64,000 bases of DNA, taken from IMG/VR virus record IMGVR_UViG_3300023184_000038, positions 62,001 through 126,000 of that record; one strand, written 5' to 3'. Source of the DNA: a virus. Made by a program: the position numbers and the translations under genes. Below, one piece after another: positions 1 through 64,000 of this stretch (its first letter is position 1; each line of letters opens with the position of its first letter). The notes under the pieces were generated by a model. That model saw nothing but the letters and a program-made list of their open reading frames with translations. It was not told the DNA's origin and searched no databases.

Positions 1-2091
1 CTAAATGCATATGTAGATGGATTGCAATCAATTGTAACTACTGAAGACCCAGTGGTTCCAAGGAGAACAAATTCATTAGAACGGGTAATGAATCGTAGTG
101 TAACTCAAGTGTTGTTTACTGGTCGTCGTCAAGTTACAACTATTGATTTATATTTGAGTATTGCCTCAGAGGGTAATAGTCATGCTCATTATTTCTTATT
201 AAAGTATGGAGTCAATAAAAATGAATTTATTCAACATTGGCAAAAAACTTATAAAGGTGCGGAATATACTTCTAAATTATCTGAAAATCAAGCTGATGAA
301 ATTTTAGAAGAATATACAATTAATCTTACTGCTATAGCAAAACAAGGTAAATTAGAACCTCTAATCGGTCGTACTAAAGAAATTGATGATATTATTAATG
401 TCTTGGCTAAACGATTTAAATCTAATGTTCTTATGGTTGGAGATCCGGGCGTTGGTAAAACTGCAATAGTTGAAGGTATTGCTCAAGCAATTATTAATTT
501 AGAAGTACCTGAATTTTTACAAGGACATGAATTATATTCTTTAGAAATTGGATCTTTACTCGCTGGAAGTAAATATCGTGGAGATTTTGAAGAAAAGGTA
601 AAACATGTTATTGATGCCCTTAATACAAAAAAGAAAGCAATTCTTTTTATTGATGAGGCTCATACAATGCAAAGTGGCGGAGGATCTAATAACGGAAGTG
701 TAGATTTTGCTAATATGATTAAACCTGCAATTACTAAAGGAACATTAAAAGTAATCGCAAGCACTACTTGGGAAGAATATTACGAATCTTTTGAAAAAGA
801 TCGTGCCCTAATGCGTAGATTCTATAGAGTTTCAATTGATGAACCTTCACATGACTCTACTATTCGTATCCTTAAAGGATTGAGTGCAAGATTAAATGAT
901 TTTCATACAGTTGAAATTACTGATGACGCAATTAATACTGCTGTAGATACTGCTGATAGGTATATACATGATAGAAAAAATCCAGATAAATCAATTGATT
1001 TATTGGATGCGGCTTGCGCTAAACAACGGGTATTGGAAAACAAAGGCGCTCTTATTACTAAAGAATTGATTTATGAGCAAGTAGAAAAATTTACAGGTGT
1101 TCCTGCTGATAAATTAAGTGGCGACAATTTTAGTAGAATTAGTACACTAGAAGTTAATGTAAAAAGTAAACTATACGGTCAAAATGAAACTGTTGATAAA
1201 GTACTTGAACGTGTATATGTTAGTTTTGCTGGAATCAATAACGATACTAAACCTATTGCTAGTTTCTTATTCTTAGGACCAACTGGAACAGGTAAAACTG
1301 AACTTGCTAAACTATTAAGTAAAAATCTAGAAATGCCATTACTTAAGTATGATATGTCAGAATATAGTGAAAAACATTCTGTATCAAGTTTAATTGGTCC
1401 TCCTCCTGGCTATGTTGGATTTGGTGATAGTCAAGTGGGCGGTGGCAGACTTATATCTGATTTAAGTAAAAATCCACATAGTGTTATGTTATTTGATGAA
1501 GTTGAAAAAGCACATCCGGATATATTTAATATCTTTTTACAATTACTAGATGAAGGAAGAATTACCGGCAGCAATGGTAAAATGGTAAGTTGTAAAAATA
1601 CCATTATTATTATGACTAGTAATTTGGGATCTAGTGATGGTGAAAAGAATAATATTGGATTTGGCTCACAAGAAAAAACAGGCGAAGATGATAGAGCCTT
1701 AAAGGAATTCTTTAAACCAGAATTTAGAAATCGGTTAGATATGGTTTGTAAATTTAATAAACTTGACCAACTTTCTATTAAGAAAATTGTTATTAAATTT
1801 ACTGAAGAGTTGAAGAAAAGTTTAATAGATAAGCATAACATTTCATTAACTTTATCTGAATCTGCAATTGAGCATTTGGCTGATAAAGGGTATGATAATA
1901 AATTAGGTGCTAGACCGTTAGCAAGAAAAATTGATGAACTTATTAGAGTTCCGCTTAGTAAAAGGATTTTATTTGACAAAATTAAAAATTCTAATATAAC
2001 CGCAATTTGCGAAAATGATGAAATTACATTTAATGTGGTTCAAAAATCAACAGCCAGGGTAAATGAAAATGGGATTATTGAAATTAGTTAA
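1..2091 (+). CDS. clpA: ClpA-family AAA+ unfoldase, 5' end outside the window
   Basis: An ATP-driven hexameric unfoldase that would thread proteins into ClpP. The frame is open to base 1 and residues there still belong to the Clp N-domain, so the true start lies upstream. D1 has Walker A GDPGVGKT (439-462) and Walker B ILFIDEAH; D2 has GPTGTGKT (1276-1299) and LFDEVEKAH. There is no ClpB-type middle coiled coil between D1 and D2, which favours ClpA over a disaggregase. An IGF tripeptide at 1654-1662 sits where the ClpP-docking loop is expected. No clpP is in the window, so host ClpP or a phage ClpP elsewhere is implied (inference). A clpS start is found at the far end of the window. Confidence 0.9.
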   Translation, partial: LNAYVDGLQSIVTTEDPVVPRRTNSLERVMNRSVTQVLFTGRRQVTTIDLYLSIASEGNSHAHYFLLKYGVNKNEFIQHWQKTYKGAEYTSKLSENQADEILEEYTINLTAIAKQGKLEPLIGRTKEIDDIINVLAKRFKSNVLMVGDPGVGKTAIVEGIAQAIINLEVPEFLQGHELYSLEIGSLLAGSKYRGDFEEKVKHVIDALNTKKKAILFIDEAHTMQSGGGSNNGSVDFANMIKPAITKGTLKVIASTTWEEYYESFEKDRALMRRFYRVSIDEPSHDSTIRILKGLSARLNDFHTVEITDDAINTAVDTADRYIHDRKNPDKSIDLLDAACAKQRVLENKGALITKELIYEQVEKFTGVPADKLSGDNFSRISTLEVNVKSKLYGQNETVDKVLERVYVSFAGINNDTKPIASFLFLGPTGTGKTELAKLLSKNLEMPLLKYDMSEYSEKHSVSSLIGPPPGYVGFGDSQVGGGRLISDLSKNPHSVMLFDEVEKAHPDIFNIFLQLLDEGRITGSNGKMVSCKNTIIIMTSNLGSSDGEKNNIGFGSQEKTGEDDRALKEFFKPEFRNRLDMVCKFNKLDQLSIKKIVIKFTEELKKSLIDKHNISLTLSESAIEHLADKGYDNKLGARPLARKIDELIRVPLSKRILFDKIKNSNITAICENDEITFNVVQKSTARVNENGIIEIS

Positions 2092-2815
2092 AAATCATAC
2101 GGAGTCGCCGGGCATTGATTTTCATGAGTTTAGGGATATATTGTATTATGACAAATATAAATATCGAGCTCGGATATCTATTTCCGGTGTACGATTTACT
2201 ATGTATACAAAAACGATACAGTCTTTTGTTAGGCTGATTAATCGTAGTCATGAATATAAATCTTATTCCACTATACAGCCAAAACAACTAGAGGAAATTA
2301 GAAAAAATATAGATTCTATTTCAAATTATATTACCTATAGGAATGATATACAAAAAAACAAATTAGGTAGTATTAGAATTGAAGGGAATCGTGTAAGTGT
2401 TTTCAGCAATGAGTTATCAGTATTACAACGGTTAACTGAACTGGGCAATATTGAAGTTGAGTATACCGAAGTTATTATGAGTGAGTTTGCAGGAGTAAAA
2501 TATTTTGCAAATACGCCTAAATATAATTTTAGAGTGTATTTGAAGCGTAAACGGATAGAACCTACCACGATTAAGGATTTTTCTAATGTTATAAATAAAA
2601 CAAAAGATTTATATCCTAGTTCCTCGCTTTCGGCATGGCTAATGGCAACAACCGTCGGTTCTGCAAGGTTTAAGTACTACAGTTGGCAATATAGCCATTC
2701 ATCTGCTACGCATTTTATTGATTTTAATAATGAAAGTACTTTAAGTTATTTAGCATTAATGTACGGTGAATATTTGGGTCATAGGTACAAACTGGAAAAA
2801 CGAATTGTAGAATGA
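2063..2815 (+). CDS. Hypothetical protein, 250 aa
   Basis: Not recognised. The gene overlaps the end of clpA by 29 bases. AGGG lies just before ATG 2063, and a second in-frame ATG at 2069 is also possible. The protein is rich in Tyr, Arg and Lys, with no signal peptide, membrane segment or clear catalytic motif. Its TGA stop touches a GATAAATA box that probably drives the next gene. Confidence 0.7.
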   Translation: MKMGLLKLVKNHTESPGIDFHEFRDILYYDKYKYRARISISGVRFTMYTKTIQSFVRLINRSHEYKSYSTIQPKQLEEIRKNIDSISNYITYRNDIQKNKLGSIRIEGNRVSVFSNELSVLQRLTELGNIEVEYTEVIMSEFAGVKYFANTPKYNFRVYLKRKRIEPTTIKDFSNVINKTKDLYPSSSLSAWLMATTVGSARFKYYSWQYSHSSATHFIDFNNESTLSYLALMYGEYLGHRYKLEKRIVE

Positions 2816-2821
2816 TAAATA
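2814..2821 (+). promoter_or_regulatory. T4-late-like promoter box GATAAATA
   Basis: The sequence GATAAATACTC matches the T4 late -10 element (TATAAATA) in seven of eight positions. It lies 20 bases upstream of ATG 2842. Use of a gp55-type sigma factor is inferred, not shown. Confidence 0.5.
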
Positions 2822-2841
2822 CTCTACAATGGAGTATTTAT

Positions 2842-3021
2842 ATGGCAAAAATAGTTACAGAATCAGTAGTACTTACTTTTAGTAAGATTGCCAAAGATTC
2901 AGACCCGGATAATTTTACAGATGATGATGTAAAATCATTATCTGAAGTTCAATCTGCTCTTATGCAAGTAGCACAAGAATTAATGGGTGATAACATTGTA
3001 GTTGAAGTAATGAGGGCATAA
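2842..3021 (+). CDS. Small conserved-type phage protein, 59 aa
   Basis: Function unknown. The chosen start (MAKIVTESV) follows GGAG with usual spacing; an in-frame ATG at 2812 lies upstream of the late-type promoter box and is less likely. The protein is acidic (DPDNFTDDD) and then helical, with no Cys. It is followed after 2 bases by the next gene, in a short late transcription unit. Confidence 0.65.
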   Translation: MAKIVTESVVLTFSKIAKDSDPDNFTDDDVKSLSEVQSALMQVAQELMGDNIVVEVMRA

Positions 3022-3023
3022 TA

Positions 3024-3410
3024 ATGAGTCAAACTACCACTCTTATTTTATTACCACAAACAACATATGACGGGGGCGGGAATGCTAACGTATATACTGT
3101 TGTTGGAAATTCTCAGCCGGCCGCAGCGTATTATTTAGGTAATCGTGATTTACAAACAGTTAATATTAATTTGACACAAGTAACTGGTAACATAGTTATT
3201 GAAGCAAGTTTAGCAACTACACCAACATCTACTGATTGGTTTAAAGTATATGAATTAGAAGCTAATATTAATGCCGCAGCCAATTCAGCACCATTAATAG
3301 CATCTAATGCATCAGTATATACAAATATTAACGGTAACTTTGTTGCAATGAGGGCAAAAGTAGTAAATTTTGCACACGGGGTTGTAAATTTTACAAAACT
3401 AAGTTATTAA
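3024..3410 (+). CDS. Probable virion-associated protein, 128 aa
   Basis: No family recognised. The protein is rich in Asn, Thr, Val and Ala and poor in charged residues, with an alternating beta-strand pattern typical of small virion beta-sandwich proteins. It sits 2 bases after the previous gene and 2 bases before the next, downstream of a late-type promoter box. A structural role is inferred from composition and position only. Confidence 0.5.
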   Translation: MSQTTTLILLPQTTYDGGGNANVYTVVGNSQPAAAYYLGNRDLQTVNINLTQVTGNIVIEASLATTPTSTDWFKVYELEANINAAANSAPLIASNASVYTNINGNFVAMRAKVVNFAHGVVNFTKLSY

Positions 3411-3412
3411 GC

Positions 3413-4354
3413 ATGAGTAAAACAATTGTAATTATGCCGGGGGGTTTTCATCCCTTCCATGCAGGACACGCTGATTTATATCAGCAAACTAAAAAAGCAT
3501 TTCCCGGCGCCGATGTCTATGTGGCTGCAACTAATGACCAAAGTGAAAGACCTTTTCCCTTTTCTATAAAAGAGAAACTAGCAAAAGTAGCCGGCGTAGA
3601 GTCGGGACATTTTATTCAGGTAAAGAGCCCTTTTCAAGCAAAAGAGATTACACAGAACTATAATCCAGAACAAGATATATTAATTTTTGTTCGGAGTGAG
3701 AAAGATAAAACAGTACCACCATTAGCAGGTGGAACAAAGAAAGACGGAAGTCCTGCTTACTTCCAACCATGGACAGGAAAGAATTTACAACCATTTGGTA
3801 AACATGCTTATCTGGTATACTTAGATACAGTTCAATTTAGCGGAGGACTAACCAGTGCTTCACAGATTCGTGCTGAATGGCCAACGTTAGATATTACTGA
3901 AAAAAGTAACAGGGTAATGTCATTATATCCAGCCGCGCACAAGAATAAAAAGTTACAAAACAATATTATACGTATGCTAGATTTAGCAATGAACAGCCAA
4001 CAAGTTGTAGCAAAGCCCTCTGCTGTTAGTTTGAAACCAGTTGGAATACGTGAATCTAATGTGTTTACCAATGCACGAATGAATGCAATTAAAGCAGGTA
4101 AAAAAACGTTTAATGTACATAACAAAATATATACTGTAACAGGTGATATCAAAGACGAATTAGAAGCAAATAATTCAAAAATAGATAATATTACTGAATG
4201 TTTATATAAAATTAAGCCATTTATTGCAAATGCAACAAGCAAACAAAAAATTAAATTATTGAATTTAATGGTTGAGGCAAAAAACCTTAATAGTAAATCA
4301 ACTACGATACTATCTAATGTGTCCGATTCTGTAGATTATTTGCAGGAAAAATAA
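3413..4354 (+). CDS. Cytidylyltransferase-like nucleotidyltransferase, 313 aa
   Basis: The N-terminal part has the HxGH nucleotidyltransferase signature in GGFHPFHAGHADL (residues ~9-21), and TSASQIR near residue 150 resembles the ISSTxxR motif of the same superfamily (CoaD, TagD, NadD types). Such enzymes join a nucleotide to a phosphorylated substrate; the substrate here cannot be told. The C-terminal third is helical, Lys/Asn-rich and without a recognised domain. It lies between late-type small genes and a glycosyltransferase. Confidence 0.7.
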   Translation: MSKTIVIMPGGFHPFHAGHADLYQQTKKAFPGADVYVAATNDQSERPFPFSIKEKLAKVAGVESGHFIQVKSPFQAKEITQNYNPEQDILIFVRSEKDKTVPPLAGGTKKDGSPAYFQPWTGKNLQPFGKHAYLVYLDTVQFSGGLTSASQIRAEWPTLDITEKSNRVMSLYPAAHKNKKLQNNIIRMLDLAMNSQQVVAKPSAVSLKPVGIRESNVFTNARMNAIKAGKKTFNVHNKIYTVTGDIKDELEANNSKIDNITECLYKIKPFIANATSKQKIKLLNLMVEAKNLNSKSTTILSNVSDSVDYLQEK

Positions 4355-4407
4355 TTCGGTAGTCCTTGTTTGATGTAAATAGTTATATCAAACTTAAAGA
4401 GGACTTC

Positions 4408-5355
4408 ATGGTAACACGAAAAAAGAAAACAGATAATACGGAATCTAACACTATTCCAGTAGAGCAATTGCAAGAAATTGTAGAATCTATTGCTGCTGTC
4501 CCAGTGGCACCGGCCGAACCACCTGCACCGGCCGCACCACAACAAGGGCAAGTACAAGTAAACGTAGACTTTTTAAAAACTACAAGAGTTCATATCTCAA
4601 TGCCATGTTACGGCGGGATGTTAACGGAATCTACATTTATGAGTTTTATTAAATGGGCAAATACTGCTAGACAACTTGGTATTGATTGGACATTAGAAAC
4701 AATGGTCAATGAATCATTAATTAGTCGTGCTAGAAATACACTAACTGCAAAGTTTTTAGATATGCCTGAGGCAACACATTTATTTTTTGTAGATGCTGAC
4801 ATTGGATGGGAGCCATGGCATTTGTTAGTATTACTCAATCGTGACAAAGATGTTATCGGTGGATTATATCCAATGAAAACAATGCCTATTAAATGGGTAG
4901 TTAATGGATTTGAAGGTGCTGAAGAAGGACCAGATGGATTACAAGAAGTAAGTAAAGCGGGAACAGGGTTCTTATTAATGAAGAAAAATGTATTTGAAAA
5001 ATTAAAATCACATCCTGCAGTTAAACAATACAAAAATGATATTGGTCTAGACCCTAAATACGATCAACATTTAAAAACTTACTTTGATACTGCGGTACGT
5101 CAAAATCGTTATTATTCTGAAGATTGGACCTTTTGTGAAAATTACAGAGACATTGGCGGTAAAATTTGGGTAGATAAACGTGTTTTATTACGTCACAGTG
5201 GTTCTTATGTATTTTGTATGGAAAATCAAGAACATTTGATGAACACAGTTGGGCCTATGTACTTAGAACAGGAAAAACAAAAAGCAATAGTTGCTGCAAC
5301 AGCGGCTGCAGTACCCGGGACTGCCCCTTCAGGCATAGTTACATTAGCAACTTAA
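4408..5355 (+). CDS. GT-A type glycosyltransferase, 315 aa
   Basis: Residues ~45-280 read as a GT-A fold: HISMPCYGG at the start of the Rossmann part, LISRARNTL, a metal-binding FVDADIGW (DxD), GGLYPMK, and AGTGFLLMKK followed by SEDWTFCENYRDIGG as in the acceptor half of GT2-like enzymes. The start at 4408 follows AGAGGA; an in-frame ATG at 4366 lacks such a site. The N-terminus is a Pro/Ala-rich linker. It may glycosylate virion proteins or DNA; the substrate is unknown. Confidence 0.75.
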   Translation: MVTRKKKTDNTESNTIPVEQLQEIVESIAAVPVAPAEPPAPAAPQQGQVQVNVDFLKTTRVHISMPCYGGMLTESTFMSFIKWANTARQLGIDWTLETMVNESLISRARNTLTAKFLDMPEATHLFFVDADIGWEPWHLLVLLNRDKDVIGGLYPMKTMPIKWVVNGFEGAEEGPDGLQEVSKAGTGFLLMKKNVFEKLKSHPAVKQYKNDIGLDPKYDQHLKTYFDTAVRQNRYYSEDWTFCENYRDIGGKIWVDKRVLLRHSGSYVFCMENQEHLMNTVGPMYLEQEKQKAIVAATAAAVPGTAPSGIVTLAT

Positions 5356-5374
5356 ATTATATATTCTAAGTAAG

Positions 5375-5394
5375 AAAGGCTCTTAGGAGCCTTT
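5375..5394 (+). terminator. Stem-loop, probable terminator
   Basis: AAAGGCTC-TTAG-GAGCCTTT forms a perfect 8 bp stem with a 4-base loop, 20 bases after the glycosyltransferase stop. There is no long T run after it, only TTTCCC. It separates this unit from the GATAAATA box at 5401. Confidence 0.55.
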
Positions 5395-5400
5395 CCCATT

Positions 5401-5408
5401 GATAAATA
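5401..5408 (+). promoter_or_regulatory. T4-late-like box GATAAATA, 4 bases before an ATG
   Basis: GATAAATATAGT directly precedes ATG 5413. If this is a T4-type late -10 element, transcription would begin at about the start codon, and no Shine-Dalgarno is visible. See the finding on leaderless late genes. Confidence 0.4.
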
Positions 5409-5412
5409 TAGT

Positions 5413-7218
5413 ATGGATATTAAAGAATTAAATTCGTTTAAAGTGTCAGATGCTATTACATTTCATGACCATCTTAATCCTAGGCTGTTTCACGGGAATA
5501 GATTACAACCGGCCGTTGAAAAACAATTAAAAATTATTGCCCAAGATTTTTTACAAGAATTGGGAGTATATGATATTAATGTTAAAGATATAACAGTATC
5601 TGGCTCAAATGCAGCATATAGTTATACTAAGCATAGTGATTTAGATTTACATATATTAGTTGATTTATCTGAACAGCCAAATGATGAAGTATATAAAGAA
5701 TTATTTCATGCGAAAAAAACACTGTATAATGATAGCCATGACATTAAAGTTAATGGAATTCCAGTTGAATTGTATGTTCAAGATGTTGCATTTCCAGTAA
5801 TAAGTTTAGGTGAATATAGTGTATTAAACAATAAATGGATTAAAATTCCAAATAAGCGTAGAAGTAATTTTGACCATACCGATGCTAAAGCAAAGTATGA
5901 AAAATTAGCAAAATTAATAGAATATGCGTTACATGCTAACGATTTAAAACAAGTAAAAAATGTTTTAGAAACTATTAAAAGATACCGACAAACTGGATTA
6001 GAAAAGGGCGGAGAATTTGGCCCTGAAAATATTGTTTTCAAAGCATTGCGTAGCCAAGGCTTAATTACAAAATTATACGATTTAAGAGATAAATTACATA
6101 GTAAAAAATTAAGTTTAAGCGGGATGTATCAAGAAATTGATGAGGGTTTTGATCAACCATATCCAATAATATGGGAAAAGGGTTACCATGGAGATGTTGA
6201 TGCACTTGCTAAATTACCTGATGGTACTTATTTAAGCATTATGTTTAATAAGCAAGATAATGTTAAACCTGATGACAAGACATGGATGGTTGAATTTCAT
6301 AGAAACAACAGCCAAGAAGTAACAGGGGAGGGTGATGCACAAAAAGTATTTGCTACTGTATTGTCTGCCATTCAACAATTTATTATAAAATACAAACCAC
6401 TAAAAATATATTTCTCAGCAAGCAAAGAACCAGCGCCACTGAAACTCAGTAGCCCTGCTGGTGCTAAAGCAAACCCTGAAAGTCGTGCCAAGTTATATGA
6501 TAGATTAGTACTCCGTTATGCTAAATCTTGGGGATATAAGTTTTTCCGCGCTGACAATGGTTCTGATGTTATGTATCAATTTTCAAGAATACCAAAGCAA
6601 AAGACTGTGGGTGAAGATTACACTGGGCAATATGCTGCTGAAAAAACTCCAGTTGTAAGTCCTTATGCCGGCATCAAGGATAATCAATATCGTGGTGGGA
6701 TAAGTGAAGCAGCAGACATGGATTTTGAAGAAGGTGATTGTCCTATATTTGCCATTGCGTTACATCGTCTATCTAAGTTGCCATTAATGGCATTAGTTGA
6801 ATATGATGAAGAACTAGGTAGTACAGTATTAATCCATGCGTATGTAAAACTTGATGATAGATGGCGTCTGGATATCACTGGTGAAACAGATGTAGATTGG
6901 ATGTTACAAAAATATCCAAACAATGGTAACGCCGAAGAAATTGAGATTGGTGAGAAAGATTTGTTAGAATTGGGGTATGGAAAAAGCAAATGTCCTACTT
7001 TGCAACAGGTTCTACCCCATGCTAAAGAAGTTTTACAAAATATAAATGAAGCAAGTGGGTATATTCCAAGCGAAAAACAAAAGAATGATCCACGATTTAA
7101 GACGGCACTAACCGTAGATATTAGGCCAGATGCTATCAAAAAGAATGCAAAAGCATTTTATTGGAACACTAGTCGTGCCGGAATCCCTCCAACGGCAAAA
7201 GCAAACGGCAAAATATAA
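5413..7218 (+). CDS. Multi-domain protein with N-terminal nucleotidyltransferase domain, 601 aa
   Basis: Residues ~60-130 carry the minimal nucleotidyltransferase signature GSNAAYSYTKHSDLDLHI (G64-S65, D76-x-D78), as in KNTase/CCA-type and MNT enzymes. A middle alpha/beta part (~250-400) is unrecognised. Residues ~440-535 begin EEGDCPIFAIALHRL and contain a Cys and a His in an order that could suit a papain-like fold (weak). The last ~55 residues (GYIPSEKQKNDPRF onward) look like a separate module. The N-terminus DIKEL fits an IxE prohead-protease site weakly. It is the first of a run of modular, probably virion-packaged proteins. Confidence 0.6.
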   Translation: MDIKELNSFKVSDAITFHDHLNPRLFHGNRLQPAVEKQLKIIAQDFLQELGVYDINVKDITVSGSNAAYSYTKHSDLDLHILVDLSEQPNDEVYKELFHAKKTLYNDSHDIKVNGIPVELYVQDVAFPVISLGEYSVLNNKWIKIPNKRRSNFDHTDAKAKYEKLAKLIEYALHANDLKQVKNVLETIKRYRQTGLEKGGEFGPENIVFKALRSQGLITKLYDLRDKLHSKKLSLSGMYQEIDEGFDQPYPIIWEKGYHGDVDALAKLPDGTYLSIMFNKQDNVKPDDKTWMVEFHRNNSQEVTGEGDAQKVFATVLSAIQQFIIKYKPLKIYFSASKEPAPLKLSSPAGAKANPESRAKLYDRLVLRYAKSWGYKFFRADNGSDVMYQFSRIPKQKTVGEDYTGQYAAEKTPVVSPYAGIKDNQYRGGISEAADMDFEEGDCPIFAIALHRLSKLPLMALVEYDEELGSTVLIHAYVKLDDRWRLDITGETDVDWMLQKYPNNGNAEEIEIGEKDLLELGYGKSKCPTLQQVLPHAKEVLQNINEASGYIPSEKQKNDPRFKTALTVDIRPDAIKKNAKAFYWNTSRAGIPPTAKANGKI

Positions 7219-7243
7219 CTAACTTCAGTTACATGGGGTTTTT

Positions 7244-7251
7244 GATAAATA
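7244..7251 (+). promoter_or_regulatory. T4-late-like promoter box GATAAATA
   Basis: GATAAATACATTATC lies in the 55-base gap after the previous gene and 22 bases before ATG 7274, which leaves room for a short leader containing CGGAA. This is the best-placed late box for the modular gene run. Confidence 0.5.
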
Positions 7252-7273
7252 CATTATCAGTACGGAACCTTAT

Positions 7274-7960
7274 ATGAAAATAACACAAATCACAGAAACT
7301 ACTACTAGCGGAAGTATTTCCCCGGTCGCCACTGTATTAGGGGCAACTCATACACGAGGAAATCCTAGTATATATGGCGGAAAAAAAGTTAAAAGTATGT
7401 TTTCTGGTAAAAAAACTAAAGAACCATATGGTAATAGCCTTCATGAAGGCGTTGAAATTAGTGAACAAGATTTGATTATGATGCCGGGACTAGGTAATAA
7501 AATAAATCCCGGCTTTATTAGTAAGCAAGATGATAGAACAGATAATGAAATTGCAATGGCTATAAATGATTTGTTTCAATCTGGTAGAAATGCTGAAAAA
7601 ATTTATAAAATGATTGAAGGCCGTAGTGAAGAAGTTGGTCTTGAGGGTTGGGTACAAGAAAAGATTATTAAAGCAAGTGACTATTTAAATACTGTTCGTG
7701 AATATTTAGAAGGACAAGAAATGTCAACTGTAGATGAAGGGCGACCGTTTAGGGGAGTTGATGGTGCATTTGACAGGGGAGATGATGAACGGCATGACTT
7801 AGACAGACCAAGAAAATGGCATGTAGTTATTGATGGAGATATTCAACCCCAAGGATTTAGTGACAGAGAAGATGCAAATATAGCCGGGCACAAAACACTT
7901 GCTGCCAATCCTAATTCTAGAGTAACTCTTAAACAAAAATGGGCGGATGACTATGAGTAA
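7274..7960 (+). CDS. Modular internal-head-like protein, 228 aa
   Basis: The N-terminus MKITQITETT has an I-x-E motif like the cut site in T4 capsid-targeting peptides. Residues ~95-160 (TDNEIAMAINDLFQSGRN to EGWVQEKIIKASDYL) are a helical module I associate with accessory proteins of large phages. A second short module (KWHVVIDGDIQPQGF onward) closes the protein. No enzyme motif is seen. It overlaps the next gene by 8 bases. Confidence 0.55.
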   Translation: MKITQITETTTSGSISPVATVLGATHTRGNPSIYGGKKVKSMFSGKKTKEPYGNSLHEGVEISEQDLIMMPGLGNKINPGFISKQDDRTDNEIAMAINDLFQSGRNAEKIYKMIEGRSEEVGLEGWVQEKIIKASDYLNTVREYLEGQEMSTVDEGRPFRGVDGAFDRGDDERHDLDRPRKWHVVIDGDIQPQGFSDREDANIAGHKTLAANPNSRVTLKQKWADDYE

Positions 7961-9599
7961 TATCTTTGCAGGAATTTTGCTTAATGAATTATCAACTGAT
8001 AAATTAGCAAAATATAAAACAGCAGCCAGTGCGGATGCTACTAAATCTGATCAAGAAGGTAACTTCAAGCGCGGAGATAAAAGATTTAGTGGTATTGTAA
8101 AAGCAACTAATAAACAATTTGCAAATGATGCTAAAAAAGTTAAATTACCGGAAACAGTAACCGATGATGAAGATGATGATTATGTAGAACCGCCGAAGTC
8201 CGGAATTGATAAATTCCGCACTGCAGCTAGTATGGCCAATCTTGCTTTGACTCCGGCAATGTTAGCACAAACGGTTAGTACTGGAGCAAATGCATTAAGT
8301 AAACCCGCTGCTGCAGCAAGCGCCGCAAAGGTAGCGGCAAATCTAGGAGGTAGATTGCTCCCGGCGGCCGGCGCGGCACTTAGCGCGGCCTCAGCCGCAC
8401 ATAGAGCAAGTTTGGGTGATTATACTGGATCCGCGATTGATGCAGCCTCAGGCGCTGCATCTTTTGCCCCGGGCTGGGGAACAGCTGGTTCAATAGCTGG
8501 TATAGGTACTAACTTATTACGAGACCGGTGGAACACTGGTAATTGGTTCCCGACGGATGAACAACTGAAGGCAGCATACGGTAAAAAACCAGATGCACAA
8601 GTAGCACAAGGAGCAAAATCTGCCGCACCTGCACAAGCAGCAAAATCTGCCACTCCTGCACAAGCTGCAGCGCCGGTTGCAAAAACTACAGCCCCAGCCG
8701 CAAACACCAAGGGCTCTTGGCAAGAAATTTACAATTTAAATAAAACAATCATTGGGGCTAATCCCAATCTAATTAAACCGGGACAAAAATTAACATTGCC
8801 AAATGGCACAGTATACACAGTTAAACCCGGGGACTCTCTTAGTAAAATTGCAGCACAATCGGTACAAGAATCAATTTATATGCAATATGATAAAGTACCG
8901 TCTTCCATTATGTATGGTTTACTTGAAGCTAGTCAACAGTCAGCATCAATTAATATACCAAGCGGTCGTGGAATGAGTCCACTAGAGTGGCTGGCATCAT
9001 TAAGTAATAATCCTGACGCAGCAGTTGCCGGCGCTTCCCCTTCAAGGATTAAACCGGCTGGTGCTGCCTCTTCAAGGATTAAGCCGGAAGTTGGTGCTGA
9101 CCATGTAGATAGCACTGTCACTAGCAATACAGGTGACAATATGAGTAAAGCAAAACAATCTGCTGAACAATTCTTAGGTCGTAGAATTAGCAATGATGAA
9201 TGGGACCTTTTACTACGAGCAGTTACTGCTGAAGCAAGCGGCAACACAAAAGAGCAAGCCTGGGTAATGGGTGTTATATTAAATAGAGCTAGGTCAGGCC
9301 GTTGGGGAAGTAGTATCAATAAAGTATTATATGCACCAAACCAATTTCAAGCAGTGACTGGTACTAAGTATAATAGCAATCCAAGTTCTAACTTTACTAG
9401 AGGCCCAAATGCATCTCAACTAGCATCTATTGTAAAAGGTGCTATAGAAGTATTGCCAAATGTAGATCCATCAGTAATGAATTTTACAGCGGCTAATAGT
9501 GCTGCTTATGGAAGAGGCACTAATATTAATTTTAGAAATAAGTTAGCCGCAAGATCAGGCAGTCAACAAATTGGCCAAACTATATTTGGCACCGCATAA
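7953..9599 (+). CDS. Cell-wall hydrolase (SleB/Hydrolase_2 type) with LysM pieces, 548 aa
   Basis: The C-terminal ~130 residues (RAVTAEASGNTKEQAWVMGV, VILNRARSG, APNQFQAVTG) match the SleB-type cell wall hydrolase domain, which cleaves peptidoglycan. Upstream lie an Ala-rich amphipathic stretch (~85-190) and two LysM-like pieces in reversed order: IYNLNKTIIGANPNLIKPGQ, then YTVKPGDSLSKIA. MSPLEWLAS at 8973 is shared with a minus-strand gene. The N-terminus ILLNEL carries an L-x-E site. Start 7953 is chosen over ATG 7947. It probably acts on the wall at infection or lysis. Confidence 0.75.
   Translation: MSNIFAGILLNELSTDKLAKYKTAASADATKSDQEGNFKRGDKRFSGIVKATNKQFANDAKKVKLPETVTDDEDDDYVEPPKSGIDKFRTAASMANLALTPAMLAQTVSTGANALSKPAAAASAAKVAANLGGRLLPAAGAALSAASAAHRASLGDYTGSAIDAASGAASFAPGWGTAGSIAGIGTNLLRDRWNTGNWFPTDEQLKAAYGKKPDAQVAQGAKSAAPAQAAKSATPAQAAAPVAKTTAPAANTKGSWQEIYNLNKTIIGANPNLIKPGQKLTLPNGTVYTVKPGDSLSKIAAQSVQESIYMQYDKVPSSIMYGLLEASQQSASINIPSGRGMSPLEWLASLSNNPDAAVAGASPSRIKPAGAASSRIKPEVGADHVDSTVTSNTGDNMSKAKQSAEQFLGRRISNDEWDLLLRAVTAEASGNTKEQAWVMGVILNRARSGRWGSSINKVLYAPNQFQAVTGTKYNSNPSSNFTRGPNASQLASIVKGAIEVLPNVDPSVMNFTAANSAAYGRGTNINFRNKLAARSGSQQIGQTIFGTA
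8972..8998 (+). repeat. 27-base repeat encoding MSPLEWLAS (copy 1)
   Basis: Identical over 27 bases to the reverse complement of 34513-34539. Here it is internal to the hydrolase gene; there it forms the start of a separate gene. Confidence 0.85.
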
Positions 9600-9609
9600 G
9601 GAATTATAA

Positions 9610-10050
9610 ATGTTAGCAGAAAATTTAAAAGTATTATTGGCAAGTGTTAACTCATTGTCTATCAAAGCACAAAACTTTCACTGGAACGTGGAGGGAGATA
9701 ACTTCCCTCAATATCACGAATATCTTGGTAATTTCTATGAAGAAGTATACAGTGCAGTAGATAAAATTGCTGAATACATTCGTACATTAGATAGTTATAG
9801 TCCAGGAAGCTTAACACGCTATACTGAATTAACAATCATTCAAGATCAACTTAAAATCCCTCGTGCCGAATTAATGTTTGTTGAATTGTTTGAAGATAAT
9901 GGCAAGATGATTGAATTACTTAATCATTGCTTTAGTTCTGCTACAGAAGAAAATAAACAAGGTATTGCTAACTTTATCGCTGAAAGATTAGATGCTCACG
10001 AAAAACATCAATGGCAGCTTAGAAGTATATTAAAAACTACAAGAGCATAA
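9610..10050 (+). CDS. dps: Dps/ferritin-like protein, 146 aa
   Basis: The protein has the size and helical pattern of Dps. KAQNFHWNVEGDNFPQYHEY holds the Dps-type ferroxidase His and the following acidic/His residues, and AEYIRTLDSYSPGSL fits the next helix. Dps forms 12-mer cages that bind iron and protect DNA from oxidation. It starts 10 bases after the hydrolase gene behind AAGGA. MLAEN contains an L-x-E sequence but I give that no weight alone. In a phage it could protect DNA in the host or be packaged. Confidence 0.85.
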   Translation: MLAENLKVLLASVNSLSIKAQNFHWNVEGDNFPQYHEYLGNFYEEVYSAVDKIAEYIRTLDSYSPGSLTRYTELTIIQDQLKIPRAELMFVELFEDNGKMIELLNHCFSSATEENKQGIANFIAERLDAHEKHQWQLRSILKTTRA

Positions 10051-10075
10051 TATATATTTACCATAAGGAATTATA

Positions 10076-10495
10076 ATGCGATTATATGAAATAGAACCTA
10101 GACCTAGTATAGAGAAACAATTTGACCTTATTGAGAGTATGGTTGAAAGTTTTGCAAAACATCATAATGTTGACAGTGAGATAATATGGGAAGATTTAGA
10201 ATCAGTTGATGATTATGAATTATTGGTTGAAGCCGCTGCCTGGAGAACCAGTAAAGGAAAAAGTAAAAAAGGTGGATTAAACGCTAAAGGTGTAGCAAGT
10301 TATCGTAGAGAAAATCCTGGCAGCAAGTTGCAAATGGCAGTTACCACTAAGCCAAGCAAATTAAAGCCAGGCTCAAAAGCAGCCAAACGTCGGAAATCAT
10401 TTTGTGCAAGAATGGGCGGCGTTAAAGGACCAATGAAGAAACCTAACGGTGATCCCACACGCAAAGCATTGGCTTTACGCAAATGGAACTGTTAA
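10076..10495 (+). CDS. Modular basic protein with C-terminal Lys/Gly-rich module, 139 aa
   Basis: The N-terminus MRLYEIEPRP has an L-x-E site near the start. The last ~80 residues (RTSKGKSKKGGLNAKGV, SKLKPGSKAAKRRKSFCARM, GDPTRKALALRKWNC) form a compact, strongly basic module resembling small DUF domains of large-phage accessory proteins. DNA binding is plausible from charge. It is preceded by AAGGAATT and joined to the next gene by a TAATG overlap. Confidence 0.6.
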   Translation: MRLYEIEPRPSIEKQFDLIESMVESFAKHHNVDSEIIWEDLESVDDYELLVEAAAWRTSKGKSKKGGLNAKGVASYRRENPGSKLQMAVTTKPSKLKPGSKAAKRRKSFCARMGGVKGPMKKPNGDPTRKALALRKWNC

Positions 10496-11130
10496 TGAGA
10501 GCAAATGAAATAACAATAGATGACTCACAATCTCTTGTTGAATTTAGCAAGACTGATGCGGGTATACACAAAGAATTAATAGCCAAAGGATATAAACCTA
10601 TAGGCAAGCCGGGTGTGGATCAAACTGCATATATTGAACCGCGCAGCGGCATGATTCTCAAAATATTTGGGACTCGTCCAGGAAGTAAAACTTTTACAAA
10701 AGATCAAAAAATGTTTTTTATCTGGGCTAAATTTTGTATGGATAATTCATCTAACTTATTTTTACCACGATATTATGGGCATGAAAGTTTTAATTATAAC
10801 AATTCATTATATTTACAAATTCGTACTGAGAGATTGCAACACAATCCTAAATTAGGTCGTGCGGTTTCTAGTCTAGGCGAATATGCCAGTATTGGTTCTA
10901 TGGATGCACGTGGCACCTTGGATTATTTTGTAAAAAATCAACCTCAGCGAAGTTATTATGAAACAATAAAACAAACAATTGGCGAAGAAAATGTGATACC
11001 GTTGTTAAATACACTAGGCAACTTGTATAAAATTGCTAGTAAAAAGGGATATATGTGGGACCTGCACTCAGAAAATGTCATGACCAGAACCAATGGATGG
11101 CCAGTGATCAATGATCCTTGGACTATATAA
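10495..11130 (+). CDS. Kinase-like fold protein with capsid-targeting-like N-terminus, 211 aa
   Basis: It begins MRANEITIDDSQSLVEF (SLVE is an L-x-E site). The body reads as a small protein-kinase-like fold: a Gly-containing start (GKPGVDQTAYIEPRSG), LKIFG as a possible Lys strand, and WDLHSENVMTRTNGWPVI followed by DPW, which parallels the catalytic loop and the metal-binding Asp of kinases. A related kinase-like domain ends the protein at 14571-16070. The TAATG start is used in preference to ATG 10483. Substrate unknown. Confidence 0.6.
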   Translation: MRANEITIDDSQSLVEFSKTDAGIHKELIAKGYKPIGKPGVDQTAYIEPRSGMILKIFGTRPGSKTFTKDQKMFFIWAKFCMDNSSNLFLPRYYGHESFNYNNSLYLQIRTERLQHNPKLGRAVSSLGEYASIGSMDARGTLDYFVKNQPQRSYYETIKQTIGEENVIPLLNTLGNLYKIASKKGYMWDLHSENVMTRTNGWPVINDPWTI

Positions 11131-11133
11131 TAT

Positions 11134-12522
11134 ATGAGAGCAAAAGAATTTATTGTTGAAGCATTGACTCCAGAACAAACATCAAAACTGTTCCAACAGT
11201 TGGGTGTGAAATGGGATACTAATATTCATAACGCTATTTTTAACGGTAAATCACGAATATATATTCCAATGCCATCACAAATAGCAAACACTACTGTATC
11301 CCCAACACAACATAAAATTGAAAATACATTGTCTGACATTGGTTATCAAATAGCAGACTATGCTGCAGGGATAGCACAAAAGAAAAATGATCCAACTAGA
11401 AAAATTAAAATTGGTAAACTACTTACAGATAAATCATTACTACAAACATTTGCCAATGATCCGTACCGAGCCGCATCTACACAATCTAATGAGTTAGAGG
11501 TAGTGATATCTCGTGACCCAGTAGATATTGCTGGTATGAGTACTGACCGAGGTTGGACTAGTTGTATGAATCTAGACGGTGGAGAGAATAATAGATATGT
11601 ACCAACAGAAATACGGAACGGGGCAATTATTGCGTATTTAATTAGAAAGACTGATAAGAACATTGATAAGCCATTGGCACGAATATTGTTAAAACCTTAC
11701 TATTTTAAAAATCATATAATTTTAAATCCAGACAAAGTATACGGCACTGCTCCTGCATCATTTAACGAAGTAGTGAATGATTTTTGCAATAACGTTAATA
11801 GTAATAGTCCAGAAGGAGATTATAGACTACCCGGCGGTTGTTATCGAGATAGCGCAGAATATGTCATGCATCTTAAAGACTACAGTGATTTTAGTGGATT
11901 TACTGTTGCCAACCGAAAGATTATTGCCAACAACCCCAATAGCCCAATACAAGCATTAGTTAAGTTGGCCAAGGATGAAGATCCCGGGGTAAGAGAGATT
12001 GTAGCCAGTCGTGCAGCTTGTCCACTTGAAGTGTTAATTGAGTTGTCGACGGATAGCAACAGTACTGTAAGGTGGAGGGTGGGGTTGAATCAAAAAACAC
12101 CAAAAGACATATTAGTTAATTTAGCCAAGGATCAGGAGCCGGAGGTACGAGTAGGTGTAGCCGCTAACCGCCGAGCTTCAGATGAAGTGTTAGTTAGTTT
12201 AGCCAATGATCCAGAGGAAAATATTCGAGGAGAAGTGGCAAAAAATATCAATACTCCAATCAAAGTTTTGGTCCAGTTGAGCAAGGACCAAAACGTTTTG
12301 GTAAGATATGTGTTGGCTCGTAGTCCTAGTTGTCCAAGCAATATATTGTCTGAGTTGGCTAATGATGAAGTAGGAATGGTAAGAGCTGCTGTAGCCGGGA
12401 ACCGCAGTGCTCCGGGTGAAGTGTTAGCTAGGTTAGCAAACGATGCTTCTTGGAAGGTGAACGGCGTTGCAAAAGAAACGATTCACTGGATCACAACACA
12501 AGAGAAAAATAACAATTTATGA
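11134..12522 (+). CDS. LRV-repeat protein with capsid-targeting-like N-terminus, 462 aa
   Basis: MRAKEFIVE followed by Ala matches the T4 internal-protein pattern (EFIAE then Ala). Residues ~20-235 form one domain with GWTSCMNLDGG and GAIIAYLIRKTD. Residues ~260-450 are about seven tandem ~24-residue units of the form VRxxVAxNxxxPxxVLxxLAxD, the leucine-rich-variant (LRV) repeat, an alpha solenoid used for binding. It overlaps the next gene by ATGA. Target unknown. Confidence 0.7.
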   Translation: MRAKEFIVEALTPEQTSKLFQQLGVKWDTNIHNAIFNGKSRIYIPMPSQIANTTVSPTQHKIENTLSDIGYQIADYAAGIAQKKNDPTRKIKIGKLLTDKSLLQTFANDPYRAASTQSNELEVVISRDPVDIAGMSTDRGWTSCMNLDGGENNRYVPTEIRNGAIIAYLIRKTDKNIDKPLARILLKPYYFKNHIILNPDKVYGTAPASFNEVVNDFCNNVNSNSPEGDYRLPGGCYRDSAEYVMHLKDYSDFSGFTVANRKIIANNPNSPIQALVKLAKDEDPGVREIVASRAACPLEVLIELSTDSNSTVRWRVGLNQKTPKDILVNLAKDQEPEVRVGVAANRRASDEVLVSLANDPEENIRGEVAKNINTPIKVLVQLSKDQNVLVRYVLARSPSCPSNILSELANDEVGMVRAAVAGNRSAPGEVLARLANDASWKVNGVAKETIHWITTQEKNNNL

Positions 12523-13679
12523 GAGCAAAAGAATTTATTGTTGAAACTGCTATGATGGGCAAGATTGCAGACTCGGGCAAAATTATTCGCATCTTGAAGA
12601 AAGCACACACCGTGCCATTCAGTGATGAAAAAAACTGGTTGCTGGTAGATACTGATCCTGGCAAAGGCAACAGTGGACTGGGTATCAAATGGATTCCGGC
12701 CGACACAAGATTTGAATGGGTAAGACCTTATAAAGATAGTGTAGATGAAAACTTGTCTCCGCAGACCATACACAAATTGGCAGACCACAAAGGTGTAAAA
12801 TGGGATGACGAACCCAGTTTCCTTCAACTTACCAAACGATTAACAGGCAAAGAACATTTGGATGACTTAGATCAAGCAGGGTTGAACAAAGTTAAAAAAC
12901 ATTTGGATGGGTTGCAAGGGGTGGCGGAAGGCGGTGCCGAAACAAGTTGGTCCAATGACACCGATACAATTACACTACAGGATATTTTAGAATTAACCAA
13001 ACATATTAAACAAATAAATTTACCAATTAACGATAATCTAAAGAGTAAACTACTTCATTGGGAAGGTAACCCAGAAGAAATAGAAAGAGTTAATCAAGTA
13101 ACGGTGTCTAACCAATTTCCTATTTTAATTATGGTGGATGAGCAAGGTCAAATAGCCTGGATACTCGATGGCAACCATAGACTACACAAGGCAATACAAT
13201 CACAAGCAAAAACAATACCTGCTAAACTTATTAGACCCAGCAACCTTGATGATAAAGCAAAGAAAATATTTAATATAAAAGAGCAAGGTGTGGCGGAAGG
13301 CTCCGAGAACAATAATACAACAGCACAAAAAATATTCTTTGCTCGTAGTAATAAAACACCCAAAGGATGGAGTTATGACCATGTTGGATTTATAACTCAA
13401 GATGGAAAACAAATTCAAATGAGTGGGCATAAAGGCAATGATGTATATGTCACTAACGATGTGACTGATGATCCGGAGTTTCCTAAACAAAATATCAAAA
13501 TTGTATCATTATCAAAACCAGTATCGGTGCCTACAACTAACTCAGTAGGAGCAGAAAATTGTGGAACATTTGTGGCAAATGTATTACAAGCCAATGGTAT
13601 AAAAGGTATTGATACACAAAAAATATATAGTGTGTTCAAAAAACCTCAAGAGCAAGGTGTGGCGGAAGGCTTAAAATAA
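12519..13679 (+). CDS. Three-module polyprotein-like protein with QGVAEG linkers, 386 aa
   Basis: Begins MRAKEFIVET. QGVAEG occurs at residues 133-138, 256-261 and 379-384 and divides the protein into three modules. Module 1 is unrecognised. Module 2 contains AWILDGNHRLHKA, a ParB/sulfiredoxin-like signature. Module 3 ends with AENCGTFVANVLQANGI and an earlier HVGF, compatible with an NlpC/P60- or papain-like Cys-His fold. The first 27 bases are identical to those of the preceding gene. I infer packaging in the head and possible cleavage at the linkers. Confidence 0.65.
   Translation: MRAKEFIVETAMMGKIADSGKIIRILKKAHTVPFSDEKNWLLVDTDPGKGNSGLGIKWIPADTRFEWVRPYKDSVDENLSPQTIHKLADHKGVKWDDEPSFLQLTKRLTGKEHLDDLDQAGLNKVKKHLDGLQGVAEGGAETSWSNDTDTITLQDILELTKHIKQINLPINDNLKSKLLHWEGNPEEIERVNQVTVSNQFPILIMVDEQGQIAWILDGNHRLHKAIQSQAKTIPAKLIRPSNLDDKAKKIFNIKEQGVAEGSENNNTTAQKIFFARSNKTPKGWSYDHVGFITQDGKQIQMSGHKGNDVYVTNDVTDDPEFPKQNIKIVSLSKPVSVPTTNSVGAENCGTFVANVLQANGIKGIDTQKIYSVFKKPQEQGVAEGLK
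12915..12932 (+). repeat. QGVAEG-coding repeat, copy 1
   Basis: Codons CAA GGG GTG GCG GAA GGC; differs from the consensus CAAGGTGTGGCGGAAGGC at one third-codon position. Joins modules 1 and 2 of its gene. Confidence 0.85.
13281..13301 (+). repeat. EQGVAEG-coding repeat, copy 2
   Basis: Contains the 20-base consensus GAGCAAGGTGTGGCGGAAGG, identical to copies 3 and 6. Joins modules 2 and 3. Confidence 0.9.
13650..13670 (+). repeat. EQGVAEG-coding repeat, copy 3
   Basis: Exact consensus, two codons before the stop of its gene. Nothing follows it to be linked, which suggests a vestige of a lost downstream module. Confidence 0.9.
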
Positions 13680-13680
13680 A

Positions 13681-14574
13681 ATGAGAGCAACTGAATTTAT
13701 TACCGAGGAACACGAGCCAACCCGAATCAAACTTGGTAACAACGATGCCGCTAAGGCTTGGATTGACCGAGTCTACACAAAATATCCACATACCATGCAA
13801 AACAACCATGTCATGGTTTGGGGGTCAGGCGATGACCAACAGTTTGCTATGTTTGAACTGATACCTAGTTTTAGTAAACGCGGTGCAGTTGAAGTCAAAT
13901 GGTTTCAAGCATATCCTTTACGACAAGGCGTTGGATCACGTGCCATGCAAGAATTGCAGGCTATGGCCCGCGAAGATGGCATTGCTCTTACTTTATTCCC
14001 CTGGGACAAAGGACAAGTAAGTCAAAGTAAACTAACCAAGTTCTATCGAGGTCAAGGGTTTAAGCCCACCGTGAAGGGCAGCAAAAGCATGGCATGGACA
14101 CCAGAACTAAATGAAGCCGAACTCAGCATAGATGTACCTAACGAAGAATGGTTACAGGAAAAGATAGACTATGCCAAACGCAAAGGCCGCAATAGTTTTG
14201 GCGTGCCTTATATGGGCAGCACCACTGCTTATGTTCAAGGAACACCGTTAAAAGCTCGTGTGATGAGATTGGCTTCTTTGCCGGGCATGAGGAACGAACA
14301 AACCAATGTGCGTCAAAATGACCTAAAGTGGTTAATGGATTACATGGACCGAACAGGTAAGTTACCACCTATGAAAACCAGTTCCGACGATGAGTACATG
14401 CCCTACATCATGGTAGCCTACAATGGTGAAGCATGGGTCAACGAAGGTAATCACCGTATCATGGCCGCATATAGATTAAACTGGCAGACCATGCCCATAC
14501 AACTTGCTTACTTTGATGGCGGAGAACGTGTGGAAAGTGGTGCCATGTATCCAGGCAAGATTGGACTAGCATGA
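13681..14574 (+). CDS. GNAT acetyltransferase plus ParB-like module, 297 aa
   Basis: Begins MRATEFITEE (F-I-x-E site). Residues ~15-140 read as a GNAT N-acetyltransferase: VEVKWFQAYPLRQGVGSRAM resembles the acetyl-CoA-binding motif (R/Q-x-x-G-x-G/A), followed by LTKFYRGQGFKP. Residues ~145-297 hold AWVNEGNHRIMAAYRLNW, the same GNHR signature as in the two neighbouring genes. It starts 1 base after the previous gene and overlaps the next (ATGA). Likely a packaged effector (inference). Confidence 0.7.
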   Translation: MRATEFITEEHEPTRIKLGNNDAAKAWIDRVYTKYPHTMQNNHVMVWGSGDDQQFAMFELIPSFSKRGAVEVKWFQAYPLRQGVGSRAMQELQAMAREDGIALTLFPWDKGQVSQSKLTKFYRGQGFKPTVKGSKSMAWTPELNEAELSIDVPNEEWLQEKIDYAKRKGRNSFGVPYMGSTTAYVQGTPLKARVMRLASLPGMRNEQTNVRQNDLKWLMDYMDRTGKLPPMKTSSDDEYMPYIMVAYNGEAWVNEGNHRIMAAYRLNWQTMPIQLAYFDGGERVESGAMYPGKIGLA

Positions 14575-16070
14575 GAGCAAACGAATTCATAACCGAAATA
14601 TTTCAACCTGGTAAGAAAAACTGGGAATGGATACGCAGAGATAACACATACGCCAGTGCTCGTTTTAGTGTTGGCGATAGAACTTATACTTGGCAGGCGC
14701 ATGGTGCGGAATCCGATAATGATGGCCCTACTCATTGGATTCTTGAATTTAGAATTGAACGAGAATTAGCCGATCCTGACAGGTTAGATGTTTGGGGTAA
14801 GACTGGTACAGGTAACTCAGCAGAAGTAATGTCAACCGCAGTTGATATTACCCGTGAATTCATTAAAGAGTATGGTGATAAAATATCAGAATTAACTTTT
14901 GATGCCAAAGAAGATTCTCGTATTGGATTGTATGCTAAGATGATTGCACGTTTACTACCTGGGTGGGAATTGAATCAAACATACAATAAAAACTTTGGTA
15001 TGGAGTTTCGTTTAACTAACCCTAAATCAAATGAATTTATCACAGAGAGTTCGCAACAAACTACCTTACGACAACTGTACGGTGGTAACTATCCAGATCG
15101 TGATGAAGAATTTTGGGACTATGTGTCATCTAGTGAATTTGATCAACCATTGACAGTTGAAACAATGGCAAAACATAAAGTATTGATTATGTTACTCAGT
15201 CAATATCGTGCAGAACATATTGATGACATAACTGATATGTTAGATGATGATCAACAAGCAATTGTACAATCATATGTTAATGATCCGGCACTAGCAAGCA
15301 AAATAATAGTTGTTGCTAACAATAGAATCATTGATGGTAATCATCGTGCATTAGCTGCTGCAATCAAAGGTGTACCTATTAATTATGTTGATTTATCTGA
15401 ATTAGAAGAAGAACCGATAGATGAAGCAGAAACAGACACACCAAACGCTAGAGAGATATCAAAACAACTAAGAGCGGTAGGTTATTCACATGTAGGGTCT
15501 GGTGCTGATGCTACTGTTTGGGCAAAAGATGATAGTCATGTAATTAAGATATTGATGCCAGAAGATGCAGGTAGTAAAGCAGAACAAGTATTTCGTAAGT
15601 TTTATGAATTTTCAATGAGCCGGCAAGATTTGGCGTGTGTTCCTAGATTCAATGAAGTAACCACGATTGATATTAACGGTAAAGATTATACTCAGATTGA
15701 GATGGAGAAATTATCTTCTATTCCCAAAGGTTCGTTTGTTGAGGGTTTAATTTGGTTCCTGAGTGATTACACTAGTTCTCCTGAATCATGGGAAACAATA
15801 GAGCGTGAACTAGCAGACCCAAACACATGGAAAAATTACATCCCACAATATGCTAATGCATTTGCTAAAGTTTGGCAAAGTCTACTAGAAAATCCTGCAA
15901 GTAAAAAAACATATGCTATGTACAAACAGCTATATACTGTAATGCAAATATTATATAACACAGGCAGAATCAACAAATTTGGATGGGATTTGCATACAGC
16001 AAATGTCATGCTAAGACAGAACGGACAACCGGTAATAATTGATCCGTGGTTTAGTGAAGGTACATCCTAA
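14571..16070 (+). CDS. Three-module protein: unknown, ParB-like and kinase-like, 499 aa
   Basis: Begins MRANEFITEI. The motif NEFITES recurs internally at residues 154-160 (from 15030), exactly between module 1 (~1-150, unknown) and module 2 (~160-290, with RIIDGNHRALAAAIKGV, ParB-like). Module 3 (~305-499) is kinase-like: GSGADATVWAKDDSHVIKIL as a nucleotide loop, GWDLHTANVMLRQNGQPV and DPWF as the catalytic part. The internal copy of the N-terminal peptide points to fusion of two once-separate genes or a second cleavage site. Confidence 0.7.
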   Translation: MRANEFITEIFQPGKKNWEWIRRDNTYASARFSVGDRTYTWQAHGAESDNDGPTHWILEFRIERELADPDRLDVWGKTGTGNSAEVMSTAVDITREFIKEYGDKISELTFDAKEDSRIGLYAKMIARLLPGWELNQTYNKNFGMEFRLTNPKSNEFITESSQQTTLRQLYGGNYPDRDEEFWDYVSSSEFDQPLTVETMAKHKVLIMLLSQYRAEHIDDITDMLDDDQQAIVQSYVNDPALASKIIVVANNRIIDGNHRALAAAIKGVPINYVDLSELEEEPIDEAETDTPNAREISKQLRAVGYSHVGSGADATVWAKDDSHVIKILMPEDAGSKAEQVFRKFYEFSMSRQDLACVPRFNEVTTIDINGKDYTQIEMEKLSSIPKGSFVEGLIWFLSDYTSSPESWETIERELADPNTWKNYIPQYANAFAKVWQSLLENPASKKTYAMYKQLYTVMQILYNTGRINKFGWDLHTANVMLRQNGQPVIIDPWFSEGTS

Positions 16071-16197
16071 TATATATGACTTATAAGAACACCCTTAGGA
16101 CCAGTACTAGTTACTGTAAGTGTGAGGCGGCTGCTGCCTATATAACCCAATTCGCTACTGGGAAGTATAAAGTGAGCATTAATTTGATAAATACATA
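16071..16197 (+). other. 127-base intergenic stretch with small hairpins
   Basis: Contains CAGTA-CTAGT-TACTG and AGGC-GGCTGCT-GCCT stem-loops and a CCCA...TGGG pair, then the box at 16186. It was inspected as a possible tRNA or small RNA, but no acceptor stem closes, so no RNA gene is called. Confidence 0.4.
16186..16193 (+). promoter_or_regulatory. T4-late-like box GATAAATA, 4 bases before an ATG
   Basis: TTTGATAAATACATA runs straight into ATG 16198, with no Shine-Dalgarno between them. Same layout as at 5401. Confidence 0.4.
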
Positions 16198-16770
16198 ATG
16201 CGTTATACTGAGTTTATTATTGAATCTCCTGCAACTGAATTGGCTAAAAAATTGCCATCTTTGGATAAACATGATTATGATACTATTGATAGATTAATGT
16301 CAACTATAGCAAAAAGACATCGTATTACTGGTAAAGCATTGCACGATTTGTTTATTAAAAAATATCATCGGTCACCGGATGATTGGATTAAAAGCAAATT
16401 GGATGAAAATACATCATTGGATATTCAAGACGAAGTGGATAAGTTTTGTAATTGGGCTTGTCAAAAATTAAAAATTAAAACTAAACCGTACATAGAATTA
16501 AGTATGGATACTGAAGAAGCACAAAATAATCATCATACCGGAGGTCATGTCCCCGGTGAAAATAATATATGGGTTTATGCAAAAAATCGTAATTTAGTAG
16601 ATATTTTACGCACGGTGTTTCATGAATTGGTTCACGTACGGCAAGGTGAATTAAATATGATTACCCCAGGATCTAGTTATCCGGGTAGCCCAATTGAAGC
16701 CTTAGCAGATTTAATGGCCGGAAAATATATTAAAATTTACGGCAAACAACATCATAATATTTTTCAATAA
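16198..16770 (+). CDS. Putative zinc metallopeptidase with capsid-targeting-like N-terminus, 190 aa
   Basis: Begins MRYTEFIIES, another F-I-x-E peptide. FHELVHVRQGE (from ~residue 141) is a HExxH-type zinc motif, with LADLMAGKY downstream where a third ligand or structural helix could lie. Such domains are M48/SprT-like peptidases. The N-terminal ~85 residues are helical and may be a separate module. It is the last gene of the first modular block. The protease target is unknown. Confidence 0.65.
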   Translation: MRYTEFIIESPATELAKKLPSLDKHDYDTIDRLMSTIAKRHRITGKALHDLFIKKYHRSPDDWIKSKLDENTSLDIQDEVDKFCNWACQKLKIKTKPYIELSMDTEEAQNNHHTGGHVPGENNIWVYAKNRNLVDILRTVFHELVHVRQGELNMITPGSSYPGSPIEALADLMAGKYIKIYGKQHHNIFQ

Positions 16771-16821
16771 ATTGAAATAATATACTACGCCCGTTTTTAT
16801 CATAAAAGGTAAACAAACTTA

Positions 16822-16850
16822 TTGACTTTAAGATCCTACTACTGTATAAT
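16822..16850 (+). promoter_or_regulatory. Sigma70-like promoter
   Basis: TTGACT - 17 bases - TATAAT, upstream of the dsDNA-binding protein and DNA polymerase genes; AAGGAG precedes ATG 16874. Suggests early transcription by host RNA polymerase. Confidence 0.8.
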
Positions 16851-16873
16851 CTATCATTAACAAGGAGATTGCA

Positions 16874-17134
16874 ATGAGTGATAGAATTTTTAGTGGCGCA
16901 GAAAAAATTAAACTTACCCAGTTGGTAAATGAGGGCATGAATGTATTGAATGAAATTGAAACACTCAACGGAGGTTTGTCCGATACAGTCAAAGCAGTTG
17001 CTGAAGAAATGGAAATTAAAGCAAGTACTTTGAAAAAAGCAATCAAAATTGCCCATAAAGCAAGTTTAGGGCAAACTAATAAAGACCATGACGAACTTAA
17101 CCACATTCTTGAACTAGTAGGCAAAACACTTTGA
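16874..17134 (+). CDS. DsbA-like small dsDNA-binding protein, 86 aa
   Basis: An all-helical 86-residue protein of the size and charge pattern of T4 DsbA-type dsDNA-binding proteins, with a helix containing MEIKASTLKKAIKIAHKASL. The match is by general pattern and by its place just before the polymerase, not by a firm motif. It overlaps the polymerase start (TTGA). Confidence 0.5.
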   Translation: MSDRIFSGAEKIKLTQLVNEGMNVLNEIETLNGGLSDTVKAVAEEMEIKASTLKKAIKIAHKASLGQTNKDHDELNHILELVGKTL

Positions 17135-19845
17135 GTTATGTAGATGCTGTATTAGATAAAAATACAGATAAAATAATTGTAATTGAAAGAGATGGCAAGG
17201 GTGTACGCCAGTACAATGAATTCCCTGCCAATTATGTACTTTACTTTACTGACCCTAAAGGCAAACATCGTAGTTTATATGGTGATCCGGTAACTAGGTT
17301 CTCAACACGAAGTCGCGGCGAATTTGAAAAAGAACGTAGAATTCTTGCTAATAAAAAAATCTTTGAAAGCGATATTAACCCTATTTTTCGTTGTTTGAGC
17401 GAAAACTATTTAAACGTTGACGCACCAAAATTACATACTTGCTTTTTTGACATCGAAGTTGATTTCAATTCAGAAAAAGGATTTAGTCCAACTAGCGATC
17501 CCTTCAATCCGGTTACTGCTATCTCACTTTACTTAGATTGGTTAGGTCAATTAGTTACATTAGTAATTGCTCCCACACATATGAGTAGTGAGACCGCACA
17601 ACAGATTACTAGTGAAATTGAAAATACAATGTTATTCACTAATGAAATAGAAATGTTTGAAACATTTTTTACATTGATTGAAGATGCTGATGTATTAACT
17701 GGATGGAACTCTGAGGGATACGATATACCATATATGGTTAATCGTGTTACTAGGATAATGAGTAAAAATGATACTAGAAAATTTTGTTTATTGGGACAAC
17801 TTCCCAAACCTAGAGTATATGAAAGATATGGTAAAGAGGAAACTACATATGACTTAGTTGGACGAGTACATTTAGACTATTTACAACTTTACAAAAAATA
17901 TAACTATGAATCTAGACATAGTTATAAACTTGATGCCATTGGTGAAATGGAAGTAGGGGAAAATAAAACTCAATACGAAGGTACACTTGATCAATTATAT
18001 AACAAAGACTTTAAAAAGTTTATTGAATATAATAGGCAAGATACAATGTTATTAGTTAAAATTCATAATAAACTACAGTTTTTAGAACTTGCTAATCAAA
18101 TAGCACATGAAAATACTGTGTTGTTACCAACGGTTATGGGCTCGGTTGCTATGATTGAAATGGCAATTATGAATGAGGCTCATGCCCGCGGAGTAGTTAT
18201 TCCAGATAAAAAACGAAAGGTCGAAAATGCAGAAGAAACACAACCAGCGGCAGGTGCCTATGTTGCTACTCCCAAAACGGGAATTCATGAATGGGTCGGC
18301 GCAGTGGACATCAATTCGCTCTACCCCTCAGCAATCCGCGCTCTTAACATGTCCCCGGAAACCATTGTTGCTCAGGTCAGACAAACTTTAACTGATCAGT
18401 ACATGCTTGATAAAAGTCAACGCTTGGCACGTGAGAAAAAACGACATAAAGAAGGTGATGATGATGTTACTGGCAGTGTGCTTTGGGAAGGGCTATTTGG
18501 TAGTTTGGAATATACCTCAATTTTAAATCAAGATAGAGGTATGATGCTAACATTGGACTATGCTGACGGAACTGAAGTTGAAATGAGTGCGGCCGAAATA
18601 TGGAAATTACTATTTGATAGTAATAATCCATATATGATTAGTGCTAATGGTACTATCTTTACTCACGCAAATGAAGGTGTTATTCCAGGATTATTATCTA
18701 GGTGGTACTCGGATAGAAAAGTAATGCAGAAAAAACTTAAAGAAGCCACAACTACTGAAGATAAAGATTATTGGGATAAACGTCAACTTGTTCGTAAGAT
18801 TTTGTTGAACTCTGCATATGGTGCATTGTTGAATGAACATTGCAGATTCTATGACAAACGTATTGGTCAAAGTGTAACATTATGTGGTAGGCAAATTGTA
18901 AAACACATGAGTGCTCACATTAATGAAATTATCACAGGTAACTACGATTTCACAGGTCAAGGAATAGTGTATGGTGATACTGACTCTTGTTATTTTAGTG
19001 CATGGCCTGCAGTAAAAACAGAAGTTGAAGAAGGTAAAATGGAATGGTCAAAGGAAACTTGTATCGGATTGTATGATGGTATTGCCGAGCAAATTAACAT
19101 AGAGTTTCCTGTTTTTATGGAAAAAGCATTTCATTGTCCAAGAAAAAACGGATCTATTATTCGTGCTGGAAGAGAACTAGTAGCAGACCGTAGTTTGTTT
19201 ATTACTAAAAAAAGGTATGCAGTAAACATTTATGATAAAGAAGGTAAACGTTTAGATAAAGATGGTAAAATGGGATATATTAAAGCCATGGGTCTTGATT
19301 TAAAACGTGCTGATACCCCTAAATATGTACAAGAATTTTTAATGTCGGTATTAACACTGGTTTTATCTGGCAAGCAACGTGATGATGTTATAGAAATTAT
19401 TAAAACCTTTAAGCATGAAATGAGCCTGCAGGAAAGTTGGACTAAAGGTAGTCCGAAATCAGTTAACAAACTTACTGCATATGGCAATAAAGAAGAAAAT
19501 AGTAAAACAGGTAAGGCAAATATGCCAGGACATGTACGTGCTGCACTAAACTGGAATACTTTACGTAGAGTGCATAATGATAACTATTCAATGAAAATAA
19601 TGGATGGTATGAAAGTAGTTGTATGTAAATTAAAACAAAATCCAATGGGATATACTTCTATAGCATATCCTACTGATGAATTAAGATTACCGGTCTGGTT
19701 CAAAGAATTACCATTTAATGATGATGGAATGGAACGCACATTGATTGATGAAAAAATAGAAAATTTATTGGGCGTATTGTCTTGGGATTTACGTAGTAGC
19801 ACTGATACTAAATCAACTTTTGATGATTTATTTTCATTTGGTTAA
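17131..19845 (+). CDS. DNA polymerase, family B (T4 gp43-like), 904 aa
   Basis: Replicative polymerase with a 3'-5' exonuclease. Exo I is in FFDIEVDFNS (~residue 107), Exo II in LTGWNSEGYDIPYMVN, Exo III in YNRQDTMLL. Polymerase motif A is DINSLYPSAIRALN, motif B is KILLNSAYGALLNE and motif C is YGDTDSCYF. The length is very close to T4 gp43 (898), and no intein is present. The start is TTG overlapping the previous stop. It probably acts with the clamp encoded next. Confidence 0.95.
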   Translation: MSYVDAVLDKNTDKIIVIERDGKGVRQYNEFPANYVLYFTDPKGKHRSLYGDPVTRFSTRSRGEFEKERRILANKKIFESDINPIFRCLSENYLNVDAPKLHTCFFDIEVDFNSEKGFSPTSDPFNPVTAISLYLDWLGQLVTLVIAPTHMSSETAQQITSEIENTMLFTNEIEMFETFFTLIEDADVLTGWNSEGYDIPYMVNRVTRIMSKNDTRKFCLLGQLPKPRVYERYGKEETTYDLVGRVHLDYLQLYKKYNYESRHSYKLDAIGEMEVGENKTQYEGTLDQLYNKDFKKFIEYNRQDTMLLVKIHNKLQFLELANQIAHENTVLLPTVMGSVAMIEMAIMNEAHARGVVIPDKKRKVENAEETQPAAGAYVATPKTGIHEWVGAVDINSLYPSAIRALNMSPETIVAQVRQTLTDQYMLDKSQRLAREKKRHKEGDDDVTGSVLWEGLFGSLEYTSILNQDRGMMLTLDYADGTEVEMSAAEIWKLLFDSNNPYMISANGTIFTHANEGVIPGLLSRWYSDRKVMQKKLKEATTTEDKDYWDKRQLVRKILLNSAYGALLNEHCRFYDKRIGQSVTLCGRQIVKHMSAHINEIITGNYDFTGQGIVYGDTDSCYFSAWPAVKTEVEEGKMEWSKETCIGLYDGIAEQINIEFPVFMEKAFHCPRKNGSIIRAGRELVADRSLFITKKRYAVNIYDKEGKRLDKDGKMGYIKAMGLDLKRADTPKYVQEFLMSVLTLVLSGKQRDDVIEIIKTFKHEMSLQESWTKGSPKSVNKLTAYGNKEENSKTGKANMPGHVRAALNWNTLRRVHNDNYSMKIMDGMKVVVCKLKQNPMGYTSIAYPTDELRLPVWFKELPFNDDGMERTLIDEKIENLLGVLSWDLRSSTDTKSTFDDLFSFG

Positions 19846-19852
19846 ACTGGTG

Positions 19853-19881
19853 TTGACTTGTGCAAAAAAATCCACTATAAT
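19853..19881 (+). promoter_or_regulatory. Sigma70-like promoter
   Basis: TTGACT - 17 bases - TATAAT in the gap between polymerase and clamp genes; AAAGGAAA precedes ATG 19932. Confidence 0.8.
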
Positions 19882-19931
19882 ACACATAGAAAATACCTAA
19901 ATAGTATTACAATTTTTAATAAAGGAAAAAC

Positions 19932-20657
19932 ATGAAAGATAATTTAAAAGATTTAGTTGCTTATACACATGGCATTGAAGGAATAGATACTGTAAAAATT
20001 ACTGGTACAGATACATCAACTATTATTAATGCAGCCGCCGAAGATAAAACCGTTATAATTATCGGGGAATTTAAAAATCCTATCGCTGATTTTATTGGTA
20101 CGTTTGGTATGCCTAATTTATCTAAATTAAAGACAATACTTGGATTTGATAATTATGATGAAAATGCTAAGATCAATGTTACGCAAAGTACAACTGCTCC
20201 GGGAACTCCTGTAGGAATTCACTTTGAATCTAAAGACGGCGACTTTATTAATGATTATCGGTTTATGAGTAAAGCCTTAGCAGAAGAAAAAGTGCGTGTA
20301 ATGAAATTTAGAGGTACTACTTGGGACGTAAGTTTTGAACCCACTATCGCAGGAATAATGCGTTTAACAAAACAACAACAATCTGCCGACGATGTAAATT
20401 TTACATTGAAAGTTGAAAAGGGAGATTTAAAAATGTACTTTGGTGATTTAGGAACTCACTCAGGTAATTGTCTATTTCATCCCATGGTTACAGGCACGTT
20501 GACTAATGTATGGAAATTTCCTGTTAAACAATTTCTTGCTATTATAAATTTAGCAGGAGATAAAATGATTCGCATTGCAGATGCCGGAGCATTAGAAATA
20601 GTAATTGACAGTGGAATTGCAAAATACACATATCTATTACCAGCAGTTATTAAATAA
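19932..20657 (+). CDS. Probable sliding clamp (gp45-like), 241 aa
   Basis: Its size and place after the polymerase match T4 gp45 (228 aa). Repeating beta-alpha-beta units and phrases such as IADFIGTFGMPNLSKLKTIL parallel the DLNGFLGIL region of gp45-type clamps. The clamp would be a trimeric ring that tethers the polymerase. There is no strong sequence motif in this family, so the call rests on context and length. Confidence 0.6.
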   Translation: MKDNLKDLVAYTHGIEGIDTVKITGTDTSTIINAAAEDKTVIIIGEFKNPIADFIGTFGMPNLSKLKTILGFDNYDENAKINVTQSTTAPGTPVGIHFESKDGDFINDYRFMSKALAEEKVRVMKFRGTTWDVSFEPTIAGIMRLTKQQQSADDVNFTLKVEKGDLKMYFGDLGTHSGNCLFHPMVTGTLTNVWKFPVKQFLAIINLAGDKMIRIADAGALEIVIDSGIAKYTYLLPAVIK

Positions 20658-20693
20658 CATGATTTTTGAGCAAGATAATCTAGCAAATAAAAA

Positions 20694-21062
20694 ATGATAA
20701 AGAACATTAATCGTCACGGTAAGTATATGGATGTAATTGGCGTTAATACTAACAATCACATTGTTACCTACGGTGGAGCACAAGGTGTAGGCAATCTAAG
20801 ATTCAATACTAATAATCAAAATATGGAAATATATGACGGTAATAGTTGGGCTGCACTCCATATGGGATATGTTACGGTAGGACTAACTCCTGACGCAGAA
20901 TCATTACTTGATTGGGCTAGAAAAAAGCGTGATGAAGAAATGGAATTAGAAGCACTAGCCGAAACTAATTCTACTATCAAAGACTTGATGGATACTATTA
21001 AGCAAAAGCAAGAACAATTAGAAATAGTTAAAATCTTGATTGAGAAAGAAGTAACAGTTTGA
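20694..21062 (+). CDS. Hypothetical protein with coiled-coil C-terminus, 122 aa
   Basis: The N-terminal ~65 residues (GNLRFNTNNQNMEIYDGNSW) look like the short beta motif often seen in phage fibre or capsid decoration proteins; the C-terminal ~50 residues are a charged helix, probably coiled coil. It overlaps dpdA by the TTGA start/stop. Function unknown. Confidence 0.55.
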   Translation: MIKNINRHGKYMDVIGVNTNNHIVTYGGAQGVGNLRFNTNNQNMEIYDGNSWAALHMGYVTVGLTPDAESLLDWARKKRDEEMELEALAETNSTIKDLMDTIKQKQEQLEIVKILIEKEVTV

Positions 21063-22675
21063 AACAAGACAATCTTTCAGCAAAGCATAACCCAGAGTGG
21101 GCATTGTTCTTACCCGCAGTCAGTAGTTTTTACATTGCTGGTTTGGGTAAGCAACGCAAGGGCCAGAATTATTTTGACCAAGCACGAATCCCTGCAAGTT
21201 TTAATGGTGATGTAGAGAAACTAAACTTTCTTAACAGTAAAGAAGGTCTTTACTATTACAAGTGGGGACTATACAGTGCTGGTCACGCTAATTTAGATAC
21301 AACCGTTGATGATCCTAATGAATCTGTCATACGTGAACGTGAAGCAGGTACTTTCATGTTGGGAGATAGTGGTGGATTTCAAATTTTAAAAGGTCAATGG
21401 CCAGCAGATTGGAAAGATCCTAACTGTCCTCGTGCTATGAAAAAACGTAAAGCAGTATTGAAATGGATGGATACATACATGGATTACGGTATGTGTTTAG
21501 ATATCCCAAGTCAATCTGAATTTACTTATCATTTACAAGATAAGAACGGGGTTTCATTGCATGGTATAAAAAAGATTGAGGAAGCTATTACTGCCACTCA
21601 CATTAATAATGAATATTTCATTGCAAATCGTTCGGGCAAATGTAAGTTTTTAAATGTATTACAGGGGCGTGATCATACTGCTAGTGGCACTTGGTATGCT
21701 GAAATGAAAAAGTATTGCGACCCAACTATATATCCAGAAAATCATTTTAATGGATGGGCGTTTGGTGGTCAGGTAAAAATTGACCCGCATTTGATGTTAA
21801 CAAGGATGGTAGATATTATCCATGACGGATTGCTACAAGAAGGTAAACACGATTTGATTCATTGTTTGGGTACAAGTATATTGGAATATGCAGTATTGTT
21901 TACTGATATACAAAAGGCAATTCGTAAATATCACAATCCAAAACTTCAAATTACATTTGATTGTGCAAGCCCATTCTTTGCCGCTGCTAAAGGGTTGGCA
22001 TATTTCAATACTAATATTGAACATAATAAAAAATGGTCCTATAGCATGGAAAAGACAGCAGAGAAAAAGTCTTATGCTAATGATACTCGCAAGTTTAGGG
22101 ACGCTGTATTATCTGAAAACATCCATAAAGTGTTTACAGATAGTCCAGTAACTGATATACTTACACTTAAGGATTTGTGCTATCGTGGTCAGGGGTTTAT
22201 AGGTCAACATGGTAAAGAAACTAAAACAAGTTGGGATACATTGAGTTATACATTGCTTCAAAGTCATAATGTTTGGATGCATATGAATGCAGTTCAAGAA
22301 GCCAATCGTAAATATGAAATAGGTTTAATTCCAAAAATGTTGTCTCATCAGTTTGAGGGTGGTAGATTTTTTACAGAATTGGTTGATGAAATCTTTTCAA
22401 AAAGTACAAAGCAAGAAGCGGTAGATTTAATTGATAAACATGATAGTTATTGGAAACAATTTCAATCAGGTAGTCAGGGCATCAGTGGTAAGAAAACTGA
22501 TAATTCTAGGACTAAGCATAAGCAATTGTATGAGGAAACGGATGATAGTTATTATCAACAATTTCAATCAGGTAGTCAGAGCAGCAGTGGTAAAAAAACT
22601 GATAATTCTAGGTCGATGTATGATGAATTGTTTGAGGAAGTTAGTAACGATATAAATGAAGTAATAGGAAAATAA
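21059..22675 (+). CDS. dpdA: DpdA-like DNA guanine transglycosylase, 538 aa
   Basis: A tRNA-guanine-transglycosylase-fold protein of the DpdA type, which exchanges guanine in DNA for a 7-deazaguanine. MLGDSGGFQILKGQW (~97-111) is the TGT-like substrate loop, CLDIPSQSEF and LNVLQGRD follow in family order, and FNGWAFGGQVK is a barrel loop. The start is TTG. folE, queD and queE, which supply the precursor, lie at 26-29.7 kb. Residues ~461-528 are two tandem 34-residue copies, an odd C-terminal duplication. queC was not found here. Confidence 0.85.
   Translation: MKQDNLSAKHNPEWALFLPAVSSFYIAGLGKQRKGQNYFDQARIPASFNGDVEKLNFLNSKEGLYYYKWGLYSAGHANLDTTVDDPNESVIREREAGTFMLGDSGGFQILKGQWPADWKDPNCPRAMKKRKAVLKWMDTYMDYGMCLDIPSQSEFTYHLQDKNGVSLHGIKKIEEAITATHINNEYFIANRSGKCKFLNVLQGRDHTASGTWYAEMKKYCDPTIYPENHFNGWAFGGQVKIDPHLMLTRMVDIIHDGLLQEGKHDLIHCLGTSILEYAVLFTDIQKAIRKYHNPKLQITFDCASPFFAAAKGLAYFNTNIEHNKKWSYSMEKTAEKKSYANDTRKFRDAVLSENIHKVFTDSPVTDILTLKDLCYRGQGFIGQHGKETKTSWDTLSYTLLQSHNVWMHMNAVQEANRKYEIGLIPKMLSHQFEGGRFFTELVDEIFSKSTKQEAVDLIDKHDSYWKQFQSGSQGISGKKTDNSRTKHKQLYEETDDSYYQQFQSGSQSSSGKKTDNSRSMYDELFEEVSNDINEVIGK
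22439..22642 (+). repeat. Tandem 102-base duplication in dpdA
   Basis: Two copies of 102 bases, largely similar in their first two thirds, each encoding a unit with QQFQSGSQ-like and SGKKTDNSR segments. The frame is kept. Confidence 0.8.
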
Positions 22676-22676
22676 T

Positions 22677-22886
22677 ATGCCATATAAAAATCATATAACA
22701 CATTTACATGAAATATGTAGAGCATCTGAAGATAAAATTAGAAGATTAGAAAGTTCTAAAGCGGATGAAAACTACATAGAAACTGAAAAAAATCAACTAG
22801 ATAAGTATTATGCTGAACTTTCTAAGTTAGATAAACTTCAGTGGATAGAAGATCATGAACGTATTAACTTTGAGGATGATAGATAA
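22677..22886 (+). CDS. Small helical protein, 69 aa
   Basis: Unknown. A highly charged protein, probably a two-helix coiled coil (EDKIRRLESSKADENYIETE). It starts 1 base after dpdA and ends in a TAATG overlap with the next gene. Confidence 0.6.
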   Translation: MPYKNHITHLHEICRASEDKIRRLESSKADENYIETEKNQLDKYYAELSKLDKLQWIEDHERINFEDDR

Positions 22887-23338
22887 TGGATCCTGTAGAA
22901 ATGGCACTGTTTGAAAAACGTGTACGAATTAGCTCTCAGGCTAAACGTATGATATATGTAACCTTTCAAAAAGAAGGGATACATTGCTATCCGGCAGCAG
23001 CAACTGATATTAATTTAAAAACAGAAAATGAATATGATGTTTCATTTTTATCTAATCCGCATAGGCATATATTTCACTTTAATGTATCAATACAAATATT
23101 TCATAATGACCGCGATATTGAATTTATTCAATTTAAACGCTGGCTTGAAAATTTGTATAAAGAAGGTACTTTGGAATTGAATCATAAAAGTTGTGAGATG
23201 ATGTCAGATGATTTGTACGAACAAATATCTCGGCGCTATCCCAATCGTGATATTGTAATAACTGTCTCAGAAGATAATGAGAACGGAGCTACAATTTATT
23301 ATAATGTAAGTAGACCAGTGCATTATGTTAGTATTTAA
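22886..23338 (+). CDS. Conserved-type phage hypothetical protein, 150 aa
   Basis: Not assigned. Contains a distinctive HRHIFHF core, FIQFKRWLENLY and NHKSCEMMSDDLYEQI, which read as a compact alpha/beta domain. Soluble. Translationally coupled to the gene before it, in the dpdA unit. Confidence 0.65.
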   Translation: MDPVEMALFEKRVRISSQAKRMIYVTFQKEGIHCYPAAATDINLKTENEYDVSFLSNPHRHIFHFNVSIQIFHNDRDIEFIQFKRWLENLYKEGTLELNHKSCEMMSDDLYEQISRRYPNRDIVITVSEDNENGATIYYNVSRPVHYVSI

Positions 23339-23350
23339 AGAAAGAACCCA

Positions 23351-23542
23351 ATGGCAAAATTAACTAAATTATTAAAAGTAAGTGAATCACTTAGTATCAA
23401 TCGGTATGATAACGGATGGATGCTTGAAATTAGCGGTAAGGATAAAGAAAATGATTGGAAAACTACCAAAACATTATGTAACAGTGAAGAAGAATTATTA
23501 GCAATTATTAAAGAGTGGAATTCAATCCAATTGGACAATTAA
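23351..23542 (+). CDS. Small hypothetical protein, 63 aa
   Basis: Unknown. A short alpha/beta protein, weakly preceded by AAAGAA. Followed by a 26-base gap holding the ribosome binding site of the next gene. Confidence 0.55.
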   Translation: MAKLTKLLKVSESLSINRYDNGWMLEISGKDKENDWKTTKTLCNSEEELLAIIKEWNSIQLDN

Positions 23543-23568
23543 ATTTTATTAAACAGAAAGAAATTAAT

Positions 23569-23775
23569 ATGGCAAAACTAACTTTTCAACCTAATCCCCG
23601 CGTTCAACAACTATTTGAGGATCTTGATAAATTTAAAGAATTTTGTGTCAATTTTGGATACAAATATGATGAGTCAGAATTATATGACATGCGTAGTTAT
23701 GCATGTAGACAATTTAATAAATTCATTACCGGTAAGGTTCCTAAAGACCAATGGCAGGAAAACGCTCGTCCATGA
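23569..23775 (+). CDS. Small hypothetical protein, 68 aa
   Basis: Start 23569 (MAKLTFQPNPRVQ) is chosen because AGAAAG precedes it and the upstream in-frame ATG lies inside the previous gene. Helical, with a C-terminal Trp-containing tail. Overlaps the next start by ATGA. Confidence 0.6.
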   Translation: MAKLTFQPNPRVQQLFEDLDKFKEFCVNFGYKYDESELYDMRSYACRQFNKFITGKVPKDQWQENARP

Positions 23776-24209
23776 AAATAGTGTTGGTCACTGGTGGATT
23801 TGATCCTCTGCACAGTGGTCACATTGAGTACTTTAGGTCTGCCAAGAGTCTAGGTGATCAACTAATTGTGGGTTTGAACAGTGACGAATGGTTGGCTCGT
23901 AAAAAGGGTCAACCTTTTATGCCGCTAAGTGAACGCAGAATTATAGTTGGCAATCTTAAAGACGTTACTGCAACAATCGTGTACAATGATGACAATGGTT
24001 CTAGTTGCAAAGCAATAGAACAATTACTACTACATTGTAGTCCAGATGATGAATTAATTTTTGCAAACGGCGGTGATAGAACTAAAGAAAATATACCCGA
24101 AATGAGTATAACTGATAGTAGAGTAAAATTTATGTTTGGGGTCGGTGGAGAAAACAAGATAAATTCCAGCAGCTGGATTTTACGCCAATGGGACAAATGG
24201 AAGAACTAA
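23772..24209 (+). CDS. Cytidylyltransferase-like enzyme (RfaE-C/TagD type), 145 aa
   Basis: Full-length single-domain nucleotidyltransferase: TGGFDPLHSGHIEYFRSAK carries the HxGH motif and GLNSDEWLARKKG the second conserved block; SSSWILRQW near the end parallels ISST..R. The family includes glycerol-3-phosphate cytidylyltransferase and the ADP-heptose synthase C-domain, so an activated sugar or polyol phosphate is the likely product. Start 23772 is where homology begins. Followed by a glycosyltransferase (TAATG). Confidence 0.8.
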   Translation: MKIVLVTGGFDPLHSGHIEYFRSAKSLGDQLIVGLNSDEWLARKKGQPFMPLSERRIIVGNLKDVTATIVYNDDNGSSCKAIEQLLLHCSPDDELIFANGGDRTKENIPEMSITDSRVKFMFGVGGENKINSSSWILRQWDKWKN

Positions 24210-25384
24210 TGAGAAAACTATATTACATGGGGCTTGAGCCCTACAAAGCAAGATACACCCTGCAGTTACAAGACTGGAATGAAACTGTATTCAAGAAAAG
24301 AAAACTTGATTATGTAATTGTGCCCGGCGAAACTCTTAGCAATGATCAAGCAATTGTAACAGGTCAAGTATTAGATGCACATGGTCGTACATACTTTGGT
24401 ATGTCACAACTGATGAATTTAATCAAAATGATGAAGGCTGGAGAATTAACCAATGAAGATGTTATTTACTTTGAGGATATGTTTCAGCCTGGAATCGAAA
24501 GCCTCCCGTATATTCTTAAGCAAATCGGTTCTGCTCACCGGCCTAGGATTTATGTTCGCTGTCTTGCTCAGTCCATTGATCCTGATGATTTTGTTCATGT
24601 ATGGGGTATGCAACATTTCATGGGACATTATGAAAAAATGGTGGACTCGTTTGTAGATGGTGTACTTGCTACTAATGAAGAAATGGTAATGCACATGAAG
24701 ATTGCAGGTTGGAAGGCTCCGATCTACAATATCAGTGGATTAGCATTCGGCAAGGCAGAAGTACAAAGTCGTGTTACTGATATTAAACCATTTGCTGATC
24801 GTAAATACCGTGTAGTATTCTCTGCACGTTGGGATCAAGAGAAGCAGCCCGATTTTTATATGGATTTGATAGAAGCATGGCATGCTCAACCTGGATTGGA
24901 AGAAGTTGAATTTTGTGTATGTAGTGGTAGTTTGTTGAAATCAAATAACGAAAGTTATATGACTCGTACCCGTGAGTTGTTTCTTGCCGGCAAACTTAAA
25001 ATATATGAAAACTTAGAAAAAAATGATTACTATACTATCGTTAATGATAGTCGTGTTGTGTTTAATTGCGCCCTTCAAGATTGGGTTTCCAACACAGTCA
25101 GTGAAGCAGATAGTCTTGGGTGTAATGTTTTATACCCTGCTTATCGGTCTTTCCCTGAAACTTTTTCTAATGACCATACCAGACTTTATGTCCCTTGGAG
25201 TATAGAGGATGCTATGGATAAGTTGGAAGCGTTATTGGACTTCCCTCACCCAAGAATGGGAGAGATCAGTGACTACAATAATGGTACAATTGATCGTATC
25301 ATTGATATTTTAGAAGGTGGTGGACAGAGTATGTTGAGAATGTCCACTGATTATAGAAAACATACCCGCGAATCAAAATATTAA
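24209..25384 (+). CDS. GT-B type glycosyltransferase, 391 aa
   Basis: A two-Rossmann layout. The N-half includes DYVIVPGETL and a long helical middle; the C-half begins RKYRVVFSARWDQEKQPDFY, typical of GT4-like second domains, and ends with VSNTVSEADSLGCNVLYP, the donor-sugar binding E-rich region. Start 24209 uses the TAATG overlap with the nucleotidyltransferase. The pair suggests that an activated sugar made next door is transferred to virion, DNA or cell surface. Confidence 0.7.
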   Translation: MRKLYYMGLEPYKARYTLQLQDWNETVFKKRKLDYVIVPGETLSNDQAIVTGQVLDAHGRTYFGMSQLMNLIKMMKAGELTNEDVIYFEDMFQPGIESLPYILKQIGSAHRPRIYVRCLAQSIDPDDFVHVWGMQHFMGHYEKMVDSFVDGVLATNEEMVMHMKIAGWKAPIYNISGLAFGKAEVQSRVTDIKPFADRKYRVVFSARWDQEKQPDFYMDLIEAWHAQPGLEEVEFCVCSGSLLKSNNESYMTRTRELFLAGKLKIYENLEKNDYYTIVNDSRVVFNCALQDWVSNTVSEADSLGCNVLYPAYRSFPETFSNDHTRLYVPWSIEDAMDKLEALLDFPHPRMGEISDYNNGTIDRIIDILEGGGQSMLRMSTDYRKHTRESKY

Positions 25385-25394
25385 GGAGAAAATT

Positions 25395-25583
25395 ATGAAC
25401 GCACATACAGATATTAAAACACAATTGGCAGCATACGAAGCCGAACATGAAAAGTTTGAAAAAGGTAATGCAGCAGCTGGAACTCGTGCCCGTAAAGCAT
25501 TGGGTGAACTAGCAAAAGCAGTTAAGGCTCGTCGTAACGAAATCACCGCAGAAAAAACAGCAAGAAAAGAAGCCAAGTCTTAA
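25395..25583 (+). CDS. Histone H1-like basic protein, 62 aa
   Basis: Short Lys/Ala/Arg-rich helical protein (RKALGELAKAVKARRNEITA) with a strong AAGGAG site. Composition suggests nucleic acid binding, as in small H1-like phage proteins. The function is inferred from charge only. Confidence 0.55.
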   Translation: MNAHTDIKTQLAAYEAEHEKFEKGNAAAGTRARKALGELAKAVKARRNEITAEKTARKEAKS

Positions 25584-25585
25584 TA

Positions 25586-25801
25586 ATGGCAACTCGTAAA
25601 AAGAAATCAGAAGTAACTATTGATGCGTCCGGTCCGGATGTTGTACAGATAGTTAAAGGTAATCACTTAACAGTTACTACATTTCCAAATGGCAAAACTA
25701 AATTAGTTTGGGATTGGGATGCCCTATTACAAGAAGTCAAAGAGGCTATTGCTAATGTTGAGGGAAAACCAGCAAAAAAGTCAAAGTCAACTGTAAAGTG
25801 A
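25586..25801 (+). CDS. Small hypothetical protein with basic tails, 71 aa
   Basis: Lys-rich ends flank a beta-rich core (GNHLTVTTFPNGKTKLVWDW). Two bases after the preceding gene, ending in an overlap with a GTG start. Unknown. Confidence 0.6.
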   Translation: MATRKKKSEVTIDASGPDVVQIVKGNHLTVTTFPNGKTKLVWDWDALLQEVKEAIANVEGKPAKKSKSTVK

Positions 25802-25983
25802 AAACACAACAGGAAATTTGGGAATCATTTGCAAAACCCGTTTTCCCTCATCTCAATGAACATCAGTTGGCTGAATTAAAGATTGAGGCTGTAATGGATT
25901 GGGGCTTAGGCATTGACACTGAATTGAGTGTCATGTACGACAAGTACGTAATGATGAAGAATTTAATGGATGCAACGTACTAA
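25798..25983 (+). CDS. Small hypothetical protein, 61 aa, GTG start
   Basis: Unknown helical protein ([20 protein letters not shown]). GTG at 25798 overlaps the previous stop, GTGA, so translation is probably coupled. Confidence 0.6.
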
Positions 25984-25984
25984 A

Positions 25985-25992
25985 GATAAATA
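25985..25992 (+). promoter_or_regulatory. T4-late-like box GATAAATA before folE
   Basis: Lies 2 bases after the preceding stop and just before a 12 bp hairpin. If it acts as a promoter, the transcript would start at the hairpin. Confidence 0.35.
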
Positions 25993-25994
25993 AT

Positions 25995-26024
25995 AATGTA
26001 AGATACACAACGGTATCTTACATT
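25995..26024 (+). promoter_or_regulatory. 12 bp stem-loop in the folE leader
   Basis: AATGTAAGATAC, loop ACAACG, GTATCTTACATT: a perfect 12 bp inverted repeat with no T run after it, ending 33 bases before ATG 26058. Either mRNA stabilising/processing or an operator. Confidence 0.7.
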
Positions 26025-26057
26025 TCAAAAACAAACCATCACAAAGGAAGGTTATCT

Positions 26058-26735
26058 ATGAGTTATAATAAAACAAAAACAGATCCAGAGTTGGGTCAAA
26101 AAGTTCATCAACACTTAGTTAAAATGGGAGTTGAAACTCCTACAAAAAAATCACCGATTTCAGATCGTAAAGACAAGATTGCAGTAATTGAACCATTGTT
26201 TGCTGAAATTATGAAAACATTAGGTCTTGACTTGAGTGACGATAGTTTATGCGATACTCCAAAGCGTGTTGCCCGAATGTATGTCAACGAAATCTTTTGG
26301 GGATTAGACTACGATGCATTCCCAAAATGTACCGCAGTTGATAACAAAATGAAATACAACGAAATGGTTTGCGAACGTAATATCAATGTACAAAGTAATT
26401 GTGAACATCACTTTGTAGTCATCGACGGGCTAGCAACTGTAGCATATGTTCCCAATCAAAAAGTGCTTGGATTGAGTAAAATCAATCGTATAGTAGAATA
26501 CTTTAGCAAGCGTCCACAAATACAAGAACGATTGACTGAACAAGTATTTCATGCATTGCAATATATCCTTGAAACAGAAGATGTTGCGGTTATGATAGAT
26601 GCACAACATTATTGTGTTAAAAGCAGGGGAGTTGAGGATACAGGTAGTTCAACCGTTACAAGTAAACTTGGTGGTGGATTCAAAAGTGACCCGGCTGCTA
26701 GAGCAGAATTTTATCAACTAGCAAGACAGAGATAA
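26058..26735 (+). CDS. folE: GTP cyclohydrolase I, 225 aa
   Basis: Converts GTP to dihydroneopterin triphosphate, the first step toward 7-deazaguanines (and folate). The zinc ligands are present: [11 protein letters not shown] and [49 protein letters not shown] and the [10 protein letters not shown] region are all family signatures. Full length. Strong AAGGAAGG site. It feeds queD and queE a few genes downstream and so the DpdA reaction. Confidence 0.95.
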
Positions 26736-26740
26736 AATTA

Positions 26741-26857
26741 ATGGAAATTTTTATAATTATCGGTATCAGTGCATTGGCATTGATTTTAGTTTTTATGGAT
26801 AAATCATCTGATTGCAATAAAAATTGTTCTCAAGGCAGAAAGTGTGATTGTAAATAA
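26741..26857 (+). CDS. 38-aa membrane peptide with Cys-rich tail
   Basis: A short gene between folE and the next CDS. MEIFIIIGISALALILVF is a transmembrane helix (residues 2-18), followed by DKSSDCNKNCSQGRKCDCK with four Cys. It ends by TAATG overlap with the next gene. The conserved-looking Cys spacing suggests metal or disulfide chemistry. Function unknown. Confidence 0.6.
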   Translation: MEIFIIIGISALALILVFMDKSSDCNKNCSQGRKCDCK

Positions 26858-27093
26858 TGGGATTTCGTAAACCAATGGACTACACCAATGTTCATCATCA
26901 AATTTATATGGCTGGTGTAGAATTGCATTCTGGTCATAATGACGGATACACTACTTGGGAAATCAAAAAAGATTTACATCGTATCAAATGGTTATTAGAT
27001 GAAATCATGGCTGATTCACCTACTTACGCCGACGAAAAAGAATTCTTAGATGAACATTCTAAAGTAAAGATGTGGAGAACATTAAAAAAATGA
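26857..27093 (+). CDS. Small hypothetical protein, 78 aa
   Basis: His- and Tyr-rich N-terminal half (YTNVHHQIYMAGVELHSGHN) and a helical C-terminus. No family named. Coupled on both sides by overlaps (TAATG, ATGA). Confidence 0.6.
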   Translation: MGFRKPMDYTNVHHQIYMAGVELHSGHNDGYTTWEIKKDLHRIKWLLDEIMADSPTYADEKEFLDEHSKVKMWRTLKK

Positions 27094-27548
27094 TATTCAA
27101 CAAAATCAAAGAACTAAAAGAGCAAGGGCTTAGAATTGGAATCACTTTTAGCCAGTTTGATTTACTTCACGCTGGACATATTGCTATGCTTAGCCAAGCT
27201 AAAAATCACTGTGACTATCTTATTGCTGGATTACAAAACAATGCACAGTGGGATCGTCCTGAAAAGAATGCACCCATTCAAAGTATTGTTGAAAGACAGA
27301 TTAGTTTAAGTGCAGTGAGATTCGTAGATGAAATTGTAGTTTACAATACAGAAAAAGATTTGGAAGATATTCTACTTACATTACCCATTGATGTACGAAT
27401 TTTAGGTGTAGAATACAAAGATAAAGATTTTACCGGTTATGGAATATGCCAACAGCGTAACATTGAATTAGTGTTCAATGGGCGTGATCACAGTTTTAGT
27501 AGTTCAAGTTTGCGTAAAAGAGTAGTTGAAGCAGCAAAGGATAAATAA
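27090..27548 (+). CDS. Cytidylyltransferase-like enzyme, 152 aa
   Basis: Third nucleotidyltransferase of this superfamily in the window. SQFDLLHAGHIAML holds the HxGH motif, YLIAGLQNNAQWDRPEKN the second block, and FSSSSLRKRV the ISST..R-like end. Start 27090 (ATGA overlap) is preferred over ATG 27072. Similar to glycerol-3-phosphate or ADP-heptose type enzymes; substrate unknown. It stands between folE and queD. Confidence 0.8.
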   Translation: MIFNKIKELKEQGLRIGITFSQFDLLHAGHIAMLSQAKNHCDYLIAGLQNNAQWDRPEKNAPIQSIVERQISLSAVRFVDEIVVYNTEKDLEDILLTLPIDVRILGVEYKDKDFTGYGICQQRNIELVFNGRDHSFSSSSLRKRVVEAAKDK

Positions 27549-27593
27549 TATAACCGGTCTCTTATGGGCTCATCCCGGTATAAAAATTCTGCG

Positions 27594-27616
27594 TCCTATG
27601 CTATAATAACATAGGA
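27594..27616 (+). promoter_or_regulatory. Promoter -10 inside an inverted repeat, before queD
   Basis: TATAAT (27602-27607) is enclosed by TCCTATG and CATAGGA, a 7 bp inverted repeat whose right arm overlaps the AGGAG site of queD. The -35 (TATAAA) is poor. Could be an operator or an RNA hairpin hiding the ribosome site. Confidence 0.45.
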
Positions 27617-27623
27617 GAACAAC

Positions 27624-28100
27624 ATGGCAAAATATATTTCAACAAAGACCTATAATCAACTAGGTCCGGTTGCATATCGTCAATGGCGTGCAGACAGTCA
27701 TTGTAATTTAATACACGGATATGCATTAAGTTTTCATTTAGAATTTGAATGTGATACACTTGACGCACGTAATTGGTGCATGGACTTTGGTGGTTTAAAA
27801 CCGTTAAAAGGCTTATTAGAAGATTGGTTTGATCACACTCTATTAGTGGCACAAGATGATCCAATGCGTGAACATTTACTAAACTTGGGTAAGTTAAAAC
27901 TAGCAAAGATAACTGAAGTAGAAAAGACTGGATGTGAGGGAATTGCAGCCTTTTTGTACGAATATATTAATACCATCTTTTTACCTAATTACGGTGAGAA
28001 AGACCGAGTATGGTGTAGTAAAGTAGAAGTCAGAGAAACAGATAGTAATATGGCTATGCGAGTGGGTCATAGAGAAGATAATGAATATCTAAATGATTGA
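27624..28100 (+). CDS. queD: QueD-like 6-carboxytetrahydropterin synthase, 158 aa
   Basis: Makes 6-carboxy-tetrahydropterin from dihydroneopterin triphosphate in the preQ0 pathway. Cys27 and His31 align with the E. coli enzyme (HCNLIHGYALSF), MDFGGLKPL and WFDHTLL give the catalytic Asp/His, and KVEVRETDSNMA the substrate Glu. The usual HGH reads HGY, and the first zinc His region (AAHRL) reads VAYRQW, so two of the usual three zinc ligands appear changed. Overlaps the next gene by 8 bases. Confidence 0.85.
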   Translation: MAKYISTKTYNQLGPVAYRQWRADSHCNLIHGYALSFHLEFECDTLDARNWCMDFGGLKPLKGLLEDWFDHTLLVAQDDPMREHLLNLGKLKLAKITEVEKTGCEGIAAFLYEYINTIFLPNYGEKDRVWCSKVEVRETDSNMAMRVGHREDNEYLND

Positions 28101-28770
28101 TATACAGTATATTAATAGCAATGTTGCAATGTCCGATATAGTTGCCGACATTGTTGAATATACTATTAAACATTCTATTGGCCCTTGCAAAATTGCATTT
28201 CCTACAGGTAATACACCCATAGAAATGTATGCCAACTTAGTATTACGTCCAATCAATTGGGAAAACACATATAGTTTTCAATTAGATGAATATGTGGGGC
28301 TACCTAACGGTCATCCCAAGCTGTATACTCAATTTATGTATGAACATTTATATTCTAAAGTAAATATTAATCAATTGCATATATTTTCTCCAATACTTAA
28401 TATTAACTATGATAACATTATTAATACTCACGGTGGATTAGATTTAGCAATATTGGGATTGGGGCACAACGGACATATAGCCTTTAATGAACCGGGTTCG
28501 GAATTTAATTCAGTTACTCGGCAAATTGTGTTGGAAGAATCCACTAGAGTAAACAATAGTAAATGGTTTAAATCGTTAAATGAAGTTCCAACTACTGCAA
28601 TGACAATGGGATTGTCTACTATAATGAGTGCCAGACATATTGTATTAATGGTACAAGGTATTAATAAATTTACAATGCTTAAACAAGCACTATGGGGCAA
28701 AAGAACTGAACATATTCCATGTAGTGTACTTCAAACTCATTCTAATATTAAAGTATTATATTGTGATTAA
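28093..28770 (+). CDS. nagB: Glucosamine-6-phosphate deaminase-like (NagB), 225 aa
   Basis: FPTGNTPIEMY at the phosphate site, FQLDEYVGL with the catalytic Asp, and LGLGHNGHIAFNEPGS with the catalytic His are the NagB signatures; TTAMTMGLSTIMSARHIVLM closes the fold. The enzyme interconverts glucosamine-6-P and fructose-6-P plus ammonia. Slightly shorter than E. coli NagB (266). In a phage this may supply or recycle amino sugar for the neighbouring glycosyltransferases (inference). Confidence 0.9.
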   Translation: MIDIQYINSNVAMSDIVADIVEYTIKHSIGPCKIAFPTGNTPIEMYANLVLRPINWENTYSFQLDEYVGLPNGHPKLYTQFMYEHLYSKVNINQLHIFSPILNINYDNIINTHGGLDLAILGLGHNGHIAFNEPGSEFNSVTRQIVLEESTRVNNSKWFKSLNEVPTTAMTMGLSTIMSARHIVLMVQGINKFTMLKQALWGKRTEHIPCSVLQTHSNIKVLYCD

Positions 28771-28786
28771 TTTGGTAATCTTAGTA

Positions 28787-28815
28787 TTGAGTTTCTATTA
28801 AATCTGTGCTATAAT
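28787..28815 (+). promoter_or_regulatory. Sigma70-like promoter
   Basis: TTGAGT - 17 bases - TATAAT in the gap before queE; GGAAT follows before ATG 28852. Confidence 0.7.
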
Positions 28816-28851
28816 GTCAAAAAATGTTTATATCATTAAAGGAATAGTACA

Positions 28852-29700
28852 ATGGCAAAATTAAAAGTAGCAGAACTCTTCTATAGTATACAGGGAGAAG
28901 GTAGATATATGGGTGTCCCTTCAGTCTTTCTACGCACATTTGGATGTAACTTCAAATGTGCAGGATTTGGTATGCCTAAGGGTGAACTAAGTCGTGAAGT
29001 AGAAGATATTGCTGCCAATATACATTTATATAATCAGTATACGCAACTTCCATTAGTTAGTACTGGATGCGATAGTTATGCTAGTTGGGATCCAAGATTC
29101 AAAGACTTGAGTCCAGTACTTACTACTGATAGTATTGTTGACAGTATTATGTCTATGCTTCCACACAATCGTTGGATGGAAGAACATCTGGTTATCACAG
29201 GAGGTGAACCTTTACTAGGATGGCAGCGTAGTTATATTGATTTACTTTCACATGACAAGATGAAAGGGTTACAAGAACTAACTTTTGAAACAAATGGTAC
29301 TCAATCTCTACAACAAGAATTGAAAAGTTATTTGCAGCAGTGGGGAATTAATCGTTCTAGAGGTGCAATTACATTTAGTGTTAGTCCTAAACTTAGTATT
29401 AGTGGTGAGAAGTGGGAAGAAGCAATATGTCCTGACATCATTAATGAGTACTCACAAACGGGTCGTACATATTTAAAGTTTGTTGTTGCAACTAAACAAG
29501 ATGTAGAGGAAGCACAAACAGCCGTTAATCAATATCGTACTAATGGATTTAGAGGGCATGTGTATTTGATGCCATGTGGTGGCGTTGAAAGTGTGTATAA
29601 CTTGAATGCAAAAAATGTTGCACTTGAAGCAATGCGTTTAGGCTGGCGTTATAGTGATAGACTTCAAGTCCCACTGTTCAAAAACGAGTGGGGAACTTGA
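28852..29700 (+). CDS. queE: QueE-like 7-carboxy-7-deazaguanine synthase, 282 aa
   Basis: Radical SAM enzyme of preQ0 synthesis. FYSIQGEGRYMGVPSVFLRT is the QueE start signature, VITGGEPLL the SAM-binding GGEP, and TFETNGTQ a further family block. The cluster Cys are split: Cys32 and Cys36 (GCNFKC) are followed by 36 residues before Cys73 (TGCDSYASWD), instead of the usual CX3CX2C. The insertion sits exactly in the cluster loop. Longer than typical QueE (~220). Ends by TGATG overlap. Confidence 0.9.
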   Translation: MAKLKVAELFYSIQGEGRYMGVPSVFLRTFGCNFKCAGFGMPKGELSREVEDIAANIHLYNQYTQLPLVSTGCDSYASWDPRFKDLSPVLTTDSIVDSIMSMLPHNRWMEEHLVITGGEPLLGWQRSYIDLLSHDKMKGLQELTFETNGTQSLQQELKSYLQQWGINRSRGAITFSVSPKLSISGEKWEEAICPDIINEYSQTGRTYLKFVVATKQDVEEAQTAVNQYRTNGFRGHVYLMPCGGVESVYNLNAKNVALEAMRLGWRYSDRLQVPLFKNEWGT

Positions 29701-29945
29701 TGCCCTCAATTGATTGGACTACACAATCAGCTAGTGACTATCATTTCAAACAAAGAACTGTGGGTAAACAATTAAAGTTTACTCTAATACCTAGACTATG
29801 CCATATAACAAAGCGTAGAATATGGCTAGAGTATGCATATTGTGTTACTGCAATGTACAGAAGCGGTGATATTAACTTTGATTATGAAAATCGTTGGTAT
29901 AGTAAAGATGAATATTTAATAGCAAGATTAAGGGATTTAATATGA
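29700..29945 (+). CDS. Small hypothetical protein, 81 aa
   Basis: Start 29700 (MPSIDWTTQSASD) uses the TGATG overlap with queE. Basic, aromatic-rich (KRRIWLEYAYCVTAMYRSGD). Unknown. Confidence 0.6.
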   Translation: MPSIDWTTQSASDYHFKQRTVGKQLKFTLIPRLCHITKRRIWLEYAYCVTAMYRSGDINFDYENRWYSKDEYLIARLRDLI

Positions 29946-30121
29946 AGTTTGAAATGCGTTGGCTTGTGGTTGAGGCGCCATCTGGCCCTGAAAAGATATT
30001 GCAATATCGTTATGAAAGAGAAATAACAGATTACAGTATAGAAAACCCAAGAACAGGATCCTTTGTTAAAAGAAATGAGTTAACTGATTGGATTACTGTT
30101 ACAACAGTAGATGAGGTATAA
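29942..30121 (+). CDS. Small hypothetical protein, 59 aa
   Basis: ATG 29942 overlaps the previous stop (ATGA) and the frame runs to TAA 30119-30121, one base before the next start. MKFEMRWLVVEAPSGPEKIL begins a beta-rich, Trp-containing protein. Unknown. Confidence 0.6.
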   Translation: MKFEMRWLVVEAPSGPEKILQYRYEREITDYSIENPRTGSFVKRNELTDWITVTTVDEV

Positions 30122-30122
30122 A

Positions 30123-31484
30123 ATGCGAACATATAATAAACGAATAGCATTTCTAATTAGTGACCAGCATTTTATTACGCATGGTGGGATAGGGCAGTTT
30201 GCTAAAGGTTTTACTGAATTAGGAGACCGCATCAATTGGAAAGTTGACATTATCTTAGACAAAGAACCAACAAACGATTTATCTATACTAGTTAAATCAT
30301 TGGGTGCAAATATCATATATACAGATTCTGGTCTACGCTATTCTGACCATACTGCTACGTTTGCTTTTAAAGATAGTATTAATTTTGAAAAAATGGTTAA
30401 TTTCAGAAAAAGCATTATGCTTGCGTTAGAAACTAATATTTATGATATGATTATTTGTAACACGCAAGAAGCAATGAGTGCAGCATATTCTATGGGGTTA
30501 GGAAAATATATTCCAGTAGTATTTTACACACATTCGTATAGTATGGTTTTTAGAGATGAGCAAGATTTTAGTGATGTTTGTATAGATGAATATCATAACT
30601 TTTTCAATAAGCATATGGAACTATCTCATAGTTTTGTTGGAACTCAAAGTCAAAAGAATGTTGATGAGATGACTAAGTATGGTGCAAAGAATGTATCACT
30701 ATTGCGTATGCCATTAAGTGAACGAGAATTGTTAGTACGCAATGATAATCCGCGCAAAGGTGTATTGTTTATTGGACGATGGGAAGAACGAAAAAATCCA
30801 GAAGCATATATTCGTGTTATGAAAGAATGTAAATTGCCTTGCAGAGTAATGACCAATAAAACAGGTGCTAAAAAATTTGAAAAAGCATTTGCTGATAATA
30901 ACATCACAGATTATGAAATCAAAATAAGTATTATTGGCAAAGAAAAAGTAGATTTTATTAAAAGTTGTAGTGTATTTTTTATGCCAGCATTAGGAGAAAA
31001 CTATCCGTTTGCGTTTAGTGAATGTTTGGGACATATGCCATGTGTTGTGTTAGATAATCAAGATTGGTCTAATAATTTTGACGAAAAATATTTTTATAAA
31101 GAAAAATTAAACAATGTATCAATGTTAATTCAACGATTATACAATACTACAAATTACTACGATACCGGAGCATTAGAATATATTAAATTACTAGATGACG
31201 ATACCGCTATAGGCTGGATAAAATTTTTAGATAAGTTTGTTTCTAAAAAAAGTAATACTAATTCAGCAAAAATAAATTCGACAGAAACAGTATGTTATCA
31301 AGACTATATTAAAGAATTAAACAGAGGGCATTTAGCCCGTGAAGATATTGAAAGTGTATTGGCAAATCGTCATAAATTTATTATCAATGTATATACAGAT
31401 GATAATACGTATTTAAGTAAAGATCCAAAATTTAAGCCAATAGAAGAACAGTCACCTAGTGTGTCATTATTTGAATGGGTATGA
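30123..31484 (+). CDS. GT-B (GT4-like) glycosyltransferase, 453 aa
   Basis: The N-half begins IAFLISDQHFITHGGIGQFA, a GT4-type acceptor Gly-rich loop. The C-half starts GVLFIGRWEERKNPEAYI and has FFMPALGENYPFAFSECLG, the donor-binding EX7E-like region. Start 30123 follows the previous stop by 1 base; ATG 30111 lies inside the previous gene. It overlaps the epimerase gene and may use the sugar nucleotide that enzyme makes. Confidence 0.8.
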   Translation: MRTYNKRIAFLISDQHFITHGGIGQFAKGFTELGDRINWKVDIILDKEPTNDLSILVKSLGANIIYTDSGLRYSDHTATFAFKDSINFEKMVNFRKSIMLALETNIYDMIICNTQEAMSAAYSMGLGKYIPVVFYTHSYSMVFRDEQDFSDVCIDEYHNFFNKHMELSHSFVGTQSQKNVDEMTKYGAKNVSLLRMPLSERELLVRNDNPRKGVLFIGRWEERKNPEAYIRVMKECKLPCRVMTNKTGAKKFEKAFADNNITDYEIKISIIGKEKVDFIKSCSVFFMPALGENYPFAFSECLGHMPCVVLDNQDWSNNFDEKYFYKEKLNNVSMLIQRLYNTTNYYDTGALEYIKLLDDDTAIGWIKFLDKFVSKKSNTNSAKINSTETVCYQDYIKELNRGHLAREDIESVLANRHKFIINVYTDDNTYLSKDPKFKPIEEQSPSVSLFEWV

Positions 31485-32317
31485 TGAAAAAAGTATTAAT
31501 AACAGGTAATTCAGGTTATATCGGTAGTCATCTTTCCAAGATGTTAGCAGATTCTTATGAAGTATATGGGTTAGATATTACCCTTCCACAGACAGATCGG
31601 CTTAAAGATTGGTATAATATTGATATTCGTAAATTATTTACTATTGACCAAGAATTTGATGCAGTAATACATTTAGCAGCCTTAGTTAATGTAGGTGAAA
31701 GTGAGCAGCAACCCATAAGTTATTATATTACCAATTTGAATGGGACGATGAATGTCATCAATAAGATTAAGACAAAGAATTTTATTTTTGCAAGTACTGG
31801 CGCAGCAGCGGGATGTGAGAGTGCATATGGTATTAGTAAACGTGCTGCGGAAGATGTGGTGCGTGAATATTGCACTATACATAATCCCAAAGATTACACA
31901 ATATTTAGGTTCTATAACGTAATTGGTAGTGATGGTTTTTTGCCAACTAATCCAGACGGGTTGATGTATAATTTAATGAAATCAAAAGAAAAGGGCGAAT
32001 TTACTATTTTTGGGAATGACTATGATACCCGAGATGGAACTTGCATACGTGATTATGTACATGTTAATGAGATATGTGAAGCATTAGGTAGTGCTATTGA
32101 GAGGCCAAGTAATCAAATAGAATGTTTAGGGCATGGAGTAGGTTATACTGTTGCCGAGATAGTTAATACGTTCAAAAAAGTAAACAATATACCTAATATT
32201 AATTTACTTACTAAGATAGGTCCAAGAAGAAAGGGTGACTTAGCAGTATCTGTATTAGATAATGTGTCACCCTATATGAAGAATCTTTATACTTTAGAGC
32301 AGTTACTTAAAGTTTAA
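31484..32317 (+). CDS. NAD-dependent sugar epimerase (UDP-glucose 4-epimerase-like), 277 aa
   Basis: Short-chain dehydrogenase fold: VLITGNSGYIGSHLSKML is the NAD-binding GxxGxxG, AAGCESAYGISKRAAED has the YxxxK catalytic pair, and RFYNVIGSDG and DGTCIRDYVHVNEICEAL follow as in GalE. Slightly short against GalE (338). Start 31484 uses the TGATG overlap. Its stop overlaps the convergent minus-strand gene by 4 bases. Confidence 0.85.
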   Translation: MKKVLITGNSGYIGSHLSKMLADSYEVYGLDITLPQTDRLKDWYNIDIRKLFTIDQEFDAVIHLAALVNVGESEQQPISYYITNLNGTMNVINKIKTKNFIFASTGAAAGCESAYGISKRAAEDVVREYCTIHNPKDYTIFRFYNVIGSDGFLPTNPDGLMYNLMKSKEKGEFTIFGNDYDTRDGTCIRDYVHVNEICEALGSAIERPSNQIECLGHGVGYTVAEIVNTFKKVNNIPNINLLTKIGPRRKGDLAVSVLDNVSPYMKNLYTLEQLLKV

Positions 32318-34059
32318 GAAGCCCATTTTTTATAGGGCTTTGGTAATTTATTTTCCGCCACACCTTGCTTTCTAATCTTAACATTACCCCTCATTCGGTC
32401 AACACTTTCAGGAGTAGGAATATTTAGGCTACGGAACTGAGCTGTGCCTTGTGCAGCAACTGGTCCTCCATGTAAACTATCACGCTCTTCACCTTTGCTG
32501 TTACGCCACTTACCGTCAGTGCCTTGTGTCAGTGGTTCTTTTGTTTGATAGTCTCGTGGAACAAACGGTGCATTTGCACTAGGCTCTGGACTTGGGCTAG
32601 GTGATGAAGTAGATGCTGCTTTCCAGCCAGCCGCGTTCATTGCGTCTACAGTTTGATCACCGGGCTGTTTGCCGTCAGCTTTTCCATTTACAATTCGCAA
32701 ATACGAAGCCATTCCATACTGTGTACCAGAGCCTGCTGGCTTTTCAATCCAGTATGTTTTGCTTTGTGTATCAAGAACAGCTGGATAATTCTGACCATTA
32801 TAGTTAGTAGTTGTTAAAGTAAATCCATTACCTAAATCTTTTTCATTTGCCGGCGGTCCTCCAGCAGTGGCACCAGTATTACTAAAATCATTTATATTAG
32901 CTCCTGGTGGCAATCGTGGACGAATTGGTGCTTCAGCAGAGGCACCAGTATTACTAAAATCATTTATATTAGCTCCTGGTGGCAATCGTGGACGAATTGG
33001 TGCTTCATCTTCTTCTGTCACACCTTGCTTCTTATATACATCCTTGAATGCTTTATTAAAAATGTCAGTAGCTTGCTTAGTTGTTTTTTTAGCAGTGGTT
33101 GGCGTGGCAGTATGTTGTGGGTCAGAGTCGCTATAGTGGTCTCTTGAACCATATGTGCTATGACTTCTTGTGCCATCAGATTTCATACGTCCTTTGGGTT
33201 CTTGACTATGCATTTCCGCCACATCAGATTCTGGTTTCTTCTGCCCGTACATGTCTTTTCCATCTTTATCATAATGAGTTGGGGGAAAATCATACGCTTT
33301 ATTATGAATATCTTGCCTGGCCCATCTATTCATCTCACGCGGCCGGGGAATTAATTTTACCGTAGGCGTATGCTTATCTTTCAATGCCCAGTTATTCATT
33401 CCTTCCGCCACACCTTGCTCTAAACGATTCTGCGCTTTAGCAAATCCTGCAACACTGCGGTTGGCTTTTTCTGGACTACGCTTTGTTGGGTCTGCTTTAT
33501 GTTTCATAGAGTCGGAACTTACTTTTTGTTGATAACTCTTTAGTGCATTATTGCTAACTTCCGCCACACCTTGCTCGGCCATTCCTAACTTACGCATTAC
33601 CGCCGGAGAAGCGATTTTGTTTTTTATACAATTGGGATATTTTTTCCCAAACATAGTTTTCATGCCTTCTTTGTGATATCCTTTCCAGCAAGCTTCGTCT
33701 AAACTTTTCTGTGAGTGATCTCCGTGTGTTTCACACATACCACAGTCTTCACAGACCATTTCCATCTCAATGCTTTCGTTGTGTTTCTTTTTACCAGCGC
33801 AATGAGCCTTTTGACTAAATCCTTTGGGATGTGAGCAATTGATACTGCTTTTATATTTTTGACTCCATCCCTCATTATAGTTATCATACTTATTACGAAC
33901 AGCATCTAACTTTTTTTCACTAGCACCTTCACGTCCTGCTTTGGCTAATGCCTTCATACCATTTTTGCCATACTTTTCATTGCCCTTGGCAGCACGACTC
34001 ATTGGTCGTTTATTCTCTATTACTTTTTCTGTGCTAACAATTATGTGATTTATTTTCAT
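32314..34059 (-). CDS. Modular protein with four QGVAE/QGVTE linkers, 581 aa
   Basis: Begins MKINHIIVSTE. A basic start leads to a Cys/His-rich part (GWSQKYKSSINCSHPKGFSQ, MVCEDCGMCETHGDH) and CWKGYHKEGMKTMFGKKYPN. QGVAE or QGVTE occurs at residues 163, 215, 345 and 565, plus a weak DVAE near 279, cutting the chain into short, mostly disordered pieces. Residues ~351-398 hold a duplicated PIRPRLPPGANINDFSNTGA unit. Unrecognised as a whole; likely a packaged polyprotein. ATGA overlap with the gene before it. Confidence 0.6.
   Translation of the reverse strand: MKINHIIVSTEKVIENKRPMSRAAKGNEKYGKNGMKALAKAGREGASEKKLDAVRNKYDNYNEGWSQKYKSSINCSHPKGFSQKAHCAGKKKHNESIEMEMVCEDCGMCETHGDHSQKSLDEACWKGYHKEGMKTMFGKKYPNCIKNKIASPAVMRKLGMAEQGVAEVSNNALKSYQQKVSSDSMKHKADPTKRSPEKANRSVAGFAKAQNRLEQGVAEGMNNWALKDKHTPTVKLIPRPREMNRWARQDIHNKAYDFPPTHYDKDGKDMYGQKKPESDVAEMHSQEPKGRMKSDGTRSHSTYGSRDHYSDSDPQHTATPTTAKKTTKQATDIFNKAFKDVYKKQGVTEEDEAPIRPRLPPGANINDFSNTGASAEAPIRPRLPPGANINDFSNTGATAGGPPANEKDLGNGFTLTTTNYNGQNYPAVLDTQSKTYWIEKPAGSGTQYGMASYLRIVNGKADGKQPGDQTVDAMNAAGWKAASTSSPSPSPEPSANAPFVPRDYQTKEPLTQGTDGKWRNSKGEERDSLHGGPVAAQGTAQFRSLNIPTPESVDRMRGNVKIRKQGVAENKLPKPYKKWAS
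32319..32340. terminator. Stem-loop at convergent gene ends
   Basis: AAGCCC (32319-32324) and GGGCTT (32335-32340) form a 6 bp stem with a T-rich 10-base loop, 2 bases after the epimerase stop and inside the end of the minus-strand gene. Possible bidirectional terminator. Confidence 0.4.
32353..32367 (-). repeat. QGVAE-coding repeat, copy 4
   Basis: Minus-strand CAAGGTGTGGCGGAA, exact consensus, preceded by AAG and followed by Asn instead of Gly. Confidence 0.85.
32870..33013 (-). repeat. Tandem 72-base repeat
   Basis: Two head-to-tail 72-base units, identical through base 33007, each encoding APIRPRLPPGANINDF and a short linker. The second follows copy 5 of the QGV repeat. Confidence 0.85.
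33013..33027 (-). repeat. QGVTE-coding repeat, copy 5 (diverged)
   Basis: CAAGGTGTGACAGAA on the minus strand: Ala has become Thr; the rest matches the consensus. Confidence 0.75.
33401..33420 (-). repeat. EQGVAEG-coding repeat, copy 6
   Basis: Minus strand reads the exact 20-base consensus GAGCAAGGTGTGGCGGAAGG, identical to copies 2 and 3 some 20 kb away on the other strand. Confidence 0.9.
33558..33576 (-). repeat. EQGVAE-coding repeat, copy 7
   Basis: GAGCAAGGTGTGGCGGAAG on the minus strand, exact for 19 bases, followed by Val rather than Gly. Confidence 0.9.
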
Positions 34060-34538
34060 TTACTACCCTTTTCTTTATATGCCCAACGAGGTCCACCACC
34101 GCCGCCACCTGTTTCATTAAACCATGCATTGGATTCAGCTTGAGGTAAAGATTTTAGCCATTTAGAAAGCACTCCGGCCGCTGGGATCTTTCCATTTTTG
34201 TCAACAAATCTAGTGGAAATGACTCCTTTACGATTATCACCTATTTGCGGACTCAGCCAAACGCCATTCCACGCAGGTTCCCACATCATTATTTTTGTTG
34301 GATTGAATTCCCATTTTGTTGGGGAGAGCGGTCTAAGCAGATACACAGTTCCAGTTCCTCCGGGCGATGGGTTTGGAATTTCTTTATAATTACCTTTGGG
34401 AATTTGAATTGAAGCTTGACCAATCTTGCTTGCAGGGACCATATGGGTCCAGTTACTGGGTACAACATCATTACCACTACCTTTAGCAGTAGTTGCGGCA
34501 GGTGCTCCCTGAGATGCCAGCCACTCTAGTGGACTCAT
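34056..34538 (-). CDS. Hypothetical protein starting MSPLEWLAS, 160 aa
   Basis: The first 9 residues equal an internal stretch of the hydrolase at 8973, from 27 identical bases. The body is beta-rich (VYLLRPLSPTKWEFNPTKIM, WLSPQIGDNRKGVISTRF) and ends Gly-rich. No family named. It overlaps genes on both sides by ATGA. It could be a module that is translated on its own here and fused there. Confidence 0.6.
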   Translation of the reverse strand: MSPLEWLASQGAPAATTAKGSGNDVVPSNWTHMVPASKIGQASIQIPKGNYKEIPNPSPGGTGTVYLLRPLSPTKWEFNPTKIMMWEPAWNGVWLSPQIGDNRKGVISTRFVDKNGKIPAAGVLSKWLKSLPQAESNAWFNETGGGGGGPRWAYKEKGSK

Positions 34539-34539
34539 T
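34513..34539 (-). repeat. 27-base repeat encoding MSPLEWLAS (copy 2)
   Basis: Reverse complement identical to 8972-8998; includes the start codon of this gene and its ATGA overlap. Confidence 0.85.
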
Positions 34540-36133
34540 GTTCATCCTTCATCAGGAACCCTAGTTTTTTCATGGCTGTCAGATAGGCTCTCCACAATTT
34601 ATCAGGCCAACCGGTTGGTCGTTCGTAAGTCTTTCCGTCTACGGTTGCACGTTTTGGTAAAGGGCCAATATCTTGCACTGGATCTCCTGATTTACCCCAG
34701 GGCTTGTCGGTTGCTGCAACTGCCAGTGCTGGCAATTGACCAGACATAGCCTTCTCTCTAAGGTCTTCTATACCATCTATTGTTGCTTTTATATCTACTT
34801 TTAAATCGGCATCAGTAGTATCTAGTCCAAAATAACGCACAAGTATAGGCAACTGTTTTTTAATTATATCAACATCTTCTTTTGATATAAATCCAGCTGC
34901 TACAGCCTGTCCAACTGTACCTGCCTGCCCGGCTCCGCCTTCAGGTCCTCCGCCAGGCACACCGCCTTCAGGTCCTCCGCCAGGCACACCGCCTTCAGGT
35001 CCTCCGCCAGGCACACCGCCTTCAGGTCCTCCGGGAGGTTTATCTTCTGGTTTTTCTTCTTTGTTATTCCACCAGTCCCATAATGCTTTACCACCTTCAT
35101 ATGCTCCCCATAAGCCTAATCCCACGCTTCCAGCTTTTCCTAACTTACCAAGACCACTACCAATACTACGCATTGGATTACGGGCAGCAGCTGCTGCGGT
35201 CCGTCTAGCAGTTGATTGAGCTGTAATTGCTGCCCTTCTAGCTGCCTGGGCTGCTCTATTCCTAGCGCCGGGACTGCCACCTCGGACTAGTCTACCAAGT
35301 CCCCGAACTAACGGAGCAATAAATTCATTTAATTGTTCTGGCTTATTTTCAATTAAAATAGTAAAAATTCTAATTTGTTCAGCAGGTGAAAATTCATGTA
35401 GATTTTCAGATATCAGCCTACGTTTGAGAGTATTTCTACTTTCTGTTGTTACCTTATATTTTTTAAGAATATTGTTTAATTGAGTCAATGCAGTAGTTAA
35501 ATCAGCGGCAGGGCCGATATCTTTATCTGCATTTCCTGATTTACCCCTAAGATTGCCCGCTGCTGCAGCACCTGCTGCACCACCTGCAGTATTTGCACCC
35601 GCCTCGGCATCCATTCTATCAGCAATTCGTTCAGCTTGTGCTGCTGCGTCCGGTGCTTGATTTGCTGTAGTTGATGAATCAGTAGAAGAGTTTCCTGCTT
35701 GATTTGGTGTATCTGAGGAATCAGTAGAAGAGTTTCCTGCTTGATTTGGTGTATCTGGGTAAGGTTCAAACTTGTAAGGGGCAGAGTCAGTGCCGGGCCC
35801 AGGATCTTTACCGGCTTGGTTAGTTCCCGAAACACCGCGGCTAGTACCAAACGTTCCAAAATTAGAAGAAGCATTGTTAGGAGATGTGCTAAATATTGGT
35901 TCATCTGGCTTTCCACCAACTACACTCTTAACTGTATTCAAGTTGCTTGTACCAACGTTTAGTTCTTTTGCTTTTGCTTGATCGTCGGGGTCTTTAAAAT
36001 AACTTAGTGGAGGCTTTTCACCGGGCATTCTGGCTAAAATATACGGATCTTTACGGTCTGCATTACCCAACCATTTTTCTTGTTCGGGAGTAGGAGTCCA
36101 TTCTTCCCGCAAAATTAATTCATTTATTTTCAT
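34535..36133 (-). CDS. Low-complexity internal-head-like protein, 532 aa
   Basis: Begins MKINELILREE (L-x-E site). Long disordered segments carry two tandem repeats: TPNQAGNSSTDSS units (~residues 125-153) and PGGGPEGGV units (~367-400). A basic Ala/Arg-rich segment (RNRAAQAARRAAITAQSTAR) at ~280-330 is followed by GSGLGKLGKAGSVGLGLWGA, possibly membrane-active. Two copies of a short GDxxxDIGP-type phrase (NADKDIGPAADL, GDPVQDIGPLPK) occur. No catalytic motif. Driven by a good late-type promoter. Confidence 0.55.
   Translation of the reverse strand: MKINELILREEWTPTPEQEKWLGNADRKDPYILARMPGEKPPLSYFKDPDDQAKAKELNVGTSNLNTVKSVVGGKPDEPIFSTSPNNASSNFGTFGTSRGVSGTNQAGKDPGPGTDSAPYKFEPYPDTPNQAGNSSTDSSDTPNQAGNSSTDSSTTANQAPDAAAQAERIADRMDAEAGANTAGGAAGAAAAGNLRGKSGNADKDIGPAADLTTALTQLNNILKKYKVTTESRNTLKRRLISENLHEFSPAEQIRIFTILIENKPEQLNEFIAPLVRGLGRLVRGGSPGARNRAAQAARRAAITAQSTARRTAAAAARNPMRSIGSGLGKLGKAGSVGLGLWGAYEGGKALWDWWNNKEEKPEDKPPGGPEGGVPGGGPEGGVPGGGPEGGVPGGGPEGGAGQAGTVGQAVAAGFISKEDVDIIKKQLPILVRYFGLDTTDADLKVDIKATIDGIEDLREKAMSGQLPALAVAATDKPWGKSGDPVQDIGPLPKRATVDGKTYERPTGWPDKLWRAYLTAMKKLGFLMKDEQ
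34935..35034 (-). repeat. 27-base tandem repeat (PGGGPEGGV)
   Basis: Three full 27-base units and a partial fourth, encoding Gly/Pro-rich nonapeptides. A likely slippage hot spot. Confidence 0.85.
35676..35757 (-). repeat. 42-base tandem repeat (TPNQAGNSSTDSS)
   Basis: Two near-identical 42-base units; a third, diverged unit can be read upstream in the coding sense as TTANQAPD. Confidence 0.75.
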
Positions 36134-36152
36134 TTTAGTTTACCTTGTTTAG

Positions 36153-36160
36153 TATTTATC
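36153..36160 (-). promoter_or_regulatory. T4-late-like promoter box GATAAATA (minus strand)
   Basis: The minus strand reads TTGATAAATACTAAACAAGG and reaches ATG 36133 after 19 bases, with AAGG as ribosome site. The TACTA after the box also fits the T4 late consensus. Overlaps the stop of the upstream minus gene. Confidence 0.6.
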
Positions 36161-37700
36161 AATGCCTTAACAATAGAGTACTTAATACACCTGGATCGTT
36201 TGCACTAACATCCCCTTCACCGGGAGCAACAATAACATTGTACTTCATGCCAGTTGGAATTGAATTTCTTTTGGACATGTATTCAGTATAACTTAATATA
36301 CTTGATGCACTAATGCCGTATTCGTTTGCAATACGTTGTTTCATTTGAGCAAGAGCCTCAGGACTAGCAGGTTGCCATGCACCATCTGATGTCTTTTTCA
36401 AGTTACCCTTTTCATCCTTAGCCAACAAGTCATAAAATAGTTTTTCAGGCACTATACGACTATTCTTAGTTTTATCTAAGTTTGGATCTTGTGCCTTAAT
36501 TTGTTTCTCTTGTGTAGTATTAGCACCTTCACTCCAATTGATAATAAAGTTAGGCGGCTTATTAGCCAATGCTGCTCCGGCCATCTTAGTGTAAGCATAG
36601 AATCTAACATCAGGATGTTTAGCAGCCATTTTCAATGCTAAATCTAAGTATTCTGGACTAAAGAAGTCACCAGCATCATGCCAGCGAACTGTTGTTTGCC
36701 AACCATTAGGGAATTTCTTATCACCCTTTGCTGCTGCTTGTGCCTCAACAGAGATTTCATTGCTTAGTTGATTAAAGAAACCATCTGGATCATTCAATAG
36801 ATATGTTAGTATTCTTCCGTCACTTTGCCATGCTGCCTTAAATTGAATCTTACCGCCCTTCATGGCAAAGCACTCTACTTTACAAGAGCCAGCACCGGGA
36901 CAAGTATTAACAACGATTAACTTATTGGTTTGTTCATCTAGTGCAATTCCTACTAATGCTGCGAATCCAACATTAAAAAATTGTTCAAACTCTCCATTAC
37001 TATGCTTCATCTTTTCATTTTGCTTTAGTAACGCTTTGGGACGAATTGCCAATGTTTGTTTAATTTTATCCTCATCATATGTTTGACCATCTGGACTTAA
37101 GTATGTAACTACACTACTACGATGGATGTAAGGCATTTTGTATTTGTCTGTTTTAGTTTTACCAGTAGTATACTTTTCGTTGCCTTTCTTATCTACTTTG
37201 ATATTACCTGCTTTATCTAAGTCGGGTGTGCCAACGATACGTTTCATGTAGTCTTGAAACTCTTGGCTATCTAAATCACGAGTTTGTGCTGGCAGTTTGG
37301 TTGCTTCGTCTACATCTTTATACACACTACCTGCTTTATGTGCTGCATCAGTATAAGTACCGTGTAGTTTTTGTAACTGAGATAATGCTTTAGGTCCGTG
37401 AGTTTTTAAAATTTCAGCATATGCTTTGTCAGATGCTGCTTTGTTCGGGACTCTACCACCGCCGCCGTGATTTAAATAGGCTTTATGATATGCTGTCTTA
37501 GCATCAGATTCATTGATCTGTCCTAATCCAGATAGTTTACGAATTCTATCTAAGTGTTCTTGGCCTTCCGCCACACCTTCTTCTTCATCTGGCATATCAC
37601 TTGCACTAGCAACAAATTGTTGGGGAGTCATAATTTTTATTCCCGATGGTGCGCCTGCTAAATTAGAATTAGTTGACTCTAATATATCATTTATTTTCAT
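36159..37700 (-). CDS. GP88-like domain protein with one GVAEG linker, 513 aa
   Basis: Begins MKINDILEST (I-L-E site). The linker EEEGVAEGQ is at residues ~39-47. A helical module (~60-140) precedes a large domain with NTCPGAGSCKVECFAMKGG, TTVRWHDAGDFFSPEYLDLA and VRFYAYTKM, which I match to the phage gene-product-88 family (Cys-rich, function not established). GGAG precedes ATG 37700; an ATG at 37733 lacks such a site. Confidence 0.65.
   Translation of the reverse strand: MKINDILESTNSNLAGAPSGIKIMTPQQFVASASDMPDEEEGVAEGQEHLDRIRKLSGLGQINESDAKTAYHKAYLNHGGGGRVPNKAASDKAYAEILKTHGPKALSQLQKLHGTYTDAAHKAGSVYKDVDEATKLPAQTRDLDSQEFQDYMKRIVGTPDLDKAGNIKVDKKGNEKYTTGKTKTDKYKMPYIHRSSVVTYLSPDGQTYDEDKIKQTLAIRPKALLKQNEKMKHSNGEFEQFFNVGFAALVGIALDEQTNKLIVVNTCPGAGSCKVECFAMKGGKIQFKAAWQSDGRILTYLLNDPDGFFNQLSNEISVEAQAAAKGDKKFPNGWQTTVRWHDAGDFFSPEYLDLALKMAAKHPDVRFYAYTKMAGAALANKPPNFIINWSEGANTTQEKQIKAQDPNLDKTKNSRIVPEKLFYDLLAKDEKGNLKKTSDGAWQPASPEALAQMKQRIANEYGISASSILSYTEYMSKRNSIPTGMKYNVIVAPGEGDVSANDPGVLSTLLLRH
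37563..37580 (-). repeat. EGVAEG-coding repeat, copy 8
   Basis: GAAGGTGTGGCGGAAGG on the minus strand: one base change (C to G) turns Gln into Glu. Confidence 0.8.
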
Positions 37701-37716
37701 ATGTCTCCGTAAATCA

Positions 37717-37745
37717 TTTACTTTATTAGGCAAATATGCTATAAT
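37717..37745 (+). promoter_or_regulatory. Sigma70-like promoter for uvdE
   Basis: TTTACT - 17 bases - TATAAT, plus strand, 30 bases before ATG 37776. It overlaps the divergent leader of the minus-strand block. Confidence 0.55.
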
Positions 37746-37751
37746 ATACTA

Positions 37752-37759
37752 TATTTATC
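37752..37759 (-). promoter_or_regulatory. T4-late-like promoter box GATAAATA (minus strand)
   Basis: Minus strand GATAAATATAG, 51 bases before ATG 37700. Together with the plus-strand promoter it makes a divergent early/late control region. Confidence 0.5.
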
Positions 37760-37775
37760 ACTACTGGCAATTCTT

Positions 37776-38810
37776 ATGACAAATAATCATATCAAACGTA
37801 TTGGGTTTGCGTGTAAGTTTTCTGAAGTTAATACTAAAAACTTTGTAGTTAGTGTGCCTGAATTAAACACGGGCGGCACAACTTTAACTTGGTTAAAACG
37901 TCAAAAACAAGAAGTAGCAGAACAAAAATTGTGGGATACTATGGAAAAAAATATAACCCATACTCATAATCTTGTAATGAAAGTTGGATCCCTTGTACCG
38001 GACCTCAGAATGGTTAGATTAACTAGCGATATGCTAACTGCATATACCCATCCTGATTGGGAATATTTTTATAAACGCCATGATGTGATTACCCGTATGG
38101 AAGAATTATTCACTAAAGTGGGCAATTCTGCTAGAGAAAATGATGTTAGATTGTCTTTTCATCCGGGACAATTTACTGTTTTAGCAAGCGCAAGTGATGA
38201 TATCATAAATAACAGTATTAAAGAGTTTGAATATCATGCGGATATGGCTCGTAGTATGGGGTATGGTAAACAGTTTCAAGACTTTAAAATCAATGTTCAT
38301 ATTTCAGGTAGACGAGGTCCGCAAGGAATCAAAGATGTAATGAAACGTCTAACCGTAGAAGCTAGAAATATGATTACTATTGAAAATGATGAAATGACAT
38401 GGGGAATTGATTCAAGTATGGAATTGATAGATACTTGTGCATTGGTACTAGATATACATCATCATTGGATTAAAACTGGAGAATATATTGAAAATAATGA
38501 TGATCGTATTAAAAGGATTTGTGATAGTTGGCGTGGCGTGCGCCCTGTTATACATTACTCCGTTAGTCGTGATGACTTACTTGTTGGCCATTCCCGATTA
38601 CAGCGCCCCGCTCTTTTTCCGTTAATGGAGTCCGGGCATAATAAACAAAAACTTAGAGCACATTCTGATTTTTATTGGAATGATGCAGTCAATGATTGGG
38701 CATTGACTCACTGGCAATGGGCGGATATTGTCTGTGAGAGCAAAGCAAAAAATCTTGCCTCATTTGCATTATATGAACTACGTAAGGATAAAGAATGTTC
38801 AACAAATTAA
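37776..38810 (+). CDS. uvdE: UV damage endonuclease UvdE/UvsE, 344 aa
   Basis: A TIM-barrel endonuclease that nicks 5' of UV photoproducts and some abasic sites. RIGFACKFSE opens the protein; LSFHPGQFTVLAS, TIENDEMTWG, VLDIHHHWIKTG and RAHSDFYWN supply the metal-binding His/Glu/Asp residues in family order. Full length. Probably protects phage DNA. It overlaps the next gene by 16 bases. Confidence 0.92.
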   Translation: MTNNHIKRIGFACKFSEVNTKNFVVSVPELNTGGTTLTWLKRQKQEVAEQKLWDTMEKNITHTHNLVMKVGSLVPDLRMVRLTSDMLTAYTHPDWEYFYKRHDVITRMEELFTKVGNSARENDVRLSFHPGQFTVLASASDDIINNSIKEFEYHADMARSMGYGKQFQDFKINVHISGRRGPQGIKDVMKRLTVEARNMITIENDEMTWGIDSSMELIDTCALVLDIHHHWIKTGEYIENNDDRIKRICDSWRGVRPVIHYSVSRDDLLVGHSRLQRPALFPLMESGHNKQKLRAHSDFYWNDAVNDWALTHWQWADIVCESKAKNLASFALYELRKDKECSTN

Positions 38811-39256
38811 AAAATATATTTAGTAAATCTAAACCAGTCATCTCTACTGTAGAAACAATTCCTAGTAGTGTAACTTCAAGTATACCAAAAGAAAAAAGAA
38901 AAAGAAAGCCAAAAGAAAAAAAAGAAGAGAAAATTTTAAGTGCTAAAGAATTAGCCACTAGCAACGGAGAACCATATGTTAACATTGTTAAAATGGATAT
39001 TGATCATGATGATATTAATAGTGGTTCTGTAGAATTAGATTTCAATGACAAATTTGTTTTAAACTTAATTCGTGCAGGTTACAAAATAAAAACTACTGAT
39101 ACTGATAATGATATAGTTGATCGGTGGTGGATTGGACTGTGTAGGGCGACCGTACTGGAAACGTTTGATCAGGAAATGGGAGATCCAGATAAGAGAAACA
39201 GCTATCGTAATGTACGAACTAAAGATTTGGGTGATGGGCGTACAGAAGTCAGTTAA
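38795..39256 (+). CDS. Hypothetical protein, 153 aa
   Basis: A very basic N-terminal tail (IPKEKRKRKPKEKKEEK) is followed by a compact domain with YVNIVKMDIDHDDINSGSVE and IVDRWWIGLC. No name. Overlaps uvdE, so likely the same transcript. Confidence 0.6.
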   Translation: MFNKLKNIFSKSKPVISTVETIPSSVTSSIPKEKRKRKPKEKKEEKILSAKELATSNGEPYVNIVKMDIDHDDINSGSVELDFNDKFVLNLIRAGYKIKTTDTDNDIVDRWWIGLCRATVLETFDQEMGDPDKRNSYRNVRTKDLGDGRTEVS

Positions 39257-39285
39257 CAATTTGGTTAAGCACACTAAAAAAGTTG

Positions 39286-39314
39286 TTGACAATAAAGAAA
39301 AAACAGTGTATAAT
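39286..39314 (+). promoter_or_regulatory. Consensus sigma70 promoter
   Basis: TTGACA - 17 bases - TATAAT, a perfect consensus, 57 bases before ATG 39372. Expected to be among the strongest early promoters in the window. Confidence 0.9.
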
Positions 39315-39371
39315 ACACGCATTGTTAGACAATAGTGTTTAACAATAAAAAACTTTCTTAAGGAAAATAAA

Positions 39372-40685
39372 ATGGCAACAGTAAATGCAACCGCTGTAAA
39401 AACAGCAACAGCAAAAACAACCGCTAATAAAACTTCACTGACAGTATTGAATGGTCAATCTGTTGCTGTGGTAATTGCATCGGTACCCTCTGAAAAGACT
39501 AAACTAGTGTGGCGTCCAAACCGTCAGAAGGTAAATATTAGTCAATTAGATAATGTCTTGGCTAAGACTAAATCTCAATTAAAGAACAAAAATGTCGTTG
39601 ACTTGACTAATGAAATTTCGGGTTACAAGAAGTTTCAAAATATTATTGCTTTCTTAAAGGCAAACAACATTAAATTTAAGGTTGTAGACATACCTAAATT
39701 TGAGAATCACAAACTCCGTGCTTTAATCATCCCTGAGGAAGTACAACGTCTATTAGATAAACCTCATTGTGCTAAAATCAGTAGCGGGTTTGATCCTCGC
39801 TTACTAAGCCCTATCTTTATTGTGCGACTGAAGGGCACTAATCAATTGCTGGTTATCGACAGTATGCACACATTAACTGTAGTTGGTTCATTTGCAAAAG
39901 AAGGTATTTGGGATAACGTTCCTGCAGATTGGCTTGACTTTGAATATCCATGCTGGGTAGTAGATACTGACCAAGAGAGTTTTTCTCTATTGGCTGGTCT
40001 CTATCGTAACGGTGAAGGTTCTAAGCCTTGGGACGAATTTGACTATCATCGTGTTCATGTTCGTAGCTATCGTTTGTATGGGGACAATGGTCTTAATGAC
40101 AAATACAAACTAGCTGCTGAGAAACAAACTCATTGTGAAAGTGAAGATACGATTCCAATGGCACCTAATCATCCTCATGCAGGTCGTGCCGGTACGTTGA
40201 CTCATATCAAGGCTTTGACTAGCTTTACTGATGATGATATGGATAAATTCAAATTCATTATTTCAACGAATAACAAATACTGGCATGGTTCAGAAGTGGA
40301 CTCGCAAGCATTTGGTTTCTATGGTCACTTGTATGCAGGACTAATGAATGGCAACGTGCCTATGAAGGGTAAAGCGTTTGATGAATTCATGAAGAATATT
40401 CATGCTATCGTTAAAACTTTCTTTGTTGGGTTTCCTGAGTTGCGTAGCATCACCGCAGAAACACACAAGGCATGGTTGAAGATTCAAGGCAAAGATGCAA
40501 AGACTCCACCTTATAACTGTGCATTAGCATTGGTACTTAAAATGTACAAGAAAATGCACGGTAAGCACTTGGTTACTACTGATGTAAGTGATTTCATTTA
40601 TACACCAGCACCGGGAATCACGCATGATATCTATGATTCTCTTCCGCTGAATATTCGTCAGAATGTCGGTAACTACACTCTCTAA
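39372..40685 (+). CDS. ParB/sulfiredoxin-like domain protein, 437 aa
   Basis: After an Ala/Thr/Lys-rich leader (~1-25), residues ~120-190 resemble a ParB-like domain: RALIIPEEVQRLL, PIFIVRLKGTNQLLVIDSMH where ParB proteins have a DGxHR-type motif. The Arg is replaced (SMHTL), so activity may differ. The C-terminal ~250 residues are helical and unrecognised. Driven by a perfect early promoter, which suggests high early expression. Confidence 0.5.
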   Translation: MATVNATAVKTATAKTTANKTSLTVLNGQSVAVVIASVPSEKTKLVWRPNRQKVNISQLDNVLAKTKSQLKNKNVVDLTNEISGYKKFQNIIAFLKANNIKFKVVDIPKFENHKLRALIIPEEVQRLLDKPHCAKISSGFDPRLLSPIFIVRLKGTNQLLVIDSMHTLTVVGSFAKEGIWDNVPADWLDFEYPCWVVDTDQESFSLLAGLYRNGEGSKPWDEFDYHRVHVRSYRLYGDNGLNDKYKLAAEKQTHCESEDTIPMAPNHPHAGRAGTLTHIKALTSFTDDDMDKFKFIISTNNKYWHGSEVDSQAFGFYGHLYAGLMNGNVPMKGKAFDEFMKNIHAIVKTFFVGFPELRSITAETHKAWLKIQGKDAKTPPYNCALALVLKMYKKMHGKHLVTTDVSDFIYTPAPGITHDIYDSLPLNIRQNVGNYTL

Positions 40686-41115
40686 TCACGGGTGGTTCTA
40701 TAACATTATCCAAGCACAAACTCTTGTGCTTGGATATGGTATTACACTCAGGGATCTACCCGTTGACAGATTGTTAGAATATTCTAACCACGTTGCGGCT
40801 GCACAACAGTTTTGTAATTTATATTATGGTGATGTTCATCAGATTAAAGATTTAGAACGATACGTTAAAAAACAATGGGCAGAATATAGACTTGAACTAA
40901 GCAATGATAAACTAGAATGGTTAGATCCAGTACATGGAATTAACCTCAAGGATCTAGAAAATTTTGTTGCTGATAGAATCATCAATTACCCATATGACAC
41001 TATCAGAAAAGTAAAGTCAAAGTTTCTCCCGTTTACTATTAATAACCCACTACTGTTCTCTAACATCAATTCCAATCCTGATATGTTTTTGGAAGAGGTC
41101 AAGTTGACAAAATAA
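40663..41115 (+). CDS. Hypothetical protein, 150 aa
   Basis: Overlaps the previous gene by 23 bases. Aromatic and helical (NIIQAQTLVLGYGITLRDL, RYVKKQWAEYRLEL). No family recognised. Its last codons contain the -35 of the next promoter. Confidence 0.6.
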   Translation: MSVTTLSNHGWFYNIIQAQTLVLGYGITLRDLPVDRLLEYSNHVAAAQQFCNLYYGDVHQIKDLERYVKKQWAEYRLELSNDKLEWLDPVHGINLKDLENFVADRIINYPYDTIRKVKSKFLPFTINNPLLFSNINSNPDMFLEEVKLTK

Positions 41116-41132
41116 TTTTATTATGCTATACT
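41104..41132 (+). promoter_or_regulatory. Sigma70-like promoter for RNase H
   Basis: TTGACA - 17 bases - TATACT. The -10 ends 6 bases before ATG 41139, so the predicted transcript would start at or near the start codon. Confidence 0.75.
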
Positions 41133-41138
41133 ACTGAT

Positions 41139-42134
41139 ATGAAATACGCACTAATAGATACCGCAAATACCTTCTTCCGTGCTAGGCACATTGCATCACG
41201 CAATAGTACTGCGGAAGAAAAAGTAGCGATGGCCTTACATCTTACATTGGCTAGCACAAATCAAATTGTGCGTAAGTTCCAAATTGACCATGTGGCTTTT
41301 TTATTGGAGGGAAAATCGTGGAGAAAATCCTACTATGCTCCGTATAAAAGGAATCGTGTTGTAGATACAATGTCTCAAACAGAGGCAGAGGTTGAAGAAA
41401 ACACCATGTTTTGGCAAACATATGACACCTTCACGACCTGGCTCAAAGAGAAGACAAACACAAGTGTCTTGCGTGATCCAAACGCTGAGGCTGATGACTT
41501 GATTGCACGTTTTATACACTTGCATCCAGAAGATGAACATTTCATTATCAGTAGCGATACTGACTTTCTACAATTAATTGGTCCAAACGTAAAACAGTAC
41601 AACGGTATTACAAATGAATTAATTACACTTGAGGGCTACCTGAAGGATAATGGTAAGCCTGTATTAAATAAAGAAAAGAAACCTAAACTACTTGAGGATC
41701 CACAATATATACTATTCCGGAAATGCATGAGGGGAGATTCAACCGACAATGTGTTCAGTGCTTTTCCCGGGGTGCGTGAGAAAGGTAGCAAAAATAAAGT
41801 TGGATTGATTGAGGCATACGCTGATAGAACTAAGCAAGGCTATGCGTGGAACAATATGCAATTGCAGCATTGGCAGGACCACAATGGTGTGGAACACCGT
41901 GTGCGTGACGACTATGAACGAAATCGCAAATTAATTGATCTTACCGCTCAACCCGATGATATTAAACTGTCAGTAGATACAAACATTCGTGAAGGTGTTC
42001 GTAGAACTACTACCCCGCAAGTTGGTATTCACTTGATGAAGTTTGCTGGAAAATATGAATTGAATAAAATTGCTGATAATGCTGATACCTATGCAAGGTG
42101 GCTTAATAGCCCATATCAAGGAGTACTAAAATGA
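41139..42134 (+). CDS. T4 RNase H-like 5'-3' exonuclease, 331 aa
   Basis: FEN-1 type nuclease that removes RNA primers. LIDTANTFFRARHIA holds the first metal Asp, DHVAFLLEGKSWRKSYYAPYK the helical-arch region, NAEADDLIARFI and ISSDTDFLQLI the acidic cluster, and RGDSTDNVFSAFPGV the H3TH DNA-binding part. T4 Rnh is 305 aa. Works with the polymerase and ligase encoded in this window. Confidence 0.9.
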   Translation: MKYALIDTANTFFRARHIASRNSTAEEKVAMALHLTLASTNQIVRKFQIDHVAFLLEGKSWRKSYYAPYKRNRVVDTMSQTEAEVEENTMFWQTYDTFTTWLKEKTNTSVLRDPNAEADDLIARFIHLHPEDEHFIISSDTDFLQLIGPNVKQYNGITNELITLEGYLKDNGKPVLNKEKKPKLLEDPQYILFRKCMRGDSTDNVFSAFPGVREKGSKNKVGLIEAYADRTKQGYAWNNMQLQHWQDHNGVEHRVRDDYERNRKLIDLTAQPDDIKLSVDTNIREGVRRTTTPQVGIHLMKFAGKYELNKIADNADTYARWLNSPYQGVLK

Positions 42135-42150
42135 TTTTTGTAGTGGAAGC

Positions 42151-42396
42151 ATGAACGAAGTACAGTACAAAGCACATGAAGAATGGGCCAAGCAGAGAGT
42201 AGAAATTGCCGAGCGTGAGACAGATCAGGCTTTGCATTTGGTTGCAATGGCGCATTTGAATTTAATACAACATCTCAATTACGGGTTTGACCCAAAGACT
42301 GCACATAGCACCTTGATCAGTGTGGGTCAAATATACCCTAAACTAAAAGTAAAGATGGATGAATTAACTTGGGAATTAGAGAATAAAAACGTTTGA
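42151..42396 (+). CDS. Small helical protein, 81 aa
   Basis: Unknown. Mostly one long charged helix (AKQRVEIAERETDQALHLVA). 16 bases after RNase H. Confidence 0.55.
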   Translation: MNEVQYKAHEEWAKQRVEIAERETDQALHLVAMAHLNLIQHLNYGFDPKTAHSTLISVGQIYPKLKVKMDELTWELENKNV

Positions 42397-42426
42397 TATT
42401 GGCACAAGATAATTTGACCAAACTTC

Positions 42427-42455
42427 TTGTTTTATATCCTAAAATGATATATAAT
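42427..42455 (+). promoter_or_regulatory. Sigma70-like promoter
   Basis: TTGTTT - 17 bases - TATAAT, followed by AAGGAG at 42469-42474 with no ATG/GTG/TTG at the expected distance. Confidence 0.65.
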
Positions 42456-42481
42456 AGTAGAATATTATAAGGAGAACTATC

Positions 42482-43324
42482 ATCGCACAACATACACACT
42501 ACTGGAGTTGCAGTCCTTTTGCAGATTGGATTCGTGGTACTAAAAAACTTAGTTCCGGAACAACCGAAGAATGGGATAACTGGACAACTCGGGCTCAAAT
42601 AAAACACAATTTTCGCTACTGGTTGGCTGAGGAAGCACTTGGACATATCCAAGATTTTGTAACATGGCCTGTAAGGACTCTATATGATATCAAATACTAC
42701 ATTAACAACCGTTGGGTTACTCGTACTAATAGTCTTACCGCTCATCCCCGGGATATTAAGCCGGGTAAATGGCAGGACGTGGGGAACCGCTTTTTGCCTT
42801 GCCTATTCAATGAGTTGGTGGATTTTGTTGAGATAGAAACTGCATGGAGCCACATTGCTTGGGGTAGTAAAGAAGATCGTGCTAAATATAATCCTCCATT
42901 CTATGCTACGGGTTGGTTCCGTTGGAGAACATGGCGTAGTCCTCAAGCCGGACTAGATCATCTTGATTGGGCAATGACACTTACTAATGTAGAATGGTTA
43001 GCCGAAGATAAAAAAGGTGAGGCAGTGCTAACCAGTCAGGCAATTTCAGCAAAAGAAATCAAAGAACTTTATATATGGTGGACCACTGTATATCACAATC
43101 GTCCAGATCCTATGGATGCAAGTGGTTGGAGTGATCACTGTGAAGCCATGCGGTTGAAATTTCCCGGCAGTTTCTTTTCCAGTTTAAACAGTAAAGATCC
43201 AGAAGATAAAAAAGCCAGTGATAAAGCGCATAAACTTATGCAAAAAATTGAAAAAGCCTACGAAAAAGAAGATACTGAAATGCTGATTCGTTTAATTAAA
43301 GCCAGAGATAGTTTGTGGACTTGA
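42482..43324 (+). CDS. Hypothetical protein, ~280 aa, apparent ATC start
   Basis: The first normal start in this frame is TTG 42623, but the frame is open upstream to an ATC at 42482 that lies 7 bases after GGAG of an excellent ribosome site. The extra 47 codons read as real protein (HTHYWSCSPFADWIRGTK). The body is Trp-rich with GRF-like stretches (ATGWFRWRTWRSPQAGLDHL). No family named. Either a rare ATC start or a sequence change of an ATG. Confidence 0.6.
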   Translation: MAQHTHYWSCSPFADWIRGTKKLSSGTTEEWDNWTTRAQIKHNFRYWLAEEALGHIQDFVTWPVRTLYDIKYYINNRWVTRTNSLTAHPRDIKPGKWQDVGNRFLPCLFNELVDFVEIETAWSHIAWGSKEDRAKYNPPFYATGWFRWRTWRSPQAGLDHLDWAMTLTNVEWLAEDKKGEAVLTSQAISAKEIKELYIWWTTVYHNRPDPMDASGWSDHCEAMRLKFPGSFFSSLNSKDPEDKKASDKAHKLMQKIEKAYEKEDTEMLIRLIKARDSLWT

Positions 43325-43325
43325 T

Positions 43326-43775
43326 ATGAAAAAGATATACTATGAAAAGATTGGGCGCAGGTATGTCCCTGTTAGTGAATACAACAGTGAATACTTTGAC
43401 AGTTTTTCAAAAGGCAATCATTTGGTCATGTGCTATCCCGGCGGGCAAAGTCGTAGATACAACATTGACCCTAACTATGCTGCTATGATTGCTGCAGGAA
43501 GAGTAGCCGCGGATGAAATTACTCGTGCTATACACCTGGCTAGTGAACTTAAACCGCAATCAACTCCTATCACTGAAGGTCAGCGTAAGGCTTGGAATAA
43601 ATTATCTAAAGAGTTTGGCGATGACCGGTTTGCTTTGCAGCATGGTAGTGCCAGAGATTTAGCAGAAGCTGGGGTGAATACTATGATGATAGAAGCAGAT
43701 AAATTAATGACTAACCCTGCTGTAAAGAAAGCCTACGACCATTTCTTATTAGTTGCTGAATTAACAAAGGATTAA
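43326..43775 (+). CDS. Hypothetical protein, 149 aa
   Basis: Starts 1 base after the previous gene. A short Tyr-rich start (YYEKIGRRYVPVSEYNSEYF) then a helical body. Unknown. Confidence 0.6.
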   Translation: MKKIYYEKIGRRYVPVSEYNSEYFDSFSKGNHLVMCYPGGQSRRYNIDPNYAAMIAAGRVAADEITRAIHLASELKPQSTPITEGQRKAWNKLSKEFGDDRFALQHGSARDLAEAGVNTMMIEADKLMTNPAVKKAYDHFLLVAELTKD

Positions 43776-43777
43776 AA

Positions 43778-44134
43778 ATGACTACTCAAATACCTGTACA
43801 GGGAATCATGTTAGATGCTGACTATGGCCAAAGCAAATCTTACACTATTGCTTGCGATTGTCACGACGGTGATCATCAGGTGCATATGTGGATAGAACTA
43901 GATAGTGAACAAGATATTAACTTGGTTAATATGACATTCTATGTCAACACCACTACTCCATTTTGGAAACAAGGGTTTAGTCGTTTTAAAGCTGCATGGG
44001 ATATTCTTGTACACGGATATAGAGAAGATCAACACACATTACTATTAAGCAAACAAGCAGCATTGAATGTTGCAAATACCATTACTCAAGTGGTAAAGGA
44101 GTTAGAAACTCATGACAACTCTAAAAATGAATAA
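43778..44134 (+). CDS. Hypothetical protein, 118 aa
   Basis: Cys/His/Asp-rich segment (ACDCHDGDHQVHMWIEL) near residues 26-42 could bind metal. The rest is alpha/beta. Overlaps the next gene. Confidence 0.6.
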   Translation: MTTQIPVQGIMLDADYGQSKSYTIACDCHDGDHQVHMWIELDSEQDINLVNMTFYVNTTTPFWKQGFSRFKAAWDILVHGYREDQHTLLLSKQAALNVANTITQVVKELETHDNSKNE

Positions 44135-44312
44135 TCTATGCTGCCAACTACCAAAATCATATTCGGAAGAGTATGATTGTTACTTTTGCGAATCGTGTAA
44201 TACATGGTCAGAAGATAAGTGTGATGATATCAACTGTGAATATTGTATTAATAGACCAGTATTTCCAAACGACTATCATCACGTTCAGGTAAACAAAGGA
44301 GTAGAATCATGA
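44127..44312 (+). CDS. Small zinc-ribbon-like protein, 61 aa
   Basis: Eight Cys, including CYFCESC and CDDINCEYC, fit one or two zinc knuckles. ATG 44127 is favoured; ATG 44112 is possible. ATGA overlap with the next gene. Function unknown. Confidence 0.6.
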   Translation: MNNLCCQLPKSYSEEYDCYFCESCNTWSEDKCDDINCEYCINRPVFPNDYHHVQVNKGVES

Positions 44313-44704
44313 TTAATTCAGAAGAATTAAGTGAATTAGCCAAAGCAACCATAGCAGCGAGTATATGGAGACCAGACAGTGTTACAGATGAGCCGGAAGT
44401 TAAGCTATCACAATGGAGAGTATACTTAGTAAAAGCTGATATAGACTCTACAGGAGATACTATTCATTTTGTGGGGGCTGCGGGATATCGCTATAGTGAG
44501 GGCAGGGTATGTAGTCCGGTACAGACATATGACCCTACTACCAAAAAAGGTATAACCCGTAGCGGCAGAATATATGAATTAGTTGGGCCATCTGGACACA
44601 ATCGTGATGCATTGTATGTATGGAATCGTTGGTTAGCCAGATTTAATCCAATTCCAGAAATAGTTGATTTGACTGACACATACAGTAATAACAGTAATGC
44701 CTAG
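44309..44704 (+). CDS. Hypothetical protein, 131 aa
   Basis: Alpha/beta protein with FVGAAGYRYSEGRVCSPVQT and ALYVWNRWLARFN. Unknown. Coupled by overlaps with both neighbours. Confidence 0.6.
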   Translation: MINSEELSELAKATIAASIWRPDSVTDEPEVKLSQWRVYLVKADIDSTGDTIHFVGAAGYRYSEGRVCSPVQTYDPTTKKGITRSGRIYELVGPSGHNRDALYVWNRWLARFNPIPEIVDLTDTYSNNSNA

Positions 44705-44945
44705 TCTAGCAGAATATTTTGAAAAAAATAGATATAAATCTAAATTTGAATTTATGGCTAGGGTAACTGGATTACATAATAAAATTAGATGGGTTGGCAG
44801 TGTGGGTAACGATACGATTATTAGTGAAGCCGAAGGCCCGGTCTTACATATTTTATTAGATTTGCCATTAAAAATTAATGGAGTATATCAATATATTTTA
44901 GTAACTAAACATACAACCGTTAAACGATTAATAGAAATAAAATGA
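44697..44945 (+). CDS. Hypothetical protein, 82 aa
   Basis: Unknown, with a basic start (YFEKNRYKSKFEF) and a beta-rich end. 8-base overlap before and ATGA after. Confidence 0.55.
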   Translation: MPSLAEYFEKNRYKSKFEFMARVTGLHNKIRWVGSVGNDTIISEAEGPVLHILLDLPLKINGVYQYILVTKHTTVKRLIEIK

Positions 44946-45232
44946 TTAATTTTAATTTTCATATAACAAATCCTTTTAGTAAAAGGTGGGATATACTTAG
45001 TAGTAAGCATGGCAATATAACCAAAAATAAAGCATGGGAGATAAACAGTTATGCTACCTCTGCAATACTATCTGTAACTTTTGAAGTTTTAATGTGTTCT
45101 GACCATGCAGGGATACGTTTACAATTTGGATTACTAGGATATGAGATAGAATTACATATATATGATTCTCGGCATTGGAACTATACTACCAACACTTGGG
45201 AAACTGAGGCAACATTAAAGGAATATAAATGA
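44942..45232 (+). CDS. Hypothetical protein, 96 aa
   Basis: Beta-rich (AILSVTFEVLMCSDHAGIRL). Starts MINFNFHITNPFSKRWD. Unknown; part of the same overlapping gene string. Confidence 0.55.
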   Translation: MINFNFHITNPFSKRWDILSSKHGNITKNKAWEINSYATSAILSVTFEVLMCSDHAGIRLQFGLLGYEIELHIYDSRHWNYTTNTWETEATLKEYK

Positions 45233-45684
45233 CAAAAAACGCATTAATAGCCAAGCCTATTGTTAAGAATCAATTTTGGATTATTACCAATGGTAAAGAA
45301 AAAGTAGGAAATGTACTAGCAAACGGATCCGGATTTGAATTGAAACTTAACGGTAATAAAACTCAATTTAAAAATACAAATGCTATTGCTAAAAAGGCAA
45401 ATATTGAATTCACCTCATCAAAAATTAATAAGGTATCTTCAGAAGTTAAATTCTCTAAATATCCCACAACTAACCGGGTGTTTAATTCTATATTAGATAT
45501 TAAAAGAAAACTGCATATATATACTAAAACACAAAAAAGTAAATGTTATTATGCAGCCGGATGGTATTCTATTAAACAAAACACAGAATATACTACTATA
45601 TTCTGTCCAAAATATATTTTTATACAAAGATATCCATATTATGGCCCGTTTATGAATGCTGATGATGTAAAAATTGATAAATAA
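45229..45684 (+). CDS. Hypothetical basic protein, 151 aa
   Basis: Lys/Asn-rich, high predicted charge, with CYYAAGWYSIKQNTEYTTIF near the end. No family recognised. ATGA overlap with the previous gene. Confidence 0.55.
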   Translation: MTKNALIAKPIVKNQFWIITNGKEKVGNVLANGSGFELKLNGNKTQFKNTNAIAKKANIEFTSSKINKVSSEVKFSKYPTTNRVFNSILDIKRKLHIYTKTQKSKCYYAAGWYSIKQNTEYTTIFCPKYIFIQRYPYYGPFMNADDVKIDK

Positions 45685-45687
45685 TTG

Positions 45688-45891
45688 ATGAATAATTTAA
45701 AGAACTTTATTGATAAAGTTTCCTATGTAGAATCAAGACAGGGTAAAACTTTGGCGTTATCTATAACTGAAGCCAGAGCGTTGCGTGATGATTTATCTAA
45801 ATTGTTATTAGATACATATGAAGTTGGACAACACAAAGTAAGTTTGCCGGAACCTACCTTTCAAGTGGAATTAATAGGTAGGAAATTTTAA
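45688..45891 (+). CDS. Small hypothetical protein, 67 aa
   Basis: Helical (SITEARALRDDLSKLLLDTY) then a short beta end, EVELIGRKF-like; an ATG at 45688 is preferred to TTG 45685. Resembles small phage proteins with helix-then-strand layout; function unknown. Confidence 0.55.
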   Translation: MNNLKNFIDKVSYVESRQGKTLALSITEARALRDDLSKLLLDTYEVGQHKVSLPEPTFQVELIGRKF

Positions 45892-46191
45892 ATGTCACGA
45901 ACGCAACCAAAAATACTAATTGAGTTAGTAGATAAAATCACATATAAATGTGATCAAATTGTTGAGGCGGCCGGCATATGGGCAGTATTTTATGATGCCC
46001 AACCAATAAATTTAAAATCTCAACATTATTTAGATAGCGAAGCTACTCCAAAATATAAAAAGACAAGTTTTTCTAATCCTGGCCATGCAAGGAATTTATG
46101 TCGTAAATTAAATTTGCAGTTTAAGACGAATAAATTTTCTGTAGTGTTTATGAATTCAGGTACCCGGGTATATCCCGATGACCAACCGTAA
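45892..46191 (+). CDS. Hypothetical protein, 99 aa
   Basis: Directly abuts the previous stop. Basic, with GHARNLCRKLNLQFKTNKFS. Overlaps the next gene by 14 bases. Unknown. Confidence 0.55.
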   Translation: MSRTQPKILIELVDKITYKCDQIVEAAGIWAVFYDAQPINLKSQHYLDSEATPKYKKTSFSNPGHARNLCRKLNLQFKTNKFSVVFMNSGTRVYPDDQP

Positions 46192-46588
46192 GACACTAAA
46201 AGAAACTATTACTTCCGCTGTTGTATTACAACTGCCAAATACTTATTCGGATTTCAACGGTATTCCGGTAGATAAATTATTATTTAAATGGTGGTTTACC
46301 GGACGATCAGATGGGTTACGACTTACTGAGTTTGGCGATTCTATGTTTAGATTAGCAGAAATTGAATGTTATACAGTTGATTTTCAACGAAGAACAGACA
46401 TGTCGGACCATGCATATATGTTGGAACTTACTAAAAAAATTAAATGTCCATATTATTTGGGAGTAAATAAGAGTGAAGATAAAAAGAAAATCCCCTATAT
46501 CAAATTATATGATAGTAAAATTGCAATGCTTATTAGTTTATACGGAACTCTAGTAGAATACTTAGATTCAATAAAGGTAAAATCATGA
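46178..46588 (+). CDS. Hypothetical protein, 136 aa
   Basis: Alpha/beta protein (FNGIPVDKLLFKWWFTGRSD). Ends in an ATGA overlap with a short basic gene. Unknown. Confidence 0.55.
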   Translation: MTNRKTLKETITSAVVLQLPNTYSDFNGIPVDKLLFKWWFTGRSDGLRLTEFGDSMFRLAEIECYTVDFQRRTDMSDHAYMLELTKKIKCPYYLGVNKSEDKKKIPYIKLYDSKIAMLISLYGTLVEYLDSIKVKS

Positions 46589-46758
46589 CCGAAGAAAAGA
46601 AAAGCAAAAATCCATTCATAGCAATGGCACAAGAAGCTAAAAAGAAAAACACAGTTAGTCCTGGATTAGGTAAGGCTACTAAACAACAAGGACCTAAAGT
46701 AAACACTAAGGGCTTTGGTAAATCCTCAGTTATGCGTAGAACTGGGCGAGGAGGATAA
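46585..46758 (+). CDS. Small basic conserved-type phage protein, 57 aa
   Basis: ATG 46585 overlaps the previous stop. MTEEKKSKNPFIAMAQEAKK starts it and KGFGKSSVMRRTGRGG ends it; the Arg/Gly tail is typical of small disordered phage proteins. Its TAA lies inside a GATAAATA box. Function unknown. Confidence 0.65.
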   Translation: MTEEKKSKNPFIAMAQEAKKKNTVSPGLGKATKQQGPKVNTKGFGKSSVMRRTGRGG

Positions 46759-46761
46759 ATA
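46754..46761 (+). promoter_or_regulatory. T4-late-like box GATAAATA
   Basis: Overlaps the stop codon of the preceding gene; 83 bases before the secreted-protein gene, which has its own AAAGGAACA site. Confidence 0.35.
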
Positions 46762-46844
46762 TTGTGTCAACGAATATGACAGCATCCGCGTTGTATATAT
46801 ATAGAGTAATTGTCTCTATTCATTTAACTTAAAAGGAACAAAAA

Positions 46845-47180
46845 ATGAAACTAGTACTAGCATTAATCGCATCTTTAGGGATTGCATCCGCTTTCGCACA
46901 AACAGCCGCACCCGCTGCGGCCCCGGCCAAGAAAGAAGAAGCTAAAAAGACTCCAGCCGACAAGGTTGAGGCAACGGCACCAGCCGCGGCTAAACCAGTA
47001 GCAGCACCGGCAGCAGCAAAATGTGATCCTGTTAAAGATAAGGATTGCAAAGAAGTAAAAATGGCTAAGAAAAAAGAAGCAGATAAAAAACCCGAAGCAA
47101 AAGCTGCGGATGTTAAGCCTGCAAAAAGTGATGCCAAAGAGCCAGCAAAGGCTGCTGATAGCACTCCGGTTAAAAAATAA
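46845..47180 (+). CDS. Secreted Ala/Pro/Lys-rich protein, 111 aa
   Basis: MKLVLALIASLGIASAFA is a clear Sec signal peptide with an AFA-QT cleavage site. The mature part is low-complexity Ala/Lys/Pro with one Cys pair (KCDPVKDKDCKEVK, residues ~64-77). Such periplasmic proteins are common in betaproteobacteria, so host origin is likely. GC content is higher than its neighbours. Role at infection unknown. Confidence 0.7.
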   Translation: MKLVLALIASLGIASAFAQTAAPAAAPAKKEEAKKTPADKVEATAPAAAKPVAAPAAAKCDPVKDKDCKEVKMAKKKEADKKPEAKAADVKPAKSDAKEPAKAADSTPVKK

Positions 47181-47391
47181 TCAGGTAGTAGAAGAAGAAG
47201 ATGATGATACAAATGGACCTGACAATGTATATATTGCTACTGCATATAAACGACCTAAAAATAGTTTGATTACGATATCGGAAGATGACGTTGAACTAAC
47301 TGAATATGTAAAAACAAGATTATTAATAGCCAGGGCATTTGCTATCAAAAAATATCAAGCGAAAAGAAATGAAAATTTCTCGATAGGATAA
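47131..47391 (+). CDS. Hypothetical protein, up to 86 aa, start uncertain
   Basis: The protein-like part begins near 47187 (VVEEEDDDTNGPDNVYIATA) and includes RPKNSLITISEDDVELTEYV and an Arg/Lys-rich helical end. ATG 47131 is the nearest in-frame start but lies inside the secreted-protein gene and has no good ribosome site. Unknown. Confidence 0.5.
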   Translation: MPKSQQRLLIALRLKNNQVVEEEDDDTNGPDNVYIATAYKRPKNSLITISEDDVELTEYVKTRLLIARAFAIKKYQAKRNENFSIG

Positions 47392-47422
47392 ATAGATATG
47401 AAGTTAGGGTTCTTCTTAAAAA
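47387..47422 (+). repeat. 36-base leader repeat, copy 1
   Basis: GATAAATAGATATGAAGTTA then GGGTTCTTCTTAAAAA. Differs from 48844-48879 at one base. Contains a late-type box and the start of an 11-codon reading frame (47398-47433, MKLGFFLKTHL). Confidence 0.85.
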
Positions 47423-47443
47423 CCCACCTTTAAGGAATGTTTA

Positions 47444-48841
47444 ATGTCGGACCAAGATAGAATACATAAAGTAATTTCTATTACAAATACTATAAGTCCA
47501 ACGTTTTGCTTTGCCAAATGGCATCATTCTACTATATATTTACATACACAAAAAACACATAGTTGTTATCATCCCGCTCCGCATGCAATTCCCATAACAG
47601 AATTAATTGAAAACCCAGCAGCATTGCATAATACGCAACAAAAAAAAAATGAACGCAAATTGATGCTGGATGGTGTCAGCCCCAATGGGTGCCAATATTG
47701 TCAAAACATTGAGGCAATTGGTCCTGACTATATTAGTGACCGGCATATTAAAAATGCAATATATTACACTCCCGACCGTCAATTAGAAATTACTAATGGA
47801 AATTGGAATAATAATATTAATCCTGCATACATTGAGGTAGCATTTAGCAATGAGTGTAATTTTAAATGTGGATATTGTAGTCCAGAGTCTAGTTCTAGTT
47901 TTTACAATGAACTTAAAAAATTTGGACCATATTATATGTCAGCCAATCATACACTAAGTTTGGATAATACATTTGTTCAAATAGAAAATAAAAATACATA
48001 CATTGATTCTTGGTGGAAATGGTGGCCGGAAATGTCAACCACTCTTAAAACTCTACGAATTACCGGAGGTGAACCATTATTACATAAAAGCACATGGAAT
48101 TTATTTGATAAATTAATAAAAGATCCAAAACCTGAATTAGAGTTAAACTTAAATAGTAACTTTGGAGTAAAATCTATTATAGTTGACAAATTAATTGAAA
48201 ACGTAAATTTACTTAAAGAGACTAAATCCATTAAACAATTTAAATTATTTTCTAGCATGGATACATGGGGTACTAGGGCCGAATATATCCGTACAGGATT
48301 AGACTTAACCTTATGGGAACAGAATCTGGATACTTTTATTAGAAATACCCATTCTGAAGTTTCAATAATGTGTACGTTTAATATATTAAGTGTTACTTCA
48401 TTTATTTCTTTTTTACAAAAAGTATTGGACTGGCGCACTACATATAACTCTATAATTAAGGTTGACCGCAGCGGCCGGCCTAATTATAGAAAAATAAGAT
48501 TTGATACTCCTTATCTAAAAGAACCAATCCAATATGATATGCACCTTTTACCAAAAGAAGAATTTCTTTATTATTTTGATAATATAGTAGATTTTATCAA
48601 GTGTAATCTAGATGAAGAAGATATTACAAAATTTTCAAATATGGAATATGAAAAGTTTCGAAGGGTGCGTGATTACTTTGCCACAGTACAATACAATACC
48701 GATAAACTAGTAGAAGGACGAACGTGCTTTTATAAATGGTTTACAGAATATGACCTTAGAAGAAATACTAACTTATTGACAGTATTTCCGGAAATGACAG
48801 ATTTTTATACACAATGTAAAAATCAAGATAATATCACCTAA
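47444..48841 (+). CDS. Radical SAM protein, twitch type, 465 aa
   Basis: EVAFSNECNFKCGYCSPESS carries the CX3CX2C cluster motif (~residue 138) and TLRITGGEPLLHK the SAM-binding GGEP. A Cys/His-rich N-terminal part (SCYHPAPHAIP, GCQYCQN) and TCFYKWFTEYDLRR near the end could hold an extra cluster. This layout is found in phage twitch-domain radical SAM proteins of unknown substrate. AAGGA precedes the start. Not part of the que pathway by motif. Confidence 0.85.
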   Translation: MSDQDRIHKVISITNTISPTFCFAKWHHSTIYLHTQKTHSCYHPAPHAIPITELIENPAALHNTQQKKNERKLMLDGVSPNGCQYCQNIEAIGPDYISDRHIKNAIYYTPDRQLEITNGNWNNNINPAYIEVAFSNECNFKCGYCSPESSSSFYNELKKFGPYYMSANHTLSLDNTFVQIENKNTYIDSWWKWWPEMSTTLKTLRITGGEPLLHKSTWNLFDKLIKDPKPELELNLNSNFGVKSIIVDKLIENVNLLKETKSIKQFKLFSSMDTWGTRAEYIRTGLDLTLWEQNLDTFIRNTHSEVSIMCTFNILSVTSFISFLQKVLDWRTTYNSIIKVDRSGRPNYRKIRFDTPYLKEPIQYDMHLLPKEEFLYYFDNIVDFIKCNLDEEDITKFSNMEYEKFRRVRDYFATVQYNTDKLVEGRTCFYKWFTEYDLRRNTNLLTVFPEMTDFYTQCKNQDNIT

Positions 48842-48843
48842 AT

Positions 48844-48879
48844 GATAAATAGATATGAAGTTAGAGTTCTTCTTAAAAA
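48844..48879 (+). repeat. 36-base leader repeat, copy 2
   Basis: One mismatch to 47387-47422. Contains the start of an 11-codon frame (48855-48890, MKLEFFLKIQH). It precedes the DUF3563-like gene. Confidence 0.85.
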
Positions 48880-48909
48880 TTCAACACTAACACACACAGA
48901 AGAAAAAAT

Positions 48910-49095
48910 ATGTTAAACCAATTAGCAGGTTATTTTCATAACCTATTCAATAAATTCGGCAGGCCCCAGACTTATGGCTCTGCACTAGAAGAATATATAG
49001 TAAGCCATTCCCCAAAAAATACATGTGACATAGATCGGTTGATCCATCAATTTGAAATTTCTCAAAAGAAAAATACCGGGAGATTATGGTTGTGA
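48910..49095 (+). CDS. DUF3563-like small protein, 61 aa
   Basis: LNQLAGYFHNLF followed by YGSALEEYIVSHSPKNTCDI and DRLIHQFE resembles DUF3563, a small family of betaproteobacteria (hydrophobic start, then YLxxAxDxxDLExR). The match is weak. Probably host-derived. Confidence 0.4.
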   Translation: MLNQLAGYFHNLFNKFGRPQTYGSALEEYIVSHSPKNTCDIDRLIHQFEISQKKNTGRLWL

Positions 49096-49193
49096 CTTAC
49101 TAGTGACTAGTTACTGACGAAGAATGGGAGAGGTTGAATTACCCTGAAAAATTTCAACCCAAAACTAAATAACATACATTCAAAGGATCCATT

Positions 49194-49439
49194 ATGTTTA
49201 CACCTGATTTTTATATTGATTTACTACAATCCTCAAAAAGGATGGCAACTAATCAAATTTACAAAGACGAGAGATTAAATAAGGTTGCCAACAACTTTAT
49301 AGATGCCCAAACAGTCTTTGCAAAGATGATGGTAAAGAATACAATAGAGATGTTGTCTTATGCTGCGGACAGCATGAGCAAAACAATTTATCCTCATAGT
49401 GAGGATGAAACAGTCAAGGTAAAGACTGAGAAAAAATAA
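49194..49439 (+). CDS. Phasin-like small protein, 81 aa
   Basis: MFTPDFYIDLLQSS and a single amphipathic helix (NNFIDAQTVFAKMMVKNTIE) recall short phasins that coat polyhydroxybutyrate granules. It is shorter than most. If real, it would be unusual phage cargo that touches host carbon storage. AAAGGA precedes the start. Confidence 0.4.
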   Translation: MFTPDFYIDLLQSSKRMATNQIYKDERLNKVANNFIDAQTVFAKMMVKNTIEMLSYAADSMSKTIYPHSEDETVKVKTEKK

Positions 49440-49479
49440 GCCAGTTCACACACACCGACATTAACACAAGGAGAATAAT

Positions 49480-49734
49480 ATGTCATTACCCGAAGTAAAA
49501 TTCAACAAAAACGGTTACGAGATTCGTACTCAGATTCTAGATATGGCTAAAGGCCTTATTTCTGAAGAATATCATTCTAAGTTCAACGGCTGGGAAATGA
49601 CTGTTGCTAAGGATGAAAAAACTGGCAAGCTAGTTACTACAGTAGGTATGCCTGAATTTCCAGGACTTGACAAGGTTTTAGAAACTGCTGAAAAAATGTA
49701 TGCTTTTGTAAACCAAAATACAACTAAGAAGTAA
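49480..49734 (+). CDS. Conserved-type phage hypothetical protein, 84 aa
   Basis: MSLPEVKFNKNGYEIRTQIL, then FNGWEMTVAKDEKTGK and PGLDKVLETAEKMYAFVNQN. Small soluble alpha/beta protein of a type frequent in T4-like phages; function unknown. Strong AAGGAG. Confidence 0.65.
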   Translation: MSLPEVKFNKNGYEIRTQILDMAKGLISEEYHSKFNGWEMTVAKDEKTGKLVTTVGMPEFPGLDKVLETAEKMYAFVNQNTTKK

Positions 49735-49747
49735 TTCTTACCAAAAA

Positions 49748-49773
49748 GAATGCCCTATTGATTTAGGGCATTC
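49748..49773 (+). terminator. 10 bp stem-loop, probable terminator
   Basis: GAATGCCCTA, loop TTGATT, TAGGGCATTC: a perfect 10 bp stem 14 bases after a stop and 5 bases before the next -35. No T run follows. Confidence 0.6.
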
Positions 49774-49778
49774 CTGCC

Positions 49779-49807
49779 TTGACAGTAAATATGGGTTGTG
49801 ATATACT
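49779..49807 (+). promoter_or_regulatory. Sigma70-like promoter
   Basis: TTGACA - 17 bases - TATACT, 32 bases before the lipoprotein gene at 49839. Confidence 0.8.
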
Positions 49808-49838
49808 ATACTCTTCATTAATTTGCAAGTAATATGTT

Positions 49839-51230
49839 ATGAAAAATATAATTTTACTAAGTTTATTTATTTTAACGGGTTGCGGGGGCGGTGGCGGTTC
49901 CGAAGTTGCTGATAAAATAGATCGATTGCCGATATCAACGCAAGTAAAACCGATCGAGACAATAAATTTTGCAACAACTGCATGTTCAGTGCCATCCTAC
50001 AAATACGGCGAGGTACAATTTCCAATAGAATATTTGAATACAACTACGTTAACAATTAATAATTCTACCCAACGATTACCAAATTCTGTCAATCGGGCCC
50101 TGGCTACTAAAGATGATTGGCCTAGTCGAGGTGGTCCTTGGGCCTTTAAGGCTGATTCAGGATGTAATAACCAATCAACTTATGCTTATAATTTATGGAA
50201 AGAAACTCTAACCCGTATTGCCTCTGCAGGTGCTGACAGAGTTTATATATACAATCGTGGTGATTGGGATGATTTAACAAAATCAGTTTGGACAGGAGTT
50301 AATCAAGCAGTATCCAATGAGGAATTAAAATTTATTGTGGATGAGGCTACAAAAAGAAAACTTAAAGTGTATTATATATGGCAGTTGGCTGACCATGACA
50401 TAACACCAAATCATAATCGTATTCCTACTTCTGATGAAAATAATACCTTATCTTTAGTTGATTTAACTAAATTAATGAATGCATGGCATAAATTATTGTT
50501 AGAACAAGCCGCATACGCTAATAAAATTGGTATTTCGGGAATGTCGGTTGATGTAACCTTAAATACGTTTATTTCAAGTGAAAATAGAGAGTACTGGGTA
50601 ACAAAAACAGTTGATATAATAAATGACGTTAGAAAGATATATTTTGGTGAACTTATTTACGGTGCCGGACGTTCTAGGGTTCCCAACGAACATTTAACTG
50701 TTAATATTCTTGATCATAGAATTGTTTCAAAAGTTGATGCGGTAATGATCCCATTGCATATTGATATGAGTACCGTAATGCAACACGATAGTGCCTCATA
50801 TAAAAATTTAACAATGCAATTTTTAAAAGAGGCAAAAATTGATATAGATAAGCAACTAAACGGAGTTCCATTTAATGTTCCAATTATATTTGCGGGTCAC
50901 AAAACTTCCACCAATGAAAATAAAGATATTGAGGATTCATTTTGTGTAGCAGATTATAATTGGACTTCCACGACGGTTCAGCTAGAATGTATACAACGGT
51001 CTATTTTATCAAATTTTCATAAACAGGCAAACGCAATTCAAGGAATATTTGAGGCTATTATTTCTCAACTATATTTTACAAATAATTACACGATATTAAT
51101 TGATGGATATTGGTTTACTGATGATTTAATTCCGGGTAATGATATTCATACAGGGTTTCCTAATTTATCTAGGTCTATTCGGAATAAACCTGCAGAAAAC
51201 ATAGTTAAAAATTGGTTTTCCAAAGGTTGA
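49839..51230 (+). CDS. Lipoprotein with TIM-barrel glycosidase-like domain, 463 aa
   Basis: MKNIILLSLFILTGC is a lipoprotein signal (lipobox LTGC, then GGGGG). Residues ~105-420 read as a beta/alpha barrel: LTRIASAGADRVYIYNRGDW, KRKLKVYYIWQL, GISGMSVDVTLNTF, DAVMIPLHIDMS, VPIIFAGHKTS and TILIDGYWFTDD mark successive strands. Glycoside hydrolase is the likeliest class; catalytic acids are not assigned. A host-type membrane lipoprotein is unusual in a phage and may alter the cell surface. Stop overlaps the next -35. Confidence 0.6.
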   Translation: MKNIILLSLFILTGCGGGGGSEVADKIDRLPISTQVKPIETINFATTACSVPSYKYGEVQFPIEYLNTTTLTINNSTQRLPNSVNRALATKDDWPSRGGPWAFKADSGCNNQSTYAYNLWKETLTRIASAGADRVYIYNRGDWDDLTKSVWTGVNQAVSNEELKFIVDEATKRKLKVYYIWQLADHDITPNHNRIPTSDENNTLSLVDLTKLMNAWHKLLLEQAAYANKIGISGMSVDVTLNTFISSENREYWVTKTVDIINDVRKIYFGELIYGAGRSRVPNEHLTVNILDHRIVSKVDAVMIPLHIDMSTVMQHDSASYKNLTMQFLKEAKIDIDKQLNGVPFNVPIIFAGHKTSTNENKDIEDSFCVADYNWTSTTVQLECIQRSILSNFHKQANAIQGIFEAIISQLYFTNNYTILIDGYWFTDDLIPGNDIHTGFPNLSRSIRNKPAENIVKNWFSKG

Positions 51231-51255
51231 CATTAAATGGATTTGGTGATATAAT
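51227..51255 (+). promoter_or_regulatory. Cassette promoter 1
   Basis: TTGACA - 17 - TATAAT; the TGA of the upstream gene is inside TTGACA. Spacer TTAAATGGATTTGGTGA. Confidence 0.9.
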
Positions 51256-51287
51256 AGAGTCTTAGTCAGTAAAGAAAAGGAAATAAA

Positions 51288-51518
51288 ATGCAAGTAGGAA
51301 CACTTATCAAGTCTTTTGACTTCCCCGGAAATCTAAACTGCTACATGATTGGTACCGTTACAAAGGTCGTAGATGACCTCATTACATGCGTAACTATACG
51401 TCAAGTATTTGACGGTAAGGCATTACCCCTTGAAGAATTCAATAAGGAATTCCGTACAGGGGTGCAGGGCTCTGGTATGTTTGACGACAAGTTTGAACGT
51501 GTCATAATCTTAGGTTGA
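51288..51518 (+). CDS. Small hypothetical protein, 76 aa (cassette 1)
   Basis: Beta-rich (YMIGTVTKVVDDLITCVTIR), possibly an SH3- or OB-like small barrel. First of four genes each with its own near-identical promoter. Unknown. Confidence 0.6.
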   Translation: MQVGTLIKSFDFPGNLNCYMIGTVTKVVDDLITCVTIRQVFDGKALPLEEFNKEFRTGVQGSGMFDDKFERVIILG

Positions 51519-51543
51519 CATTAAATGGTTTTGGGTGTATAAT
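51515..51543 (+). promoter_or_regulatory. Cassette promoter 2
   Basis: TTGACA - 17 - TATAAT; upstream TGA embedded in the -35. Spacer TTAAATGGTTTTGGGTG. Confidence 0.9.
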
Positions 51544-51576
51544 AGACTCTTAAACAGTTAATTAATGGACAGTATT

Positions 51577-51831
51577 ATGCAACAGACATACCTCTATTTC
51601 ACACCGGAATTTGTCAAGGAAGTCCTGCAGATGCACGATTTCCATTGTGTCTTTGAACTGGATGCACCCGATCACATCTTTGCCAGGCTGATGACAGCCG
51701 AGTTCTACTCAACCCGAGATGTCCGTGAACGTGAGGCTGAGTTTAAACAATGCTGGGCACTAAGCGAGATATACTGCCCACACGAAGGCATTGACCGTCG
51801 TAGCGAATACGGAATAGAGACCGTAGGTTGA
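51577..51831 (+). CDS. Small hypothetical protein, 84 aa (cassette 2)
   Basis: Start 51577 (MQQTYLYFTPEF) lies at the same place after the promoter as in the sister cassettes; an in-frame ATG at 51565 overlaps the remnant of the ribosome site. GC-richer than its neighbours, suggesting separate origin. Helical with VREREAEFKQCWALSEIYCP. Unknown. Confidence 0.6.
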   Translation: MQQTYLYFTPEFVKEVLQMHDFHCVFELDAPDHIFARLMTAEFYSTRDVREREAEFKQCWALSEIYCPHEGIDRRSEYGIETVG

Positions 51832-51856
51832 CATTAAATGGATTTTGTGATATAAT
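51828..51856 (+). promoter_or_regulatory. Cassette promoter 3
   Basis: TTGACA - 17 - TATAAT; upstream TGA embedded in the -35. Spacer TTAAATGGATTTTGTGA. Confidence 0.9.
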
Positions 51857-51889
51857 AGATACTTAGACAGTTAATTAAAGGACTACACA

Positions 51890-52156
51890 ATGGCTAAAAA
51901 AATCTCTATCAAAGTTTTCGCAGATCCAAGTCATGCATGGGCCCGCTTCCCTAAATCACATTTGGTAGCACTTGGTATTGAGAATAAGATTTCTACTTAC
52001 AGTTACCAAAACGGCACTAATGCTTTCTTGGAAGAAGACTGTGATTTGCCAGTACTGGTTAACGCACTCCGGCAGCGTGGATATGAAATTAAATTCAACG
52101 AAAGCCATGCTAATAAGCAAAGCAAAATCCGCAATTACTCTACATACCGGGCTTGA
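51890..52156 (+). CDS. Small hypothetical protein, 88 aa (cassette 3)
   Basis: Basic alpha/beta protein (ISIKVFADPSHAWARFPKSH, ALRQRGYEIKFNESHANKQS). AAAGGAC before the start. Unknown. Confidence 0.6.
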   Translation: MAKKISIKVFADPSHAWARFPKSHLVALGIENKISTYSYQNGTNAFLEEDCDLPVLVNALRQRGYEIKFNESHANKQSKIRNYSTYRA

Positions 52157-52181
52157 CATTAAATAGGTTTTGTGATATAAT
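52153..52181 (+). promoter_or_regulatory. Cassette promoter 4
   Basis: TTGACA - 17 - TATAAT; upstream TGA embedded in the -35. Spacer TTAAATAGGTTTTGTGA. Confidence 0.9.
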
Positions 52182-52214
52182 AGACTCTTAAACAGTTAAT
52201 TAAAGGACATTGAA

Positions 52215-52499
52215 ATGACTAAGCAAGATTACACAATGTATATTTACAAAGCAGACAAGCGCACCAAAACTGGCGAACGTTTGTTCTCGACCACTGTTTG
52301 GGTGGCACGTTCCGAAAAAGGTATGCGGCAAGAGTGCAACGAACTCTACAACTTGTACCCTGCTACCAAAGGCTGGCGTTTTGAATATGTGCCTACAATG
52401 AAAACTGTACGTAACTTGATGTCCGGAGTTGATATCCAAATTCCACACGACACTCCCTGGGCTTGTAATCCTTCTAGCGAAACTTATTGGTCAACTTAA
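52215..52499 (+). CDS. Small conserved-type protein, 94 aa (cassette 4)
   Basis: YTMYIYKADKRTKTGERLFS, then YPATKGWRFEYVPTMKTVRN and PHDTPWACNPSSETYWST. I associate this pattern with small phage proteins of unknown function. AAAGGAC before the start. Confidence 0.6.
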   Translation: MTKQDYTMYIYKADKRTKTGERLFSTTVWVARSEKGMRQECNELYNLYPATKGWRFEYVPTMKTVRNLMSGVDIQIPHDTPWACNPSSETYWST

Positions 52500-52509
52500 G
52501 GAAAATAAA

Positions 52510-53193
52510 ATGGCACGTACCCCAGTATCTACTTTTTCATACCCCTCAGAATTGGTTTGGGCAGCAGCCGCAGCCGCACATAGGGTAGTTGGTACTTATA
52601 TTAAAGTTAGTTCACCAATCGGTACTGAATCATCGGATAATAAGCAGTCTCCGGCTAAGCCACTGGCAGTCGCAGTTGTTCAGTCTAACCGTACCATAAT
52701 GGAAAAGTTTATTGCAGAGAAATCTGTAACTGATGCTGACCTGGAAGAAGGTGAAAAAATTCGTAAATTTTTTCAGGGGTTGACTTTTCAAATTCTTAAA
52801 GGTAAAGTGTTATCCGATTTTGACAATAACGCCCTGGCAATAAGTTGCCGAGACACCATTACGTCTAATTATGAATTGGCAGTAATTGCTAGTTTGCCTG
52901 CAGGATATGAACGTGGGCAAAAAAGAGCAAATATTCAAGGTCGCATTGACTTTGCTAAGGGCGGATTTATTGCTAAAGTGGGAGATAAGATTACTCTTAA
53001 TATTGAAGTGCTTAAATCTGTATACTCTCAACAATGGGGAGTTTTTTACAGTACTGCAATTACTGATAATGACCAAGTACTTTTCTTCAGTTACAAAACT
53101 GAATTAGCGGCTGGTGCTTTTATTAAAATATCGTGTACAGTTAAGGCTCACCGGGACAATTTAACTCAACTTAACCGTGTAAAAATTCTTTAA
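52510..53193 (+). CDS. OB-fold-like nucleic-acid-binding protein, 227 aa
   Basis: Start 52510 follows AAGGAAAA; ATG 52429 lies inside the previous gene. An Ala-rich helix (WAAAAAAHRVVGTYIKV) starts it. The C-terminal ~60 residues (VLFFSYKTELAAGAFIKISC, TVKAHRDNLTQLNRVKIL) resemble the short OB-like ending of phage DNA-metabolism proteins. Single-strand binding is a guess. Confidence 0.45.
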   Translation: MARTPVSTFSYPSELVWAAAAAAHRVVGTYIKVSSPIGTESSDNKQSPAKPLAVAVVQSNRTIMEKFIAEKSVTDADLEEGEKIRKFFQGLTFQILKGKVLSDFDNNALAISCRDTITSNYELAVIASLPAGYERGQKRANIQGRIDFAKGGFIAKVGDKITLNIEVLKSVYSQQWGVFYSTAITDNDQVLFFSYKTELAAGAFIKISCTVKAHRDNLTQLNRVKIL

Positions 53194-53208
53194 TTTTAAA
53201 GATAATCA

Positions 53209-53343
53209 ATGAATGAACAATTAAGAAAACTAGTAGAACGAGCCGGCGCGCCTGCTGATGTACTAAATGAAATTTGGTTTCATATATTTTGTCAAAAGTT
53301 TGCCAATCTGTTACTTGCTGAAATGGAAGATGATTTTAAATGA
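53209..53343 (+). CDS. Small helical protein, 44 aa
   Basis: ATG 53209 to TGA 53343. MNEQLRKLVERAGAPADVLN then a hydrophobic helix (EIWFHIFCQKFANLLLAEME). Coupled to the next gene by ATGA. Unknown. Confidence 0.55.
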   Translation: MNEQLRKLVERAGAPADVLNEIWFHIFCQKFANLLLAEMEDDFK

Positions 53344-53438
53344 ATTCTACTTTAGCGTATCGGATTGAGATATTTCTTGTTATGTTTGTAACAATATTTT
53401 TTACTTTAATTTATATGGGAGTTTTTTATGAAAAATAA
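53340..53438 (+). CDS. 32-aa single-pass membrane peptide
   Basis: ATG 53340 overlaps the previous stop. IEIFLVMFVTIFFTLIYMGV is a strong transmembrane helix. Overlaps the following lipoprotein gene by 11 bases. Part of a string of tiny membrane genes; a role in lysis or membrane change is possible but not shown. Confidence 0.5.
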   Translation: MNSTLAYRIEIFLVMFVTIFFTLIYMGVFYEK

Positions 53439-53589
53439 TATACTGTATTACAGTTTGGGTATGTTACTATTGACCTTCATTACAGGATGTAGTACAATAG
53501 CAGGTACAGTGCATGGAATAGGAGATGATGTTAAATCAGGAACTGAAACATTGTCCGGTTGGATCAAACCCTCTAAACAAGCAAAATAA
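53428..53589 (+). CDS. Entericidin-like small lipoprotein, 53 aa
   Basis: A signal sequence ends in the lipobox TFITGCST, and the mature part GCSTIAGTVHGIGDDVKSGT is the entericidin pattern (CNTxxGxGxDxxxxG). Entericidins are short bacterial membrane lipoproteins linked to stress and lysis. It may instead be an o-spanin-like peptide. GGGAG precedes the start. Confidence 0.65.
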   Translation: MKNNILYYSLGMLLLTFITGCSTIAGTVHGIGDDVKSGTETLSGWIKPSKQAK

Positions 53590-53590
53590 T

Positions 53591-53716
53591 ATGAATTTTA
53601 TTAGTGGATTAATTATTGGTATCATTATTGCTACCGTGGGTATTAGTGGTTTGGCCAACATTGCAGATAGGGCAGTTGATAAAACCAAAGTAATACTCAA
53701 GGAACATATTAAATAA
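53591..53716 (+). CDS. 41-aa membrane peptide
   Basis: MNFISGLIIGIIIATVGISG is an N-terminal membrane helix, followed by a charged helix (ADRAVDKTKVILKEHIK). Start 53591 is 1 base after the lipoprotein stop. Pairs with it in position; unknown. Confidence 0.55.
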   Translation: MNFISGLIIGIIIATVGISGLANIADRAVDKTKVILKEHIK

Positions 53717-53722
53717 TGTTAT

Positions 53723-53959
53723 ATGTTAAGATTTTTACCTGTGATTATAAAACCACTAGCGGTGATTCTATTCGTGTCAATTCTAGTAGTACAGTGGGTA
53801 AAAGTAGATAATTCCAAATATGATGATAGTGATTTTATTTCAATTGTTTACCAATGTTCAGAATTAAATAAATATGACCATGTGCCTAGGCAAGTAGATA
53901 TAGAATGTGAATTTCGTAGAGAAAACAAACAGCGTAACTTAAAGAAAGTAGTACCATGA
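53723..53959 (+). CDS. Small membrane protein, 78 aa
   Basis: One transmembrane helix (VIIKPLAVILFVSILVVQWV), then a Cys-containing soluble tail with CSELNKYDHVPRQVDIECEF. Overlaps the ligase start by ATGA. Confidence 0.55.
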   Translation: MLRFLPVIIKPLAVILFVSILVVQWVKVDNSKYDDSDFISIVYQCSELNKYDHVPRQVDIECEFRRENKQRNLKKVVP

Positions 53960-55296
53960 GCGCAAGTTGGATTAATAAATTAAATGAATCAGATAGCCGT
54001 TTACATAAGCAAAACGTAATTGCACAGGCGCTATCAGCGAGTGTCCTTGGTAGTACTAACGCAACTAATTTTTTGATGCTGGCAAAGGCCTGTTATAATC
54101 CATATGTAACATATGGTGTTAAACAAATTTCAAATACAGTTGGAATTGTTGGAACTAAAAATCCATGGGAAGATTTTGTAGACCTATTGGAAAATCTTAG
54201 TTTACGCAAAATTACTGGCAATGCTGCCCGTGATGCTATTCAAGACCTTGCAGAACAATTTGATAGTGAAGAATGGAATACATTTTTGGCTCCGGTATTA
54301 CGCCGAGACCTTCGTGCAGGACTTACTGAAAATACAATTAATAAAATTTGTAAAAACACAAAATTTGAAATTCCAGTATTTAGTTGTCAACTTGCAACTA
54401 ATTGTGAGGGGCGCCCTGAGATGAAGGGCATCAAACGTCTTGAACCCAAACTAGATGGTGTTCGTATGTTATTGATGGTTATCCCAGGTGCTAGTGAAGG
54501 ATTGACTACGATCTGTTTTAGTCGTAACGGTAAAACTTTTGAAAACTTCACTCATATTGAAGATCAGATTCGTGATAATTGGCTTAAACTAGTTCGCAAA
54601 GCCGCAACTACTAGTAATTTAAGTATGGGGTTTGTACTTGACGGTGAAGTGATTGGTAATAGTTTCCAAGAACTGATGCGACAAGCACGCCGTAAAACAG
54701 GTGTACAAGCAGAGGATAGTGTCTACAATGTGTTTGACATTTTGCCACTAGAGGCTTTCCGTGAAGGTCATTGGAATACACAACTAGAAAAACGTATTAG
54801 AATTCTTGATGATATGCGTCCCATCATTGATACCATGCCTAACGTTGAACTCTTGCCACATATTATGGTTGACTTAGATACAGCCGCAGGTAAAGATCAA
54901 CTTGAACGTTATGCTAAGGATAATGTTAATGCCGGATTTGAAGGCATTATGATTAAAGAAATGGAAGCCCCTTATATCTGTAAGCGGTCAACAGATTGGA
55001 TGAAATGGAAGCCTACAATTACAGTAGATTTAGAAGTTGTTGGTATGGAGGAAGGCACTGGCCGAAATGTTGGAAGATTGGGTGCATTAATTTGCAGTGG
55101 AATTGATGATGGTAAAGAAATAACAGTCAATGTTGGCAGTGGATTTAGTGATAAAGACCGAGATGATTATTATCTCAATCGTAATATTATACTTGGACGC
55201 ACTGCCGAAGTGATGTGCGATATTATTACACAAAATAGTGACGGTACATATTCTTTACGTTTTCCGCGTTTTGTTAGATTTCGTGATGATAAATGA
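53956..55296 (+). CDS. ATP-dependent DNA ligase (T4 gp30-like), 446 aa
   Basis: Seals nicks in DNA. LEPKLDGVRMLL holds the adenylated Lys (motif I), SRNGKTFENFTHIE motif Ia/III context, VLDGEVIG motif III, GFEGIMIKEM motif IV, and DWMKWKPT motif V. The N-terminal ~150 residues fit the DNA-binding domain. T4 ligase is 487 aa. Works with RNase H and polymerase. Confidence 0.93.
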   Translation: MSASWINKLNESDSRLHKQNVIAQALSASVLGSTNATNFLMLAKACYNPYVTYGVKQISNTVGIVGTKNPWEDFVDLLENLSLRKITGNAARDAIQDLAEQFDSEEWNTFLAPVLRRDLRAGLTENTINKICKNTKFEIPVFSCQLATNCEGRPEMKGIKRLEPKLDGVRMLLMVIPGASEGLTTICFSRNGKTFENFTHIEDQIRDNWLKLVRKAATTSNLSMGFVLDGEVIGNSFQELMRQARRKTGVQAEDSVYNVFDILPLEAFREGHWNTQLEKRIRILDDMRPIIDTMPNVELLPHIMVDLDTAAGKDQLERYAKDNVNAGFEGIMIKEMEAPYICKRSTDWMKWKPTITVDLEVVGMEEGTGRNVGRLGALICSGIDDGKEITVNVGSGFSDKDRDDYYLNRNIILGRTAEVMCDIITQNSDGTYSLRFPRFVRFRDDK

Positions 55297-55301
55297 TAAT
55301 T

Positions 55302-55309
55302 GATAAATA
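55302..55309 (+). promoter_or_regulatory. T4-late-like promoter box GATAAATA
   Basis: GATAAATATTTAAC, 18 bases before ATG 55328, with AAAGGA as ribosome site between them. A normal late-gene layout. Confidence 0.5.
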
Positions 55310-55327
55310 TTTAACAAAGGACCAATA

Positions 55328-55531
55328 ATGTTTTTGAATCGGCTTGATATAGAAAAAATAGGTAGAATTAGTAAATCATTTTCAAATTCAGAAGTGTTTG
55401 AAATCAAGCAAGATACCAGATCAGGCATTGGAGCGGTCACTACATTACATGTGCAAACTACTATACATGGACTTGAAGGGGATTTTGAAGGAGAATTTGT
55501 AATAACTATTAGTTCTACTGAAAGTTGGTAA
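55328..55531 (+). CDS. Small hypothetical protein, 67 aa
   Basis: Beta-rich (LHVQTTIHGLEGDFEGEFVI). Unknown. Confidence 0.55.
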   Translation: MFLNRLDIEKIGRISKSFSNSEVFEIKQDTRSGIGAVTTLHVQTTIHGLEGDFEGEFVITISSTESW

Positions 55532-55550
55532 TATACATCTGGGCAACAAC

Positions 55551-55748
55551 ATGAATATAACAAAAATTTCTGACCAAAACAATATAATGTTTCGTCAACA
55601 GACGATTAATAATTTGGATAAACGACATGAGGCGCTGAGAATAGAAGAACTAAGAGTCCGAGAGGATATTAAAGCAAATCAGGCCAAACGAATTGAATTG
55701 AACCGGGAGTTAGGGAGACCTGGACAGAATATTGATACATTAGCATGA
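55551..55748 (+). CDS. Small coiled-coil protein, 65 aa
   Basis: Charged helix (KRHEALRIEELRVREDIKAN). ATGA overlap with a tiny membrane gene. Unknown. Confidence 0.55.
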   Translation: MNITKISDQNNIMFRQQTINNLDKRHEALRIEELRVREDIKANQAKRIELNRELGRPGQNIDTLA

Positions 55749-55819
55749 TATTATTAATTGGATTTGTTATTGGATTACTGTTCGGAGTTGCTTTTTTACT
55801 TTGGTACCGGAATAGATAA
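55745..55819 (+). CDS. 24-aa membrane peptide
   Basis: MILLIGFVIGLLFGVAFLLW is nearly all transmembrane helix, ending YRNR. ATG 55745 overlaps the previous stop. Fits a real tiny gene but could be chance. Confidence 0.4.
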   Translation: MILLIGFVIGLLFGVAFLLWYRNR

Positions 55820-55841
55820 ATTTATATATGGAAGTTCTTTG

Positions 55842-56093
55842 ATGAATCACGCTGCAATACTTGAAGAGGATACTATGGAAAAGCCAAAATCAGCTGACGG
55901 GGTGTCAGGCATGTTGCTTAAAACAATGGATGGGAAATTTATTTTCCGAGTATATAATTTTTATGATTTTAAGGATTATACTATTGAACATAGTGATTTA
56001 AACATAACTATAAATGATCCTGATGCATATTTTTATATGGATTCTGTATTAGATCATAGTCCAGCAACTTTAGGTATTACCAAGGATAAATAA
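55842..56093 (+). CDS. Small hypothetical protein, 83 aa
   Basis: Start 55842 (MNHAAILEEDTMEK) after GGAAG is favoured over GTG/ATG options upstream that run through the tiny membrane gene. YNFYDFKDYTIEHSDLNITI is beta-rich. Abuts the next gene. Confidence 0.55.
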   Translation: MNHAAILEEDTMEKPKSADGVSGMLLKTMDGKFIFRVYNFYDFKDYTIEHSDLNITINDPDAYFYMDSVLDHSPATLGITKDK

Positions 56094-56314
56094 TGACTTA
56101 TGTAACAGTAGAAGCCGAAATTGATTTAAGTGAAATTGACTTAGAAGATTTAATTGAAGAACTAGAAAGTCGTAATGCATATGAAAATAAAACAGAATCA
56201 GAATTGTATCGGTCATTACTTACTATTATTTGGCAAAAACGTAGAGCAGGTAATGTTAGTTATGATAAAGAGCTTGACACATTAATTTATGATGTACTAG
56301 GTCATGTTATATGA
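56093..56314 (+). CDS. Small acidic protein, 73 aa
   Basis: Acidic start (EAEIDLSEIDLEDLIEELES) then basic. Overlaps both neighbours (TAATG, ATGA). Unknown. Confidence 0.55.
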   Translation: MTYVTVEAEIDLSEIDLEDLIEELESRNAYENKTESELYRSLLTIIWQKRRAGNVSYDKELDTLIYDVLGHVI

Positions 56315-56514
56315 CATCCAATTTAATTGGACAACTATATAAGTTTGAAGATGGCAATACAATTGAAATAATTCAAATAAAACAACGTGATGACGGGGAT
56401 AGTGCTACCGATTGGGTTACCTTTCATGTTCAACAGGGAAACGGCATTCCACAAAAATTGTTGATGACACACGCTGAATTTATATCAACTTACGGGCATT
56501 TGTTTACTAAGTAA
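56311..56514 (+). CDS. Small hypothetical protein, 67 aa
   Basis: Small beta-rich fold (GNTIEIIQIKQRDDGDSATD) ending in a short helix. Unknown. Confidence 0.55.
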   Translation: MTSNLIGQLYKFEDGNTIEIIQIKQRDDGDSATDWVTFHVQQGNGIPQKLLMTHAEFISTYGHLFTK

Positions 56515-56553
56515 GAGTATACCATACGTTCGGTATTGACTAAATATTATGGT

Positions 56554-58185
56554 ATGTTTAAAAAAATAATAAATCTTTCTAATCTAACTCTTTTAGTTGC
56601 GTTGGCTCTTAGTACCATTGCAGCCTATTATAGTATTATTGGTCTTACGGCAATCTTTGCTGCTGCCGTAATACCTATTATAATTATGGGTTCTATTTTA
56701 GAAATAGCCAAAATTACTGCAACAGTTTGGTTACGAAGATATTGGAACAAAGCAGGATTGATAATTAAACTGTATCTAGTGCCTGCAATAATTTCTTTAG
56801 CAGTTATAACAAGTATGGGAATATTTGGCTTTTTAAGTAAAGCGCATATGGACCAAAATATACCAACCGGTGATATAGCAGCCAAAGTTGCTTTACTAGA
56901 CGAAAAAGTTAAAACGCAAAGAGACAATATTAAATCTGCTAGGGAAGCCCTTGCCCAAATGGATACCCAAGTTAATAATGTAATGAATAAGGGTGACACT
57001 GAAAAATCAGCCGAACGTAGCGTTCAAATTAGGCGGCAACAAGCAACTGAACGCGGTAAACTACAAAAAGAAATAGAAATTGCTAATATCGCTATTGGAA
57101 AGTTGAATGAAGAAAAAGCACCCATTGCTAGTCAATTACGCAAAGTGGAAGCAGAGGTCGGTCCCGTAAAATATATTGCTGCATTAATTTACGGAGATAA
57201 TCCAGACCAAAATCTCTTAGAAAGTGCAGTACGATGGGTTATCATATTACTTGTTATTGTGTTTGACCCATTGGCAATTGCTTTGGTATTAGCAGCAAAT
57301 CAAAGTAAAGATTGGGATGATGAGACTGAAGAAATTAAAAAAATAGATACCTTTTTTAATAATGGTAAGAAAATTTCTCAACATTTAGATGAAAATGAAA
57401 AGGTAGTTGAAGATGAATCTATACTACAAAAGCATCCATATCTAACTAAAAAGTTTGAAAATTTTAAAAATCTCAACCCAATAGTTGCTCCACCTTCTTA
57501 TGAAGCCGACGACGGGCCACTGAGTGGTAGTCAAATTGACCAACTTAAAAAAACAGTAGAACCTCAACTTTCATTTGTTCAAGGAGACTATAATGTATCT
57601 CATCCAACTCTTAAAAATTGGAATATAGATGCTAATATATTACCGCCCAAAGAAGAGTATAAAGAAGTAACTGAATTTGAAGGAATTAAGGATCCAATTA
57701 CAAAAGAATGGGAACAAACGGGTCCAGAGTACACTGTACAAATACCAATTAATCCTACAAAAATTGAAACTGAGGGAGTAACCGTTATTCCTGAATATTA
57801 CATATCAGGTGATTATGCAGTTTATCAAGGTAAAAATATGCATGTAAATGTGTTAAAAGACCTACGCCCTGATTTATTTAAATTAACTGCGGATTTAACT
57901 ACTACGCCCGGTATCATTACTACAAAATTTGGAACTTCTTTTCCCAAAATAGCAAATCGTGGTGATATTTTTGTTAGAGTAGATGCATTACCAAACTTGG
58001 TTTTTAAATTTAATGGATCCAGTTGGATAGCAGTAAATAAAAATCAATCGGACACCTACCTTTTTAATCAAGAATACATTAAGTATTTAATTGAAAAAAT
58101 AGACTGCGGTGAATATGACATTGACCTTCTTTCAGAACATGAAAAACTTCAAATAGAAGAATATTTAAGTAACCAAAAAAGTTGA
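56554..58185 (+). CDS. Membrane protein with coiled coil and C-terminal soluble part, 543 aa
   Basis: Three N-terminal hydrophobic segments (LTLLVALALSTIAAYYSIIG, IFAAAVIPIIIMGSILEI, VPAIISLAVITSMGIFGF), a coiled-coil stretch (~100-210, VALLDEKVKTQRDNIKSARE), then a fourth helix (WVIILLVIVFDPLAIALVLA). The last ~270 residues are soluble, with a beta-rich part ending SSWIAVNKNQSDTYLFN. No family named. Start 56554 is preferred to TTG 56536. Its TGA lies inside the next -35. Confidence 0.6.
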   Translation: MFKKIINLSNLTLLVALALSTIAAYYSIIGLTAIFAAAVIPIIIMGSILEIAKITATVWLRRYWNKAGLIIKLYLVPAIISLAVITSMGIFGFLSKAHMDQNIPTGDIAAKVALLDEKVKTQRDNIKSAREALAQMDTQVNNVMNKGDTEKSAERSVQIRRQQATERGKLQKEIEIANIAIGKLNEEKAPIASQLRKVEAEVGPVKYIAALIYGDNPDQNLLESAVRWVIILLVIVFDPLAIALVLAANQSKDWDDETEEIKKIDTFFNNGKKISQHLDENEKVVEDESILQKHPYLTKKFENFKNLNPIVAPPSYEADDGPLSGSQIDQLKKTVEPQLSFVQGDYNVSHPTLKNWNIDANILPPKEEYKEVTEFEGIKDPITKEWEQTGPEYTVQIPINPTKIETEGVTVIPEYYISGDYAVYQGKNMHVNVLKDLRPDLFKLTADLTTTPGIITTKFGTSFPKIANRGDIFVRVDALPNLVFKFNGSSWIAVNKNQSDTYLFNQEYIKYLIEKIDCGEYDIDLLSEHEKLQIEEYLSNQKS

Positions 58186-58210
58186 TATTAATCGTCAACT
58201 ATGATATAAT
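58182..58210 (+). promoter_or_regulatory. Sigma70-like promoter
   Basis: TTGATA - 17 - TATAAT, with the upstream TGA inside the -35, as in the four cassette promoters. Contains GTTGA/TCAAC inverted arms around 58181-58199. Confidence 0.85.
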
Positions 58211-58240
58211 ATCTGTATTGTAACTTTATCGGATTATTTT

Positions 58241-58900
58241 ATGAAATTTCATGTTATTACTATTGCTGTTCTACTAGCAGTTTCAGGTTGTTCCTCAACC
58301 AAAGAAGCCAAAATAGAAGGTGCCCCAATAACAGCATTAACCGCTCAAAAACTTAGTACTAGTTTTAAACGACAAGGTGTAAAAATTGAATGGGATTGTA
58401 TTTGGGGTACAGGGATGTTTGATGCAACTTGTATTAAAACTAATATTAAATCTATTGAAGTAACCGGATATGCTACATCATTTGGCAACAGTGAGGTAAT
58501 GCGTGAACAATCCTTTAAAGTTGCTCATGATGTTGCACTAGATAAACTTATTAGATTTGTAAAACAAGATATTACTAGTAACCGTGTTGTTTCTACATTG
58601 GGCAAAAATGTTGAAAAAGCGCAAGACCGAATTAAAAATCGTATTAAAGCCGATGAGGATGTTGCGATGAGTGACGAGGATATTGGTAAAGATACAAATT
58701 TTGCTGTTCGTGAAAACACAAATGACACAGTTCGTAATTTTACAGAAACAGTTAGAACAAATTCTCAAGGAATTATCCGCGGTGCAAGAGCAATTGATGA
58801 AAATATTGTTGATAGGCAAACAGTAGCAGTGACAATCCGTTGGGATACTGCAAGCGAAAAAGCATCAATATATTTGCGTAAACGGTTTATCTCTAATTAA
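58241..58900 (+). CDS. Lipoprotein, 219 aa
   Basis: MKFHVITIAVLLAVSGCSST is a lipoprotein signal (lipobox VSGC). The mature part has KIEWDCIWGTGMFDATCIKT with a Cys pair, and a long charged helix (~95-160). Host-type envelope lipoprotein. Followed after 2 bases by another lipoprotein gene. Confidence 0.65.
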   Translation: MKFHVITIAVLLAVSGCSSTKEAKIEGAPITALTAQKLSTSFKRQGVKIEWDCIWGTGMFDATCIKTNIKSIEVTGYATSFGNSEVMREQSFKVAHDVALDKLIRFVKQDITSNRVVSTLGKNVEKAQDRIKNRIKADEDVAMSDEDIGKDTNFAVRENTNDTVRNFTETVRTNSQGIIRGARAIDENIVDRQTVAVTIRWDTASEKASIYLRKRFISN

Positions 58901-58902
58901 TA

Positions 58903-59919
58903 ATGTTTAAATTATTCATTCTGGCATCATGCCTGGTGCTAGTATCATGTGCCTCTACTTCAAATTCAATTCAAAATAATGCAACACGGGTAATTGGAAA
59001 AGGAAACACATTTGAAGAGGCAAAACAAAATGCCTTTAAGGAAGCAATTGAATTTAAAGTGGGTTCACTTATATTAAGTGAAAGAGAAACATTAAATATG
59101 AAATTGGTGAAAGATGAAATATTAGTGTACAGTGCAGGATATATAGATGATTATTCCATTATTAATCAATCTACTCAAAATAATTATGTCTATGTGACTA
59201 TGGATGTATTAGTAGCAGACAGTAAGTTAAATTACCGATTGTTATCTTCTGGAATAAAAATCAAAGAAATTAACGGCGAAAAAATTCATACTCAATATAA
59301 TTCATTAATTGCTGAAAGAAAAAGTGGTGATGATATACTAGCAAGAGTATTAAATGATTATCCAAAACGAGCATTTAATATTACCCAAGGTGTGCATTAT
59401 TTTAAAATTGATTCAAATCGTAATGGTTTATTAATCATCCCATATGATATGGGATGGAATTATAATTATATTGTTTCATTAAATGAAGCCTTATCTTTAT
59501 TGTCAACTGAAAATCGCACATCTGTAACAGGTAAAGTAACTATTATGGCAAAAGACCCCAAAGATTTTATTATAGGTAAACGCACCATATATAAGTTTGA
59601 TGAACTGCATAGACTAAACCAATTAAATCAAGCCATGACATGGGAAAATACAGCACATATTCAAGTAACTATTCAAGATAGAAATTTATACCCAATATAT
59701 CAATCATGCTATGAATCACAAAGTATTAACGGAATGAAACCGTCATTTTATCATTCTGGAAATGACTTTGTAATTAAAGGAAATGAACGAGACCAAGACA
59801 ATATTATTATACCCATTGGACTCAATTCAAAATTAAATACAATACTTAAAGATAGTTATAGAATAGAATTATCACTTGTAACATATAATAATTGTATTGG
59901 TGGGATTAAAAAGAGATAA
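58903..59919 (+). CDS. Lipoprotein with LPP20/FlgT-like N-domain, 338 aa
   Basis: LFILASCLVLVSCASTSN is a signal plus lipobox. GKGNTFEEAKQNAFKEAIEF to YIDDYSIINQ resembles the LPP20/FlgT N-domain (GxGxTxxxAxxxAxxxA). The rest is beta-rich. Sits between a lipoprotein and clpX. Possibly a host-derived envelope pair. Confidence 0.6.
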   Translation: MFKLFILASCLVLVSCASTSNSIQNNATRVIGKGNTFEEAKQNAFKEAIEFKVGSLILSERETLNMKLVKDEILVYSAGYIDDYSIINQSTQNNYVYVTMDVLVADSKLNYRLLSSGIKIKEINGEKIHTQYNSLIAERKSGDDILARVLNDYPKRAFNITQGVHYFKIDSNRNGLLIIPYDMGWNYNYIVSLNEALSLLSTENRTSVTGKVTIMAKDPKDFIIGKRTIYKFDELHRLNQLNQAMTWENTAHIQVTIQDRNLYPIYQSCYESQSINGMKPSFYHSGNDFVIKGNERDQDNIIIPIGLNSKLNTILKDSYRIELSLVTYNNCIGGIKKR

Positions 59920-59927
59920 GTAATTAT

Positions 59928-61133
59928 ATGACCACAGAACTTAAATTAAGCCATTGCTCTTTTTGCGGTAGCCACAAAGATAAAGTAAAGAAATTAATAG
60001 TAAGTGAGGATGTTGCTATTTGTAGTGATTGTATTGACTTGTGCAATCAATTAATGATAGATGATATTACTGAAAAAATGCCCGAAATTAAATCAGAATA
60101 TCAGTATGATCCTATTACTATAAAAGAATATTTAGATGAACATATTATAGGGCAAAAAAATGCTAAAGTGGTATTAAGTGTAGCAATCGCCAATCATTAT
60201 AAACGCATACGAAGCCCTTCACCTGATTTAGAAATTCAAAAAGGAAATGTATTGTTAATTGGACCAACTGGTTCAGGTAAAACATTGTTGGCTAAAACAG
60301 TAGCAAAGTATCTTAAAGTTCCATTTGTAGTAGCCGATGCAACTAGTTTAACTGAAGCCGGATATGTTGGAGATGATGTAGAAAGTATGATTTCTATGTT
60401 GTTGAACTCTGCTGGTGGCGATGTAAAACTTGCAGAACAAGGAATTGTATTTATTGATGAAATTGATAAAATTGCTAGAAAAAGCGAAAGTACTAGTATT
60501 ACCCGAGATGTGTCCGGTGAGGGAGTGCAACAAGCATTGCTGAAAATGGTAGAAGGTACTATTTGCCGTATACCCGCAGGTGGTGGGAGAAAAGCACCAA
60601 ACGGTGATATGATTGAAGTTAATACAAAAAATATTTTATTTATAGGCGGCGGAGCGTTTGTTGGATTAAAGGAAATCATCAATAATAGATTGAATGGAAC
60701 CAGTATTGGGTTTGGTGCTGACATTAAAGATAAGCAAAAAGAAAGCGAGTTACATTTAGTATCACCTGATGATTTAACTAGTTTTGGAATGATTCCGGAA
60801 TTTATCGGTAGATTTACCACAACGGTAAGTGTGGCAAATCTAACTAAAGCCGAATTAATTAAAGTTTTAACTAGTGTAAAAAACAATTATATTGACCAAT
60901 ACAAGTATTTGTTAAGTATTGATGGTATTGAATTGAACTTTACCAATGATGCATTAGGACAATTGGCTGAAAATACGCTTAAATTGAATACAGGGGCACG
61001 AGGGTTACATACTGAAATAGAAAAGGTATTAATGCATCATATGTACAATACTAAACAATACCGCAGTGATAAAATTACTACATTAGAAATCACTCAGGAA
61101 CAGGTATTAGAACCCAAAGTAGTTAACGGTTAA
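59928..61133 (+). CDS. clpX: ClpX AAA+ unfoldase, 401 aa
   Basis: Full-length ClpX. The N-terminal zinc domain has CSFCGSHK and ICSDCIDLC; Walker A is GPTGSGKT, the pore loop AGYVGDDVES, Walker B VFIDEIDKI, and the sensor-2 Arg lies in NTGARGLH. NGTSIGFGADI is the IGF ClpP-docking loop, so partnership with ClpP is expected. ClpX genes of phages are rare. It stands directly upstream of dnaK. Confidence 0.93.
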   Translation: MTTELKLSHCSFCGSHKDKVKKLIVSEDVAICSDCIDLCNQLMIDDITEKMPEIKSEYQYDPITIKEYLDEHIIGQKNAKVVLSVAIANHYKRIRSPSPDLEIQKGNVLLIGPTGSGKTLLAKTVAKYLKVPFVVADATSLTEAGYVGDDVESMISMLLNSAGGDVKLAEQGIVFIDEIDKIARKSESTSITRDVSGEGVQQALLKMVEGTICRIPAGGGRKAPNGDMIEVNTKNILFIGGGAFVGLKEIINNRLNGTSIGFGADIKDKQKESELHLVSPDDLTSFGMIPEFIGRFTTTVSVANLTKAELIKVLTSVKNNYIDQYKYLLSIDGIELNFTNDALGQLAENTLKLNTGARGLHTEIEKVLMHHMYNTKQYRSDKITTLEITQEQVLEPKVVNG

Positions 61134-61168
61134 CCAAAATAATATATTTGTTAATATTTTCCTGTTAG

Positions 61169-61176
61169 AATAAATA
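61169..61176 (+). promoter_or_regulatory. Late-like box AATAAATA before dnaK
   Basis: GAATAAATACAT, 6 bases before the dnaK leader hairpin. One base further from the T4 late consensus than the other boxes. Confidence 0.35.
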
Positions 61177-61181
61177 CATAT

Positions 61182-61209
61182 TGTAATACGCCGATGGTCG
61201 GGTATTACA
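61182..61209 (+). promoter_or_regulatory. Leader hairpin of dnaK (CCGA-TGG-TCGG type)
   Basis: Outer 8 bp stem TGTAATAC/GTATTACA, a bulged G, inner stem CCGA/TCGG and triloop TGG. The same architecture occurs at 63145-63174 with a different outer stem, so pairing is conserved by covariation. Confidence 0.85.
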
Positions 61210-61219
61210 TAAAATCATC

Positions 61220-61235
61220 TTGCTTAATAAAGGAG
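61220..61235 (+). promoter_or_regulatory. ROSE-like thermometer hairpin on the dnaK ribosome site
   Basis: TTGCT (61220-61224) can pair with AGGAG (61231-61235) across a 6-base loop, leaving a G-G opposition as in the UUGCU/SD helix of ROSE RNA thermometers. It covers the Shine-Dalgarno of ATG 61242. Confidence 0.65.
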
Positions 61236-61241
61236 AAAACG

Positions 61242-63116
61242 ATGAGCAAAGTTATAGGTATCGATTTAGGTACAACAAATTCATGTGTAGCAATAATTGA
61301 AAATGGCGCTACAAAAATAATTGAAAATTCTGAAGGAAACCGTACTACACCAAGTATAGTAGCATATGCCAATGGTGAGATTTTAGTAGGAGCTTCCGCA
61401 AAAAGACAAGCGGTAACTAATCCCAAAAATACTATCTATGCTAGTAAACGACTAATTGGTCGTAAATTTAAAGAAGATGCTGTTCAAAAAGATATCAATT
61501 TAATGCCCTACAAAATTGTTGCGGCAGATAATGGTGATGCTTGGGTAGAAGTCAATGACGATAAATTGGCTCCGCCTCAAATCTCAGCAGAGGTTCTTCG
61601 TAAAATGAAAAAAACGGCTGAGGATTATTTGGGTGAAACAGTAACTCAAGCCGTTATCACTGTTCCAGCATACTTTAATGATAGTCAACGACAAGCAACT
61701 AAAGACGCAGGAAAAATTGCAGGACTAGAGGTGCTACGAATTATCAATGAACCAACTGCGGCAGCACTAGCCTACGGTATGGATAAAGAAGATAAACGTG
61801 ACCGCAAAATTGCAGTTTATGATTTAGGTGGTGGTACATTTGACGTAAGCATTATTGAAATTGCTAATGTAGATAATGATAAACAAATTGAGGTTCTCTC
61901 AACTAACGGTGATACCTTCTTAGGCGGTGAAGATTTTGACCAGCGTATTATGGATTATCTAGTAGATGAATTCAAGAAAGATACTGGGGTCGACCTGAAA
62001 AAAGATGTATTAGCATTACAACGATTAAAAGAAGCGGCTGAAAAAGCCAAAATAGAATTATCTAGTTCGGTACAAACTGATGTTAATTTGCCATATATTA
62101 CAGCAGATGCTAGTGGACCTAAGCATATGAATGTAAAACTTACTAGAAGTAAATTAGAACAACTAGTAGAAGAATTAATTCAACGCAGTATTGGTCCGTG
62201 CAAAATTGCAATGGCTGATGCAAAGGTTACCACAACTGATATTGATGAAGTTATTTTGGTTGGTGGTATGACTCGTATGCCAAAAGTACAAGAAGTTGTT
62301 GAAAAATTGTTTGGAAAAGCTCCTCGTAAAGATGTTAATCCAGATGAGGCTGTAGCCGCTGGCGCTGCTATTCAAGGTGATGTATTGGGAGGAGGAAGGA
62401 CTGATGTTTTACTATTAGATGTTACTCCGTTAAGTTTGGGCATTGAAACTATGGGCGGAATTATGTCTAAATTAATTCAAAAAAATACTACTATTCCCAC
62501 AAAGGCATCACAAACATTTTCAACTGCTGAAGATAATCAACCGGCCGTTACTGTTAAAGCATTTCAAGGAGAACGTGAGTTAGTTCAACACAATAAATTA
62601 TTGGGAGAGTTTAATTTAGAAGGTATTGCACCAGCTAGACGCGGCCAACCCCAAATTGAAATTGCGTTTGATATTGATGCTAATGGTATTATGCATGTAA
62701 GTGCTAAAGATAAAAACACCGGTAAAGAAAACAAAATCACTATTAAATCTAATAGCGGGTTAAGTGAAGCCGAGATTCAAACCATGATCAAAGATGCGGA
62801 ACTCAACGCTGAAGAAGACAAAAAACAACGTGAATTGATTGAGGCACGTAATAACGCTGAGTCATCATTACACCAAGTTAAAGAAGATATAGACAAATAC
62901 AGCGAATTGATTAGTCCTGAAGAAAAAACCAACATTGATGATACTGTGCAGGCTATTAAAGATGCTATCACGGGAACAGATGTTAAAATTATCACTGATA
63001 GTATTCCTAAATTATATGAGGCAATGAAGCCGCTTATTGCTAAAAAACATGAGGCTGAAGAAAAATCTAAAAATAAAGAAGATACTACAGTAGTTGATGC
63101 TGAAATTGTATCATAA
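61242..63116 (+). CDS. dnaK: DnaK (Hsp70) chaperone, 624 aa
   Basis: Full-length bacterial-type Hsp70. [29 protein letters not shown] and [15 protein letters not shown] are the ATPase signatures; the linker [19 protein letters not shown] and the substrate-binding domain follow. The C-terminus VVDAEIVS echoes the proteobacterial VVDAEF ending. Start 61242 is set by AGGAG and homology. No dnaJ or grpE is seen, so host co-chaperones are presumably used. Confidence 0.96.
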
Positions 63117-63136
63117 TATATTGCATAATATACTAT

Positions 63137-63144
63137 GATAAATA
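63137..63144 (+). promoter_or_regulatory. T4-late-like box GATAAATA before hsp20
   Basis: GATAAATATGTG abuts the leader hairpin. A T4-type start about 6 bases downstream would cut into the hairpin's 5' arm, so the hairpin may be read only on transcripts from upstream. Confidence 0.35.
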
Positions 63145-63174
63145 TGTGTGAGTGCCGATAGTCGGGCTCACACA
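63145..63174 (+). promoter_or_regulatory. Leader hairpin of hsp20 (CCGA-TAG-TCGG type)
   Basis: Outer stem TGTGTGAG/CTCACACA plus a T-G pair, a bulged G, inner CCGA/TCGG, triloop TAG. Inner helix and bulge equal those before dnaK; the outer stem sequence differs but pairs fully. Confidence 0.85.
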
Positions 63175-63181
63175 GTCATAT

Positions 63182-63195
63182 TTGCTTATAAGGAG
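63182..63195 (+). promoter_or_regulatory. ROSE-like thermometer hairpin on the hsp20 ribosome site
   Basis: TTGCT (63182-63186), loop TATA, AGGAG (63191-63195); same pairing with a G-G opposition as before dnaK. ROSE elements are known upstream of small heat-shock genes in proteobacteria. Confidence 0.65.
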
Positions 63196-63202
63196 AAATA
63201 AA

Positions 63203-63664
63203 ATGACAAAAACTTTAACCCTTCGTTCCGCTGATATTCCAGCATTTCACAAATTTGGTATCGGTTTCGATAACATGTTTGACGAACTATTGCGAGTAAA
63301 TGCTCAACAATCAAACAATAATTATCCACCGTACAACATTGTGCAAATCAATGAGGACGAATTTATGATTAGTATTGCTGTTGCAGGATTCGGGCACGAT
63401 AATCTAACAGTTACTAAGGAAAAAAACTTCTTAATAATTGACGGTGCACATAGTACCGACACTGTTAATACCAACACTATTAACTATCTACATAGAGGTA
63501 TCAGTGAAAGAAATTTCCGTAGGGAATTTCAATTAGCCGATCATGTGGAAATTACTAATGCTCATTTAGAGTTAGGCATACTTAATCTTTATCTAAAACG
63601 TGAAGTTCCCGAGGCACAAAAGCCCAGGAATATACAAATTACAGTTGCCGGCCCTACGTTATAG
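63203..63664 (+). CDS. IbpA-like small heat-shock protein (Hsp20), 153 aa
   Basis: Alpha-crystallin domain protein. IGFDNMFDELL, NNYPPYNIVQINEDEFMISI, AVAGFGHDNLTV, HRGISERNFRREFQLADHVE and LYLKREVPEAQKPRNIQI align closely with E. coli IbpA/IbpB block by block. It holds unfolding proteins for DnaK/ClpB. Start 63203 is set by AGGAG. Small Hsps are known in T4-like phages. It is encoded next to dnaK with a matching leader. Confidence 0.93.
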   Translation: MTKTLTLRSADIPAFHKFGIGFDNMFDELLRVNAQQSNNNYPPYNIVQINEDEFMISIAVAGFGHDNLTVTKEKNFLIIDGAHSTDTVNTNTINYLHRGISERNFRREFQLADHVEITNAHLELGILNLYLKREVPEAQKPRNIQITVAGPTL

Positions 63665-63711
63665 TAGTTGGATCGTCTGTACAGTATTCAAATAAGACTA
63701 ACCAAAACTAT

Positions 63712-63739
63712 TTGCATAATGAAATAAATACTGTATAAT
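63712..63739 (+). promoter_or_regulatory. Sigma70-like promoter upstream of clpS
   Basis: TTGCAT - 16 - TATAAT, 108 bases before ATG 63847. A second TATAAT lies at 63793-63798 with a poor -35. Confidence 0.65.
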
Positions 63740-63740
63740 A

Positions 63741-63765
63741 GCAGTGTGCAATAACTGCACATTGC
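63741..63765 (+). promoter_or_regulatory. 10 bp inverted repeat at the predicted start site
   Basis: GCAGTGTGCA, loop ATAAC, TGCACATTGC: 10 bp with one G-T pair, beginning 2 bases after the -10. Its position suits an operator or a 5'-end hairpin. Confidence 0.65.
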
Positions 63766-63807
63766 TATAAATTACAACTGGTAACTAAATAGTATAATAG
63801 AGAGGAA

Positions 63808-63827
63808 ATGTACAACATGTTGTACAT
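63808..63827. promoter_or_regulatory. Perfect 20-base palindrome in the clpS leader
   Basis: ATGTACAACATGTTGTACAT is its own reverse complement. It lies 9 bases after the second TATAAT and 19 bases before ATG 63847. Suits a dimeric repressor site or a loopless RNA hairpin. Confidence 0.75.
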
Positions 63828-63846
63828 AATTTAAAAAGGGAAATAC

Positions 63847-64000
63847 ATGTCTAATATAGAAACTAAAGTAAAAATCAAACCAAATCTTGGATTGCAGGAA
63901 CCGCCCTTATTCAAAATAATTTACATTAACGATGAAGTAACTAGTATGGAATTTGTAGTAACATCCTTGATTGATTATTTTAGTTATAATACAGATACTG
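63847..64000 (+). CDS. clpS: ClpS adaptor, 3' end outside the window
   Basis: The first 51 residues are visible. EPPLFKIIYINDEVTSMEFV and VTSLIDYFSYNTD align with ClpS ([20 protein letters not shown] in E. coli), including the NDE/NDD and TxMEFV of the N-degron pocket. ClpS hands N-end-rule substrates to ClpA, and a clpA gene enters the window at base 1. AAAAAGGGA precedes the start. Confidence 0.88.
   Translation, partial: MSNIETKVKIKPNLGLQEPPLFKIIYINDEVTSMEFVVTSLIDYFSYNTDT

Follow-up and report, generated by a model that had tools for sequence, protein, structure and literature searches.

The dnaK and hsp20 genes of the viral DNA analysed here (the window: 64,000 nucleotides, positions 62,001 to 126,000 of IMG/VR record IMGVR_UViG_3300023184_000038) are each preceded by a two-hairpin leader that is conserved in structure among related phages, is reciprocally matched with the leaders of bacterial ibpA genes and lies at the start codon. 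It is probable that these leaders are ROSE-type translational thermometers which were taken over from ibpA and have since been extended to further chaperone genes of phages. The presence of a conserved leader of ROSE type ahead of both hsp20 and dnaK would mean that phages devote leader space to gating the translation of chaperones, probably by temperature, and the leaders would be, as far as the literature searched extends, the first RNA thermometer family common to several phage lineages. The leaders make the timing and temperature of chaperone synthesis during infection testable.

Two leaders of one design in the window

The features of both leaders are collected in Table 1. Hairpin I of dnaK has the form TGTAATAC-G-CCGA-TGG-TCGG-GTATTACA and lies 32 bases from the ATG at 61242; that of hsp20 has the form TGTGTGAG-T-G-CCGA-TAG-TCGG-G-CTCACACA, with one extra U.G pair, and lies 28 bases from the ATG at 63203. 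The two distances are alike, as the first-pass annotation of this DNA had noted. It had also described a hairpin followed by TTGCT facing AGGAG in each leader, and every one of these elements was found in its place (TTGCT at 61220 opposite AGGAG at 61231 for dnaK, 63182 opposite 63191 for hsp20). Its bulged G in hairpin I likewise stands. In the pairing with the Shine-Dalgarno (SD) sequence, the G for which it proposed a G-G opposition is better drawn as bulged, with a U.G pair on one side and C-G on the other, a G-G opposition being only one possible reading of the sequence. For the hsp20 product IbpA is the best NCBIfam model, at a score under the cut-off of that model (212 bits).

Table 1. 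Features of the dnaK and hsp20 leaders, in window coordinates
Feature	Position	Strand	Remarks
AATAAATA, T4-late-promoter-like, before dnaK	61169..61176	+	putative function
dnaK hairpin I	61182..61209	+	bulged G 61190; covariation in relatives
dnaK TCATC, lower stem	61215..61219	+	complement of GATGA 61241-61245, which spans the start codon
dnaK anti-SD box CTTGCTT	61219..61225	+	ROSE core U(U/C)GCU; bulged G 61222
dnaK Shine-Dalgarno AAGGAG	61230..61235	+	pairs with 61219-61225 in the ROSE model
dnaK alternative helix, TTGCTT with GAGCAA	61220-61225 with 61244-61249	+	
dnaK, 624 aa	61242..63116	+	NCBIfam DnaK, 971 bits
GATAAATA, T4-late-promoter-like, before hsp20	63137..63144	+	putative function
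hsp20 hairpin I	63145..63174	+	bulged G 63154
hsp20 GTCAT, lower stem of hairpin II	63175..63179	+	complementary to start-codon ATGAC 63203-63207
hsp20 anti-SD box TTTGCTT	63181..63187	+	bulged G 63184; ROSE_3 match
hsp20 Shine-Dalgarno AAGGAG	63190..63195	+	ROSE_3 match
hsp20, IbpA-type, 153 aa	63203..63664	+	PHROG 432; best NCBIfam model IbpA, 135 bits

Within the whole record of 143,665 bases the inner hairpin CCGATNGTCGG has two copies, one in each of these leaders, and the pattern T[TC][GA]CTT-N1-6-(A)GGAG is found in the window before dnaK and hsp20 only. A scan of viral contigs for CCGATNGTCGG-N15-45-AAGGAG was not used; the matches listed were, by estimate, about as many as chance would give. 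Single-sequence support for the SD pairing is weak, because a 6-bp complement to the SD (one bulge allowed) is present at ten of 45 window genes, dnaK and hsp20 among them. The folding of the leaders is moderately unusual by itself (z -2.8 to -4.8), and this moderate z together with the commonness of SD complements required a comparison with relatives.

Conservation of the box and covariation of hairpin I

Searches of viral contigs with DnaK and Hsp20 gave 80 loci each, and the 160 leaders were reduced to 112 distinct ones (61 dnaK, 51 hsp20) by the removal of 48 duplicates; the top locus of both searches (L123, L203) lies on a single contig with near identity to the window. The anti-SD box was conserved in all 61 distinct dnaK leaders and in 49 of the 51 hsp20 leaders (110/112), the two exceptions having either no leader (L219) or a changed SD (L225). 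Among the dnaK leaders the box read CTTGCTT in 35, CTTACTT in 20, CTCACTT in four and CTCGCTT in two. The bulge base was G in 49/51 hsp20 and 37/61 dnaK leaders; the remaining 24 of the 61 dnaK leaders have A in place of the ROSE G, which counts against the thermometer reading.

A covariance model built from 13 of the phage leaders (R1) was run over 100 sources, namely the window and 99 loci, and returned 145 matches, of which 50 lay at dnaK starts, 36 at hsp20 starts, three in the window and 56 elsewhere. Known starts were thus recovered at 50 of 62 dnaK loci and 36 of 37 hsp20 loci, and the gene that follows the 56 matches elsewhere was hsp20 in 50 cases, dnaK in two and another gene in four. 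At 12 of the 62 dnaK loci R1 gave no match at the start, a further point against the thermometer reading. Almost all of these 12 have an A-type leader with an additional hairpin, and because R1 misses them, A4, the alignment of the R1 matches, under-samples A-type dnaK leaders. This alignment (132 distinct rows) includes a spurious row, window 39320; the corresponding third window match of the phage models (39320-39374; 21.2 and 20.3 bits) was rejected, as it has CTTTCTTAAGGAAA and not the ROSE box.

In A4, 94.9% of pair cells were paired and hairpin I changed on both sides at 10 of its 11 pairs, with a covariation score of 0.426 against 0.144 when shuffled (0/500) and at most 0.105 in slid controls. 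For 42 diverse rows, which include named phages, the values were 93.7% and 0.487 against 0.182 when shuffled (0/500), with slid controls at most 0.126. These alignments were fitted to the structure and are biased toward it, the slid controls being far lower nonetheless. In the SD helix of the 42 rows three of six pairs were invariant and U.G was replaced by C-G in 16. Hairpin I covaries, and it is therefore the pairing and not the sequence that is conserved: the covariation which the first-pass annotation had read from the outer stems of two leaders is seen across related phages, in which the arm sequences vary yet remain paired, and the loss of outer-stem pairing that the annotation had named as a refutation is not seen. 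Comparison thereby turns the SD pairing, weak in a single sequence, into a prediction with strong evidence behind it.

The leaders lie close to promoter-like sequences. A transcript starting six bases past AATAAATA, a promoter spacing that we take to apply, would begin with the first base of dnaK hairpin I. The T4-late-like motif [N]ATAAATA was found within 110 bases upstream of the start in 48/61 dnaK and 47/51 hsp20 leaders, and sigma-70 type promoters (at most two mismatches) in 14/61 and 26/51, against about 3.3 and 1.9 in shuffles. A simple pattern for a sigma-32 site matched none of the 112 leaders; the sigma-32 promoter is a non-defining feature of the ROSE RNA element itself. Perfect inverted repeats so near to promoter-like sequences would also suit a DNA operator, a cruciform or a terminator. 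That the element acts in this way and not as RNA is hardly credible, given that its arms vary freely while staying complementary, that its direction and its distance to the start codon are constant, and that the + strand holds no terminator-like site between 60900 and 63900.

Match to the ROSE family and to bacterial ibpA leaders

When Rfam was searched at a relaxed threshold, ROSE_3 ranked first for both window leaders (28.3 and 26.8 bits, E 0.0031 and 0.0072) and was aligned over its full length (positions 1-69 of 69). Because these scores are below the gathering limit of 43 bits, the window leaders are not curated ROSE_3 members, and none of the relatives at 16 loci scanned reached that limit; both results speak against the thermometer reading. 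A match to the Rfam family freshwater-2 (20.8 bits, E 3.1) was at chance level and was discarded. The Pseudomonas ibpA leader sequence, contained in an unverified ‘phage’ record (L403), scored 69.2 bits to ROSE_3. In the reverse direction, a covariance model from phage leaders only (R2) found the Pseudomonas ibpA leader at 36.5 bits (E 1.4e-8) and three of eight Burkholderiales hsp20 loci (34.2, 31.6 and 26.4 bits), and the match is thus reciprocal. Both window leaders have U(U/C)GCU opposite the SD with a bulged G, and in both the SD lies in the 3'-most hairpin, in a build of two hairpins where ROSE elements have two to four. The downstream gene is IbpA-type, as in Pseudomonas, for the hsp20 leader; the dnaK leader serves a different gene. 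The full-length ROSE_3 alignment and the reciprocal match to bacterial ibpA leaders uphold the ROSE-type assignment of the first-pass annotation, and the covariance-model search that it had proposed recovered, with the phage models, the leaders of relatives as well as those of bacterial ibpA.

Among 274 gammaproteobacterial genomes 37 had an R2 match at E <=0.1; of 20 such loci inspected six precede hsp20, the best four included, and none precedes dnaK. At 80 dnaK loci of a genome collection R2 was significant only at L337, before dnaK and before the next gene, and this locus is a short phage-like contig within a metagenome bin. Two candidates directly before bacterial dnaK (L365 and L360; R2 12.4 and 11.8 bits) were rejected, having no box. 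The element accompanies ibpA in the bacterial genomes examined, and the dnaK leader is therefore read as a phage extension. With few candidates scored per genome, ROSE_3 had no match in 150 Burkholderiales genomes and six matches, all under the limit, in 369 genomes of the class that includes Burkholderiales. The best of these six, L389 at 37.8 bits, stands before an ORF of 65 aa, the start of which resembles Pseudomonas IbpA by eye and which gave no BLAST match to phage Hsp20; no IbpA-like ORF was found downstream of the other five. R1 had no match in 22 bacterial genomes.

Leaders in named phages and before other genes

By tblastn, Hsp20 matched 508 phage records, most of them cyanophages to judge by their names, and 18 named phages were sampled from these (15 cyanophages, Methylophilales phage Melnitz-2, Sinorhizobium phage Phosso and phage C48C1). 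R1 matched at the hsp20 start of 17 of these (15.5 to 49.8 bits, E <=0.056) and gave no match at that of DSL-LC02. Over the 18 whole genomes there was exactly one match in 15, each at an hsp20 start: 14 end at the annotated start and that of S-SSM4 ends at an in-frame ATG 48 bases upstream, to which the S-SSM4 start was shifted for analysis. In the literature hsp20 is given as a core gene of T4-like cyanophages, and a capsid-scaffolding role for it as a suggestion only (PMC3037559).

A RegA or translation repressor gene is annotated just upstream of hsp20 in seven of the 18 named phages, and the phage translational repressor RegA might recognise the box and start region with no action by folding. 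This is very unlikely: the other 11 phages have no such neighbour in the short stretch inspected, the same leader precedes bacterial ibpA, and hairpin I covaries, so that pairing is kept and not sequence. The leader also precedes further genes in related viruses. One R1 match precedes groES (L178), two precede a 14-aa ORF followed by groES (L217, L229) and one precedes a 14-aa ORF (L232). In 30 virus records R2 gave 60 matches at E <=0.01, of which 43 were at dnaK or hsp20 by position, 13 precede a small phasin-like ORF (85-101 aa) and the remaining four were weak and assigned to no gene. The phasin-like ORF of L296 is just 21% identical to the first one found, Pfam Phasin_2 matched two of eight members weakly (best E 0.014), and no relative of the protein was found in 60 Burkholderiales genomes. 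Relatives of the leader, as judged by these models, precede chaperone genes of other aquatic phages.

Complementarity between leader and start codon

A new feature, predicted from aligned leaders of part of the phage set, is that the leader and the start-codon region are complementary and change together. Such pairs include GTCAT-ATGAC, TTGTTC-GAACAA, TGATTC-GAATCA and GGTTC-GAACC for hsp20, and TTGCTT-GAGCAA, TTACTT-GAGTAA, GCTCA-TGAGC and TTAGA-TCTAA for dnaK. Over all 78 hsp20 rows the complementarity of the start region was 4.42 against 4.08 when shuffled (0/1000). In the distant hsp20 set 1/1000 shuffles reached the covariation at the start codon; in the close set (416/1000) and in the named phages (871/1000) it lacked significance. 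The dnaK test was run twice, first with the box excluded, when it was not significant (110/1000), and then with the box included, when it gave 5.20 against 4.68 (0/500); L156, whose start was reset and is still three bases off, was omitted from the latter. The shuffles ignore the relatedness of the rows, and the results without significance (close hsp20, named phages, dnaK without the box) weigh against the thermometer reading.

Proposed mechanism and computed folding

We infer that both leaders act as ROSE-type thermometers of translation. In this model hairpin I would form a stable scaffold that does not melt and that lies close to the mRNA 5' end or at it, and in hairpin II the box CUUGCUU would pair with the SD AAGGAG in a helix that the bulged purine weakens; in the phage group of the window the leader could additionally cover the start codon. 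Ribosomes would be excluded in the cold, and warming, or another opening of the helix, would free SD and AUG so that DnaK and Hsp20 are made. The element, together with an ibpA-type gene, would most likely have been acquired from a proteobacterial host, and would then have swapped its sigma-32 promoter for phage or sigma-70-type promoters and been copied to other phage chaperone genes. In the short, two-hairpin ROSE element of Pseudomonas the SD is blocked when cold, hairpin II alone melts, and deletion of the bulged G locks the element (PMC3669281). By analogy, we take the phage leaders to work in this manner, with cover of the start codon added.

For the bare CUUGCUU/AAGGAG helix the computed energy rises from -1.4 kcal/mol (15 C) to +1.0 kcal/mol (37 C), crossing zero between 25 and 30 C. 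Computed SD accessibility of the 61 dnaK leaders had a median that was high throughout, with 0.68 at 10 C and 0.80 at 42 C, that of the hsp20 leaders was similar to other window genes and to shuffled leaders, and only the named-phage leaders (15 of 18) look SD-closed and hardly open (0.06 to 0.12). In nearest-neighbour folding the dnaK leaders were not more SD-closed than other genes, ensemble folding left the phage leaders unseparated from controls, and in the best predicted fold of the dnaK leader the box pairs with the start region GAGCAA instead of the SD; these results go against the thermometer reading. The predicted fold of box onto start codon may mislead, because P. aeruginosa ibpA, which also starts ATGAGCAA, was probed at 25 C with an open start codon and a closed SD (PMC3669281). 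Hairpin I is by far the most stable part of the leader and starts near the supposed transcription start, and with the high accessibility computed for dnaK it might be a 5' stabiliser of the mRNA beside an ordinary strong SD, with no translational gate. Such a role is highly improbable, however, in view of the box opposite the SD, which is kept in 110/112 leaders despite a variable spacer, and of the apparent co-change of leader and start region, with the exceptions given above.

Relation to known RNA thermometers

Like the short ROSE element of Pseudomonas ibpA (RF02523; PMC3669281), the phage leaders consist of two hairpins, both with a bulged G, before an IbpA-type gene; hairpin I shares with them a bulged G above U.G as well as CC/GG, and hairpin II shares a bulged G in the pairing of U(U/C)GCU with the SD. 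Unlike the Pseudomonas element, the phage leaders are AT-rich, stand also before dnaK, groES and the phasin-like gene, have A for the bulged G in one phage group and were found without a sigma-32-type promoter. The start region in the phages is complementary to the leader, whereas the start codon of P. aeruginosa was reported open at all temperatures (PMC3669281). The ROSE-like elements of bacterial ABC transporter genes have the same U(U/C)GCU/SD core with a bulged G, the deletion of which lowers heat induction; these are bacterial, non-chaperone elements from a motif search, whereas the phage leaders are backed by covariation and a family match (PMC11342760).

The first-pass annotation knew of no described phage example, which is too wide a statement. 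The phage thermometer of Altuvia 1989 is reportedly that of lambda cIII. Thermometers have been published for SPbeta blyA (PMC10586365) and for the sigma70 gene of a Caudoviricetes phage, in a report that cites Altuvia 1989 for one more (PMC11182007). Those of blyA and sigma70 likewise lie in a phage 5' UTR but are of the fourU type and precede non-chaperone genes, and the parts of these reports available describe no multi-gene family across phages. Neither a phage thermometer of ROSE type nor any thermometer of a phage chaperone gene was among the full-text literature matches listed, a coverage outside which most subscription papers fall, and the accessible portions of the literature on phages with hsp20 or dnaK mention no thermometer.

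Bulged purines of the two hairpins and Hsp20

Hairpins I and II share one small motif, in which a purine is bulged out between a C-G pair and a pair that is either U.G or C-G. Bulge identity in hairpins I/II of 167 leaders was G/G in 101, A/A in 42 and discordant in 12, with no hairpin parsed in 12; by eye, 11 of the discordant leaders were parser errors and one (L166, dnaK) was real. On this comparison of leaders the bulged purines of both hairpins appear to switch together, which is a new feature, and the natural G/G and A/A variants pose the question of the role of hairpin I. Within one contig the dnaK and hsp20 leaders were of the same type in 46 of 47 cases (eight rows were labelled G by hand), L166 being mixed.

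E. coli IbpA has been shown to bind its own thermometer leader and to repress its own translation, for which R93 and K98 are needed (PMC10474464); there as in the phage, a small heat-shock protein is combined with a ROSE-type leader. It is therefore conceivable, if rather unlikely, that phage Hsp20, when not occupied with aggregates, attaches to both bulged hairpins and so acts as a trans repressor of hsp20, dnaK and further chaperone genes, with unfolded protein and not temperature as such relieving the repression; in contrast to the self-repression of E. coli IbpA, this would reach dnaK in trans. A combined form is possible but doubtful, in which phage Hsp20 would be both a chaperone and an RNA-binding aggregation sensor that docks on the U-R-C/GG bulges which both hairpins have in the hsp20, dnaK, groES and phasin-like leaders, heat would melt the switch while unfolded protein titrates the repressor, and leaders and Hsp20 would co-evolve (G/G with one type, A/A with another).

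The agreement of bulges between the hairpins, and of leader types within contigs, would favour such a protein switch, as would the conservation in phage Hsp20 of what we take to be R93 (80/80 rows of the close set, 45/46 of the distant set and 18/19 of the named set) and Y34 (80/80, 46/46 and 18/19), the 19 named-set rows including the Pseudomonas row. The assignment of these two columns depends on the E. coli IbpA sequence used for the mapping, an arginine at the R93 position is common among small heat-shock proteins, and all 80 close rows have E at the position of K98, a residue that E. coli IbpA requires, all of which tells against the switch. Hsp20 residue 61 separates the bulge types 55/55, but with 1-3 changes on the Hsp20 tree, and may hitch-hike on these. 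On the DnaK tree the bulge label changes 4-5 times, of which at least three are forced; with hairpin I labelled on visual inspection, as A in L166 and in every leader with an A box and as G elsewhere, there were only three independent contrasts, all concordant or neutral (sign test p 0.25). Part of the concordance would also follow from recombination that transfers whole leaders. In the window DnaK falls in an A-type clade (support 100/96) and Hsp20 in a G-type clade (100/99), and the leaders are G/G, the dnaK leader having G in both hairpins as would suit control by a G-type Hsp20.

Leaders upstream of other phage genes

The ROSE-type leader found before dnaK and hsp20 is not confined to these two genes. 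In the contig L178, a leader of the same kind is found immediately 5' of a phage groES (Cpn10). In two further loci, L217 and L229, the leader is followed by a 14-aa ORF, then by a sigma70-like promoter (identified by eye) and finally by groES, an order that looks as if the thermometer were bypassed.

A family of phasin-like proteins (85-101 aa) also has the leader, in 13 of 30 virus records (L291, L294-L303, L306 and L307), where sigma70-type promoters, again assigned by eye, precede it; Pfam Phasin_2 matched these proteins weakly, and only two of eight.

In many dnaK leaders, L124, L126, L143, L151 and L164 among them, hairpin I is separated from the SD hairpin by an additional one, e.g. GGGCATAGTGCCC.

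Features located in the window and in related loci
Feature	Location	Context
ClpX-like gene with zinc finger, 401 aa	window 59928-61133	just 5' of dnaK
Leader match	L178:6893-6949	directly before groES
groES (Cpn10) ORF	L178:6950-7234
Leader match	L217:1775-1833	before 14-aa ORF
groES ORF	L217:1957-2250
Leader match	L229:1777-1835	before 14-aa ORF
Weak model match, rejected	window 39320-39374	5' of 437-aa ORF

Genomic context

As a ClpX-like gene adjoins dnaK upstream in the window, clpX-dnaK-hsp20 forms a proteostasis cluster. The weak match elsewhere in the window was rejected as a ROSE element: the palindromic TTTCTTAAGGAAA covers the SD instead, and a sigma70-like promoter is present. T4-type Gp23 capsid protein is encoded in three of the seven related virus records tested (G007, G017 and G023); no match to it was found in the window's own 143-kb record. 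The 7.7-kb dnaK-carrying contig L337, binned as Halobacteroidaceae, has ROSE-type leaders at two sites, 5' of dnaK and 5' of the next gene, and is most likely a phage contig put into the wrong bin.
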